DNA of 38,096 nt. Origin: a virus. Under the pieces are notes generated by a model that was given only the letters and a program-made list of their open reading frames with translations, made no database searches and was not told the origin of the DNA. The stretch covers positions 1 through 38,096 of IMG/VR virus record IMGVR_UViG_3300046777_001895, one strand, 5' to 3'. Positions 1 to 38,096 of the stretch are shown piece by piece (within the stretch, counting starts at the first letter, position 1; each line of letters starts with the position of its first letter). A program made the position numbers and the translations under genes.

Positions 1-38
1 GTCGTATAGAAGGACCCAAGTTGGCACGGTCCTTGCCA

Positions 39-326
39 TCACTCGCACTCAACCCGCGCTCTCGTCTCACACAGCAAGGCGCAATAAGCTGAAAGGTCCA
101 GCAAATCGTCAACGTGAAACGCACCCTGCTGTTCCCTTGCCATCTTCACCGCCATCAAACATCGCCACACATCCTCTTCAACCCACTGCCTGCCTGTCCA
201 CGCTTCGAGAATGGCTGCTGCTCTGCCTGCTGACCTCTCGCCTGTTGGCTGGTCACGGATTGCGGCCCGTTGGCTGAGTGCGTCGAGTGCGGTTTGCAGG
301 ATGTAGGGTGCGGTGATTTCACTCAT
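39..326 (-). CDS. DUF6378-like phage protein (95 aa)
   Basis: This small acidic protein resembles the phage DUF6378 domain family, whose function is unknown. The N-terminal part has the pattern LDALSQRAAIRD followed by GERSAGRAAAILEAWTG. The C-terminal part has VKMAREQQGAFHVDD and an Ala-rich DLSAYCALL helix. These blocks match how I remember the family, but I made no alignment. Its ATG overlaps the stop of the preceding Cys-rich gene by four bases (ATGA), so the two are probably translationally coupled. It is the last gene of the leftward early operon inside the window. The short 38-base stretch to the window edge shows nothing clear. Confidence 0.7.
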   Translation of the reverse strand: MSEITAPYILQTALDALSQRAAIRDQPTGERSAGRAAAILEAWTGRQWVEEDVWRCLMAVKMAREQQGAFHVDDLLDLSAYCALLCETRARVECE

Positions 327-520
327 TTACTCACCAATCTTGGCTTACAACTTACGCACACCCACGGTTTGATTGCGCGAGTTCCGTGATGTGGTTGACA
401 TGTTTTACAGCGTTCGCAGTAGCGCATTCCTGTTTTTGGCATTCTCCCAAACGGTGTAACGGTGATATTAGGATCATCGTTTCGATAATCTCGGCCTACG
501 TTTGGTTGAGCTTTAACCAT
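323..520 (-). CDS. Small Cys-rich putative zinc-ribbon protein (65 aa)
   Basis: The protein is basic. Its C-terminal half has two CxxC-type pairs (CERCKTC and CVSCKP) with two histidines between them, a pattern typical of small treble-clef or zinc-ribbon proteins. The role is unknown; nucleic-acid or protein binding would fit. I chose the ATG at 520 because it overlaps the end of the MazG-like gene by eight bases and the downstream sequence has normal codons. A longer reading upstream would only be a shadow of the MazG-like frame. Confidence 0.6.
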   Translation of the reverse strand: MVKAQPNVGRDYRNDDPNITVTPFGRMPKTGMRYCERCKTCQPHHGTRAIKPWVCVSCKPRLVSK

Positions 521-848
521 GCTTATCCGCCCTCGCCTGCGCCTGCTGGTCTGAATAGCCGCCCTGGTGATAACGGCGCCGCAATTTCTGAATGTTTTCT
601 TCCATGATGTCGCCCATGCTCCAGCCTTTGGTTTCACAAAGGTATGCGACAGCCCACAGCAAATCTCCGGCTTCCTCGCGCAGGTTGGCGTCATCCAGCG
701 GCTTGTCATAGACCACATGCTTCTTGATGGCATCAGCGGCCTCTCCGGCCTCGCTGGTGACCAGCAAAGCAAAATGAATCAGCGCATCACGTCTTGATAA
801 TTGTTTCGCCGTGACTATGGCTTTCTGTTGGTATAACTGCGCGTCCAT
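513..848 (-). CDS. MazG-like nucleotide pyrophosphohydrolase (111 aa)
   Basis: The protein belongs to the all-alpha MazG-like NTP pyrophosphohydrolase superfamily, which hydrolyses (d)NTPs to monophosphates using Mg2+. The metal-binding pattern ExxE...ExxD is visible: SEAGEAADA gives E33 and E36, and REEAGDLLW gives E59 and D62. Length fits a single-domain phage MazG. The ATG at 848 is preferred over the in-frame TTG at 851 because an AGGAGG lies five bases upstream of it. It overlaps the previous stop as TGATG. In phages such enzymes are thought to clean or rebalance the nucleotide pool, or lower ppGpp; which applies here is not known. Confidence 0.85.
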   Translation of the reverse strand: MDAQLYQQKAIVTAKQLSRRDALIHFALLVTSEAGEAADAIKKHVVYDKPLDDANLREEAGDLLWAVAYLCETKGWSMGDIMEENIQKLRRRYHQGGYSDQQAQARADKHG

Positions 849-1096
849 CAATCCTCCTGTTGAAATGGTTTGCCATCCGCATAGCGGCCAGTGCTGTTCG
901 ATTGAGATTTGATCCAGGCTTTGTCTTCGTCAGTGTGCTTTGGCAGCGGCGCCCAGAAGTCCCATCCGGATTCCGGGTACCAGACACCAACGCAGACGCC
1001 GCCATACAAACTGCGAAATAGCAGCTTGCAATTCTTCGGCGGCGGTATCTGGTCGATGCGCCGCCAGGTTGGTCTGAGTTCAGCCAGGTGTTGCAT
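848..1096 (-). CDS. Hypothetical phage protein, DUF551-like (82 aa)
   Basis: An aromatic-rich small protein with RRIDQIPPPKNCKLLFRS followed by GVWYPESGWDFWAPLP. This layout recalls DUF551-type phage proteins, which begin with a W-I/D-P motif and end with a W/F-W-M-P-L-P motif, but the match is by eye only. Function is unknown. The start codon overlaps the SSB stop (TGATG) and its stop overlaps the MazG-like start, so it sits in a tightly coupled operon between the two. Confidence 0.6.
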   Translation of the reverse strand: MQHLAELRPTWRRIDQIPPPKNCKLLFRSLYGGVCVGVWYPESGWDFWAPLPKHTDEDKAWIKSQSNSTGRYADGKPFQQED

Positions 1097-1530
1097 CAGA
1101 AAGGGATATCGTCGTCAAAATCAACGGAAGGCTGGCCCTGCTCGTTGGTGTAATTTTTCGCTGCTTGCGGCTTTTGCTGGGCCGGCTCGCTGCCATCATT
1201 CTTGCCGCCAAGGAACTCGAAATTACTGGCATTGACCTCGGTGGTGTACTGGTCCTTGCCGTCCTTGTCCTGCCACTTGCGCGTGGTCAGTTTTCCCTCG
1301 ACGTAGACCTTGCTGCCTTTGGTGGCGTACTGGGCGAATACTTCGGCGCCCTTGCCCCACATGACGACGCGGATCCATTCGGTGCGCTCGACCTTCTGGC
1401 CCTGCTGGTCCTTGTAATCGTCCTGACAAGCCATGGAGAAGTTGACGACGGTCTGGCCGCCCGGGGTTGATTTAGATTCTGGGTCACGGCCCAATCGGCC
1501 AATGCCTTGCCAGCGATTCAGGTTTTTCAT
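1096..1530 (-). CDS. ssb: Single-stranded DNA-binding protein
   Basis: A typical bacterial/phage SSB of 144 aa. The OB-fold begins MKNLNRWQGIGRLGRDPE and runs to about residue 108, with VNFSMACQ, ERTEWIRVVMWGKGAE and KGSKVYVEGKLTTRKWQDKDG all recognisable. A Gln/Ala/Asn-rich linker follows. The protein ends in the acidic tip DFDDDIPF, the peptide that recruits host replication and repair proteins. It coats ssDNA during phage replication and recombination. It lies next to a RuvC-like nuclease in the replication operon, while the YqaJ/RecT pair is encoded on the other early operon. Confidence 0.95.
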   Translation of the reverse strand: MKNLNRWQGIGRLGRDPESKSTPGGQTVVNFSMACQDDYKDQQGQKVERTEWIRVVMWGKGAEVFAQYATKGSKVYVEGKLTTRKWQDKDGKDQYTTEVNASNFEFLGGKNDGSEPAQQKPQAAKNYTNEQGQPSVDFDDDIPF

Positions 1531-1536
1531 GTTTTC

Positions 1537-2019
1537 TCAGTGATGGTGTACGCCGTAAGCCGCCAACAAGATGGCCTCGGCTCGATCGTGATCCTTGATG
1601 CGGCCGAGCATGGTTGCCATGTCCGGGAACATCTCGATAGCCCGGGCGCGGCTTAGGTTTTTGTCCTTGCCCAGCTTCATGGCGCGCTTCCATGTCACGG
1701 GCATAGGAAGCGTCACAGGGACGCGCAGAGCGCCAAGCACGCCGAGGATGCACCCTGACGTGAATCCAAAGCAGAATGCGCCGCTGGCAGCCTCTCCTGG
1801 TCTTGCAGCCACACGCTCAACGACTGCCAGCCGGCAATCATTTGCGTAAGGCTCCAGCAATTGCGCCAGCAGCGCACCATCCACTCGATGCTTGATGCGC
1901 GCGTTCGAAAACTGCACAGTCGGCATGTCGACCAGGTAAACGATGCGCTGGCCGTTGTGGACGGCAATGGCGCCGTGCAGTCCGGGATCAATACCGATCA
2001 CCAGCGGTTTATCGCTCAT
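1537..2019 (-). CDS. RuvC-like Holliday-junction nuclease (160 aa)
   Basis: An RNase H-fold RuvC-like endonuclease of the phage type. Candidate catalytic acidic residues are D11 in VIGIDPGLHG, E69 in AVVERVAA, and D143 and/or D145 in IKDHDRAEAILLA. The block KDKNLSRARAIEMFPD is characteristic of phage RuvC-like proteins. It would resolve branched recombination or replication intermediates before packaging. It is slightly shorter than cellular RuvC (about 170 aa). The ATG start overlaps the end of the upstream gene by 11 bases. SSB follows after six bases. Confidence 0.85.
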   Translation of the reverse strand: MSDKPLVIGIDPGLHGAIAVHNGQRIVYLVDMPTVQFSNARIKHRVDGALLAQLLEPYANDCRLAVVERVAARPGEAASGAFCFGFTSGCILGVLGALRVPVTLPMPVTWKRAMKLGKDKNLSRARAIEMFPDMATMLGRIKDHDRAEAILLAAYGVHHH

Positions 2020-2197
2020 GCCGCGCCCTCATCTCCGCCAACGCCGAAAATCGCGCCGATGCCTCGCCCATGCCGTTGGCGGTCTTGATCGCCACGCGCT
2101 CACAGAACGCATCCACGTCGTCCTCGCTGGCGCGCAAGGGAAAGTTCCGGCGCAACCACTCGGCGTCCTCTTCCCATTTTTCGGTGGTGTTACTCAT
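2009..2197 (-). CDS. Hypothetical protein (62 aa)
   Basis: A small charged, helical protein (KWEEDAEWLRRNFPLRASEDDVDAFCERVA) of no recognised family. Both ends overlap neighbours: its start shares a base with the stop of the previous gene (TGATG style) and its end runs 11 bases into the RuvC-like gene. That tight packing is the main support for its being real. Confidence 0.55.
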   Translation of the reverse strand: MSNTTEKWEEDAEWLRRNFPLRASEDDVDAFCERVAIKTANGMGEASARFSALAEMRARHER

Positions 2198-2442
2198 CAG
2201 CCGCCCAACGCCGCAATCACATCGGCCAACTCCTGCGATTCCTCAAGGGCCTCCTGGGTCTTGTCCTTCTTACGGGCCGTGACCAGCTTGCGCAGGACTT
2301 TCTTGTCGATGCCGCACTCCTCGCTGACCGCATCGATGCCAGCTGCATACTGCAAGGTGGCGTCATCCTTGTCCTGCCACAGCGCTTCCAGTTCCGGCAA
2401 ATGCTTTTCCAGTTCCGTGAGATTGATCGTTGTTTCGCTCAT
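2197..2442 (-). CDS. Hypothetical helical protein (81 aa)
   Basis: An acidic protein with two predicted helical segments, ELEKHLPELEALWQDKDD near the N-terminus and DKKVLRKLVTARKKDKTQEA in the middle. The second recalls phage proteins related to DUF2312/GapR-like or small host-interaction factors, but I cannot assign a family. The ATG overlaps the previous stop (ATGA) and its own stop abuts the next start. Confidence 0.55.
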   Translation of the reverse strand: MSETTINLTELEKHLPELEALWQDKDDATLQYAAGIDAVSEECGIDKKVLRKLVTARKKDKTQEALEESQELADVIAALGG

Positions 2443-2675
2443 GGCTTGATCTCTTTCAGTCGTTGAATTACCTGCGCCACCAAATCAGCGTCGCCCTGCT
2501 TGCGCCAGCGATCGACCCAGCCCTGGCGCGCTTCACGATTCGGTTGACCCAGGAGGAAACGTACACGGCAGCAAACACGGCCCCAGGAATAGCGGTATGG
2601 GTTTTTGGCTTGGCAGTCGTGGCATTGGAGCTGCTCCGTGATGTCGATGACATTGGTCAGGCCGCCCTCCGCCAC
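2439..2675 (-). CDS. Hypothetical Cys-containing protein (about 78 aa, start uncertain)
   Basis: The frame encodes VIDITEQLQCHDCQAKNP, then GRVCCRVRFLLGQPNREARQGWVDRWRK and a helical C-terminus. It has paired cysteines (CHDC and CC), so metal binding is possible. No ATG fits. A GTG at 2675 gives 78 aa, and a CTG at 2660 would overlap the upstream stop. An alternative frame starting with ATG at 2653 gives a Ser/Thr/Arg-rich peptide that looks like a shadow. This frame is preferred because its stop overlaps the next ATG (ATGA) and its composition is protein-like. Confidence 0.5.
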   Translation of the reverse strand: MAEGGLTNVIDITEQLQCHDCQAKNPYRYSWGRVCCRVRFLLGQPNREARQGWVDRWRKQGDADLVAQVIQRLKEIKP

Positions 2676-2887
2676 TTGCGACGGTAGGAGGCGCGTTGTG
2701 GCAGCGGCTTTGGCTCGCTGTTGACCCCTGCATCGCTCAGTTTGCGATTCCATGTCTGGCAGGCTGGGCAGGTATGGCGTGTCACGACGTAGCGGTTGCC
2801 GTCGTACTCGGTTTGGCAGGTGCAGCCAAACACGCCGCTGGCCCATTCCCGCGCCGCATGGATCTCGGATTCGCTCAAGTGACTCAT
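2657..2887 (-). CDS. Small zinc-finger-like phage protein (76 aa)
   Basis: The protein has the pattern CTCQTEYDGNRYVVTRHTCPAC, two CxC/CxxC-type pairs with a histidine, which suggests one zinc-binding site. A basic tail (RASYRRKWRR) follows and could contact nucleic acid. The ATG overlaps the stop of the preceding replication gene by four bases. Function is unknown; it belongs to the replication operon by position. Confidence 0.6.
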   Translation of the reverse strand: MSHLSESEIHAAREWASGVFGCTCQTEYDGNRYVVTRHTCPACQTWNRKLSDAGVNSEPKPLPQRASYRRKWRRAA

Positions 2888-3633
2888 GCCGCGTCCCTGC
2901 CCTGTTGCTCACGCTCGCGGTCCTTGGCCTCGCACTCAGCGCGAATGGCGTCGAGGTCGTAGGTGGGAGATGGCGTGGTCAGCATGGCCTTGATGCCGGC
3001 AAGATTACGCAAGGCGTATTCGTTGCCGGAAGCAACCGCGCCCTCGATCAGTGGTTGCAAAGTTACCGGCTTAGCGCTTTCACATTCAGTCGTCAGCAGG
3101 TATTGCGCTTCGTCAGGCTGAATGTACCCAAGGCGCAATCCGTCACGAATGGTGTCCTCCAGATTGTCTTTCCTGGTCCCGCGCACCAGATTCCAATGGA
3201 CTGGGCGCCCTTGGATTTTTGCCTCATCCACCATGCGGTTGTATGTGTCCTTGAACGCCATGTGCGCCGCTACCCTATCGGGTTTGGCCGAGTTCATTTC
3301 CTCGGATACGACGGCCCATGCGCCAAGCATTTCGTCCGTGGCCCAGTAGCTCAATTCCTCGCAGGGCGTCCGCATCCATGCCTCATCCGGTCCAGGTCGA
3401 TGATGGGCAGGGTTACGGCGCTCGATCTGATCGATGATGTCGGCCGGCTTGGGCGGAAACTGTCCACGCTGCCGATCCGCGCAATGCGCATCGATGGCGG
3501 CCAGCACCAGCGGTAACGGGTATCCAGCCAGCACATGGAAAGCCTTGGCTAGAGCCCTAGCCGACAGCGGTTTGTGGAAATCCCAAGCCGCGCCAAACGC
3601 ATCGGCAAATGCCTCGAAGTCATGCTCGATCAC
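2884..3633 (-). CDS. Putative replication accessory protein, possibly helicase loader (249 aa)
   Basis: This protein directly follows the DUF1376 (lambda-O-like) gene and overlaps it by 14 bases, the position that lambda P or another DnaB-loading partner holds in many phages. The N-terminus (FADAFGAAWDFHKPLSARALAKAFHVLAGYPLPLVLAAIDAHCAD, given here in part) and FPPKPADIIDQIE resemble the N-terminal domain of phage replication proteins of the P/DnaT-like kind. I see no Walker motif, so it is not an AAA+ loader of the DnaC type. The start is a GTG. The loader role is inferred mainly from position. Confidence 0.55.
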   Translation of the reverse strand: MIEHDFEAFADAFGAAWDFHKPLSARALAKAFHVLAGYPLPLVLAAIDAHCADRQRGQFPPKPADIIDQIERRNPAHHRPGPDEAWMRTPCEELSYWATDEMLGAWAVVSEEMNSAKPDRVAAHMAFKDTYNRMVDEAKIQGRPVHWNLVRGTRKDNLEDTIRDGLRLGYIQPDEAQYLLTTECESAKPVTLQPLIEGAVASGNEYALRNLAGIKAMLTTPSPTYDLDAIRAECEAKDREREQQGRDAA

Positions 3634-4474
3634 GTATCACCTCGCCTTCAATCACGCTGCTCTTGTCGCCAAACAGCACGGCTTTTGCCCGTTCAGCGGC
3701 CTCCCGGTTTTGCTGCTCGACGGTTTTGTAGCCGCCACTAGTCTTTCGCGATGGTGATGCACGCGGCAACGGCCCTGATGGCGCATCCCGATCCGCGATG
3801 ACCTTGGGGACGATGGGTGCAAGGTAATTGGCCGGGATCTTCTCAGGGGGAGGTTTGTACAGGCGCGCCCTGGCAACGGCTTCTTGCGCTTCAGCATCGG
3901 TGAGTCCGGAAGCCACCCACTGGCACAAATCCGGGTGGGCCGGCGTGATGTCAACGCCACGTTCCCGCAGCAGGGCAGCTAACTGCCCACGACGATGCGC
4001 TTGCGACTCAGCCGGGTCCGGTTGGGGGGTAAGGGGGGTATCCCCACACTCAAGTTTGGGTATTGGGTCTTGGGTGTTGGGTAGCTCAGCGTTCGTTGAA
4101 TCTTCGCTAAGCGTTCGCTCAGCGTTCGTTGAGCGTTCGTTTGATGTGCGTTTCTCCAGTCTTGCTTTTACGCTGGCGGCGGCGGATTCCTTGGCTTTTT
4201 GCGACTTTTCGCTGATCTTGGCCAGTTCAGCATCACACCGATCATGACGCCAGCCTTCGTCAGTTTCATTGAAGAACTCTTCCAATATCGTGGCCACCAC
4301 TTCCACGTACTCGCGCATCCGGATGAGCCTTGCCACCTTGGCCGGCTCATTCGGTAATGACTGCTCCTGCATGTAATACAGGTCAAGCATTCGGCGATAT
4401 GCGATGTCTTCGAGCGGGTCCAGGTGGGCCGTGTGCGCGATGTAATCGCCAACATGGAATGGGTAGTAGTTCAT
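3620..4474 (-). CDS. DUF1376 (YdaU-like) phage replication initiator candidate (284 aa)
   Basis: The N-terminal 90 residues are a clear DUF1376 domain: MNYYPFHVGDYIAHTAHL, then LEDIAYRRMLDLYYMQEQ and GWRHDRCDAELAKI. DUF1376 proteins stand where lambda O stands and are regarded as replication initiators. A lysine-rich linker and a repetitive STNAERTLSED/STNAEL segment (about residues 110-130) follow. The C-terminal domain contains CQWVASGLTDAEAQEAVARARLY and KIPANYLAPIV, also common in this family. The repeated peptide is encoded by short tandem DNA repeats whose periods are not multiples of three, so the repeat seems selected at DNA level, as in lambda O. Confidence 0.8.
   Translation of the reverse strand: MNYYPFHVGDYIAHTAHLDPLEDIAYRRMLDLYYMQEQSLPNEPAKVARLIRMREYVEVVATILEEFFNETDEGWRHDRCDAELAKISEKSQKAKESAAASVKARLEKRTSNERSTNAERTLSEDSTNAELPNTQDPIPKLECGDTPLTPQPDPAESQAHRRGQLAALLRERGVDITPAHPDLCQWVASGLTDAEAQEAVARARLYKPPPEKIPANYLAPIVPKVIADRDAPSGPLPRASPSRKTSGGYKTVEQQNREAAERAKAVLFGDKSSVIEGEVIRDRA
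4056..4153. repeat. Iteron-like tandem repeats with G-quadruplex motif, candidate replication origin
   Basis: Two repeat families lie inside the DUF1376 gene. On the plus strand, 4056-4083 holds four perfect 7-bp units TTGGGTN. From 4088 there are 11-bp units with consensus AGCGTTCGYTN at 4088, 4099 (degenerate), 4110, 4121 and 4132, with a weaker sixth at 4143. The 7-bp block makes four GGG runs at 4058, 4065, 4072 and 4079 separated by 4-nt loops, a canonical quadruplex pattern. Two G6 runs lie at 4024-4029 and 4033-4038. Position inside an O-like initiator gene is known for the lambda origin; the origin role here is inferred. Confidence 0.6.
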
Positions 4475-4478
4475 GGCG

Positions 4479-4703
4479 TTAATCCAGACCCTTCTTCACC
4501 TTGATTTCGCAACAGGCGTAATCAAAAACATGGGTCATGATCCTGACGCGCTGCTCTGGTGTGTACTCCTTCGATGCCATGAACTCCTGCAAAAGACTAA
4601 TTAGCTCCTCAAGCAGATAGGTATACCGATCGTAGTTTTCGGCCTCTGTCGGCTTTGCCCTTCTGCGAAAAAACAAGGATTTGTCTATAATGTTGCTAGT
4701 CAT
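4479..4703 (-). CDS. Hypothetical protein (74 aa)
   Basis: A small helical protein: MTSNIIDKSLFFRRRAKPTE, then YTYLLEELISLLQEFMASKEYT and a Cys-pair C-terminus (YACCEIKVKKGLD). No family is recognised. The frame is open further upstream, but the ATG at 4703 has an AGGAG eight bases before it, and the extra upstream part would lie over a hairpin. It precedes the DUF1376 gene by four bases and probably shares its transcript. Confidence 0.6.
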   Translation of the reverse strand: MTSNIIDKSLFFRRRAKPTEAENYDRYTYLLEELISLLQEFMASKEYTPEQRVRIMTHVFDYACCEIKVKKGLD

Positions 4704-4736
4704 CGTCAGCGCTCCTGAAGCTGATGCGTGATAGAG

Positions 4737-4761
4737 AGCCGGGGCCTCCACCCCGGCTTTT
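4737..4761. terminator. Strong GC hairpin between rha and the replication genes
   Basis: A 7-bp perfect stem GCCGGGG/CCCCGGC with a 6-nt loop. On the plus strand four T follow; on the minus strand TCTCTATC follows, a weak U-tract. All neighbouring genes are on the minus strand, so it most likely ends or attenuates rha transcripts before the replication genes. Confidence 0.5.
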
Positions 4762-4783
4762 GCTTGTTTGGCGTTTGCCAAGG

Positions 4784-5365
4784 TCACTGCGCCCTCACCC
4801 GGCAATCCAGAATCCGTCCCAGCCGTTGCGACGCGCCCTGGATGACCGCGGCGAGTTGCGCGGTGCTGAAGGGCAAATCATTCGGGCAGGCGACGGCGCG
4901 CACGATCTCGTCGAGAGACAGCACGTAGGCGTCGTTGGGGACGGGTTTCGAGGTATAGCCGCCGTTGCCGTCGAAACGGATCAGCAGGCGGCCGGTGGTA
5001 AGTGTGGCGAGCGGGTTGGTTGGCCCCCTGAGCGCCGCTTCCATGCGGTTGAACGCCTCGATATAGGCTTCCTTCCATTGCGCCGCCTTGGAGCCGGTGA
5101 AGCCCATGGCGAGGAAGGTGAAACCGTCGCGGGTGATCGAGTACGCCTTGATCTGGCGGACGCCGCCACGCGGCATGGGGACATCGGCTGATGATTGCGC
5201 AAAATTGCGCACACGAAATTCAGGTGAGCAATCGAGGTCATCGATTGCGCGGACGACATCCCGGTGAATCTTCCCGAAATGCTCGGCGATCTTGAAGGAA
5301 TTGGTGACGAGCTGACCGTTGACGATTTCAACGTGCGGACGGATTGCAGGCGTGTTGCTGCTCAT
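4784..5365 (-). CDS. rha: Rha family phage regulatory protein (193 aa)
   Basis: The N-terminal 110 residues match the pRha family (named from phage phi-80/P22-type regulators): VEIVNGQLVTNSFKIAEHFG, KIHRDVVRAIDDLD, then YSITRDGFTFLAMGFTGSKA and WKEAYIEAFNRMEAAL. Rha proteins are thought to regulate phage development or act as antirepressors. The C-terminal 80 residues (GRLLIRFDGNGGYTSKPVP and SLDEIVRAV) are a family-variable extension. The ATG at 5365 has GGAG eight bases upstream. Much longer readings upstream run through structured noncoding DNA and an opposite-strand gene and are rejected. Confidence 0.85.
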   Translation of the reverse strand: MSSNTPAIRPHVEIVNGQLVTNSFKIAEHFGKIHRDVVRAIDDLDCSPEFRVRNFAQSSADVPMPRGGVRQIKAYSITRDGFTFLAMGFTGSKAAQWKEAYIEAFNRMEAALRGPTNPLATLTTGRLLIRFDGNGGYTSKPVPNDAYVLSLDEIVRAVACPNDLPFSTAQLAAVIQGASQRLGRILDCRVRAQ

Positions 5366-5380
5366 GGCGATGCTCCAGTT

Positions 5381-5495
5381 GCGGTATGTAACCGCCAACC
5401 CGCTGCTAAACGGGTGGGCGACCGAAACGGGGTTAGCAGACCGATGGAGCACCGGCAGGTCTTGCGACCTCCCCGCCCGGACGCCCATAACTCGG
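5381..5495 (-). ncRNA. Structured leader of rha, C4-antisense-RNA-like element
   Basis: The leader is rich in ordered stems. Read on the minus strand it has AGGTC-GCAA-GACCT (5457-5470, a GNRA tetraloop), a 7-bp stem CTGCTAA/TTAGCAG (5403-5409 with 5433-5439), and a 5-bp stem ACCGC/GCGGT (5381-5395) next to the rha ribosome site. The wording around GGTGCTCCATCGGTCTGC and AACCCCGTTTCGGTCGCCC resembles regions before antirepressor/icd-type genes in other phages, where the C4 antisense RNA (phages P1 and P4) controls the downstream gene. The C4 assignment is from memory of the pattern, not from a covariance search. Confidence 0.45.
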
Positions 5496-5507
5496 GCACC
5501 TAAGCGC

Positions 5508-5541
5508 AAAAAAGCCGCTGACAAGAACATGCGCGGCTTTT
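5508..5541 (-). terminator. Rho-independent terminator upstream of rha
   Basis: A 9-bp stem (AAAAGCCGC at 5510-5518 with GCGGCTTTT at 5533-5541) with a 14-nt loop, followed on the minus strand by six U. It could end transcripts of the leftward early operon coming from 5871, or end a small RNA that includes the long hairpin at 5553-5609. Confidence 0.65.
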
Positions 5542-5552
5542 GACCGCTCCGA

Positions 5553-5609
5553 TTCGGGCTGCTATTCCCGGCAGTCCAATGAGGGACTGCGGGGACAGCA
5601 TAGCCCGAA
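5553..5609. repeat. Long imperfect inverted repeat (about 57 bp)
   Basis: Outer arms TTCGGGCT (5553-5560) and AGCCCGAA (5602-5609) pair perfectly. Inner arms GCAGTCC and GGACTGC also pair perfectly around a 6-nt loop, with a CCC/GGG pairing between. It lies between the divergent rha leader and the KTSC gene. On the minus strand it is followed by the terminator at 5541-5508, the layout of a small RNA gene. A protein-binding or DNA cruciform role is also possible. Confidence 0.5.
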
Positions 5610-5692
5610 ATGGCGGCGCGTGGCAAATGGGTGGGGCCCTTGCCCGGGTTTACACTGTGAATTCCTACAACACAGACCCCGGGAGATGCCCC

Positions 5693-5905
5693 ATGGATAG
5701 AGTTTCCGTGCGATCCAGCAACATCAAGTCGGTCGGGTACGATCCCGATAGCGCCACGCTGGAAATCCAGTTCATTGACGGCGGGGTGTACCAATACGCC
5801 AACGTCCCTGAAGCTACGCATACCGGCCTGTTGTTTGCCACGTCCAAGGGCTCGTACTTTGAGCGCCATATCAAGCACCGCTATCGCTTCCGGCAAGTGC
5901 GTTAA
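5693..5905 (+). CDS. KTSC domain protein (70 aa)
   Basis: The whole protein is a KTSC domain: SSNIKSVGYDPDSATLEIQF, then GVYQYANVPEATHTGLLFAT and the signature end SKGSYFERHIKHRYRFRQV. Such small domains occur alone in phages and next to lysyl-tRNA synthetase-like or nucleic-acid proteins; their function is not established. The ATG at 5693 has GGGAG seven bases upstream. It is the only plus-strand gene within the leftward operon, and its last 35 bases overlap the convergent gene at 5871-6074. It is probably an independently expressed insertion (moron-like). Confidence 0.8.
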   Translation: MDRVSVRSSNIKSVGYDPDSATLEIQFIDGGVYQYANVPEATHTGLLFATSKGSYFERHIKHRYRFRQVR

Positions 5906-6074
5906 GCGCCGCATTCAGCAAAGCCAGCGTCTTGCGGGTATCAATGTCCCAAGCCAGGTCTTGGTCCCACAAGTCGGGCCGATCGGTAGCCATCAGGCCG
6001 TGCAGCGTGGTCAATTCGTGGCGGGCGGCTTCAAGTGCCTGCCGCACGATGCGTGGTGTGTTCGTTTTGCTCAC
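5871..6074 (-). CDS. Hypothetical protein (67 aa)
   Basis: A helical protein (RIVRQALEAARHELTTLHGLM and DTRKTLALLNAALNALAG) of no recognised family. The start is GTG and overlaps the previous stop (GTGA). Its 3' end overlaps the convergent KTSC gene by 35 bases, so both cannot be optimised freely. Confidence 0.55.
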   Translation of the reverse strand: MSKTNTPRIVRQALEAARHELTTLHGLMATDRPDLWDQDLAWDIDTRKTLALLNAALNALAGSDSGA

Positions 6075-6313
6075 CCCACTGCCCTTCGCGCATAGCCCCG
6101 GCCCTTCACCGGCCCGCCGACCTCGATACCCGAGCGATACCGGCGCATGTCGGGGGAACTCAAAATCTCCTGAATCACCTTGATGCCGGTCGGACTGCCC
6201 ATACGGAAATGCTCGGCGATGTCCCAGGTGGTTTTCGCCGGGTACAGGCGCTGGAACCGCTTCACTTCGGCGGCAAAGACGGAATCAGGCACTGGGACAC
6301 CGTGGTAGCTCAT
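6071..6313 (-). CDS. Hypothetical protein with HTH-like segment (80 aa)
   Basis: The protein has SVFAAEVKRFQRLYPAKTTWDIAEHFRMG, whose last part looks like a helix-turn-helix, then KVIQEILSSPDMRRY and a basic Gly/Arg tail (GGPVKGRGYARR). DNA binding is plausible but unproved. The ATG at 6313 overlaps the previous stop as ATGA, and this start is preferred to longer readings. Confidence 0.55.
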   Translation of the reverse strand: MSYHGVPVPDSVFAAEVKRFQRLYPAKTTWDIAEHFRMGSPTGIKVIQEILSSPDMRRYRSGIEVGGPVKGRGYARRAVG

Positions 6314-6636
6314 GCTGATGCCCCGCGGGTGACCATCCCGACAAAAGCCGGGGTATAACTGCCGCGTTCGGCCCACTCGTTGAAGGCCGCGCACTCGATC
6401 GGATCTGAAACGCACCGCGCCGCCCGGTAGCAGCCGGAGCACGGTTGGTTCATGAACAGCGGCCGGTATTGATCGATGGCTTTTGCCTCGCGCTGCTTCG
6501 CATACCACGCGGCTTTGCGTTTGGCGTCGCAGGCCTTGCAGTAGCTATAAGGCGTCCTCCTGCCTGTCCGCTTGTCGACCTTGAAGCAAAAGTCCGTCAG
6601 CGGCTTGTCTTGCTGGCAGTCAGAGCAGAACTTCAT
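6310..6636 (-). CDS. Zinc-finger-like phage protein (108 aa)
   Basis: The N-terminus has MKFCSDCQQDKPLTDFCFKV and SYCKACDAKRKAAW, two CxxC pairs typical of HNH-related or recombination-accessory zinc modules in phages. A second Cys cluster follows (CSGCYRAARC and IECAAF). I see no His-Asn-His catalytic set, so a nuclease is not claimed. A GGAG lies upstream of the ATG. Confidence 0.6.
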   Translation of the reverse strand: MKFCSDCQQDKPLTDFCFKVDKRTGRRTPYSYCKACDAKRKAAWYAKQREAKAIDQYRPLFMNQPCSGCYRAARCVSDPIECAAFNEWAERGSYTPAFVGMVTRGASA

Positions 6637-6641
6637 CGTGG

Positions 6642-6863
6642 CTACTCCGTGCCCAGCGCGGACGTGGCTTGCAGGCCCACGGTCTGCAAAGATTTGTCAT
6701 GGTGATGATCCCGGATGAATCGCAGAATCAGTGCCCGCTGCACATCGGCTTGTTTGATGCCGATCTCGGAGCAGGCTTGCTTGAACGCCAGATGCTGAGT
6801 CAGCGTCAGGCGGGTCTTTTGTTCGATGTCCAAAGGCTCAATGGCCATGTTGGCACTCATCAT
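6642..6863 (-). CDS. Small putative DNA-binding protein (73 aa)
   Basis: The sequence IEQKTRLTLTQHLAFKQACSEIGIKQADVQRALILRFI has the strand-helix-helix rhythm of ribbon-helix-helix or small regulatory proteins. No exact family is recognised. A GAGGG lies eight bases before the tandem ATG codons. It is the first gene after the terminators that follow cro, so its expression may depend on read-through. Confidence 0.5.
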   Translation of the reverse strand: MMSANMAIEPLDIEQKTRLTLTQHLAFKQACSEIGIKQADVQRALILRFIRDHHHDKSLQTVGLQATSALGTE

Positions 6864-6890
6864 GTGGCGGCCCTCGAAGGCTCTTTTTCG

Positions 6891-7046
6891 TTACACAAAA
6901 AAATCCCGGCGCTCATGCGAGACGCACCGGGCGATAAGAGGAAGATCACTCGAGAGCAGACGATTGCCGCCGTCTGCCAGGGCGGGATACGAATAAAAAA
7001 GCCCCGCCGGAGCGATGCTCGACAGCGAGGTAGGCAAGGTACTCAT
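6891..7046 (-). CDS. Possible 51-aa ORF after cro (weak)
   Basis: An ATG overlapping the cro stop (ATGA) opens a 51-residue frame: MSTLPTSLSSIAPAGLFYSY, ending in ARCVSHERRDFFV. The ending recalls small Ash/Icd-type phage peptides. However the frame runs through two terminator-like hairpins, so codon use is constrained by structure. Coding is uncertain. Confidence 0.3.
   Translation of the reverse strand: MSTLPTSLSSIAPAGLFYSYPALADGGNRLLSSDLPLIARCVSHERRDFFV
6897..6931 (-). terminator. Terminator/attenuator downstream of cro
   Basis: On the minus strand a stem CCCGG..GCG with GC..CCGGG (one mismatch) is followed by A and seven U (6903-6897). A second, weaker hairpin GCUCC-GGC-GGGGC with six U lies just before it in the same direction (7013-6995). 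Two terminators after cro recall lambda tR1 and would let a read-through factor control the replication genes. Confidence 0.6.
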
Positions 7047-7264
7047 GCGGCGTCCCGCTTGGGGTTGCGGATGCGATCCCATGGGACAGCCGGGCAAAGT
7101 TCGCTAGCTGGAACGCCAAAATCATCTTCAATGACAGGCGCGTATTCGGGCGGGACATTGCCGCGACGTGTCCAGTTGTGGACGACTTGGGTCGAAATCC
7201 CAAGATGAGAAGCAAGAGCGCTTTGCCCCCCTGCTTTTTCGATGGCTTTGGTTAGACCGTTCAT
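7043..7264 (-). CDS. Cro-like (YdaS-type) transcriptional regulator (73 aa)
   Basis: A short HTH protein: LTKAIEKAGGQSALASHLGI, then STQVVHNWTRRGNVPPEYAP and a tail with CPAVPW. The order A-x-x-L-A-x-x-L-G-I-S-x-x-x-V-x-x-W is the classical Cro/YdaS helix-turn-helix. It sits head-to-head with the CI repressor and starts the leftward operon, so Cro is the natural role. The ATG at 7264 has no good SD. A possible -10 TAAGAT at 7277-7272 would start RNA very near the ATG. An open frame continues into the operators but is rejected. Confidence 0.85.
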   Translation of the reverse strand: MNGLTKAIEKAGGQSALASHLGISTQVVHNWTRRGNVPPEYAPVIEDDFGVPASELCPAVPWDRIRNPKRDAA

Positions 7265-7275
7265 GGAAACAATCT

Positions 7276-7327
7276 TACACACCATGTTTACGCAATGCAA
7301 TCACAGCGTGTATCAACAAGATGTTTA
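7276..7327. promoter_or_regulatory. Right operator region between cro and cI: two 15-bp dyads
   Basis: Two matching dyads are visible. 7276-7290 is TACACA-CCA-TGTTTA and 7313-7327 is TCAACA-AGA-TGTTTA. Between them CACAGCGTG forms a less regular partial match. The same consensus occurs twice at 10710-10748. A plus-strand promoter for cI may use TTTACG (7287-7292) and TATCAA (7311-7316), so both dyads overlap its elements. They also lie across the expected cro promoter. Confidence 0.65.
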
Positions 7328-7346
7328 CCTGTCGGACAATCCACGC

Positions 7347-8048
7347 ATGGCAAGCGCTTACGACAGATTGTTGATTGCGGCAGAACAACTGCAAGGATGG
7401 GAAACCCCGTCAGAAGTGGCTGTTGGGCTAACCCGTGGCGGTTATGAGGTCACGCCGCAAAAACTGACTAACTGGAAAAGTCGAGGCGTATCAAAGGAAG
7501 GATTGCTCAACTCGGCCCCAATCATCGGCTGCCGAGTGGAATGGCTCCAAACCGGCGAAGGCCCGATGCGTGATGAGCCGGTGGCGCTGTCTGGTTTTGC
7601 CAATGCGACACTCGTACAGCCGGGGCGCGGCACCCGTGTCCCACTGCTTTCCACCGTGCCGGCTGGCAATTGGCGGGAGATCGTCGACGATTACCTAATG
7701 GGCGGGGCGCCAGACTACGACACGGCGTTTGAGGATGTCGGAGCGCACGGCTTTGCCCTGACGGTGGACGGCGACTCGATGTTGCCGGACTACCGGACTG
7801 GTGATGTCATCTTCATCAACCCGGATGTGAGCCCGTCACCGGGCGATTACGTCGTGGCCAGGAATCACAAGTTCGAGGCCACTTTCAAGCAATACCGGCC
7901 TCGCGGCATGAACGACAAGGGCGAGGACTACTTCGAGCTGGTCCCGCTCAACGAGAACTATCCAAAGCTGCGCTCGGACCTGACGCCTATCGAGATTATT
8001 GGCGTGGTGGTCGAGCATCGGCGGAAAGTAAGGCGCGGCGGGGTATGA
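7347..8048 (+). CDS. cI: CI-like repressor with LexA/S24 self-cleaving domain (233 aa)
   Basis: The N-terminal 75 residues match the phage CI HTH domain: YDRLLIAAEQLQGWETPSEV, then VTPQKLTNWKSRGVSKEGL and VEWLQTGEG. The C-terminus is an S24 peptidase: cleavage site A106-G107 in TVPAGNW, nucleophile S144 in VDGDSMLPDYRTGD, and lysine K181 in FEATFKQY. The protein should keep lysogeny by blocking both early operons and be inactivated by RecA-stimulated autocleavage. The ATG at 7347 is chosen because upstream sequence is operator DNA; earlier in-frame codons exist. It overlaps the next gene as ATGA. Confidence 0.92.
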   Translation: MASAYDRLLIAAEQLQGWETPSEVAVGLTRGGYEVTPQKLTNWKSRGVSKEGLLNSAPIIGCRVEWLQTGEGPMRDEPVALSGFANATLVQPGRGTRVPLLSTVPAGNWREIVDDYLMGGAPDYDTAFEDVGAHGFALTVDGDSMLPDYRTGDVIFINPDVSPSPGDYVVARNHKFEATFKQYRPRGMNDKGEDYFELVPLNENYPKLRSDLTPIEIIGVVVEHRRKVRRGGV

Positions 8049-8449
8049 GCAAGAAACCTCGCCATCGAAATGCAGATCAGTCCCGGTTCAAGGTTTGGGA
8101 AATTGTCGGCGGTATCGTTGAAAAGATTGTTGTTTATGGCTCAGTGCTTGGCATTGCGGTCTGCTTTTACTTGTCGATCGATACCCTGGCGGGCCGCGAT
8201 ACCAATGCCAAGATAGACCTGTCCGCCAACCTTCAGGTTTGTGAGGCGCCCGATTGGCCATACTGGTTGGCTGGGTTATGCTTTGCTGCCGCCCTGGCAG
8301 GTGTGGCGTATGGGTATGCGCAGCTTCAGTCGAAACGAGAGACGATTGCCGCGCTGACAACCTACACCACCAAGCTGGAGGCCCTGTTGGATGTAAACCG
8401 CACCAGCAGCGGCATCAGCAAAGACGGTTCCACCAATCCGGGAGATTGA
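8045..8449 (+). CDS. Two-TM membrane protein co-transcribed with cI (134 aa)
   Basis: A basic N-terminus is followed by two membrane segments: about residues 25-45 (IVVYGSVLGIAVCFYLSI) and 72-92 (YWLAGLCFAAALAGVAYGYA). A soluble helical tail follows (QSKRETIAALTTYTTKLEAL). No family is recognised. Its ATG overlaps the cI stop, so it is expected to be made in the lysogen. Such placement is common for superinfection-exclusion or other lysogenic-conversion proteins, but that is inference. A holin is less likely because it would then be expressed from the repressor operon. Confidence 0.65.
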   Translation: MSKKPRHRNADQSRFKVWEIVGGIVEKIVVYGSVLGIAVCFYLSIDTLAGRDTNAKIDLSANLQVCEAPDWPYWLAGLCFAAALAGVAYGYAQLQSKRETIAALTTYTTKLEALLDVNRTSSGISKDGSTNPGD

Positions 8450-8454
8450 CGGCC

Positions 8455-9009
8455 ATGTTTACTGTGACAGCCATGCTCATCCTATGGATGTGCGTTGGTT
8501 TTCTGTGGTGGATGTACTTCTTCCTGTACCGCAACCACCGTGTCGATGTCCTGCGCCATCGTCTGTTTGTGGTTCGCAATGACCTATTCCTGGCGGCATC
8601 GCGGGGTGAGATCGCTTTCGATCACCCGGCTTATCTGATGACTCGCAAAACGCTCAACGGCAGCATTCGGTTTGCTCATCAGCTTTCGATGACGCAACTG
8701 CTGATGTCGCGTCTGTTTATCGGGGATGACATGCCATCTATTCGGGCAGATTATGAGCGTAGGCGAGCAAAAGCCTATCAAGGGTTATCATCCGAACAGA
8801 TCAAACTTTTGCGCGGCTGCGAGAGGTCCATGCACGCGGCCATGATGAGCCATGTGGCGCACATCTCTCCGCTGCTATTTCCAGTAGCTTTAGTGTTGAA
8901 ACTGGTTATCAAGACGGGCTTGTTGGATAAGCTGGAGTCTCGTGGCCAGGAGACTTTTGCCAATGTTGACGCCCTAACCTACAAATACGGAGACGCTGCC
9001 GTCGCATAG
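8455..9009 (+). CDS. Membrane-anchored protein of unknown function (184 aa)
   Basis: A strong N-terminal membrane segment (TAMLILWMCVGFLWWMYFFL) is followed by a basic, helical cytoplasmic-type region with YLMTRKTLNGSIRFAHQLS. A second hydrophobic stretch lies near residue 145 (HISPLLFPVALVLKLVI). No family is recognised. GGGAG lies upstream of the ATG, which begins five bases after the previous stop, so it is the third gene of the cI transcript. A role in exclusion or lysogenic conversion with the 134-aa protein is possible. Confidence 0.65.
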   Translation: MFTVTAMLILWMCVGFLWWMYFFLYRNHRVDVLRHRLFVVRNDLFLAASRGEIAFDHPAYLMTRKTLNGSIRFAHQLSMTQLLMSRLFIGDDMPSIRADYERRRAKAYQGLSSEQIKLLRGCERSMHAAMMSHVAHISPLLFPVALVLKLVIKTGLLDKLESRGQETFANVDALTYKYGDAAVA

Positions 9010-9073
9010 ATGACTCATATCGAGATCATCGGCAGGATCATCCACAAGTCGGGGATGATGTGATGCCCCGCCG

Positions 9074-9102
9074 TTCACAATAACCGGGTTTGTATATACA
9101 AT
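9074..9102 (+). promoter_or_regulatory. Toxin-antitoxin promoter with perfect palindromic operator
   Basis: TTCACA (9074-9079) and TACAAT (9097-9102) are near-consensus -35 and -10 boxes with a 17-bp spacer. A perfect 12-bp palindrome TTGTATATACAA (9090-9101) covers the -10 box, as expected for autorepression by a ribbon-helix-helix antitoxin. RNA would begin about 9108-9111, next to the toxin ATG at 9109, so the toxin mRNA may be leaderless. Confidence 0.7.
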
Positions 9103-9108
9103 GCCGGG

Positions 9109-9405
9109 ATGAACCTGAGAGCATCACCGCGCATTGTCACCAAGTTAGCCAACAAGACGCCGCCCGTCAGCTTGGGCGAGGTCATTGAGTGCTTTGCCAC
9201 CCGCGAAAAGTCATTTTTGATTGATGACCGCGAACAGAACCGCACCGACCCGCCAACGCTCTGGTTCATAGCGGACACGTTCGTCGGCCGATTGCTGAAA
9301 GTGGTGTTTGTTCAGGATCCAGACGGGGCGATTATTCTAAAAACAGCCTATGACCCGAACGCCGAAGAGCGGTGGGTTTATCGGACACATGCGAGGGAAC
9401 TATGA
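9109..9405 (+). CDS. Putative toxin of a type II toxin-antitoxin pair (98 aa)
   Basis: A compact alpha/beta protein with PPVSLGEVIECFATREKSFL, LWFIADTFVGRLLKVVFV and KTAYDPNAEERWVYRTH. The strand pattern ending in T-A-Y-x-P-x-x-E-E-R-x-x-Y recalls DUF4258 or BrnT/RelE-like ribonuclease folds. Similar proteins are sometimes annotated as ADP-ribosyl-(dinitrogen reductase) hydrolase, which I think is unlikely. The stop overlaps the antitoxin start (ATGA). Toxin-first order is the same as in brnTA. The toxic activity is inferred from context. Confidence 0.65.
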   Translation: MNLRASPRIVTKLANKTPPVSLGEVIECFATREKSFLIDDREQNRTDPPTLWFIADTFVGRLLKVVFVQDPDGAIILKTAYDPNAEERWVYRTHAREL

Positions 9406-9752
9406 GCACAGAGGATTTGATTAGGCGTGTGGAGGCGGATGACCGCTGGGACACCGGCGAATTTGGCCGCGACATAGCCCACGCCAAACCGGCGCCCGTG
9501 ACACCCGCAGAAGCGGAGTCCATCAGCGCCGCCGTTGGCCTGCAGATGATCTCTATCCGTTTGCCCAACCATCTGATTGACGACTTCAAATTCATTGCCG
9601 ACACCCAAGGTCTGCGCTACCAAACCCTGATGCGCCAGGTGTTGGCACGATTTGCGGACTGCGAACTCAAGCAAATGGCGCGGGAAGCGGCATCAGCCCA
9701 ACGGGATCGCATCAAGATCGAGGACGCCGACCGAGAACGCAAGATCGGGTAA
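9402..9752 (+). CDS. CopG/BrnA-like antitoxin (116 aa)
   Basis: The central segment GLQMISIRLPNHLIDDFKFI with ADTQGLRYQTLMRQVLARFA is a CopG-type antitoxin ribbon-helix-helix module. A disordered acidic N-terminus of about 55 residues (DDRWDTGEFGRDIA, then a Pro/Ala linker) probably wraps the toxin. The charged C-terminus (SAQRDRIKIEDADRERKIG) is an extension. It is expected to neutralise the upstream toxin and bind the palindrome at 9090-9101. A strong terminator follows at 9773. Confidence 0.75.
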   Translation: MSTEDLIRRVEADDRWDTGEFGRDIAHAKPAPVTPAEAESISAAVGLQMISIRLPNHLIDDFKFIADTQGLRYQTLMRQVLARFADCELKQMAREAASAQRDRIKIEDADRERKIG

Positions 9753-9772
9753 GCGTTTACCGCGCCCAAACT

Positions 9773-9795
9773 AGCCGCCTTCGGGCGGCTTTTTT
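9773..9795 (+). terminator. Rho-independent terminator after the antitoxin
   Basis: GCCGCC-TTCG-GGCGGC type hairpin followed by six T. The same 24-base sequence recurs at 10666-10689, on the other side of the dinD-like gene. Confidence 0.9.
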
Positions 9796-9802
9796 GCGTC
9801 AA

Positions 9803-10603
9803 TCAGGGCTTCGGTTTTTTGGCGCCATCCAATTTCCTCATGTGCTTGTTGGCGGATTTGATCTGCTTTTTGACAGAGGCAATATCGCCTTCCAATGGCA
9901 AATCCTCGGGGGCGGTGCCTGATGATTTCAGCATGACGTCCCGGACTTCCTGGCCGACTTCCTTAGCCGTGGCGGCAGAGGAATTCAAGCCAGTGACGCC
10001 TTGATTCTTTATGCGCTCGGCGGTCTGCGTTAGGCGAAATGTGTTGGCGGCCATCTCCGTGATGCCCATGAAATCGTACAAAGGCTTCTTGCCGTCAACG
10101 CCCTTATAGGCATTCAGCTCTTGCAGTGACATGTTGTACATGCCGCGAATTCCAGAGTCTTTGAAAATACCAAATTGATGCGACTGTATGCCGGCCTGAT
10201 GAGCAACACCGCTCAAGAATTTTTCCGCTTGAGTCAGTTTTCCCCGTTCCTCAATGCGGACCAGGCCCGTCTCATTCAGTTTTTCCTCGATCAGAGCTTC
10301 GGCGATAGCGGCCAGGGCGATCTGGGCTTGCGCCACCTCAGGCTTCTTGCCATCTGCCTGCATGGCAATGAGGAAACAGGCGAAGCGCGTGAGCTTGTAG
10401 GAACGAACGCCCTGATGCTCACAAGGAATGAACACCTCATCCGTGTCGATGCCAAGCGCCAGGCAGTTACTCATGGCTCGCTGAATAACCGTCTTGAAAC
10501 TTTGCCAGCTTTCATAGCCAAGACGCGACATGAAGTCATGAGCAATCCAGTAGCGGATGCCGTTCTGTTGTGACTCGCCCTCAAATTGCTGTAGATCGAA
10601 CAT
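9803..10603 (-). CDS. dinD: DinD-like DNA-damage-inducible protein (266 aa)
   Basis: The N-terminus FDLQQFEGESQQNGIRYWIA, then HDFMSRLGYESWQSFKTVI and CLALGIDTDEVFIP, is a BRO-N-like domain as in DinD. The middle part (YKLTRFACFLIAMQADGKK and EVAQAQIALAAIAEALIEEK) and GIQSHQFGIFKDSGIRGMY are further DinD signatures. Length fits E. coli DinD (about 274 aa). DinD inhibits RecA filament activity in E. coli; the phage role is unknown. The start at ATG 10603 gives the family N-terminus. I see no clear LexA box upstream, so SOS control is unproved. It faces the antitoxin gene convergently. Confidence 0.85.
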   Translation of the reverse strand: MFDLQQFEGESQQNGIRYWIAHDFMSRLGYESWQSFKTVIQRAMSNCLALGIDTDEVFIPCEHQGVRSYKLTRFACFLIAMQADGKKPEVAQAQIALAAIAEALIEEKLNETGLVRIEERGKLTQAEKFLSGVAHQAGIQSHQFGIFKDSGIRGMYNMSLQELNAYKGVDGKKPLYDFMGITEMAANTFRLTQTAERIKNQGVTGLNSSAATAKEVGQEVRDVMLKSSGTAPEDLPLEGDIASVKKQIKSANKHMRKLDGAKKPKP

Positions 10604-10665
10604 GACACCGCACCCATGAAATAGAGGGGTTGAATTTTCCCACCCGCAGCCCATTCGGGCAATCA

Positions 10666-10688
10666 AGCCGCCTTCGGGCGGCTTTTTT
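10666..10688 (+). terminator. Second copy of the same terminator, upstream of dinD
   Basis: Identical over 24 bases to the copy at 9773-9796, with six T on the plus strand. It would stop plus-strand transcription before the rightward early promoter at 10721 and insulates that promoter. Confidence 0.85.
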
Positions 10689-10709
10689 GTGGGCGCGTGA
10701 AAAAAAATT

Positions 10710-10750
10710 TACACATGGTGTTGACTTGCACTGTACACATGCTGTTTAAT
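10710..10750 (+). promoter_or_regulatory. Rightward early promoter with two operator dyads
   Basis: TTGACT (10721-10726) and TTTAAT (10745-10750) form a sigma70 promoter with an 18-bp spacer. Two 15-bp dyads overlap it: 10710-10724 TACACA-TGG-TGTTGA and 10734-10748 TACACA-TGC-TGTTTA, 24 bp apart. Both match the dyads at 7276-7290 and 7313-7327, so the CI and/or Cro proteins probably control it. The roughly 115-base leader to the first gene shows no other clear element. Confidence 0.75.
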
Positions 10751-10865
10751 CCTCCCCAAGCCGCCCCGCTGCCCAGGCCAGCCACGGACGAACAAGGGCC
10801 TGTAGTTGGTTGATTGTGGAAAGCCGTAGGAAAAGGACGGGCGGCGCTTAACGAGGAGGAACATC

Positions 10866-11012
10866 ATGAACACACGCCCCGAGATCGAAGGCCCTTACCG
10901 GCCGCGCCGAGTCATCAGCTTCAATGAATTCTTGCTGAGTGTAATAACCCACCTTGCCATTGGCTGGCTGTTGGCCTACGCCATCCTCGGTATGGCGGGA
11001 GCTTGGGAATGA
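10866..11012 (+). CDS. Small membrane protein (48 aa), first gene of rightward operon
   Basis: Translation gives MNTRPEIEGPYRPRRVISFN followed by a single membrane helix (LLSVITHLAIGWLLAYAIL) and a short tail. An excellent GAGGAGG lies nine bases before the ATG. The stop overlaps the next ATG (ATGA). Its position first after the early promoter suggests a host-takeover or regulatory peptide, but function is unknown. Confidence 0.7.
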   Translation: MNTRPEIEGPYRPRRVISFNEFLLSVITHLAIGWLLAYAILGMAGAWE

Positions 11013-11266
11013 GCTTTGATGCTGACTATGGCCCCTACACCGGCCACCCGTCAGACCCGCGCTATGACGACTCCGAAGACCTTGCCCGCGATAAGTGGGA
11101 ATGCGACGAAACCTATATCGACAAGCTCGGAGCCGATGCCGTCGAGGAAATCATGTGGGCCTTGCAGTTCGGCAAAGCCGAGGAAGCAAAAGCCGACCTA
11201 ATAAAAGCCGTTGATGCGGCCTGGCAGCAATACAAAACCGAAAACACCAGCGAGCCAAACGAATGA
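11009..11266 (+). CDS. Hypothetical acidic protein (85 aa)
   Basis: An acidic protein (FDADYGPYTGHPSDPRYDDS, then VEEIMWALQFGKAEEAKADL) of no recognised family. The C-terminal half is predicted to be helical. The ATG overlaps the previous stop and the end overlaps the next start, so it is translationally coupled on both sides. Confidence 0.6.
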   Translation: MSFDADYGPYTGHPSDPRYDDSEDLARDKWECDETYIDKLGADAVEEIMWALQFGKAEEAKADLIKAVDAAWQQYKTENTSEPNE

Positions 11267-11448
11267 GCGCACAACCCATCATCAACCCGACTGATCGCGC
11301 CGTATTCGATGCCCAGCGTGACCTTATCGCCTTCATGGCGACGGTGGACGCCACGGCCGCCGAGTTCAAATCTGAGAACGAGCAACTTTGGCGCCGCAAG
11401 ATGGCGCTGGAAATATTAACCCTGAGAGAGAGGCTGAAACGTGCTTGA
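11263..11448 (+). CDS. Hypothetical protein (61 aa)
   Basis: A helical protein (RAVFDAQRDLIAFMATVDAT and EQLWRRKMALEILTLRERL), likely coiled coil. No family is recognised. ATGA overlap upstream; the downstream GTG start lies within its last codons. Confidence 0.55.
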   Translation: MSAQPIINPTDRAVFDAQRDLIAFMATVDATAAEFKSENEQLWRRKMALEILTLRERLKRA

Positions 11449-11563
11449 GACCATCGCCTGGATTGCCATTGCCGCCGCTGCCGCCATCTGGTTCTTCAGT
11501 CTGCTGGAGGACTGGGCGGACATCGGCCCGATCGACCACGACGACACGCCGGAGGATCCGTAA
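11441..11563 (+). CDS. Small membrane protein (40 aa)
   Basis: A GTG start at 11441 gives MLETIAWIAIAAAAAIWFFS and an acidic tail (DHDDTPEDP). It is a single N-terminal membrane helix with an acidic cytoplasmic or periplasmic end. It is short but fills the space exactly between overlapping neighbours (TAATG with the next gene). Function is unknown. Confidence 0.5.
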   Translation: MLETIAWIAIAAAAAIWFFSLLEDWADIGPIDHDDTPEDP

Positions 11564-11748
11564 TGCACCGCTGGCTTGAACACCTGAAACAGAAATGGAA
11601 TCACCATCGCATGCAGGCGCGGTATGACGTCATCAGCCACGAGCTGGACACCGCTCTGCGCGATTCCGCCAACCTGGCCATCTACATCGGCCGCCTGAAT
11701 GCGCGGCGTGAGGAAATGAAGCGCGAAATGCAGAGAGGTAGTGCGTGA
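11563..11748 (+). CDS. Hypothetical basic coiled-coil protein (61 aa)
   Basis: A basic helical protein: LEHLKQKWNHHRMQARYDVI and YIGRLNARREEMKREMQRG. No family is recognised. It overlaps the previous gene by one base and the exonuclease gene start by four (GTGA). Confidence 0.55.
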   Translation: MHRWLEHLKQKWNHHRMQARYDVISHELDTALRDSANLAIYIGRLNARREEMKREMQRGSA

Positions 11749-12392
11749 TTATTCACAGTTGCCAACAGGGCAGTGAGCTTTGGTTTAAATCCAGGGCAGG
11801 CGTCATTACCGCCAGCATGTTCAAGACCGCCCGCGAAAAGCTGAAGACCGGACCCAACAAGGGTCAGCCCAGCAAGGCTGCTCAAGACTACGCCTTCCGC
11901 GTTGCCGTCGAATCCATCAGCGGTTTGCCGATGGATGAGGGATTCATCACCTGGGCGATGCAGCGCGGCATCGAACTGGAGCCGGATGCCAGGGCCGCCC
12001 ACGAGCTGCATGCTGGCGTCCACGTCCAGCCATGCGGTTTTGTCACCACCGATTGCGGCACCTATGGCGCATCAGCAGATGGCCTGATCGGCCATGACGG
12101 CGGCGCTGAGTACAAATGCTTGGTCAGCCCCGAGCGCATCCGTGACGCCATCCTTTACCACGACATCAGCGAATGGATGGATCAGGTGCAGGGCGGCTTG
12201 TGGATTACGGAACGCACCTGGTGGGACTTCTGCATTTACTGCCCCGCCCTCGATGGTGTCGGCCGCGCATTCAGCCGCTGGCGGGTGGAGCGCGATGACA
12301 ACTACATCGCTGCCCTGCGCGAGGATCTCGAAGACTTCAACCGCCTGGTGCTGGACTACCGCACCGCCCTGGCGCAACCGATTGCGGCCTAA
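11745..12392 (+). CDS. YqaJ-type viral exonuclease (215 aa)
   Basis: A lambda-exonuclease-like PD-(D/E)XK protein of the YqaJ family. Motifs seen are QQGSELWFKSRAGVITASMF near the start, MQRGIELEPDARAAHEL (E77), D112 in ASADGLIG, E122 and K124 in GAEYKC, and Q149 in QVQGGLWIT. It degrades the 5' strand of dsDNA ends to leave 3' ssDNA for the annealase encoded next. The start is GTG at 11745, coupled to the previous gene. Length matches the family. Confidence 0.85.
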   Translation: MIIHSCQQGSELWFKSRAGVITASMFKTAREKLKTGPNKGQPSKAAQDYAFRVAVESISGLPMDEGFITWAMQRGIELEPDARAAHELHAGVHVQPCGFVTTDCGTYGASADGLIGHDGGAEYKCLVSPERIRDAILYHDISEWMDQVQGGLWITERTWWDFCIYCPALDGVGRAFSRWRVERDDNYIAALREDLEDFNRLVLDYRTALAQPIAA

Positions 12393-12410
12393 CCAACAAG
12401 GAGAACCACC

Positions 12411-13322
12411 ATGACCACACGCACTCAACCCGCCCTCCGCGCCATGCCCAGCGAAGCGCAATCCGTCACCAGCCTGCCGCAAGTCTCGGTCGGACTCACC
12501 ACATTGCAAGGTTTCGAACTCGCCCAGCGTGCCGCCAAGTGCCTGGCCAGTTCGACGCTGGTCCCGAAGGAATATCAGGGCAATCTCTCAAACTGCATCA
12601 TCGCGCTCAACATGGCCCAGCGCATCGGCGCCGATCCCTTGATGGTCATGCAGAACCTGGTGATCGTCCATGGCCGGCCTACTTGGTCGAGTCAATTCCT
12701 GATTGCCACGTTCAACACCTGCGGCAAGTTCAGCGCCCTGCGCTATGAATTCTTCGGCGAACCCGGCACCGATGGCTGGGGCTGCCGAGCCACCGCCACG
12801 GAGCTATCCACGGGCGAAAAGCTGACCGGCACCGACGTCACCATCGCCATTGCCAAGAAAGAAGGCTGGTACGGGCGCAATGGCTCGAAATGGCAATCCA
12901 TGCCACAGCAGATGCTCCAGTACCGCGCCGCGTCCTGGTTCGTCCGCACCATCGCCCCGGAACTGTCCATGGGCCTGCAAACCGCCGACGAAATGCACGA
13001 CGTTTACGACGCCACGCCGACCGCATCCGGCGCGTATGAGGTCGTCGATCAAGAACCCATCAAGAGCGCCAGACCAGAGCCGGAGCGGCCTGCCGAGGTT
13101 GAGACGCCCGCAGAGACCGTCATCGATCAAGAAACCGGCGAAATCCTCCAGCCGGCCGACACCGACGAACCCGACCAATACACCGATTTGCGGGCGGCGT
13201 TGGGCGAGTGCCAGAGCATTAGTGATTTGACCAGGCTGATTGGCGATCTTTCACCCGCGCAGAAGACCGATGAGGCGCTGATGAATTTGATTCGAGGCAG
13301 GCAGGCTGAGCTGAAGGGGTAA
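12411..13322 (+). CDS. recT: RecT-family ssDNA annealing protein (303 aa)
   Basis: The core (about residues 25-195) has KCLASSTLVPKEYQGNLSNC, ALNMAQRIGADPLMVMQNLV and HGRPTWSSQFLIATFNTCG, typical of the RecT/Redbeta annealase family. PQQMLQYRAASWFVRTIAPE lies near the core end. A Pro/Glu-rich linker and a small C-terminal helical domain follow. It pairs with the YqaJ exonuclease upstream as a two-component recombination system. An AAGGAG lies upstream of the ATG. The 211 bases downstream carry no gene I can support. Confidence 0.85.
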   Translation: MTTRTQPALRAMPSEAQSVTSLPQVSVGLTTLQGFELAQRAAKCLASSTLVPKEYQGNLSNCIIALNMAQRIGADPLMVMQNLVIVHGRPTWSSQFLIATFNTCGKFSALRYEFFGEPGTDGWGCRATATELSTGEKLTGTDVTIAIAKKEGWYGRNGSKWQSMPQQMLQYRAASWFVRTIAPELSMGLQTADEMHDVYDATPTASGAYEVVDQEPIKSARPEPERPAEVETPAETVIDQETGEILQPADTDEPDQYTDLRAALGECQSISDLTRLIGDLSPAQKTDEALMNLIRGRQAELKG

Positions 13323-13533
13323 ATGGTTTAGCCAATAGGTCTGAATAGAAACATCATCCCCAAGCGAGCCAAGGGCAGCAAACAGAAACACGCGATTATA
13401 GCGAGACAAACCCGTATAGCCGAAACAATCCTCCGAAGCGAGCCATGGACCAAGAACAGAACATGGATCTTCAGCGGGCCATTACCCATTAGCAAAAACC
13501 AAATTCCGAATCACGGCAATCAAGATCAACACC

Positions 13534-14103
13534 ATGACCACCACCGAATCCATTTACCAAATCTTCTCCGGCCATCACGAAATGACATCGGGCCATCTGC
13601 TCAAGAAATGCCTGGGCCAGAAAGTGCCGGGGATCACCAATTCGAAATCCATTAGCAACGCGCTGACTCGATTGAAAAAGGACGGCCGCGCCGAAAGCAC
13701 CTATGACGCGGACAAGGGCTTGTGGCTGTGGCGCGCCGTCAAGGCCCAGGCTGGCGACCATTTTTCCGGATCGGCGGAAATGGTCACCAGTGAAGTTCCG
13801 ACTGGTGACGATTCCGTCGAACGTGACCCGGGTGAGATTGCGCCAGGGCGCGACGCTGCTGAGATTGATATGCCGGATCCGCTCAGAACCGTCACGACAC
13901 CCAATGTCGTGAATCACGACGCGGAATGTCGTGGCAAGCCGCGCAAGCCACGCAAGCCATACACCCCCAACCCGATCGCCGGCGCCTATTCCTACCGCGG
14001 CGCCCTGGTCATCAAGCTGGATCGCAAGGCCAGCGCCAGGAGCATTACGCTGAGCGCCAGGGACATGGCCATGCTGGTCGCCATTCACGGGAATATGTCA
14101 TGA
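13534..14103 (+). CDS. Putative winged-helix DNA-binding protein (189 aa)
   Basis: The N-terminal 70 residues (TESIYQIFSGHHEMTSGHLL, then SKSISNALTRLKKDGRAEST and KGLWLWRAV) look like a winged helix. A disordered acidic middle and a basic Pro/Lys-rich patch (RGKPRKPRKPYTP) follow. The end ARSITLSARDMAMLVAIHG looks like a small folded module. Function is unknown; regulation of phage genes is plausible. No good SD is seen before the ATG. The stop overlaps the next ATG. Confidence 0.6.
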   Translation: MTTTESIYQIFSGHHEMTSGHLLKKCLGQKVPGITNSKSISNALTRLKKDGRAESTYDADKGLWLWRAVKAQAGDHFSGSAEMVTSEVPTGDDSVERDPGEIAPGRDAAEIDMPDPLRTVTTPNVVNHDAECRGKPRKPRKPYTPNPIAGAYSYRGALVIKLDRKASARSITLSARDMAMLVAIHGNMS

Positions 14104-14384
14104 ACAAGATATTGAATCAGCTGACCCAGATAAACGACATGGTAGTGGACGCCATCGATAAGCGCCTGCCTGTCACGGTGATTGTGGCGCGGGAGGACAT
14201 GCTCCAGTCGGCCAGGATCAACCAGCCCGTGACCGAGGCATCGGCCAGGACGCTGTTGCTGCTGGCCGAGGATCTGCTGGGCCAAGCGTCGCTGGTCGGC
14301 AATGAGTTTGCCTGCCTGCAAGCCCGCCAGCGGGTAAGAACCGCCCTCAAAATGCTGGGGGCTGAAATCAATGAGGAGGAATAA
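14100..14384 (+). CDS. Hypothetical protein (94 aa)
   Basis: A helical protein: ILNQLTQINDMVVDAIDKRL, a short VTVIVA strand, then EASARTLLLLAEDLLGQASL and a helical tail. No family is recognised. The ATG overlaps the previous stop (ATGA), a sign of coupling. The next reading frame starts three bases after its stop. Confidence 0.6.
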   Translation: MNKILNQLTQINDMVVDAIDKRLPVTVIVAREDMLQSARINQPVTEASARTLLLLAEDLLGQASLVGNEFACLQARQRVRTALKMLGAEINEEE

Positions 14385-14386
14385 GC

Positions 14387-14629
14387 ATGAGCGAAAACGA
14401 TTTTGTGAATGTGCTTGTTGAGGGCAGGCAGTAGATAAGGTATCGGCAGACCATAAAAATGCGTCTGGCCGACTTTGCGAAGCTGGATGAGATGCTTGAG
14501 AAAGGTGGGAGGATAAGCCAGCAGGCCGAGCTTGAAATAAGCGGGCTGGTCGATGCTGGCGATGTCTTTGATTTCGAGCTTGAGGTTTTCACGTTTCAGC
14601 AAGATGAAAAAGGTGAGTCCAATGAGTGA
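14387..14629 (+). pseudogene. Small gene interrupted by an in-frame amber codon (80 sense codons)
   Basis: ATG at 14387 opens MSENDFVNVLVEGRQ and meets TAG at 14432-14434. The same frame then continues without another stop to 14629, giving IRYRQTIKMRLADFAKLDEM and a further 36 well-formed residues ending KGESNE. An internal ATG at 14459 could restart translation to make a 56-aa protein. The ends fit the operon: two bases after the previous stop, and an 8-base overlap with the next start. A point mutation, suppression or restart are all possible. Confidence 0.55.
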
Positions 14630-14939
14630 AGCACTGGAGCGCGTTATTGCAGAGCAACAGGCAAAGATTGACCGCTTGGAGAAACTGCTGGAATCGAGGA
14701 ACAGCCAGATTCAAGGCGAATTCAAGCGACTTTCTGACCTATTTTCCAAGGTGTCTCTTTACATCAGCGTAGCTGATCGAATTGTCAGATCAGCGCCAAA
14801 AGCCGACAACGATGAATCAACGATGCGCATGTATCGCAATGCCAAGGAAAGCCTGAAGGCGCAGTCCGAGGTATGTGGATTCTGCTGGCGCTGTGAAAGC
14901 TACGGATGCGTGTGCAGTGATTGCGAGTGCGAGGACTGA
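14622..14939 (+). CDS. Coiled-coil protein with Cys-rich tail (105 aa)
   Basis: The N-terminal half is a coiled coil (RVIAEQQAKIDRLEKLLESR). The C-terminus is a dense cysteine cluster (CGFCWRCESYGCVCSDCEC) with eight Cys, probably binding one or two zinc ions. No family is recognised. The start overlaps the preceding gene by eight bases. Confidence 0.6.
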   Translation: MSEALERVIAEQQAKIDRLEKLLESRNSQIQGEFKRLSDLFSKVSLYISVADRIVRSAPKADNDESTMRMYRNAKESLKAQSEVCGFCWRCESYGCVCSDCECED

Positions 14940-14941
14940 TT

Positions 14942-15307
14942 ATGGCCTTCCATGTGCCTAATGAGCATCGAGTGAGGTCAGGGCCATACGGAACGCCGCC
15001 TAATGCCGGGAATTATGGGGCCTTTTTCATTCCGCGCAAGCGAAAAACATTCAGGTGCATCGCTTCAGATGATATGGGGTGGGAGCACGTTTCAGTTAGC
15101 CTGCCAGATCGCTGTCCAACGTGGCGCGAGATGTGCGATATCAAGGAGATGTTCTGGGACGATGAGGATGTTGTCCTGCAATACCATCCAGCCAAATCGA
15201 GATACGTTAACAACCATCCCTACTGCCTGCACTTATGGAAACCAATCGGGCAGGACATCCCAACACCACCAACTATTATGGTCGGCATTCCAGGAGTAGA
15301 ACTATGA
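14942..15307 (+). CDS. DUF7694-like phage protein (121 aa)
   Basis: The protein matches a widespread phage family of unknown function. Conserved blocks include PPNAGNYGAFFIPRKRKTFR, MGWEHVSVSLPDRCPTWREM and CDIKEMFWDDEDVVLQYHP, followed by VNNHPYCLHLWKP. I identify it as DUF7694 from memory of these blocks. It is common in early operons and lies in a run of small genes. The stop overlaps the next ATG (ATGA). Confidence 0.65.
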   Translation: MAFHVPNEHRVRSGPYGTPPNAGNYGAFFIPRKRKTFRCIASDDMGWEHVSVSLPDRCPTWREMCDIKEMFWDDEDVVLQYHPAKSRYVNNHPYCLHLWKPIGQDIPTPPTIMVGIPGVEL

Positions 15308-15750
15308 TAGCCGCACTCACCCTAGCCGCCGCCCTACACACCCTCTCGCCCCCGCCAGCGGGCGATTCCGTGCTTGGTAGTACCTTCGTCGGGCCTGTAA
15401 TCAACAGCTACTCAGGACAAACCATGCAGGGTTTTAGCTGGTTCGTTATTGACAAGGACGGCAAATATCACGGCCACACGATTGCCAGAAAGCCTGGTGA
15501 TGATTGCCTGAGCTATGACGACAAAGGCTGGACTGGGCAGTTATACAAGCTGTCGAGACAGACGTACTTTGCCTTCAACGACGCGGCGCACGAAGGCTAT
15601 CTGATAGAGCTTGCGCCGGATCGTCGGTCGGGGGCGTCAACGTATTTAGGCGCTGAGGTCGGAGTGATAGAGGCGAACTGGTTTTACAAGGACCGTTCGT
15701 TTCAGCCTGAGAAAATTTTGAAATTGGCCGAAGGGGCGATGTGTGAGTGA
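15304..15750 (+). CDS. Putative exported protein (148 aa)
   Basis: A short hydrophobic N-terminus (MIAALTLAAALHTLSPPPAG) could be a signal peptide, though it lacks a basic n-region. The mature part is rich in Tyr/Trp and Gly (TMQGFSWFVIDKDGKYHGHT, DDKGWTGQLYKLSRQTYFAF), suggesting a beta fold. No family is recognised. The ATG overlaps the previous stop (ATGA). Confidence 0.55.
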   Translation: MIAALTLAAALHTLSPPPAGDSVLGSTFVGPVINSYSGQTMQGFSWFVIDKDGKYHGHTIARKPGDDCLSYDDKGWTGQLYKLSRQTYFAFNDAAHEGYLIELAPDRRSGASTYLGAEVGVIEANWFYKDRSFQPEKILKLAEGAMCE

Positions 15751-15838
15751 CTTCTCTAAAACCTACGGGCGAGACGGCCTAGTGCTGGAGTATGAGTCTG
15801 GATCACGTCGCTATGCGGTTGCGGAAACTGGTCGCTAA
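15743..15838 (+). CDS. Tiny ORF (31 aa, weak)
   Basis: GTG at 15743 gives MSDFSKTYGRDGLVLEYESG and a basic tail. An AAGGGG lies seven bases upstream and the start overlaps the previous gene. The peptide looks like a small beta hairpin, but its brevity keeps confidence low. Confidence 0.35.
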   Translation: MSDFSKTYGRDGLVLEYESGSRRYAVAETGR

Positions 15839-15855
15839 AATGAGGGCTGATTACG

Positions 15856-16128
15856 ATGCTTAGTTTCGAGGAGTGGCTTGATAGTCAAAAGCGCAACTCT
15901 GACCGCATGCTAGATGCCGGTCTGGCGCGACAAGCATGGCAAGCCGCGCAGCAAGCTGAGCGGGAGCGGGCGAAGGGGTTGGTGGAGTTGGCGAGGCTGT
16001 ACCTAGACCACTATGAAAATTACAACATAACCAATCACTATCAAAGCGACGGCGACTTTACCGGATTTATTGCTGAAAAAGCCCGCGCCGCCATCGCCAA
16101 AGCCACGGGAGAAATCAATGAACCGTGA
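15856..16128 (+). CDS. Hypothetical protein (90 aa)
   Basis: A helical protein: FEEWLDSQKRNSDRMLDAGL, then ARQAWQAAQQAERERAKGLV and a C-terminal IAEKARAAIAKATGE. The Trp-Gln-Ala-Ala-rich pattern is common in small phage proteins of unknown function that describe themselves by A-x-x-A-W-x-A-A repeats. No specific family is claimed. Confidence 0.6.
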   Translation: MLSFEEWLDSQKRNSDRMLDAGLARQAWQAAQQAERERAKGLVELARLYLDHYENYNITNHYQSDGDFTGFIAEKARAAIAKATGEINEP

Positions 16129-16345
16129 ACTATTGCAGCGGGCACGTGACGCGCTGAATGCGAGCTTTATTCGAGGGTACGAAGAGGAGCAGACCTATTT
16201 AGCCATCTGCGCAGAGCTTGAGAAGCCGGAACCGGTTGAGTGTGGCCGTGTGGAGGTAATAAAAGGCTACCCATTTGGATTGAGAGCGATACGCATTTTT
16301 CCAGACGGAAAATACCGACTACTTGCGGAGAAGATAGATGACTGA
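16118..16345 (+). CDS. Hypothetical protein (75 aa)
   Basis: The N-terminal half is helical (LLQRARDALNASFIRGYEEE) and resembles small phage proteins that begin with an A-L-x-x-A-x-x-A-L helix. The C-terminus is strand-rich (AIRIFPDGKYRLLAE). GGGAG lies upstream of the ATG, which lies in the end of the previous gene. Confidence 0.55.
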   Translation: MNRELLQRARDALNASFIRGYEEEQTYLAICAELEKPEPVECGRVEVIKGYPFGLRAIRIFPDGKYRLLAEKIDD

Positions 16346-16481
16346 CGCAGAAAAGCTGGCCTACCTAATCGAGAAAATCCGCGTTGTGAATCAGGCCATC
16401 GACAACGGTATGCCCGACGAGGCATTGCTAGAACTGCGCCGGACGCAGCAGATGATTGAGGGATGGCAGGATGAAAACTGA
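16338..16481 (+). CDS. Small helical protein (47 aa)
   Basis: ATG at 16338 gives MTDAEKLAYLIEKIRVVNQA and a second helix (ALLELRRTQQMIEGWQDEN). It overlaps the previous gene by eight bases and the PrtN-like gene by eleven. The composition is protein-like, but no family is recognised. Confidence 0.55.
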   Translation: MTDAEKLAYLIEKIRVVNQAIDNGMPDEALLELRRTQQMIEGWQDEN

Positions 16482-16695
16482 ATTGATGCTCTGGGCGCGA
16501 TACGAGCGCGAAGCTGTCCCTCTTAAAGAGGTTGCCGCCGAGTACCTTGGCCTGACGCTTCTGGAGGCGACGCGGCAATGGAATGAGGGAAAGCTACCGC
16601 TCAAGGCATTTCGGCTGCGAGAGAGCCAGAAAGCGCCGTTGCTGGTGCATATTGCGGATTTGGCGGCGATGATTGATAAGAAGAGGGCAGCGTGA
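16471..16695 (+). CDS. PrtN-like (pyocin activator family) protein (74 aa)
   Basis: The whole protein fits the PrtN family: LMLWARYEREAVPLKEVAAE, a Y-L-G-L-T motif, then KLPLKAFRLRESQKAPLLVH and IADLAAMIDKKRA. In Pseudomonas aeruginosa PrtN activates pyocin genes and is itself repressed by the CI-like PrtR. Family members in phages are small DNA-binding proteins often close to integrases, where an excisionase-like role is also possible. Here it is the next-to-last gene before the convergent integrase. Confidence 0.75.
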   Translation: MKTELMLWARYEREAVPLKEVAAEYLGLTLLEATRQWNEGKLPLKAFRLRESQKAPLLVHIADLAAMIDKKRAA

Positions 16696-17099
16696 TGGAT
16701 TTCTCGCAAGTCAGTGACGAAGATTTGCAAGCCGTCTGCGAAGATATTGTTCGGGTAATCCAAACAATCAAAGCCGATTTGTCTGCCGCGATTCTAAACA
16801 AGAAAACACAACCAATAGACGGAGATTGGTTTATCAGGGCGCAAGTTGCAGCAAAGTGTAAGGGCCGACAACATCAGGCCATTCTTACCGAGCTTGCAAG
16901 ACGCAGGAAAGAAAAAAAGCAGCAGCAACATGCTGCTACCAGAGAACCGACACCCATAGCTCTGGCAAAACTAGAGATGAAAATGAAACAAGCCGAGAGC
17001 GTTGCTCAAGCATTTATTGATATTGCCAAGGAATTTTTGCCACCGACCCAATATGAAGAAATCATGATTGCCGCATTGCAGAAGGTTGCTGATAGGTAG
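16695..17099 (+). CDS. Hypothetical protein (134 aa)
   Basis: A helical, Lys/Gln-rich protein (VCEDIVRVIQTIKADLSAAI, then TELARRRKEKKQQQHAATRE and MKQAESVAQAFIDIAKEFLP). No family is recognised. The ATG at 16695 overlaps the PrtN-like stop (TGATG). It ends two bases before the convergent integrase stop; no clear terminator lies between. Confidence 0.6.
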   Translation: MDFSQVSDEDLQAVCEDIVRVIQTIKADLSAAILNKKTQPIDGDWFIRAQVAAKCKGRQHQAILTELARRRKEKKQQQHAATREPTPIALAKLEMKMKQAESVAQAFIDIAKEFLPPTQYEEIMIAALQKVADR

Positions 17100-17101
17100 C
17101 G

Positions 17102-18154
17102 TCAGCTTTCGTACTTCTGGTGAAGATGCTCCACGCTGATCTTCGTGTAATGCCGGTGGAACACGCCCAGGTCCTTATGTCCTGACAGCATGGATACCTC
17201 GCTAGGGCTAAACCCCATCTCCAGCAACCGACTGATCCCATGTCTGCGCAAATCATGCAGGCGCAAGTCCACAACCCCCAACTGCGCCACCGTCCGCTGA
17301 AATGCCGCACTGACTGACCGGGACCGAAACGGAAACACCCGGTCAGATAGGCGCGGCTGACGTTGCAGGATTTCCCACGCCGGCCCCAACAGCGCCACCT
17401 CGTCATCATTCCCTTGCTTCGCGGTCGGATGCTTGCGATTGCGCACGATGACGGTTCGCCGCTTGGTGTCGACATCCGCCCACAGCAAGCCGGTCATCTC
17501 ACCCAGGCGCATGCAGGAATAGACCAGAAACTCCGTCATGTCCGCCATCGGCAACAGGCTGGAATGATGCTGTTCTCGAATCCTGAATGCCGCCAGTAGC
17601 CGGTCAAGTTCGTTGCCTTCCGGTCGTCTGGATCGCCGCTTCGGTTTGGCAATCAAGCCCAGTTGCACCAGCATCACCCGCGCTTCGCGGAATACCGCAT
17701 CATCCACAGCCAACCCAAGAAGCCCATTGGCATCGCGGAACACGCCAGCCAGAGCGCCGAAATCAATCAGGAAAGTAGACGGCCCTGCCCCTTCGCCGCG
17801 CCGCTCACTGGCGAAATCCAGAAGCCATTTAACGCTGACAGTCTGATAGCTTTGCCGGAACCGTTCCCGCCGCGCCATGCTTTCCAACACCTTGACGATG
17901 GTTCGCCCTGGCGGCTTGAGTTCGGCCCGTCGCTTGAGGAAACGGTTGATGAGTTCTGCCACGCTCATATCCTCGACAGCGCCAGATTGCAGCGTCAATG
18001 CGCCCTCAGTGCGCTTGGCCCAGGCTGTCGCCTCTTTGTGGCTGGCAAAGGTTTTTGAGCGCCTTGCCGCCACGTCCTTGCCGGTATGGATGCGGACCTC
18101 GACCCGGTATGATGTTGTGCCGTCTTTATTGATGCGTTTCGTGATTGTCGCCAT
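17102..18154 (-). CDS. int: Tyrosine recombinase / phage integrase (350 aa)
   Basis: The protein has an N-terminal arm-binding-like domain (MATITKRINKDGTTSYRVEV), a SAM-like core-binding region, and a catalytic domain. Catalytic residues seen are R216 in YSCMRLGEMTGLL, H300 and R303 in LHDLRRHG, H326 in LSGHKDLG and Y336 in HRHYTK. It should integrate and excise the phage genome. The ATG at 18154 has GGAGAGG upstream and gives the usual N-terminus. A long inverted repeat lies just before its start. Confidence 0.92.
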   Translation of the reverse strand: MATITKRINKDGTTSYRVEVRIHTGKDVAARRSKTFASHKEATAWAKRTEGALTLQSGAVEDMSVAELINRFLKRRAELKPPGRTIVKVLESMARRERFRQSYQTVSVKWLLDFASERRGEGAGPSTFLIDFGALAGVFRDANGLLGLAVDDAVFREARVMLVQLGLIAKPKRRSRRPEGNELDRLLAAFRIREQHHSSLLPMADMTEFLVYSCMRLGEMTGLLWADVDTKRRTVIVRNRKHPTAKQGNDDEVALLGPAWEILQRQPRLSDRVFPFRSRSVSAAFQRTVAQLGVVDLRLHDLRRHGISRLLEMGFSPSEVSMLSGHKDLGVFHRHYTKISVEHLHQKYES

Positions 18155-18169
18155 GTTGCCTCTCCGTTG

Positions 18170-18397
18170 TAGCTGCGCCATGGCCATCTTCGTGGCGTAA
18201 CTTTGGCGCAGCTAGAGGCTAAAATGGCGCAACTAGGCGCAGATTGCAACAGGATGAAACAAGAAAAACATCAGCATAGACGCTGGATAGACCGGAACCC
18301 GGTGGCCGTGGCCCCCATGCTGGACTGAATGCCTACAGCCCTACAAGCCACGTTTGGCGCGGCTTGGCTTTATGAGGCGCAGATTATGGCGCAGCTA
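18170..18397. other. Candidate attP/arm-site region with repeated TGGCGCAGCTA motifs
   Basis: The noncoding gap beside int holds several copies of one motif. TGGCGCAGCTA occurs at 18204-18214 and 18387-18397, a one-mismatch copy (TGGCGCAACTA) at 18225-18235, and an inverted copy at 18170-18180. GGCGCAGATT occurs at 18236-18245 and 18376-18385. The inverted pair 18170/18204 is perfect over 11 bp. Integrase arm sites near attP often look like this. The core crossover sequence cannot be seen without the host attB. Confidence 0.5.
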
Positions 18398-18436
18398 GAA
18401 ATCGCTCCAGCCCGGATAATGGCGACGGACAAAACA

Positions 18437-18646
18437 TCACGATTCCGGCTCCTCCAATTCCGGCACTGACGGATGCCACGACGACACCAGGGGCGCATCC
18501 GCCGTAGTCAAATCCCGCTCACGCCACCATTCCGCCTTAGCCCTATCATCGCCGGCTGGCATGGCGGGAATGATGGTGTAGCCCGCGCCTGGATCGCGGA
18601 GGAATTTGCAGAATGCGCCGGTACTGTCTTGTGTGTAGTAGGGCAT
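18437..18646 (-). CDS. Hypothetical protein at end of tail operon (69 aa)
   Basis: A small protein: MPYYTQDSTGAFCKFLRDPG, then AKAEWWRERDLTTADAPLVS and an acidic tail. No family is recognised. Its ATG overlaps the stop of the previous tail gene (TGATG). It is the last gene of the virion operon, next to the integrase region. Confidence 0.55.
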   Translation of the reverse strand: MPYYTQDSTGAFCKFLRDPGAGYTIIPAMPAGDDRAKAEWWRERDLTTADAPLVSSWHPSVPELEEPES

Positions 18647-19371
18647 CAAGGCAACTCCACCACCTCGACCGGCACCCCATACACCAGCGGGTACGGATGC
18701 GCGATAGCCGATAACTGCCTGAACCTGCCAAGCCACCATGTTTCGCCCTGGCCGGTGGTTGCGTCAATGTCCCGCATGAAAAATACCTCGCCGGATATGT
18801 CAGAGCGCCGCATGAGTGCTTTGAATTCGTCGGCTTCGGCCTGAGTCAACCATTCCCAAGTCCCCGACCAATTTCGCCTGACTGCGCGGATGTCGAAATA
18901 CTCGGCCCCGCCTAATGCCTGAACGCTGCTTGATGTCGTTTCCAGCCCGTCGCTATATCCCCAACTGACGCACGTAGCCGGCTGGAACTTTCCGCCGATG
19001 AACACCCGCCCGACTTCAAACGGCGCTGAGTCGGCAATGGTGATAGTCCACGCTTGCGCCGGTTCATCAGGCACGACTACCGCATAGTCCGTGCCGGTAT
19101 AGATCGTATCGGCCCCGCTGTCGAACGTGCCGCCCTGTACGCGCACGGTCGCCGCTGCTGATAGGGTATGACTCAACAGCGCCACTACGCCCACCTCAGA
19201 GGCCGCGCCCAGGTCAATGGTGATCGTGGCTGAATTGCCGGTGGACTTGGCCCGCTTGAACAGGTAGCGGCTTTGAACTTCCGTTACCGGATAGTCAGTA
19301 TCCCAGCCCGAGCCGCCCACGGTGGTTTCCAGTGCGCTGATGAGGTTGGTGTGTCCGAGTGCGAGTGCCAT
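18646..19371 (-). CDS. Putative tail-tip/baseplate protein (241 aa)
   Basis: The protein is rich in beta strands and Gly/Ser/Thr (TIDLGAASEVGVVALLSHTL, VRVQGGTFDSGADTIYTGTD). The segment AEYFDIRAVRRNWSGTWEWL and a C-terminal YGVPVEVVELP are notable but not assigned. Position directly after the tail hub-like protein supports a structural tail-tip role. A carbohydrate-binding function is possible from the fold pattern, but not shown. Confidence 0.55.
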   Translation of the reverse strand: MALALGHTNLISALETTVGGSGWDTDYPVTEVQSRYLFKRAKSTGNSATITIDLGAASEVGVVALLSHTLSAAATVRVQGGTFDSGADTIYTGTDYAVVVPDEPAQAWTITIADSAPFEVGRVFIGGKFQPATCVSWGYSDGLETTSSSVQALGGAEYFDIRAVRRNWSGTWEWLTQAEADEFKALMRRSDISGEVFFMRDIDATTGQGETWWLGRFRQLSAIAHPYPLVYGVPVEVVELP

Positions 19372-19374
19372 AGC

Positions 19375-20922
19375 CTATCCCCAAAGAGTTACGATGGCCT
19401 GATCGCGGCCCCAGTCGGTCTGAATCCCAATCACAATCATGTTTCGGCCCGTGTTGTAGCCGAGGCGCGGCAACACAACTTGCACGGTCTTCCCAAGGTC
19501 AAGCGAGTCACCATACTGCCCAGGATCGGGAACCGTGATCGTGCCGACATCCCGACGCACTGAGAACAGATCAAGCCGCCTTTGCGCCTCCACTTGCGCC
19601 GGGCCGATGCCGGCTAGCAGCGAGGTATAGTCACCCTCTTGCGCCAATAGCCGCGTGGTCCGTATCGTGTCGTCGCTCACGTTAGATTTGCGGTACTCAG
19701 AAGCGAACCACTCGCCGCGGGCCGCTGGCACAATGCCGGCCATGCTGTTCTTGTCTTGGGTGATGTAATTCCTATCGCTCTGAACCGTGACTGACCAGAA
19801 AGGCATCTGCCCCTCGGGTGTCCGGTCGGCTTCGGTCATTTCCTGCCCCATCAACGTCAAATCCGGTGTGGCGGCTGGTTCGTCAATGCGCACGACGCGC
19901 AATTTTCCGAGCGCATCGAATCCCCAAAATGCGCCGACGCTTTCGCAGATGCGGTCCAGCAGATTGGCCGTTGTCTCGCCATCTTCAAGCACGATTCCCA
20001 ATGGCGCAGCATTCGCCTCGTCCAGCGCAAGAAGATCCCAATGGTGCCAGTCCCAAGCGTCGCTAGGCGCAGTGGATGTCGGAGAGAAATAGCTGGCGTA
20101 TTCGATGGTGCGTCGCAGCAGTTCCGCCGCGCTGTTCCGCGTCCAGGATTCGACCACGGAGCATGAGACAGCCCCGGAGGGTGATGACCCGAGCTTGAAA
20201 AATGTCCCTTCCGGCCCGGAGTAGACGCGATAGTAGCCGGCCAATGGCGCGAAGTCGTCATTCTGCAATTCGGCCACGCTGCGGTAGTCGTCAATCTCCC
20301 GGCTGATGTACACGCCGCTGTCGAATACGTTGAGAACCGCATCGACACGGTACAGATGGCACTGATATATAAGCTGGCTGGTGTTGACCAGCACGGGTTC
20401 CATGAGCGCCACACGCCCGCCGATGAATGGCTTCTGTCGGTCTTTTATGTCGTCCGGTGTGCCTTCCAAGCCGTCAGGCAATTCATTCGTCCCGGCATAC
20501 TTGGCCGTGCTGAATGGCCGTTCCAGCGTCACGGCCCGGTCGCGCAATCGAATGGATACCACCTCACGCTCGACGCTCACGGCTTCCATCTGCGCCCGCA
20601 TGATGATGTCGAATTCATCGAAGGATTGCCCGACTCGGCCCACGCGCAAGACCGCTTCCCGTGCGTCGAAAAAATAGTCCGCAAGGTAATCAATGCCGCC
20701 ATCAATCGCGGCTAGGGAAATCTCGCCATAACTGACGGCCTGACGCCCGCCTATCTGCCCGGTGCTGATCGAGCGCGACAGGGTTCCCGGCTGGATGATG
20801 CGCGGCTCGTAATAGATGCCATTGCCCGCGTCAAAGCCATACGTACTGAACCGGCAGACAACTTCCTGATCGGTCGCCGGATCGTATGCGGTCAGATCGA
20901 CTAAATAGATTTTGTCAGGCAT
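19375..20922 (-). CDS. Putative tail hub/tip protein (515 aa)
   Basis: Large tail protein with a start IYLVDLTAYDPATDQEVVCR and many beta segments. The middle contains LEDGETTANLLDRICESVGAF followed by FDALGKLRVVRIDEP, a pattern seen in baseplate hub-type proteins (gpD/gp27-like). Its place after the tape measure and adhesin genes also fits. Function is inferred from size and order; no enzymatic motif is visible. Confidence 0.6.
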   Translation of the reverse strand: MPDKIYLVDLTAYDPATDQEVVCRFSTYGFDAGNGIYYEPRIIQPGTLSRSISTGQIGGRQAVSYGEISLAAIDGGIDYLADYFFDAREAVLRVGRVGQSFDEFDIIMRAQMEAVSVEREVVSIRLRDRAVTLERPFSTAKYAGTNELPDGLEGTPDDIKDRQKPFIGGRVALMEPVLVNTSQLIYQCHLYRVDAVLNVFDSGVYISREIDDYRSVAELQNDDFAPLAGYYRVYSGPEGTFFKLGSSPSGAVSCSVVESWTRNSAAELLRRTIEYASYFSPTSTAPSDAWDWHHWDLLALDEANAAPLGIVLEDGETTANLLDRICESVGAFWGFDALGKLRVVRIDEPAATPDLTLMGQEMTEADRTPEGQMPFWSVTVQSDRNYITQDKNSMAGIVPAARGEWFASEYRKSNVSDDTIRTTRLLAQEGDYTSLLAGIGPAQVEAQRRLDLFSVRRDVGTITVPDPGQYGDSLDLGKTVQVVLPRLGYNTGRNMIVIGIQTDWGRDQAIVTLWG

Positions 20923-21379
20923 TGCTCAATCTCCCGACAAAGCGTGTGAATTTCTGCATCCGGACTCGGCAACGTGGAATGTTGGTTAACCGCGCATCGA
21001 GTGATGGCGCAGCCGTGAACCTGACTGCCAGCTTGTTGTTTTCGACCAGTCCGACAACCGTGAACGCGATGTCGGCCAGTGTCGCATCTGCGGTAGCCGG
21101 TGCCGTGATAGTGAACTTGCCATCCACCGGAATGACGAAACTCGCCGCCGCCGTGAATGTGCCGGTCGACTGGCCCGCCGCGAAGGTCACTGTTGCCACT
21201 TCGGTTCCATCATGCTTGATGGAAAAGATGGTTTCCGCCGTCGCCGCTGTTACCGCCACGGCCTTGCTTTCCGGCAGGCCCGCCGAGAACTTGACGGCTT
21301 GCGTAAGCACATGCAGCAACATGAGTTCGCCGCCGTCAGGCTGGCCAGGGTAAAAAGGAACTATTCCGTATTGCGCCAT
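20915..21379 (-). CDS. Putative tail structural protein (154 aa)
   Basis: A beta-rich, Ala/Thr-rich protein (AVAVTAATAETIFSIKHDGT, FTAAASFVIPVDGKFTITAP). The middle resembles small immunoglobulin-like or tail-fibre domains. The N-terminus IVPFYPGQPDGGELMLLHVL may be a binding segment. It overlaps the 515-aa protein by eight bases and is probably part of the tail tip. Confidence 0.55.
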   Translation of the reverse strand: MAQYGIVPFYPGQPDGGELMLLHVLTQAVKFSAGLPESKAVAVTAATAETIFSIKHDGTEVATVTFAAGQSTGTFTAAASFVIPVDGKFTITAPATADATLADIAFTVVGLVENNKLAVRFTAAPSLDARLTNIPRCRVRMQKFTRFVGRLSNA

Positions 21380-21552
21380 CAGTCGATTAGGAAAGTGAAG
21401 AATTTAGGCTTGCTTGTTGGTGCCACGTAGGTATAGCCCTCTTCCAGAGTGAAGCTGTTATCGTCATAGTAGGCAAATCCTCCCACGACAATGCAGCTAT
21501 TCTCATCCCCCTCGTAATAGGTGAAGCCGTCTTGCGCGGTTATATCGGCCAT
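21379..21552 (-). CDS. Small hypothetical tail-operon protein (57 aa)
   Basis: Translation gives MADITAQDGFTYYEGDENSC followed by VVGGFAYYDDNSFTLEEGYT and a basic/aromatic end. Two similar Tyr/Asp/Glu-rich strands suggest a short beta protein. It fits exactly between neighbours: its stop overlaps the next ATG (TGATG) and its start lies one base from the previous stop. No family is known. Confidence 0.55.
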   Translation of the reverse strand: MADITAQDGFTYYEGDENSCIVVGGFAYYDDNSFTLEEGYTYVAPTSKPKFFTFLID

Positions 21553-21553
21553 G

Positions 21554-22450
21554 CTAGATGCTCAATACAACATCCTTGCTGCCAACAGTTCCAGGCGGGG
21601 TGTTAGCTGTGATTTCCGTAGTGCTTTGCACGATTACATTGGTGCATTGGTTGCCGTCAATCGTTACTCGCGCAACCTGCGACTTATGCTCTGCATCCGG
21701 CAAATCGAATGATGCGCCTGCGTAGGCTGCAAAATCCTTGCAGATACGGATGTCGTCAAAATAGGCATGTGACTGCGTTGAATTACCATCAACATCAGCG
21801 CCGATGGTAAAGGCCCGTGAGTCATCGGCAAAGATTGATCTTGTGAAATTCGTATCTTCGGCAATTCTTGATCCGTTTGCGTAAAGGCTAAACGTTGAGC
21901 CTTTTTTGACAACAGCAACGTGATACCAGATGTTTGCAGCCCAAGCCCATGATCCTGCCAGGCTAGCTGAACTGCCGCCGCTTCTTGCATAAAAAACTAT
22001 CCCAGAAGCTATTCCAAACCACCCCCACCAAGTCCCTGATGCCAAACTTTCAGGCCACTGGTGCTGACCCATTATTTGACGTTCGTTGCCGCCGCCATCA
22101 CCTGTAGGCAACGTTTTCCACTGGACCCAGCATTCCAGAGTGAAATCTGAATCAAACGCGCCCAATGCCGAATTTGGATTATCCAGTATCAGGTAGTCGC
22201 CAGTGCCGTCAAAATACGCCGATGCCGTGCCAAATTTTTTATCATCGGTTTCAATGTGCGCATCGCCCATCGCAGTTAGGTCATTACCAAAGCCGGAGTC
22301 ATCAGTAAACGTCGTACTGCCGTCAGTGCCGTCGCAATGAACTAGCATAACCACACGGTCAGAATGAAAGTCTGTGCCGACGATGGTGATGGGCGTATTC
22401 CCCGCCGTCGGGCCAAAGTTTGGCGTGATTGAGGTAATTGACAGCGCCAT
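21554..22450 (-). CDS. Adhesin: LamG-like domain inserted in an IPT/TIG domain (298 aa)
   Basis: Residues 4-34 (ITSITPNFGPTAGNTPITIV then GTDFHSDRVV) are the first half of an IPT/TIG immunoglobulin-like domain. Residues about 35-252 are a LamG/concanavalin-A-like domain: FTDDSGFGNDL, ASAYFDGTGDYLIL, FTLECWVQWK, WYHVAVVKKGSTFSLYANG and YFDDIRICKDFA. Residues 257-298 (QVARVTIDGNQCTNVIVQST then NTPPGTVGSKDVVLS) are the second half of the TIG domain. Such a protein could bind host surface sugars as part of the tail tip. The nested arrangement is unusual. Confidence 0.75.
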   Translation of the reverse strand: MALSITSITPNFGPTAGNTPITIVGTDFHSDRVVMLVHCDGTDGSTTFTDDSGFGNDLTAMGDAHIETDDKKFGTASAYFDGTGDYLILDNPNSALGAFDSDFTLECWVQWKTLPTGDGGGNERQIMGQHQWPESLASGTWWGWFGIASGIVFYARSGGSSASLAGSWAWAANIWYHVAVVKKGSTFSLYANGSRIAEDTNFTRSIFADDSRAFTIGADVDGNSTQSHAYFDDIRICKDFAAYAGASFDLPDAEHKSQVARVTIDGNQCTNVIVQSTTEITANTPPGTVGSKDVVLSI

Positions 22451-22452
22451 AA

Positions 22453-22866
22453 TCAGTTATCCAGCGTGAATACTAGATCGCCCACGGCAAACTGCAATGG
22501 GCTTTGGCCTAGCGTGACATTCTTCGCCGGACTGATAGCCCCGACTAGCCATAGATTCCCGCCCGATGCCGCATCGGCTAGGGCCACGCCTTTTACCTCG
22601 CCCCAGTCTTCCTCGATGGCTGGAAACTCAATCGTGATGAGGTTTGAGACAGCGCCCGTGATACCTGGATCGGAGAAATTGGTAGCCGAGTTGGCAACTT
22701 CCACCGGGTCGTAACTGGCGGCTGATACCTCAGTCCCGCCCGTGCCATCGTCTAAAGGTGCCACGGTGTACAGCCGCACATACCAGTTAGCCGGCCACGA
22801 TACGGACCCGCCCCGGAACATGGCCCCGAGAATTTGCTGTTCTGCGTAATCGGTCAATGAACTCAT
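22453..22866 (-). CDS. Putative tail fibre/tip protein (137 aa)
   Basis: The start MSSLTDYAEQQILGAMFRGG with WPANWYVRLYTVAPLDDGTG is typical of a recurrent small phage virion protein family whose members begin S-x-x-T-D-Y-x-E and have an N-W-Y-V-x-L-Y-T strand. The later part (ITIEFPAIEEDWGEVKGVAL) is beta-rich. It lies right after the tape measure. Probably a tail structural component; exact location unknown. Confidence 0.6.
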   Translation of the reverse strand: MSSLTDYAEQQILGAMFRGGSVSWPANWYVRLYTVAPLDDGTGGTEVSAASYDPVEVANSATNFSDPGITGAVSNLITIEFPAIEEDWGEVKGVALADAASGGNLWLVGAISPAKNVTLGQSPLQFAVGDLVFTLDN

Positions 22867-22873
22867 ATCGTCC

Positions 22874-25800
22874 TCATGCAGGTTTCAATTTCTGGTCGCG
22901 CTCCATGTACGCGAGTCGCCGTTCGATGTTATCCAGCCGCTCAATCAGTTGCGGATTCGCGCCGCTCTGTGTCGTGACAAGGGCTTTCAATTCGGTCTTG
23001 AGTTCGCGCAGCACGGCAACCGTTTCGCCGTTATCGCCGGATAGCAGTTTCTTGGTCTGCTCGGCGGTCATGACTTGACCCGGCCCATTAAAGCGAACCA
23101 ATTCCGGGCCACGTTCGCCCACCAGCGCCATGCCGGGGCTGGCCATGCCGCCATTAGCAAAAGCAGGGATCGGGTTCTGGTAGCCGGTTTGGCCTTGGGT
23201 CCACGCATCAAAGATGTCCTGCACCCAGCTATCCGTTGGCGATGGCAGGGCCGGAGTCGGAACCGGCATGGACCCAGACACGTCCACGCCGATGCTATCG
23301 GCGATTTCCTCAATGGCCTTCAATTGTCGGTCGTTGAAATCGTTGGCCTTCAGCGTTTCCTCAATCAGCGTTTTCATATCCTCTGCGGCCTTGGCTTCCG
23401 CCGCAGTAATACGCGGCCCCAGATCAGTGGCCAAGGCTTGCAGCTTGGCGACGGTAGCGGCTTGCAAATCCTTGATTTGCTGGTCGATATTGAGTGCGGC
23501 TATCTGGTCGTCAATCGACCGGAGATAGACTTCGTGATCCTTGTTCAGCGCGTCGATGCGGCTCTGAATCGAATCCGCGTCGCCGGTTTGCATCATGCCA
23601 AGCTGATCCATGACGCTGACGATGCCATCGAATATTTGGCCGTATTTGCCACCTGAGCCGAAGTATTTACGCGCCGCGTCGAGGTAAGCATCCGATGCGC
23701 CGGTAATGTCCCGCATGGCCTGAACGTCGCCGCCCTGCGCCTTCCTGAGCGTGTCTTCGTACTGCTTGCGGGCTTCGTCGAGTAGCCGTTTCGGTGACAG
23801 GCTGGAACCTGACGACAGGCGCAAGGATTTGGCGTATTCCTGAATGCCCTTGACGGCATCCATCAAATCCCGAGCGACGCCTAGCTCTTTCTCTAGCGCC
23901 TGAATCTTTTCATCATGCGCCTTTTGCGCCAGTTCGCGTTCTTTCTCTAGCGTCTTCCTGGGTGCCTCAATCAACTCCATCTTCGCGTTGTACTCATCCA
24001 TGATGCCCTTGTAATAGGCGTCAGCCAGCGTGTTCAGCCGCTCGATGTCATTGCCGGAATAGGCGTTATAGGCAGACTCAGCCGTGATCCTTCTGGCATT
24101 CGCCATACCGTATTTGATCGACTCGCCACCCGCGCCGCCAGCCAACTCAAAGATGCTGTCCTGGATGCTCTTCAGCGTTTCCTTGGCCGCATTGATGGCC
24201 TGGGTCATAGAATCCCAAATGTCGGCCAGGGTCTTGATCAACGCATCGCCCTGCTCTTCCAGCAGCTTGGCGCGTTCAGCCAACAGGTTCTTGTTGTTGG
24301 GGTTCTTTTCGAGCGCCTTGTTGATAGCCTTGATTTGGTCGTCATAGCCCTTGATTTCTTCATTCAGGGCTTTGCGCTGCATGCGCAATGTGGCCAGCCG
24401 CATCCGCTCTTTCTGCGTCAGCTTGTTCTTGGCTTCCAGCGTGTCAATCTCTTCCTGGATTTCAGCGCGTTGGTCGGAGCGGTCACTGATGCGGTCCTTC
24501 AGGGAATCAATTCGCGCATTGCGGCGAATGAACTGCCCGCCACCCGGCATCCGCGCCAGGGTGCCATCAATGATGTCCTTGAAGTCCTTACCGACTTGCT
24601 CAATCTGGTCGCGGTAGCCCTTCATGCTGTCGATCGGCAGGTACTTGGCCCTGAGTTCCTCCAGTTTCGCCGCTTCCTGCTGTGCCTTGCTGAAGGCATC
24701 GGCCAGCGATAGGACTTGCGCGTAGAGCTTCTGGCCTGCTTCTGTCGATGTGTTGATGCTGTTGACCAGTTTGACGAAGCCGCGATTCGAGTCCGGCAGG
24801 GCAAGGCCCAGCTTGCCGAATTCACGGTTCAGCGTCAGGATTTGACGCGGGTAATCCGACTGGCCGGCTATCTCGGTCTGGTAGGTTTGCAGGTTAGATA
24901 GGAACTGCGAGACGCCGCCGCTGACAACGATCAGCGAGTTGGTCAGGTCTTTCATGTTGAACCCGACCACCTGCGCCACATCACCCACAATCAGCAGGTC
25001 ACGATAGACGCTGATCAGTTCCTCGGCGCCGCCGACCGCTTGGTCGATGTAAGCGCCGATGGAGGAGGACACGCCCTCGAAGACCACGATGGATTGCCTG
25101 ACGATCTCAGCCGCAACGTCGCCCTGTTTTTGGATGATGTCCTTGTAGTTGATGGCCTCCATGCCGAATTGCGCCAGCAATCCTGTGGCGGTATTGATGC
25201 CGCTGCTGACCATGACAAGGGTTTCAAACATCCCCTGACCGGCACGCATGAAAGGCTCAAGCTGCAAATCGAAATTGGCCTGGAACTGCTGCGCCATGTC
25301 ATCTGACATGCTGCTGAATACCTGCTCCACGGCCTTCTGCAATTCATCGCCTTTCAGTCCCTTGGTTGCCAGGGTGCCGAAATTGACGACAAAGCCTTTC
25401 ATGGCGGAATTGAATTGATCGCCGGATATGCCGAACGCCTTGCCCGCTTCGCGCACGGTATCGGCCATGCCACGGATGACCCGGGTAATCTGGCCAGTGA
25501 CTCCGGTATCCAGTGCGCTGTAGATATTCTTGACGCTCTTGGAAATGGTGATACCGAGAATCTTGGTGGACTTGGTGACTTCGGTCCAGTTCATGCCCTG
25601 GAAGCCCTTGGCCAATATCTGGTCAAGCTGCTGCGGTAAAGCCTTGATGCCCCAGTTGGTGATCTTGGTGTAGACGCCTGAGCCGATCAACTTGCCGATA
25701 CCCAGCATGTCTAACGGGTCGAGCTTCTTGTAACCAAGCCCTTGCACATCAGCCGGCTTGACGCCGCGAATGATGGCATTGGTAGTTCCGGCCAGGGCCA

Positions 25801-28800
25801 GTTCGATGTTCTTCAGTGAGCGCAACATGCCGGCGCTGTAAGACAGGTTCGCCGTGCTGTTTTGCGCCACGATGTCGATGGCCTTGCTGATGCTTTCGGA
25901 TTTGGCGGATGAGTCGCCAAACACGCCGCCGCCGGCTGCGGTAGAGCCGCCAGCTTGAGCGGCTTGCTGCGCCCCTTTATTGCTAAATCCTGGGACTGCT
26001 GCTGCTGACATGCCAATAGATGCAAGCTGTGCAGCCACGATAACGCCGGCCATTGCGGCCCGCGCCGGAGCTGTGTACGGATCACCTGATTTCAACTGAT
26101 GTAGCACACCAATGACGCCCTCGACAACAGCTAGAACGCGCTGAACTTCCATGAGCCGTTCGGCGGCTGATGTCATGTCTTTGTAGCCCTTGCTGCCTTC
26201 TGCGTAATTAGAGCGCAAGGCAATTAACGTCTTAGCCATCCCGGCAAGCGCGGCCTCCGCTTGCTGCACGGCCTCCATCATTGGGGCCAGATCGCCCCAC
26301 GACTTACCGGCGTCGGATTTCCAGTAGTCGCCAATCTGGTTGAAATGCTTGAAATACTCGCCAGCGGCTATCGACATCTTGGACCAGCCGTTAGCGGACT
26401 CGCCGGTTATCTGCTCCCATAGCGAAGCGTAGTCCTGCAATCTAGCCATGTATTGATCCCAGAATGCGTTAAGTTCAAGCTGTTGCTCCTTGAACGCATT
26501 GGCATCAATGGTGATGTTTTGATTAGCGGCCTCGGACTGCGCCTTGGCAATTTCTTGCGCGGACTTGACCTCAATATCCGCCGCCGCCTTTCTTGCCGTG
26601 GCTTGCGCCATCGCGTTTTCAGCCAGCTTCGATTCCAGTTCGATGCGGTCCTGTATGGTCTTGGTCGCCGCCACCCGTACCCGGAGGATTTCTTCCTCGT
26701 AGGCCAGCATGCCTTGATCAATCGCCAGCTTTTCGAGACTGGCTTGCTTCTCGGCCTCGACCACGGTGATGGTATCGGCCAGCCGGCCCTTGATAGCTTC
26801 GCGCTGCTTGTCGAGTGTCGTCAGGTCTTTGTTGGCATTGATTTGCGCCTCACGTTGCGCGGCATTGATAGCAACCTGCGATTTCAGTTGTTCGGTGTTG
26901 CTATCAATGATGCCTTTGGCCGCGTCAACGGTAATGCCGCCCAAGCGCTGCGCAATGTCCATCTGCTGGTTTTGTATTTCGATGATGCGTCGGCCAGCAT
27001 CTTCGCGGATGGCGTCGTATTTCTGCGCGTTCTCAGCCAATGCCTGTTGTAGGTCGAGGTTGCCAGATTGAGCGGCAATGATTTCCTTCTCGCGCTCAAC
27101 AGCCTTGATGGCACGCTCATCCTTTAGCTTGTCTTCTTCGTCAAATTGTTGGAGTTCCTTGGCCTTGGCTATCTTCTGATCAATGGCTTTAATTTCTTCA
27201 TTGAGCGCCTGAACCCGTGCGGTATCCTCTCCGCCGGCTACGCGGTTCATCTCACGGATGTAGTCTTCGCTCTTGGTCTGCGCGTCGTTGATTAGTTGGA
27301 TTTGTTCTTCGTAGCTTTTCTGATCGACTGCAAACTTGATGTCGAGCGTGTTCCGGTCTTCCCATGCCTTGTATTCGTTGCCGAGGGATTGAAGGGCAAT
27401 CTTCTGTTTTTCCAGTTCACGCGCCCGTTCCGCGTCGGCCAGTTTGGCTTGACGGTCGAGGCGGTCAGAGAACAGATCAAAGGCTTTCTTCTGCTCATCT
27501 TCCAGAGTCTTTTCCCACCCGGAATAGTCAGAGCCGCCCATCAGCGCCGCAACAGTTTTGGCGTTGGTCATTACACGGTCGGCGTATTGCTCGGTGGTGA
27601 CGCCGGTATAGCGGTCCACCTTGTGCGGCATGCCACGGGCTTTCCTGACGCTGCCCTCGCCGGCCAGATAGCCAGCCGCTGCCAACTTGTAGCTACCGAA
27701 CTCCTTGGCCATCTCCTTCAGGTAGTGAAGGCCTGCCCGGATGTTGCTGATCGCGTCACTATTCGGCCCTTCGATGTCGGGATAGTCGCGTTTCAGCCGA
27801 TTGAACGTGCCAGGAATAACCTGCATCGGGCCACGCGCACCCGCCGCATTCGGGCCGCGATTTTTCAGGCCGCTCTCGAAGAAGGACAGGCCAACGGCAA
27901 AGTTAGGATCAACGCCGATGCGCTTGGCTTCTTGATAGACCTTGACGGCCATCGCCATCTGATCGTTATTCAACTTCCATTTGCGAGCCAGCGCCTCCAG
28001 CCCTTCGCCCATGTCTTGCTTGAGCTTGCGGACTTTGCCGCCTGCCGCATCTGCTGCGTTGCCGGTGGCTTCTATCTGACGGTTGATGCCGTCGAATTTC
28101 GGAACGCCGGGGCCGTCTTCACCGCCGAAACCGCCGCCGGTGTAATACTTGGATTGCGAGCCGGGGTCCATCAGCGAATCAGGAGCCATCTTGAACGGAT
28201 CGGCACTGAATGCGCGTGACTTTTCGATAGCTGCATTCATGGCTGGGATCTTGGAAAGCCAATCCTCCAGCACCTTGAACTTTGCAGATATGAAATCGAA
28301 AAGCTGTCCCATGCTATTCATGAAATTCATGACGTAGGTTGCCAGCTTGCCTAGCCCATCGAGGATAGCTGGCAGTCGCTTGGATAGCTCAATGAGTCCA
28401 TCGGCAAACTTCTGCGTTGTGCCTGACGCATCATTGGCGTTGCCGATGTACTTTTCCCACTCGTTGTTCAGCACTTGGAAAGCGCCGCCAACGGTGGTTT
28501 TCATCGTGCTGGCTTGGTCGGTGAATTCCCTTCTGAGCCTGATGGTTGCTTCCAGCAAATCCTTATTGCTGACTGCGCCTTTACCAATAGCTTCCTTGAG
28601 ACTGCCGTACTGCCTGACGACATCCGGCAACTGGCGACTGAGTCCCTGCCAGAGCGCCCCGGCGTCATCAATGATGGTATTCATCTCTTCCATCTGGACG
28701 GTTGGCCCAGATAGCGCCTGACTGAATTGACGTAAGACCTCAGACACACGGCCAGTCTCGGTGCCGGACACCTTCATGGCCGCAGAGAGGGATTCAAGGA

Positions 28801-29236
28801 CATCACGCATATCCTTTTGCGATTTGCCCATGCCGGCTAGGATCGGCCCCATGCGGCTATACGCTGCGCCGACATCGTTGATGTTGGCTTGGTAGCGATT
28901 GGCGATTTCAGATACATCCGCCATGGCCTGACGGAACTCGCCGGTCGTGCCGGTCACGAGTTTCAGCCGTGAATTGAGATTGGTGAAGGCATCAGCCACG
29001 CGCACCAATTCACGGGCCGAGATCGCCACGCTGAGCGCGCCTAGCGCACGACTGGCTACCGCCGCCGCACTGCCGAGCGTCTTGGTGGACTTCTCAATGG
29101 AGCCGATGCCTGAGGCGGCTTTCTTGCTGGAATCGCCAACCTTTTCGATGGTCTTGTTCAGCGAGTTGATGGTGGACTCAGCACCCTTCCCGTCTGCCGA
29201 GATTTTTATGCCTAGGGTAATGCTGGAATCAGCCAT
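22874..29236 (-). CDS. Tape measure protein with internal lytic transglycosylase domain (2120 aa)
   Basis: A very long tail tape measure protein. The N-terminal 260 residues contain a lambda-H/TMP-type segment (KFEM-like repeats, LKLVTGTTGEFRQAMADVSE, SGPTVQMEEMNTIIDDAGAL). Residues about 425-560 are an SLT-type lysozyme-like domain with catalytic E454 in GLSFFESGL, then GARGPMQVIPGTF and AAGYLAGEGSV. Long helical/coiled-coil regions follow, plus a hydrophobic Gly/Ala region near the middle. It sets tail length and helps genome entry through peptidoglycan. Terminal MALVGERGPELVRFNGPGQV is a tape-measure tail signature. Confidence 0.9.
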   Translation of the reverse strand: MADSSITLGIKISADGKGAESTINSLNKTIEKVGDSSKKAASGIGSIEKSTKTLGSAAAVASRALGALSVAISARELVRVADAFTNLNSRLKLVTGTTGEFRQAMADVSEIANRYQANINDVGAAYSRMGPILAGMGKSQKDMRDVLESLSAAMKVSGTETGRVSEVLRQFSQALSGPTVQMEEMNTIIDDAGALWQGLSRQLPDVVRQYGSLKEAIGKGAVSNKDLLEATIRLRREFTDQASTMKTTVGGAFQVLNNEWEKYIGNANDASGTTQKFADGLIELSKRLPAILDGLGKLATYVMNFMNSMGQLFDFISAKFKVLEDWLSKIPAMNAAIEKSRAFSADPFKMAPDSLMDPGSQSKYYTGGGFGGEDGPGVPKFDGINRQIEATGNAADAAGGKVRKLKQDMGEGLEALARKWKLNNDQMAMAVKVYQEAKRIGVDPNFAVGLSFFESGLKNRGPNAAGARGPMQVIPGTFNRLKRDYPDIEGPNSDAISNIRAGLHYLKEMAKEFGSYKLAAAGYLAGEGSVRKARGMPHKVDRYTGVTTEQYADRVMTNAKTVAALMGGSDYSGWEKTLEDEQKKAFDLFSDRLDRQAKLADAERARELEKQKIALQSLGNEYKAWEDRNTLDIKFAVDQKSYEEQIQLINDAQTKSEDYIREMNRVAGGEDTARVQALNEEIKAIDQKIAKAKELQQFDEEDKLKDERAIKAVEREKEIIAAQSGNLDLQQALAENAQKYDAIREDAGRRIIEIQNQQMDIAQRLGGITVDAAKGIIDSNTEQLKSQVAINAAQREAQINANKDLTTLDKQREAIKGRLADTITVVEAEKQASLEKLAIDQGMLAYEEEILRVRVAATKTIQDRIELESKLAENAMAQATARKAAADIEVKSAQEIAKAQSEAANQNITIDANAFKEQQLELNAFWDQYMARLQDYASLWEQITGESANGWSKMSIAAGEYFKHFNQIGDYWKSDAGKSWGDLAPMMEAVQQAEAALAGMAKTLIALRSNYAEGSKGYKDMTSAAERLMEVQRVLAVVEGVIGVLHQLKSGDPYTAPARAAMAGVIVAAQLASIGMSAAAVPGFSNKGAQQAAQAGGSTAAGGGVFGDSSAKSESISKAIDIVAQNSTANLSYSAGMLRSLKNIELALAGTTNAIIRGVKPADVQGLGYKKLDPLDMLGIGKLIGSGVYTKITNWGIKALPQQLDQILAKGFQGMNWTEVTKSTKILGITISKSVKNIYSALDTGVTGQITRVIRGMADTVREAGKAFGISGDQFNSAMKGFVVNFGTLATKGLKGDELQKAVEQVFSSMSDDMAQQFQANFDLQLEPFMRAGQGMFETLVMVSSGINTATGLLAQFGMEAINYKDIIQKQGDVAAEIVRQSIVVFEGVSSSIGAYIDQAVGGAEELISVYRDLLIVGDVAQVVGFNMKDLTNSLIVVSGGVSQFLSNLQTYQTEIAGQSDYPRQILTLNREFGKLGLALPDSNRGFVKLVNSINTSTEAGQKLYAQVLSLADAFSKAQQEAAKLEELRAKYLPIDSMKGYRDQIEQVGKDFKDIIDGTLARMPGGGQFIRRNARIDSLKDRISDRSDQRAEIQEEIDTLEAKNKLTQKERMRLATLRMQRKALNEEIKGYDDQIKAINKALEKNPNNKNLLAERAKLLEEQGDALIKTLADIWDSMTQAINAAKETLKSIQDSIFELAGGAGGESIKYGMANARRITAESAYNAYSGNDIERLNTLADAYYKGIMDEYNAKMELIEAPRKTLEKERELAQKAHDEKIQALEKELGVARDLMDAVKGIQEYAKSLRLSSGSSLSPKRLLDEARKQYEDTLRKAQGGDVQAMRDITGASDAYLDAARKYFGSGGKYGQIFDGIVSVMDQLGMMQTGDADSIQSRIDALNKDHEVYLRSIDDQIAALNIDQQIKDLQAATVAKLQALATDLGPRITAAEAKAAEDMKTLIEETLKANDFNDRQLKAIEEIADSIGVDVSGSMPVPTPALPSPTDSWVQDIFDAWTQGQTGYQNPIPAFANGGMASPGMALVGERGPELVRFNGPGQVMTAEQTKKLLSGDNGETVAVLRELKTELKALVTTQSGANPQLIERLDNIERRLAYMERDQKLKPA

Positions 29237-29237
29237 C

Positions 29238-29995
29238 TTATTTACTCGCCTTGTTCAGTACCGGAAGCGCCGCCGCCTCCATGATTTGCAGTGACTCGAA
29301 TATCTCCTGCCGCTTCGCCCAGTGGCCCATCAGCCTCAGCACGGACTCGACCGCGGTGTAGTCCAAGCCGTGCCAAAGCATCTGCCCTGCCATCGCCGGT
29401 ATCTCGCGCCGCCATTGCGTCGACAGGGACAAAAACACCATGAGGGTGTCCCAGTTTTCCTCCCACACTTCCAGCGGTGCGGATTCGGCTTTCTCAATGC
29501 CGAGTACGGTATCCGCAAGATCGGCGGGAGCGCCGAAGGCCGAGAGCGCATCGGCTAACCCGTCATCACCGCCAGCGCGTGGATTCGGCGCGGCCCATCG
29601 GCGGGCGGCGTCCTCTAGTTTTTTCGCTTACCCCCGCCCAGCGTTGCCTCGAAGAAAGCCGAGACAATCGCGCCGGCAGCGTTTGGGTAGTTGTCGAGCA
29701 TGAGGCGGACATTCGAGCGGGTGAATTCAAGGTCTTCGTTGTCAGCGCCTTGGACGTAGCGCCAGCCTTCGGCAATGTCGAGAACGTAGTCCGTGTCGCG
29801 CTCCAGGCTATCAACAACGATGTCGCTGTCGGCCATCTCTTCCTGTTGCTTTTGCAACTCGTTGAGTCGGCTTCTGGATACCCGCTTGAACAGCATTTCA
29901 AACTTGACCGCTTGAGAAACGCCGTTTTCATTGACGACCGGCAGGACGATGCCGTAGTAGAAGCCTTCCGATTTCGGCTTGAGTACAAATGCCAT
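29238..29995 (-). CDS. Tail assembly chaperone frameshift product (GT-like), with DUF1799-like C-terminus
   Basis: Reading starts as the G-like protein at 29995. At the slippery heptamer A-AAA-AAC (29624-29618), ribosomes can slip -1 and continue past the G stop (TAG, 29617-29615) in an open frame to 29238, giving about 252 aa. The extension runs KKLEDAARRWAAPNPRAGGD, then VWEENWDTLMVFLSLSTQWR and LDYTAVESVLRLMGHWAKR, matching the DUF1799-like family. The lambda G/GT pair uses the same device. Continuous reading in the -1 frame was checked codon by codon. Confidence 0.8.
29615..29995 (-). CDS. Tail assembly chaperone (lambda G-like, 126 aa)
   Basis: The unshifted product: MAFVLKPKSEGFYYGIVLPV, QAVKFEMLFKRVSRSRLNEL, and a C-terminus ending EATLGGGKRKN. 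It resembles a lambda-G-like tail assembly chaperone that coats the tape measure protein. The gene lies between the tail tube and tape measure genes, the usual place. The last three sense codons form the slippery site. Confidence 0.75.
   Translation of the reverse strand: MAFVLKPKSEGFYYGIVLPVVNENGVSQAVKFEMLFKRVSRSRLNELQKQQEEMADSDIVVDSLERDTDYVLDIAEGWRYVQGADNEDLEFTRSNVRLMLDNYPNAAGAIVSAFFEATLGGGKRKN
29618..29624 (-). other. -1 programmed frameshift slippery site
   Basis: The minus-strand heptamer A-AAA-AAC lies in the correct zero-frame phase (CGA AAA AAC TAG) directly before the G stop. The stretch just after it (29613-29570) is GC-rich and could form a stimulatory hairpin. The downstream frame has no stop for 127 codons. 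Confidence 0.8.
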
Positions 29996-30028
29996 GGTGA
30001 TTACCTATCTGTCTGTTGAGGAATTAGT

Positions 30029-30055
30029 CCTGGCCTTCATCACCCACGGGCCAGG
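30029..30055. other. Intercistronic hairpin between tail tube and chaperone genes
   Basis: A 7-bp perfect stem CCTGGCC/GGCCAGG with a 13-nt loop lies in the 115-base gap 29996-30110. It lacks a U-tract on either strand, so it is more likely an mRNA processing or stability element than a terminator. Confidence 0.4.
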
Positions 30056-30110
30056 GCGTGGTAGACAGCCCCGTAAAACAGGGTCGTGATCCGACTGCCT
30101 GTCCGGGCGT

Positions 30111-31043
30111 TTAGGTGTAGGTCAGCTTGATTTCGTCGTTACCATTGCTGGTCGGCTCGAACACCAGCGGCAGCGAACACATCATTACGCCGTCCGAATC
30201 GGTGAAGCTCGGCTGGCCAAAGCTGACTGCGGGCGCGTTGATGGTGATGATCTTGCCGGCAGCAGTCCCGTGGATGATTTGCAGTGCGCCAGTGGTGTGC
30301 AGGCGGGCCGCTTCAACCCAGGCATAGGTGGCAACGTCGGTCATCTGGAACACGATGGTTCCGCTGGGCTTTCTGTCCGTGATCAAGCAGACCGGATCGC
30401 ATCCCGGTAGATCGCGGAATACCACCTGATTGGCCAGGTCGATGCTGATGGATTCCATACAGATCGACTCGCCGTGCAGCGTGACGGTGGCGGTGTTGAG
30501 CGAGTTGGGTCCGAGTGGTACTTGCCAGCCGGTGAAATCCGGTGTCGGCGGGGTGTCATCAGCCGGCGCCGAGTAGCTGCCCATCATTGTGAAGTTGATG
30601 GTCGGCAATGCGCCACGCGCCAGGTTGATGCTCAGGTTGCCGCGAGCGCCAGCGCCGGTCTGCACGATGCGATCCATCCAGACGCCCATGGTGGCCGAGT
30701 CAAAGCCTTCAGAAACCAGGGTGTATTCGGCCTTGGTAGCCGGTGTCAGCGCTTCCTCGAAGCCGCATGCCAGCAAAGCAGGCGCGTACTGCGGTGCAGA
30801 ACCAGCGGTCCCTGACGGGCTAAACTCAGTCTCGAATGCCAGTTCGATGTGCTGGTCGAGCTGGATGCTGCCGTAGTTACCAAAAGTCTCGCGGACGAAT
30901 TCACGGTTGACGGTGTTGCCCGCCAGCGGCGTTAAGGTGGCATTACGGATGAGAAAACAATCTGCGCCAACCAAGGTTTCGGCGACGCCTTCAGTATCCT
31001 CGATGGCCATCGCCAGGAGGGTTTTGCGGATATATAGGGCCAT
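30111..31043 (-). CDS. Major tail (tube) protein (310 aa)
   Basis: A beta-rich protein at the tail-tube position. Segments include MALYIRKTLLAMAIEDTEGV, FVRETFGNYGSIQLDQHIEL and FETEFSPSGTAGSAPQYAPA (a phage tail tube signature region), then AEYTLVSEGFDSATMGVWMD. The C-terminal FGQPSFTDSDGVMMCSLPLV and FEPTSNGNDEIKLTYT are typical of this family. It polymerises around the tape measure. It lies between the tail terminator/connector genes and the chaperones, as in lambda (V). Confidence 0.8.
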   Translation of the reverse strand: MALYIRKTLLAMAIEDTEGVAETLVGADCFLIRNATLTPLAGNTVNREFVRETFGNYGSIQLDQHIELAFETEFSPSGTAGSAPQYAPALLACGFEEALTPATKAEYTLVSEGFDSATMGVWMDRIVQTGAGARGNLSINLARGALPTINFTMMGSYSAPADDTPPTPDFTGWQVPLGPNSLNTATVTLHGESICMESISIDLANQVVFRDLPGCDPVCLITDRKPSGTIVFQMTDVATYAWVEAARLHTTGALQIIHGTAAGKIITINAPAVSFGQPSFTDSDGVMMCSLPLVFEPTSNGNDEIKLTYT

Positions 31044-31076
31044 AGCGGACTCCGGGTGTTAAGCCGGGGTCGCTAT

Positions 31077-31117
31077 GTCCTGAGTGCCTTAGCGGGTCGT
31101 CAGGACGGGTGCCCGTC
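31077..31117. other. Overlapping hairpins upstream of the tail tube gene
   Basis: GTCCTGA (31077-31083) pairs with TCAGGAC (31100-31106). GACGGG (31104-31109) can instead pair with CCCGTC (31112-31117). The two stems exclude each other. This leader of the most highly needed tail gene may set mRNA processing or translation; no U-tract is visible. Confidence 0.35.
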
Positions 31118-31130
31118 GTGGGTAAATGCG

Positions 31131-31211
31131 TTAGGCCTTTTCGGCCTCTTTCAACCAGTCTTCAATAGCTGCCAGAGCGCCTTTAGCGACTCGGATCAGC
31201 GTCCGTATCAA
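31131..31211 (-). CDS. Possible 26-aa ORF overlapping the previous gene (weak)
   Basis: A TTG start at 31211 would give MIRTLIRVAKGALAAIEDWL and KEAEKA, a well-formed amphipathic helix in the +1 register relative to the end of the 63-aa gene. It may be a separate peptide or the C-terminus of a frameshifted longer protein. No strong SD is seen. Confidence 0.3.
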   Translation of the reverse strand: MIRTLIRVAKGALAAIEDWLKEAEKA

Positions 31212-31374
31212 TACTTTCGTGTGTGGCTTCATCGGTCACTGTCTCGGTGATGATGGGTTCCTGCTTCGCTACTGCTTTCCGCGCTGCCGTCTTGGCAACG
31301 CAGGGCGGCACGTAGTTGGTGCCGGATACCTTGGTGCGGATGCCGGTCACTGGGTCAACGGTATATCTGGCCAT
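31183..31374 (-). CDS. Small hypothetical protein (63 aa)
   Basis: MARYTVDPVTGIRTKVSGTN is followed by a Lys/Ala-rich segment and an acidic tail (TVTDEATHESIDTDADPSR). No family is recognised. It lies directly after the tail terminator-like gene (stop and start share no bases, zero gap) and may be a small head-tail or tail accessory protein. Confidence 0.5.
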   Translation of the reverse strand: MARYTVDPVTGIRTKVSGTNYVPPCVAKTAARKAVAKQEPIITETVTDEATHESIDTDADPSR

Positions 31375-31809
31375 TTACGGTCCCTCGGGTACGGGTTCAG
31401 GTTCTTCAGGCGGATTGAGTAGGTCGATGTAGTAGCTGAAGGCATACTCATCGCGCCAGTACGTCCAGCCAGGATCAAGGAATGCGAGTTGCCCGCCACG
31501 GTATTGCATCGGTTCAGCGCCAGCGGTGGATTCAGGAAAGAAGTCCACCATGGCCCAGCGGATCGCTTCGCGGGTTTCCAACACATCGTCCATGTCTTGA
31601 GCGCCAATCGTGATGCCGATGCGGCAGTCAATGCGCTGGATGGATGGCTGGTTGATGCGGCCTGATGGCGTAGCGGATTCCATGGCATCGCTGACCCACG
31701 CATACGGGCCTTGGCTGATGCTTTCAATCCGTTCCGGCTGGCCAACTTGCACATTGCTGGTTAGGCCATTGACGGTTTGCAGTTGGGTAACGATGCCGGA
31801 TAGGTTCAT
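31375..31809 (-). CDS. Putative tail terminator/completion protein (144 aa)
   Basis: The protein has GIVTQLQTVNGLTSNVQVGQ, then IDCRIGITIGAQDMDDVLET and EPMQYRGGQLAFLDPGWTYW. The layout of an early helix and mixed strands resembles minor tail or terminator proteins of siphoviruses. The position between head-tail joining and tail-tube genes supports this role. The start overlaps the previous stop by four bases. Confidence 0.55.
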   Translation of the reverse strand: MNLSGIVTQLQTVNGLTSNVQVGQPERIESISQGPYAWVSDAMESATPSGRINQPSIQRIDCRIGITIGAQDMDDVLETREAIRWAMVDFFPESTAGAEPMQYRGGQLAFLDPGWTYWRDEYAFSYYIDLLNPPEEPEPVPEGP

Positions 31810-32105
31810 GCCCGCGCCATCCTCGCCTTGCGCATGCCGGCTGAATCCACATCATCCAATTCGGTGATGACGTACTCGGTCGTGCCATGCGTTACTTCGG
31901 AATTCACGGTCACCTCGGTCCAGTCTTCCGCCTTCAATAGCAAATGAGCGCCGTTGATGAGCTGCACACCGCCGCCGAGAGCAAGATCGGTATCCAGCAT
32001 GACCACAGCCACGCCAGATACACCATCAATCTCGACCGTATCCGCGAACACCCTTAATAAAGGTGTATTCGCCACACGGCAGGCCGCATCAAAGGCGCTA
32101 GTCAT
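31806..32105 (-). CDS. Putative head-tail joining protein (99 aa)
   Basis: A small protein (FDAACRVANTPLLRVFADTV, LINGAHLLLKAEDWTEVTVN, GTTEYVITELDDVDSAGMRK). Size and position match lambda FII-like or other head-tail connectors. The ATG at 32105 is preferred to the in-frame TTG at 32120. It begins one base after the stop of the decoration protein. The family itself is not recognised. Confidence 0.5.
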   Translation of the reverse strand: MTSAFDAACRVANTPLLRVFADTVEIDGVSGVAVVMLDTDLALGGGVQLINGAHLLLKAEDWTEVTVNSEVTHGTTEYVITELDDVDSAGMRKARMARA

Positions 32106-32106
32106 A

Positions 32107-32442
32107 TCAGCAGTTGCCAATCAACCTGATGGTGCCGGTGGTCGACGGATTGGCCGCAACGGCGGTGTTGTAGCCGACCAGTGTGTTGCCACCACTGGAA
32201 GTCGTCAGCGCCTTGCCTGAGTCGTCCCAATAGATCGGCAGACCTACCGTCGCCCACTCTTGCGCTTCTGTCTTGGTCAACGTCCAGACGCCACACATGG
32301 AGAAACTGGCGGAACTACCGCTGGAAACGTCCACCAAAGCCACGCCGAACAGCGAACCAACTAAAGCACCCTGACCGGCGCTGCGGTTATACGGAGCGGT
32401 GAGGGCTAATACCTCGCCTTCCTGCACATAATTTGTAGCCAT
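32107..32442 (-). CDS. DUF2190 family capsid decoration protein (111 aa)
   Basis: A DUF2190-type protein: MATNYVQEGEVLALTAPYNR, LVGSLFGVALVDVSSGSSAS, then GVWTLTKTEAQEWATVGLPI and YWDDSGKALT. DUF2190 proteins serve as capsid cement/decoration proteins in several phages. It is a paralogue of the larger upstream protein. Its ATG overlaps the previous stop by one base. Confidence 0.75.
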   Translation of the reverse strand: MATNYVQEGEVLALTAPYNRSAGQGALVGSLFGVALVDVSSGSSASFSMCGVWTLTKTEAQEWATVGLPIYWDDSGKALTTSSGGNTLVGYNTAVAANPSTTGTIRLIGNC

Positions 32443-33194
32443 TACAAAGTCCTCTTGATCAGTACATTAACGTCGCCAAAATCGCCAGCGGCCAGCGTCG
32501 AGAGTGCAGTACCGAACAAGGTATCCGCGCTCTTCTTGGTGAGGTCGCCCTTGGATTTCGCGCCGAACAGCGTGGTGGCACCCCATGACAGGTGGCTGCT
32601 TGTTTCTGTGGTGGCAATGTCATTGCCAGCCGCGCCAGCCGTGATCGCTTCCACAACCTGAGTCGTGTTGCTGTTTGTGGTGGCGGTGACGGTCGGATGC
32701 GCGGTAGTTCCCGTGCTGTAGGTAGTGCCTTCGCCGGTCGTTGCATTGATGGCCGACTTCAGGTTATCCAGCGCCACAGCGGCACTGATGCCGATCAGCA
32801 CCTCAAACGGTTCTGCCGGTTCGCTCAGCGCCGTGCGGAAGGTGTAGACCGTCGAACCAATCGTCACCGTGTCGCCGTTGCTGGGTGCGGTCGTGTCGCT
32901 GGTGATGGTGCCAGTTGCCTTAGTTTCAGCCGCGCTGAAATAGAGCTTGTCGCCAATGGCGATTGCACTGTCAGCCGATGCCGTAACCGCTGCTGCCGGC
33001 AGGGTCCAGACGCCCTCAACCGCAACTTCGATGGTGTCGGTAGCGGCTTCGGCACTATTCAGAGCCACGCCAACCATGCGGCCAACCAGCACAGCATCAC
33101 CGGCTTGCGCCAAGTCAGGGTCATGGGTTGGATGCGTCATCGCGGACTCAACCACGCCAATCACCTCGCCCTCGTATTGCATATTCGTTGCCAT
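32442..33194 (-). CDS. DUF2190 decoration protein with an inserted domain (250 aa)
   Basis: Residues 1-91 (MATNMQYEGEVIGVVESAMT, AVLVGRMVGVALNSAEAATD, VWTLPAAAVTASADSAIAI, GDKLYFSAAET) and about 213-250 (KKSADTLFGTALSTLAAGDF) form a DUF2190 domain. Between them, about 92-212 is a separate Thr/Ala/Gly-rich module (NGDTVTIGSTVYTFRTAL, EVLIGISAAVALDNLKSAIN, TAGAAGNDIATTETSSHLSW). The same kind of module is seen in other phage surface proteins. The insertion splits the fold between strands. It may project from the capsid. Confidence 0.7.
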   Translation of the reverse strand: MATNMQYEGEVIGVVESAMTHPTHDPDLAQAGDAVLVGRMVGVALNSAEAATDTIEVAVEGVWTLPAAAVTASADSAIAIGDKLYFSAAETKATGTITSDTTAPSNGDTVTIGSTVYTFRTALSEPAEPFEVLIGISAAVALDNLKSAINATTGEGTTYSTGTTAHPTVTATTNSNTTQVVEAITAGAAGNDIATTETSSHLSWGATTLFGAKSKGDLTKKSADTLFGTALSTLAAGDFGDVNVLIKRTL

Positions 33195-33203
33195 TTCTAA
33201 TCC

Positions 33204-33860
33204 TCAGATGTGTGCATATGACCTGCCCTTCAAAATGTCCAAAACGGTTGTCTCAGAAACTTTGTAAGCAAGGGCAATGCGCTTTGCTGAGACGCCAGTG
33301 TTGAGCATGTACTTAATGACTCTAGCCGCTATTTCATTCAGCTTTGGCCTCTTGGGAGCGTGCATTTCCCAGCCTTCTGGCCATGGCACGCACTTCCACT
33401 GACGGCCAACCTTAATGGCGGCAGCAGTTGCGCTAGATATTCCGTATTTCTTGCAAATATCCGTGTTGCGCATACCACTAGCCATGTCTAACTTAATCTG
33501 GACTACATCCTGATCAGATAGCTTGGCTTTGTGGTGTTTCTGCCCCGTGTACCTTGTTCCATGCTGCAATTCATGGGCCTTGTTTTCTGATTGAGTTCCC
33601 CACATCAGATTGTCGGCTTTGTTATCTGATGGATTGCCATTGATGTGCATGCAAACCATCCCATCAGGCCGAGCGCCGTGAAATGCTTCTGCCACCAAAA
33701 CATGAACGGAGAATCTCTTCTTGCCATCCACTGAATAAATGGTGACGTTGGCATATCCACGACTATCAACCCACTGGCTAACAGCCCTGCCAAACTTCTT
33801 ACCAATTACTTTGCCGTCTTCTGTGACAAAGTAGCCTGGTGCTGTGGGAATCTCTCTCAT
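33204..33860 (-). CDS. Free-standing HNH homing endonuclease (218 aa)
   Basis: The N-terminus (EIPTAPGYFVTEDGKVIGKK) is NUMOD4-like. The HNH motif is spread over H53 in FSVHVLVAEAFHG, H72 in VCMHINGNPSDN and N84 in KADNLMWGTQSENKAHEL. Two helix-turn-helix DNA-binding segments follow, near 110-155 (NTDICKKYGISSATAAAIK) and 178-215 (SAKRIALAYKVSETTVLDIL). It interrupts the capsid-to-decoration gene order and is probably a selfish element cutting an allele without it. Confidence 0.85.
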   Translation of the reverse strand: MREIPTAPGYFVTEDGKVIGKKFGRAVSQWVDSRGYANVTIYSVDGKKRFSVHVLVAEAFHGARPDGMVCMHINGNPSDNKADNLMWGTQSENKAHELQHGTRYTGQKHHKAKLSDQDVVQIKLDMASGMRNTDICKKYGISSATAAAIKVGRQWKCVPWPEGWEMHAPKRPKLNEIAARVIKYMLNTGVSAKRIALAYKVSETTVLDILKGRSYAHI

Positions 33861-33862
33861 AC

Positions 33863-35797
33863 TCAGCTTCCGACGTTGTGGAAGGCTCCGCGATAACCGA
33901 CAGCGCCAACGCCATAATCGAAGCGAACTTTGTATCTGACACCATCCACATCAAAACCCTGCTCAGTTTCGAGGTAAGGCGCACGAACACCGTTCAGGAA
34001 GGCAACTTCAATCACGGATTGCTGGGTAGGATTGGCAAACAGATACCAACCGTTGCCACTCAAGCGCGGCGTGTCGATGATGGTGGCAACGATGCCGTTG
34101 ACATCATTCCGGCGTTGCAGCTTGTTGCTGGTTTCCGGGTCATACACGCTGAGGATGGTTTCGCGGGCAAGCTGGCCCTTGGCAATCGGGCAGAGCAGAA
34201 TCGCCGGCATGTTGTTGTCGATGTAGTCGTTACCGCTCAGGTCTTTCTGGCTTCTCATCGCCAACCGAGCAGCAGACAGACTGGCAATACTGATGGCATC
34301 GCCGCCGCTGTCATAGTTGGCGTGGTTGGCAGAGAACAACGCATTGCCGTCGTCCATGGTCGGGTTGGCGGCTAGCAGCGCATAAACATCGCGCTCAATC
34401 GAGCGAGCAGCAGCGCGGCCAAGCATGGTGCTGATGCGATTGAAATAGGACAGGTCGTCATTGATGATCGCTTGGCGCGAAATCGTGACGATGTTGCCCT
34501 TGGTGGTTACCGCGATATGCTCGGCGTTGCCATCAGGAATCGCCAGGTTGGTGAATTCACCCAACTCATTGACGGTATCCAGGCTGCTAATGGTGCCGGT
34601 ATCGATACGCTTCCAGTCTCGGAAATCGCTCACAGAATCGGTCGAGCAGAACTGCGACCACGTATCCGGCGTGGCTTGGAACGCACCCAGCAACGATTTG
34701 TGCATGGTGTTTTCGAGTATCACCGGGAAATCACTTGTGCCCTGAGTTATGGCACCGCGCACCACGTTTTTCGGGTCCATGCCGAAGGTATTCATGCCGG
34801 CACGCTCTGCGCACTCTTTCGCCAGATCGTACAGCTTGTGATATCGGTAAGGGTTGCCCTGGCTGGCTTCATCAGCCTCTCGGCCCTGTAGCAGACCGGC
34901 GCGAGCCATCAGCGCAGCAGTAGCACGCTCTACGCGGGTGTCGCGCTCATCGCGGACGATTTCAGTGCCACCGGATACAGTCGCGGTAGCGTCGGTTTTT
35001 TCAGACCACATGCGCAGCACCTCATTGCGGGCTTGATCCAGCGGAGTGCCGGCGGTGATAAGGTCATCGGCTACCTTGTCGTTCATCTTGGCCATGCGCA
35101 CGGTTTCGCGGATGCCGGCAATGCGGGTCCGTTCCATGGCAATGGCGCGCTGTGCGATTTCAGCGGCGTCAGGGATTACAGGGGCTTCCGGCGTCTGAGC
35201 TTCGTCAGCCGGGATCGGGTTTTCGATAGGATCAGACATGTCGTCACTCCTGGTGGTAATAGCTACTGAATGCAGGTTGTCTTGACTGCGGATTTGCGCG
35301 GACGGGTCCGCCGGAACGGCTACGATGGACACCTCGACGGGTTCCCAGTCGATAGCGCGATAGGTAGGCATTTCGCCTTTCTCGGTCTTGTCCACTTCGT
35401 ATTCGTGGACTTGATAGCCGACGCTGATATTGCGAAGGATGCCGCTTTCGATCTTGGCCAGAATCGGTTCCACGGCTGGGTCATCAGCAAAGCGCACAAC
35501 GGCGCGGCCTTGACCGTTGTCGAGCCATGCCTTTTCCACGACGCCGATGACGTTATCTATGGATGCGCTGTTATGATCTTTGAGTACCGGAGCGCCCGCG
35601 CCCATGCGACTCATGCGGATGTGCTTCGGGTCCATCGACAATTCCTCGATGTACGGACCCTCAAACCAGTCGAACCGGCGGACTTGTGCGCCCGTAGTCC
35701 AGGTGAGTTCAACGGTGCGGTCATTGCGGCTAAAGCTGGCCGGCTGAACCGCAGCGCGGGTGGCCAGCGTCGGGATGCGTTGCTTAATTTCCGGCAT
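33863..35797 (-). CDS. Prohead protease fused to major capsid protein (644 aa)
   Basis: The N-terminal 180 residues are an HK97-type prohead serine protease: RFDWFEGPYIEELSMDPKHI, H75 in VLKDHNSASIDNVIG, S125 in LRNISVGYQVHEYE and AIDWEPVEVSIVAVPADPSA. A linker/scaffold-like helical segment follows (about 200-310). The rest, from about 320, is a Mu/HK97-fold major capsid protein (QGTSDFPVILENTMHKSLLG, NLAIPDGNAEHIAVTTKGNI, YDPETSNKLQRRNDVNGIV). ATG at 35797 has CGGAG upstream. It overlaps the portal gene. Confidence 0.88.
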   Translation of the reverse strand: MPEIKQRIPTLATRAAVQPASFSRNDRTVELTWTTGAQVRRFDWFEGPYIEELSMDPKHIRMSRMGAGAPVLKDHNSASIDNVIGVVEKAWLDNGQGRAVVRFADDPAVEPILAKIESGILRNISVGYQVHEYEVDKTEKGEMPTYRAIDWEPVEVSIVAVPADPSAQIRSQDNLHSVAITTRSDDMSDPIENPIPADEAQTPEAPVIPDAAEIAQRAIAMERTRIAGIRETVRMAKMNDKVADDLITAGTPLDQARNEVLRMWSEKTDATATVSGGTEIVRDERDTRVERATAALMARAGLLQGREADEASQGNPYRYHKLYDLAKECAERAGMNTFGMDPKNVVRGAITQGTSDFPVILENTMHKSLLGAFQATPDTWSQFCSTDSVSDFRDWKRIDTGTISSLDTVNELGEFTNLAIPDGNAEHIAVTTKGNIVTISRQAIINDDLSYFNRISTMLGRAAARSIERDVYALLAANPTMDDGNALFSANHANYDSGGDAISIASLSAARLAMRSQKDLSGNDYIDNNMPAILLCPIAKGQLARETILSVYDPETSNKLQRRNDVNGIVATIIDTPRLSGNGWYLFANPTQQSVIEVAFLNGVRAPYLETEQGFDVDGVRYKVRFDYGVGAVGYRGAFHNVGS

Positions 35798-37238
35798 TCG
35801 TATCTCCGGGTTGTTGTTCGGTATCGGCGGTGACTTTCGGTGTGGCGTCGAATCGGTAATCGCTCTCAACAATCACGCCAGCGGCGTCGAGTTTTGTGAG
35901 GTATTCGGCCTGTTCGGCTAGGACGGAATCCGGGTCGTAGCCTTGTGAGCGGATAGCTTCCGGCAATGACATGAAGCCGCTTCTCACGGCTGTCTGGAGC
36001 GCCTTCCACTCTTTCGACGGGTCCACCAGCGTTCTAGCCGGTGGCGTCCATTCGACGGACAGGTCGGAGGCGTTAAAGCCGGTGGCTTGCATCATGGATT
36101 TGAACCAGCCGAATACGCCGTCACAGAATCGCGGAATGAAGGTTGCCCAGAGCCAGCTATCCAGATTGCGGCCCATCTCATGAGCGCCCATGCGGGCCGA
36201 TGAGAAATTGACTTCGGAGAGATTGCCGGTCAGGGATTCGTAGGTGATACCAAGCCCCGCCGCGATAGCGCGAAGGGTTGCATCCCTGAATTGCGGGTCA
36301 TGCGGTTCTGGCGGGTCATTGAATTGAACGCCTTGCCCCGGACGCAGCATGTACATAGTTCCCGGCTGTAAATCCGGCAGTTCGTCGTCCAGCTCTTCGC
36401 CAAACGCCTGCGGGTCATCACTGGTAATGAATCCAGCGAACAGCGTCCCGCACTGCACCCGCTTGAGACTGCCATCTTCATAAATGCCAAGATCGCGCAG
36501 CGTGACAATGACCGGAGCCAGCCAGCTGACGCCCCGGTCTTGCCCCGGCCTATCCTTGCGGTACAGGTGGATGATTTCACTCGCCGGAACACGGGTGATT
36601 TCCATGTCCCAGCCTTGCAGTGTGGTTGTGTCGCCGGGATGTCTGCGGTACAGGTGATACGCCACGCGCCGGCCCAACTGATCGAACTCGATGCCGTTGT
36701 GAATGACATTGCCCGACTGCGGCAGCGAACGCAGATCATCAGCGAGTAAATCGGCCTCTAATAGCTGCAACTGGAACGGCAACGGCAAGCCATCCTCGGG
36801 CCTGCGTGGCCGCATACGGATGAGGCATTCGCCATCAGTGACTAGCGCCCGCATGGCAATGGCTTGCAGTCCATACAGGTCGTGCATGCCGTCCGCATCG
36901 CAAGCGGTGGTTTCGGCCCAGGCTTGCCACAGAGATTGCGCCTGACGGGTGCGAAGCTGGGAACCGGCCTTGAGTTGGGCGCGGATGCCATAGCCAACGG
37001 CGTTGTTGACGATGACGCCAACACCCTTCGCCGCCCAGGCATTGTTTCGCACCAGATCACGCGCCCGATCCCGGATCAGTTGAGGATTCGTGATGGCCGA
37101 GTTCGCGTCGGTGGATTGCGTGTTCCAGCCAGACATCCGCTTAGTGCGGGATGCCGCATCGTAGCGGCGGAGCTGCGGTGGCGCAGGTGGCGCTACTTTG
37201 TCAGCAGCCCAGGCCATGAAATCGACGACCGCACTCAT
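35784..37238 (-). CDS. Portal protein, lambda gpB-like (484 aa)
   Basis: Lambda-type portal protein with MSGWNTQSTDANSAITNPQL, RDRARDLVRNNAWAAKGVGV and GYGIRAQLKAGSQL near the start, and FQLQLLEADLLADDL, EIIHLYRKDRPGQDRGVSWL, then GLGITYESLTGNLSEVNFSS. It forms the dodecameric ring at the capsid vertex through which DNA enters. The C-terminal end (ATPKVTADTEQQPGD) is disordered. Length is near lambda gpB (533 aa). Confidence 0.92.
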   Translation of the reverse strand: MSAVVDFMAWAADKVAPPAPPQLRRYDAASRTKRMSGWNTQSTDANSAITNPQLIRDRARDLVRNNAWAAKGVGVIVNNAVGYGIRAQLKAGSQLRTRQAQSLWQAWAETTACDADGMHDLYGLQAIAMRALVTDGECLIRMRPRRPEDGLPLPFQLQLLEADLLADDLRSLPQSGNVIHNGIEFDQLGRRVAYHLYRRHPGDTTTLQGWDMEITRVPASEIIHLYRKDRPGQDRGVSWLAPVIVTLRDLGIYEDGSLKRVQCGTLFAGFITSDDPQAFGEELDDELPDLQPGTMYMLRPGQGVQFNDPPEPHDPQFRDATLRAIAAGLGITYESLTGNLSEVNFSSARMGAHEMGRNLDSWLWATFIPRFCDGVFGWFKSMMQATGFNASDLSVEWTPPARTLVDPSKEWKALQTAVRSGFMSLPEAIRSQGYDPDSVLAEQAEYLTKLDAAGVIVESDYRFDATPKVTADTEQQPGDTNAGN

Positions 37239-37444
37239 AGCCCGCTACTGATAGTCGGTGACCAGACGCGGCCACGGGCAGTAGTCGGAGTGGCTACACC
37301 GAGTTCGGCTTTGATTTTGTCTCTGAGGCGCTCTAAGTCCGCGAGGGGAAAATAACGGACGCGACGGCCATCAATCTCAACGTCTGACGTACCGCCAAGG
37401 ATGATTGATTCGATTCCTGCGAGTTGTTCTAGGGTATACGCCAT
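37235..37444 (-). CDS. gpW-like head completion protein (69 aa)
   Basis: MAYTLEQLAGIESIILGGTS with VEIDGRRVRYFPLADLERLR and a Thr-rich tail matches the gpW family (about 68 aa). gpW stabilises filled heads and provides the tail attachment site. The ATG at 37444 is chosen because it gives the family N-terminus; a TTG at 37471 would add nine residues. Its stop overlaps the portal start by four bases. Confidence 0.75.
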   Translation of the reverse strand: MAYTLEQLAGIESIILGGTSDVEIDGRRVRYFPLADLERLRDKIKAELGVATPTTARGRVWSPTISSGL

Positions 37445-37504
37445 GCCGCGCAGTTTCGCGGCGACTGTCAAACAAAATAAGGCCGAAAATGTTTGCCTTG
37501 CCTA

Positions 37505-37533
37505 TTGACATAGTTTGATTGTATGCGTATGGT
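37505..37533 (+). promoter_or_regulatory. Sigma70-type promoter for the plus-strand genes
   Basis: TTGACA (37505-37510) and TATGGT (37528-37533) with a 17-bp spacer. It reads toward 37579. The divergent virion operon begins at 37444, so this gap may also carry a late promoter on the other strand; none is clear to me. Confidence 0.6.
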
Positions 37534-37578
37534 TTCAACCAAACCAGATGACTGGTGGTCAACAACCGGAGCAAAACG

Positions 37579-37752
37579 ATGGCACTCGGAACCAACTACA
37601 AGCGAAATAGTGACCGCAACGAAAAACGCATCGAGAAAAACATGGCGAGAGCAAAAGAACTGGCCAAAGAGTTGGGATCGCTGGATTTAGCTGCCAAGGT
37701 AGTGCTTGGCAAAATCACAATCGAAGACGCAAAAGCATTGCGCCAAGCCTAA
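37579..37752 (+). CDS. Small basic protein (57 aa)
   Basis: MALGTNYKRNSDRNEKRIEK and NMARAKELAKELGSLDLAAK form a charged, helical protein. No family is recognised. GGAG lies nine bases upstream of the ATG. It faces away from the virion operon and may be an independent regulator or a separately expressed accessory gene. Confidence 0.6.
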   Translation: MALGTNYKRNSDRNEKRIEKNMARAKELAKELGSLDLAAKVVLGKITIEDAKALRQA

Positions 37753-37790
37753 CCACCTACGGCCACGAACTGCAACACAGGAGAGCAAGC

Positions 37791-37964
37791 ATGACGACCT
37801 GTAAAGACAGCATCACTCGTTACCGGGTACGCCACCCGGGCGGGCAAACAACCATGTTGGCCTCTCGTAGCGTGGCCGGCGCTAACCGGGCCATCAGGAC
37901 GCGCAGCCTTGAAGGCATCTTGGAAAAATCAACAGACTGCTGCACATGGAAGGCGGTCAAATGA
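37791..37964 (+). CDS. Small hypothetical protein (57 aa)
   Basis: ATG at 37791 with AGGAGAG upstream gives MTTCKDSITRYRVRHPGGQT, then SRSVAGANRAIRTRSLEGIL and a Cys-pair end (STDCCTWKAVK). It may be a small mixed alpha/beta protein. The stop overlaps the next ATG (ATGA). No family is recognised. Confidence 0.6.
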   Translation: MTTCKDSITRYRVRHPGGQTTMLASRSVAGANRAIRTRSLEGILEKSTDCCTWKAVK

Positions 37965-38096
37965 CCGAAAACAAACCAAAACGCGGAGGCCCAAATCGGG
38001 GCCAAGGCCGCAAGCCGCTGGCAGCGGATCAGGATACCGTCAGGATCAATCTGACGATGACCGCCAGTCAGCGGGCCAAGCTGATCAGGATGGGCG
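37961..38096 (+). CDS. Partial gene, basic protein cut by the window end (45 aa seen)
   Basis: The start MTENKPKRGGPNRGQGRKPL with DTVRINLTMTASQRAKLIRM is typical of small phage proteins with a Gly/Arg/Lys-rich N-terminus and a ribbon-helix-like segment (V-R-I-N-L-T-M-T-A-S-Q-R). These often precede terminase or packaging genes. The gene continues beyond base 38096, so length and full function are unknown. Confidence 0.55.
   Translation, partial: MTENKPKRGGPNRGQGRKPLAADQDTVRINLTMTASQRAKLIRMG

Follow-up and report, generated by a model that had tools for sequence, protein, structure and literature searches.

A putative replication origin in the linker-coding part of a phage DUF1376 gene

Why would a phage gene carry two adjoining tandem repeats, with unit lengths of 7 and 11 bp, neither of which is a multiple of three? 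The question is raised by a virus record in IMG/VR, 38,096 bases long, the whole of which was analysed and which we will call the window. A first-pass annotation had pointed to these arrays inside a gene for a DUF1376 protein, had argued that protein repetition alone does not explain them, and had suggested a replication origin, with the origin inside gene O of phage lambda as the positional analogue. Both arrays exist as it described. On the minus strand, five tandem 11-bp iterons (4087..4141) are quasi-palindromic, of the A(A/G)CGNNCGCT type, and one is degenerate; on the coding strand they read AACGAACGCTC, AACGAACGCTG, AGCGAACGCTT, AGCGAAGATTC (the degenerate unit), and AACGAACGCTG. Directly after them come four 7-bp units (about 4056..4084, minus strand; NNACCCA on the coding strand or TTGGGTN on the plus strand), namely CTACCCA, ACACCCA, AGACCCA, and ATACCCA. 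Tandem Repeats Finder reports 4.9 copies of AGCGTTCGTTG at 4088-4141 and 4.0 copies of TTGGGTA at 4056-4083. Beside the 7-bp array (4024..4049) are the two G6/C6 runs that had also been noted (G6 at 4024-4029 and 4033-4038), with a GGGG..CCCC inverted stretch; this arrangement is seen in some relatives. We propose that the 11-bp units are initiator-binding sites and that the 7-bp units are an array for unwinding or single-strand loading.

The gene that contains the repeats (3620..4474, minus strand) encodes a protein of 284 amino acids, which we propose is a replication initiator. Residues 2-85 match PF07120 (E = 2.5e-26), and the profile score of 92.3 bits, against a curated cut-off of 30.1, makes the protein a member of the DUF1376/YdaU family. 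PF07120 was the one Pfam family reported at E 0.01, so that there was no match to the lambda O family (Phage_rep_O) at this threshold. Also, PHROG families annotated as "primosomal protein" match the protein (E = 4e-35 and weaker). The family match and structure prediction point to a winged-helix-like DNA-binding fold for the N-terminal DUF1376 domain (4220..4471, minus strand): the AlphaFold2 model has a mean pLDDT of 93 (residues 1-113), and the best VIA-align matches among solved structures are mostly winged-helix proteins, at middling Z scores of 5.0-6.6. A Foldseek search with the domain gave no significant match (E at least 0.27), a sequence search for solved relatives of the protein gave nothing meaningful, and the structure matches singled out no specific initiator as the nearest fold, which does not speak against one. 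We treat the predicted fold as a lead. The same replication region encodes a single-strand DNA-binding protein (1096..1530, minus strand; PF00436, E = 1.3e-35). (Elsewhere in the window, a YdaS-like protein is encoded at 7043-7300 on the minus strand (PF15943, E = 2.7e-15), divergently from an S24 repressor-like gene, and YdaS lies near the DUF1376 gene in the Rac prophage too. Within the open reading frame at 13534-14103, a 22-bp palindromic unit, TCACGACACCCAATGTCGTGAA, occurs twice in tandem at 13892-13933, looks operator-like, and is followed by a 9-bp GCAAGCCAC repeat.)

As the 11-bp block translates into a peptide with a period of 11 residues (33 bp), protein repetition alone was not an absurd explanation before codons were shuffled. 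In 2000 protein-preserving codon shuffles, the self-similarity of the window gene at lag 7 (score 15.0, null mean 4.9, P = 0.0005) and at lag 11 (score 20.5, null mean 6.0, P = 0.001) was far above expectation, which bears out the claim that protein repetition is insufficient. These shuffles, which kept the gene's own codon usage, reached the two scores in at most 1 of 2000 trials, and when codons were drawn from the phage's own usage, neither score was reached in 2000 trials (P = 0.0005 for both lags). The three best tiles for lag 7 and the three best for lag 11, out of 446 window tiles, all overlap the repeat site. Also, the rare codons ATA (8% of Ile codons) and CTA (8% of Leu codons) sit where the 7-bp pattern demands them.

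To see how general the repeats are, we gathered 280 DUF1376-domain loci by protein similarity, ignoring repeats, and reduced them to 129 non-redundant genes; the viral contigs concerned are in many cases incomplete. (The first 18 homologues, once aligned, proved too varied to be used in locus searches.) Far from being absent in close homologues, the repeats are present in nearly all homologues, and both blocks were found in 90 of the 129 genes as compared to 3 of 857 control open reading frames from the same loci. Lags 7 and 11 (with 14 and 22) rose above synonymous shuffles in about 60% of the genes, with a mean Z of about 4.4, and lag 6 did so in 22%. Self-similarity of the linker DNA was 13.2 at lag 7 (5.1 in synonymous shuffles) and 11.5 at lag 11 (4.9 in shuffles); lags 21 and 28, which are multiples of 7, were also raised, lags 12 and 18 weakly so, and the remaining lags were near zero. 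When the domains were grouped into 24 clusters at 55% identity, lag 6 or 7 stood out in 75% of the clusters and lag 11 in 54%, as against just 0-8% for lags 8, 10, and 13. A minority of relatives have an array with a period of 5 or 8 bp, or a weak array; for example, the iterons in the linkers of loci L010, L114, and L128 are followed by an array that repeats every 5 bp (of the GAAGA type in L010). Where the two blocks are both clear, which is the case in 78 genes, the short-period block always comes after the 11-bp block.

Across relatives, the short-period ACC motif occurs in each of the three codon frames, and the resulting peptides differ widely (NTQDPIPK, NHKPITNNHKPI, PTPTPT, NTNTNT/RTITR, or QDQDQD/QNQNQ). 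Many of these linkers read as low complexity. The units are also degenerate: none of 42 7-bp arrays is made of identical units, there being about 3.5 distinct units per 5 copies, and around the A-C-C core, which is fixed by construction, the flanking A positions are 76-80% A.

A natural experiment separates the element from the gene. In L477 (DUF1376 gene at 4704-5300; PF07120, E = 7.6e-20) and in L523-L526, the DUF1376 genes have a short linker without the two blocks, and about 1.7 kb from the gene, on the strand opposite to it, are five 11-mers of the ATGCGAACGCA type with four TACCCAA-type units. (The set comprises four contigs, L477 and L523 being one and the same record.) The displaced element is non-coding, as no frame is open beyond 48 amino acids (65 on the coding side in L526), and one contig differs by one 7-bp unit, a change that would break any reading frame. 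Elsewhere, L533 carries the same iterons both in the DUF1376 linker and in the gap after ssb, and L055 has extra iteron copies upstream of its DUF1376 gene. The shuffles, the three codon frames, the degenerate units, the displaced non-coding copies, and the second copy in L533 all argue that the element is selected as DNA and not as protein.

Scans of IMG/VR with the patterns alone, blind to genes, led back to the same family. Among the matches listed for four copies of AACCANN, 74 of 80 loci lie in a DUF1376 open reading frame, on its coding strand, and three more resemble, by eye, DUF1376 genes truncated by the contig end. In the corresponding scan for ACCCANN, DUF1376 genes accounted for 44 of the 80 loci listed, and most of the others were simple repeats or lay in different genes. 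Taken alone, an ACCC array is therefore a less specific sign of the family than an AACCA array. With TGCGAACGC iterons as the pattern, 96 stretches were obtained; of the 80 that were read, 47 are in DUF1376 open reading frames, 43 of these in the linker. Many of the remaining stretches are in Lin1244_N initiator-like genes (the family was confirmed for two examples), and a few are non-coding clusters. The same iterons are non-coding at L606 5970-6060 (about nine units), L565 5048-5080, and L534 1642-1675, and no DUF1376 gene was found on the portions of these three contigs that were examined.

Within the genes, matches to each gene's own iteron consensus peak at nucleotides 300-400 (212 direct matches), with a second cluster at nucleotides 150-200, inside the domain-coding part (22 direct and 36 inverted), and about one match per 50-nt bin elsewhere. 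The window gene lacks the in-domain cluster. Across the family, the quasi-palindrome takes the forms AACGNNCGTT, TGCGNNCGCA, or AGCGNNCGCT. (By eye, an RMR(T/S)H motif of the domain accompanies TGCGNNCGCA sites, with the correlation between residues and iteron class being confounded by ancestry.) On the coding strand, the short-period arrays are 52% A, 35% C, 5% G, and 8% T. Their predicted duplex stability (nearest-neighbour) is −1.26 to −1.30 kcal/mol per step, as compared to about −1.45 in the flanks, and synonymous shuffles of the arrays are more stable than the real ones (−1.33 to −1.40 kcal/mol per step). No other stretch of the gene region is as unstable as these homologous arrays. Right after the array, paired runs of C5-7, often with a nearby G run, can be seen in the window (4024-4049), in the linkers of L009, L011, L013, L196, L261, and L263, which come from unrelated phages, and in ydaU of E. 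coli K-12. We considered such C-run pairs or hairpins as a third element, but although they are striking by eye in several phages, C5+ runs after the array are about as frequent as in synonymous shuffles (14 observed, 13.0 ± 3.2 expected), and we do not claim them.

The genomic slot is that of an initiator followed by a helicase loader. We surveyed the gene immediately downstream of DUF1376 in 57 relatives and found a DnaC-like loader in 21, a DnaB or primase-helicase in 14, and a P-like loader in 5. (The three counts were made with separate families, so slight overlap is possible; together they amount to about 40 of 57.) In the window, the downstream gene (2884..3633, minus strand) belongs to PHROG 6028/10105 (phrog_6028, E = 1e-23), families that occupy this slot in about six surveyed relatives, and NCBIfam gives it no name. 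As the slot is held by a loader or a helicase in most relatives, we infer that this gene encodes a helicase loader. DUF1376 genes are also found in other settings: two circular DUF1376 records, to which no replicon type is assigned, resemble phage-plasmids or phage genomes in circular form, and the Acinetobacter plasmid NZ_CP026617.1 (L528 15900-17533) has its own RepM as well as a DUF1376 gene, followed by a gene for an ATP-binding protein. That region is possibly a second replicon or a prophage remnant. None of these plasmid-like records is thus a clean case of DUF1376 as the sole replicon.

Our comparisons establish an element that is constrained at the DNA level, occurs in almost all members of the family, keeps its two blocks in one order, is predicted to be locally unstable, and is separable from the gene. 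We consider it probable that this element is the phage's replication origin and that it lies, in a lambda-like manner, within its own initiator gene, in the part that codes for the linker. The repeats across the family, the invariant order, the several codon frames, the displaced non-coding copies, and the downstream helicase or loader genes give the lambda-like origin of the first-pass annotation strong comparative support. Its interpretation as a whole is partly supported, as the G-quadruplex part fails (see below). GC skew, which it had suggested as a pointer to the origin, is uninformative in the window, with no signal at the site. Also, there is no cluster of DnaA boxes at the repeat site, and TTWTNCACA occurs once in the whole window, at 11749, so the site does not look like a DnaA-dependent oriC-type origin.

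We weighed four other explanations for the repeats. The first is that they serve the DUF1376 protein as an operator or as another non-origin site, with an autoregulatory, partition, or packaging role. The 11-bp units do resemble sites for a DNA-binding protein, and the extra copies upstream of the gene in L055 or after ssb in L533 would suit an operator. This explanation seems unlikely because the melting-prone A/C-rich array, for which an operator has no need, lies to one fixed side of the 11-bp block, because the main site is in the middle of the gene and not at a promoter, and because the genomic slot is that of an initiator and a helicase loader.

Second, the repeats could be protein-level or neutral, that is, a disordered linker with repeats born by slippage, in DNA without a function. 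The linker is indeed disordered or of low confidence in the structure prediction, and the low complexity of many linkers fits as well. However, the periodicity exceeds shuffles that preserve the protein and the codons, the units are degenerate around a fixed core instead of identical, the same motif yields unrelated peptides in several frames, the non-coding copy changes by a number of nucleotides that is not a multiple of three, and the order of the blocks does not vary. This explanation is already largely refuted, and we give it a small chance.

Third, a G-quadruplex in the GGG block could be the functional element. As the first-pass annotation had noted, the 7-bp block of the window does contain four GGG runs with 4-nt loops. 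But four CCC/GGG runs are present in just 11 of 117 family arrays (64 have only a two-tier pattern and 42 have neither), which rules out the quadruplex as a shared principle and makes it very improbable as the functional element. Finally, an RNA-level element in the DUF1376 messenger, which might be imagined from the element's location within the transcript in most relatives, can be practically dismissed because L477 and its relatives carry the element outside the gene and on the opposite strand, so that it is absent from that messenger.

If the repeats are an origin, then initiation might proceed as follows. The winged-helix-like domain of the DUF1376 protein would bind the quasi-palindromic 11-bp iterons, which recur once per helical turn and would thus place the sites on one face of the DNA. 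The nucleoprotein complex would melt the adjacent 6-7-bp array, which is rich in A and C and poor in G and T, and the melted array would offer a stepped single strand to the initiator or to a loader. Finally, helicase loading would fall to the product of the next gene, whose counterparts in relatives resemble DnaC, P, or DnaB. This scheme of initiator binding, array melting, and helicase loading is a proposal based on sequence comparison.

The nearest precedent is the origin in gene O of lambda and of Stx phages, which lies in the middle of the gene with iterons beside an AT tract, and in which extra iterons lengthen the O protein (PMC7466680). The DUF1376 element resembles it in lying within the initiator gene, in having tandem iterons next to an easily melted tract, and in being followed by a helicase loader gene. 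In contrast, lambda has iterons of about 19 bp that are imperfect inverted repeats, with an AT tract, whereas the DUF1376 element has 11-bp units and a 6-7-bp A/C-rich array, and its proposed initiator does not match the lambda O family (Pfam at E 0.01). What differs from lambda is the initiator family, the length of the iterons, and the short-period array in place of the AT tract.

An origin, oriJ, is active in the Rac prophage of E. coli K-12 (PMC3945230). In Rac, the DUF1376 protein YdaU (E = 2.7e-26) is followed by the DnaC/IstB-like YdaV. Three TGTTCAAACA-like sites can be made out by eye in ydaU along with a short 6-bp array, the latter being all that Tandem Repeats Finder detects. We found no base-level position for oriJ in the open literature. 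Phage-inducible islands of Gram-negative bacteria (PICI) likewise pair an initiator with a matching iteron origin and have a melting site (PMC6092414), but their origin is 3′ of the initiator gene, with two sets of iterons flanking an AT-rich region, whereas the DUF1376 element is inside the gene and has two blocks on one side. Some proteins with a Lin1244/Lin1753-like N-terminal domain (PF14297) share TGCGAACGCA iterons, their position in the linker, and a SASKRW-type segment with DUF1376 proteins, although they belong to a different Pfam family and, by eye, have a 5-bp array of the AAAGG/AAAGT type after the iterons. (In L572, L579, and L605, PF14297 linkers have 11-bp TGCGAACGCA iterons, with the AAAGG/AAAGT array in some, so the architecture crosses family borders.)

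In keeping with the earlier remark that the arrangement appears undescribed, we found no description of a DUF1376 origin in the open full-text literature under DUF1376, YdaU, oriJ, or nested origins. Nor did we find binding, unwinding, marker-frequency, or plasmid-maintenance data on any DUF1376 origin in that literature.

At bacterial oriC, DnaA-trios are recognised in register. A bolder idea, which we put forward tentatively and which could well be wrong, is that DUF1376 and Lin1244-type proteins form a very widespread and unrecognised class of phage initiators with the origin in the linker, and that the 5-8-bp array of A/C- or purine-rich steps is a new unwinding element, a ruler-like track for single-strand loading that is recognised in register as the trios are. 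If so, the low-complexity linkers of many proteins of "unknown function" would be by-products of DNA sites.

On the origin reading, a large protein family that lacks an assigned function would acquire one, together with a mechanism, and a simple rule, using sequence only, would locate the origin of many temperate phages and prophages. Odd repetitive linkers would make sense as DNA elements that happen to be translated. With the displaced non-coding copy, the old question of why an initiator gene should house the origin can be put to a direct test. Finally, a fixed-step and easily melted array beside iterons would be a distinct origin architecture, to be compared with AT-rich tracts and DnaA-trios.
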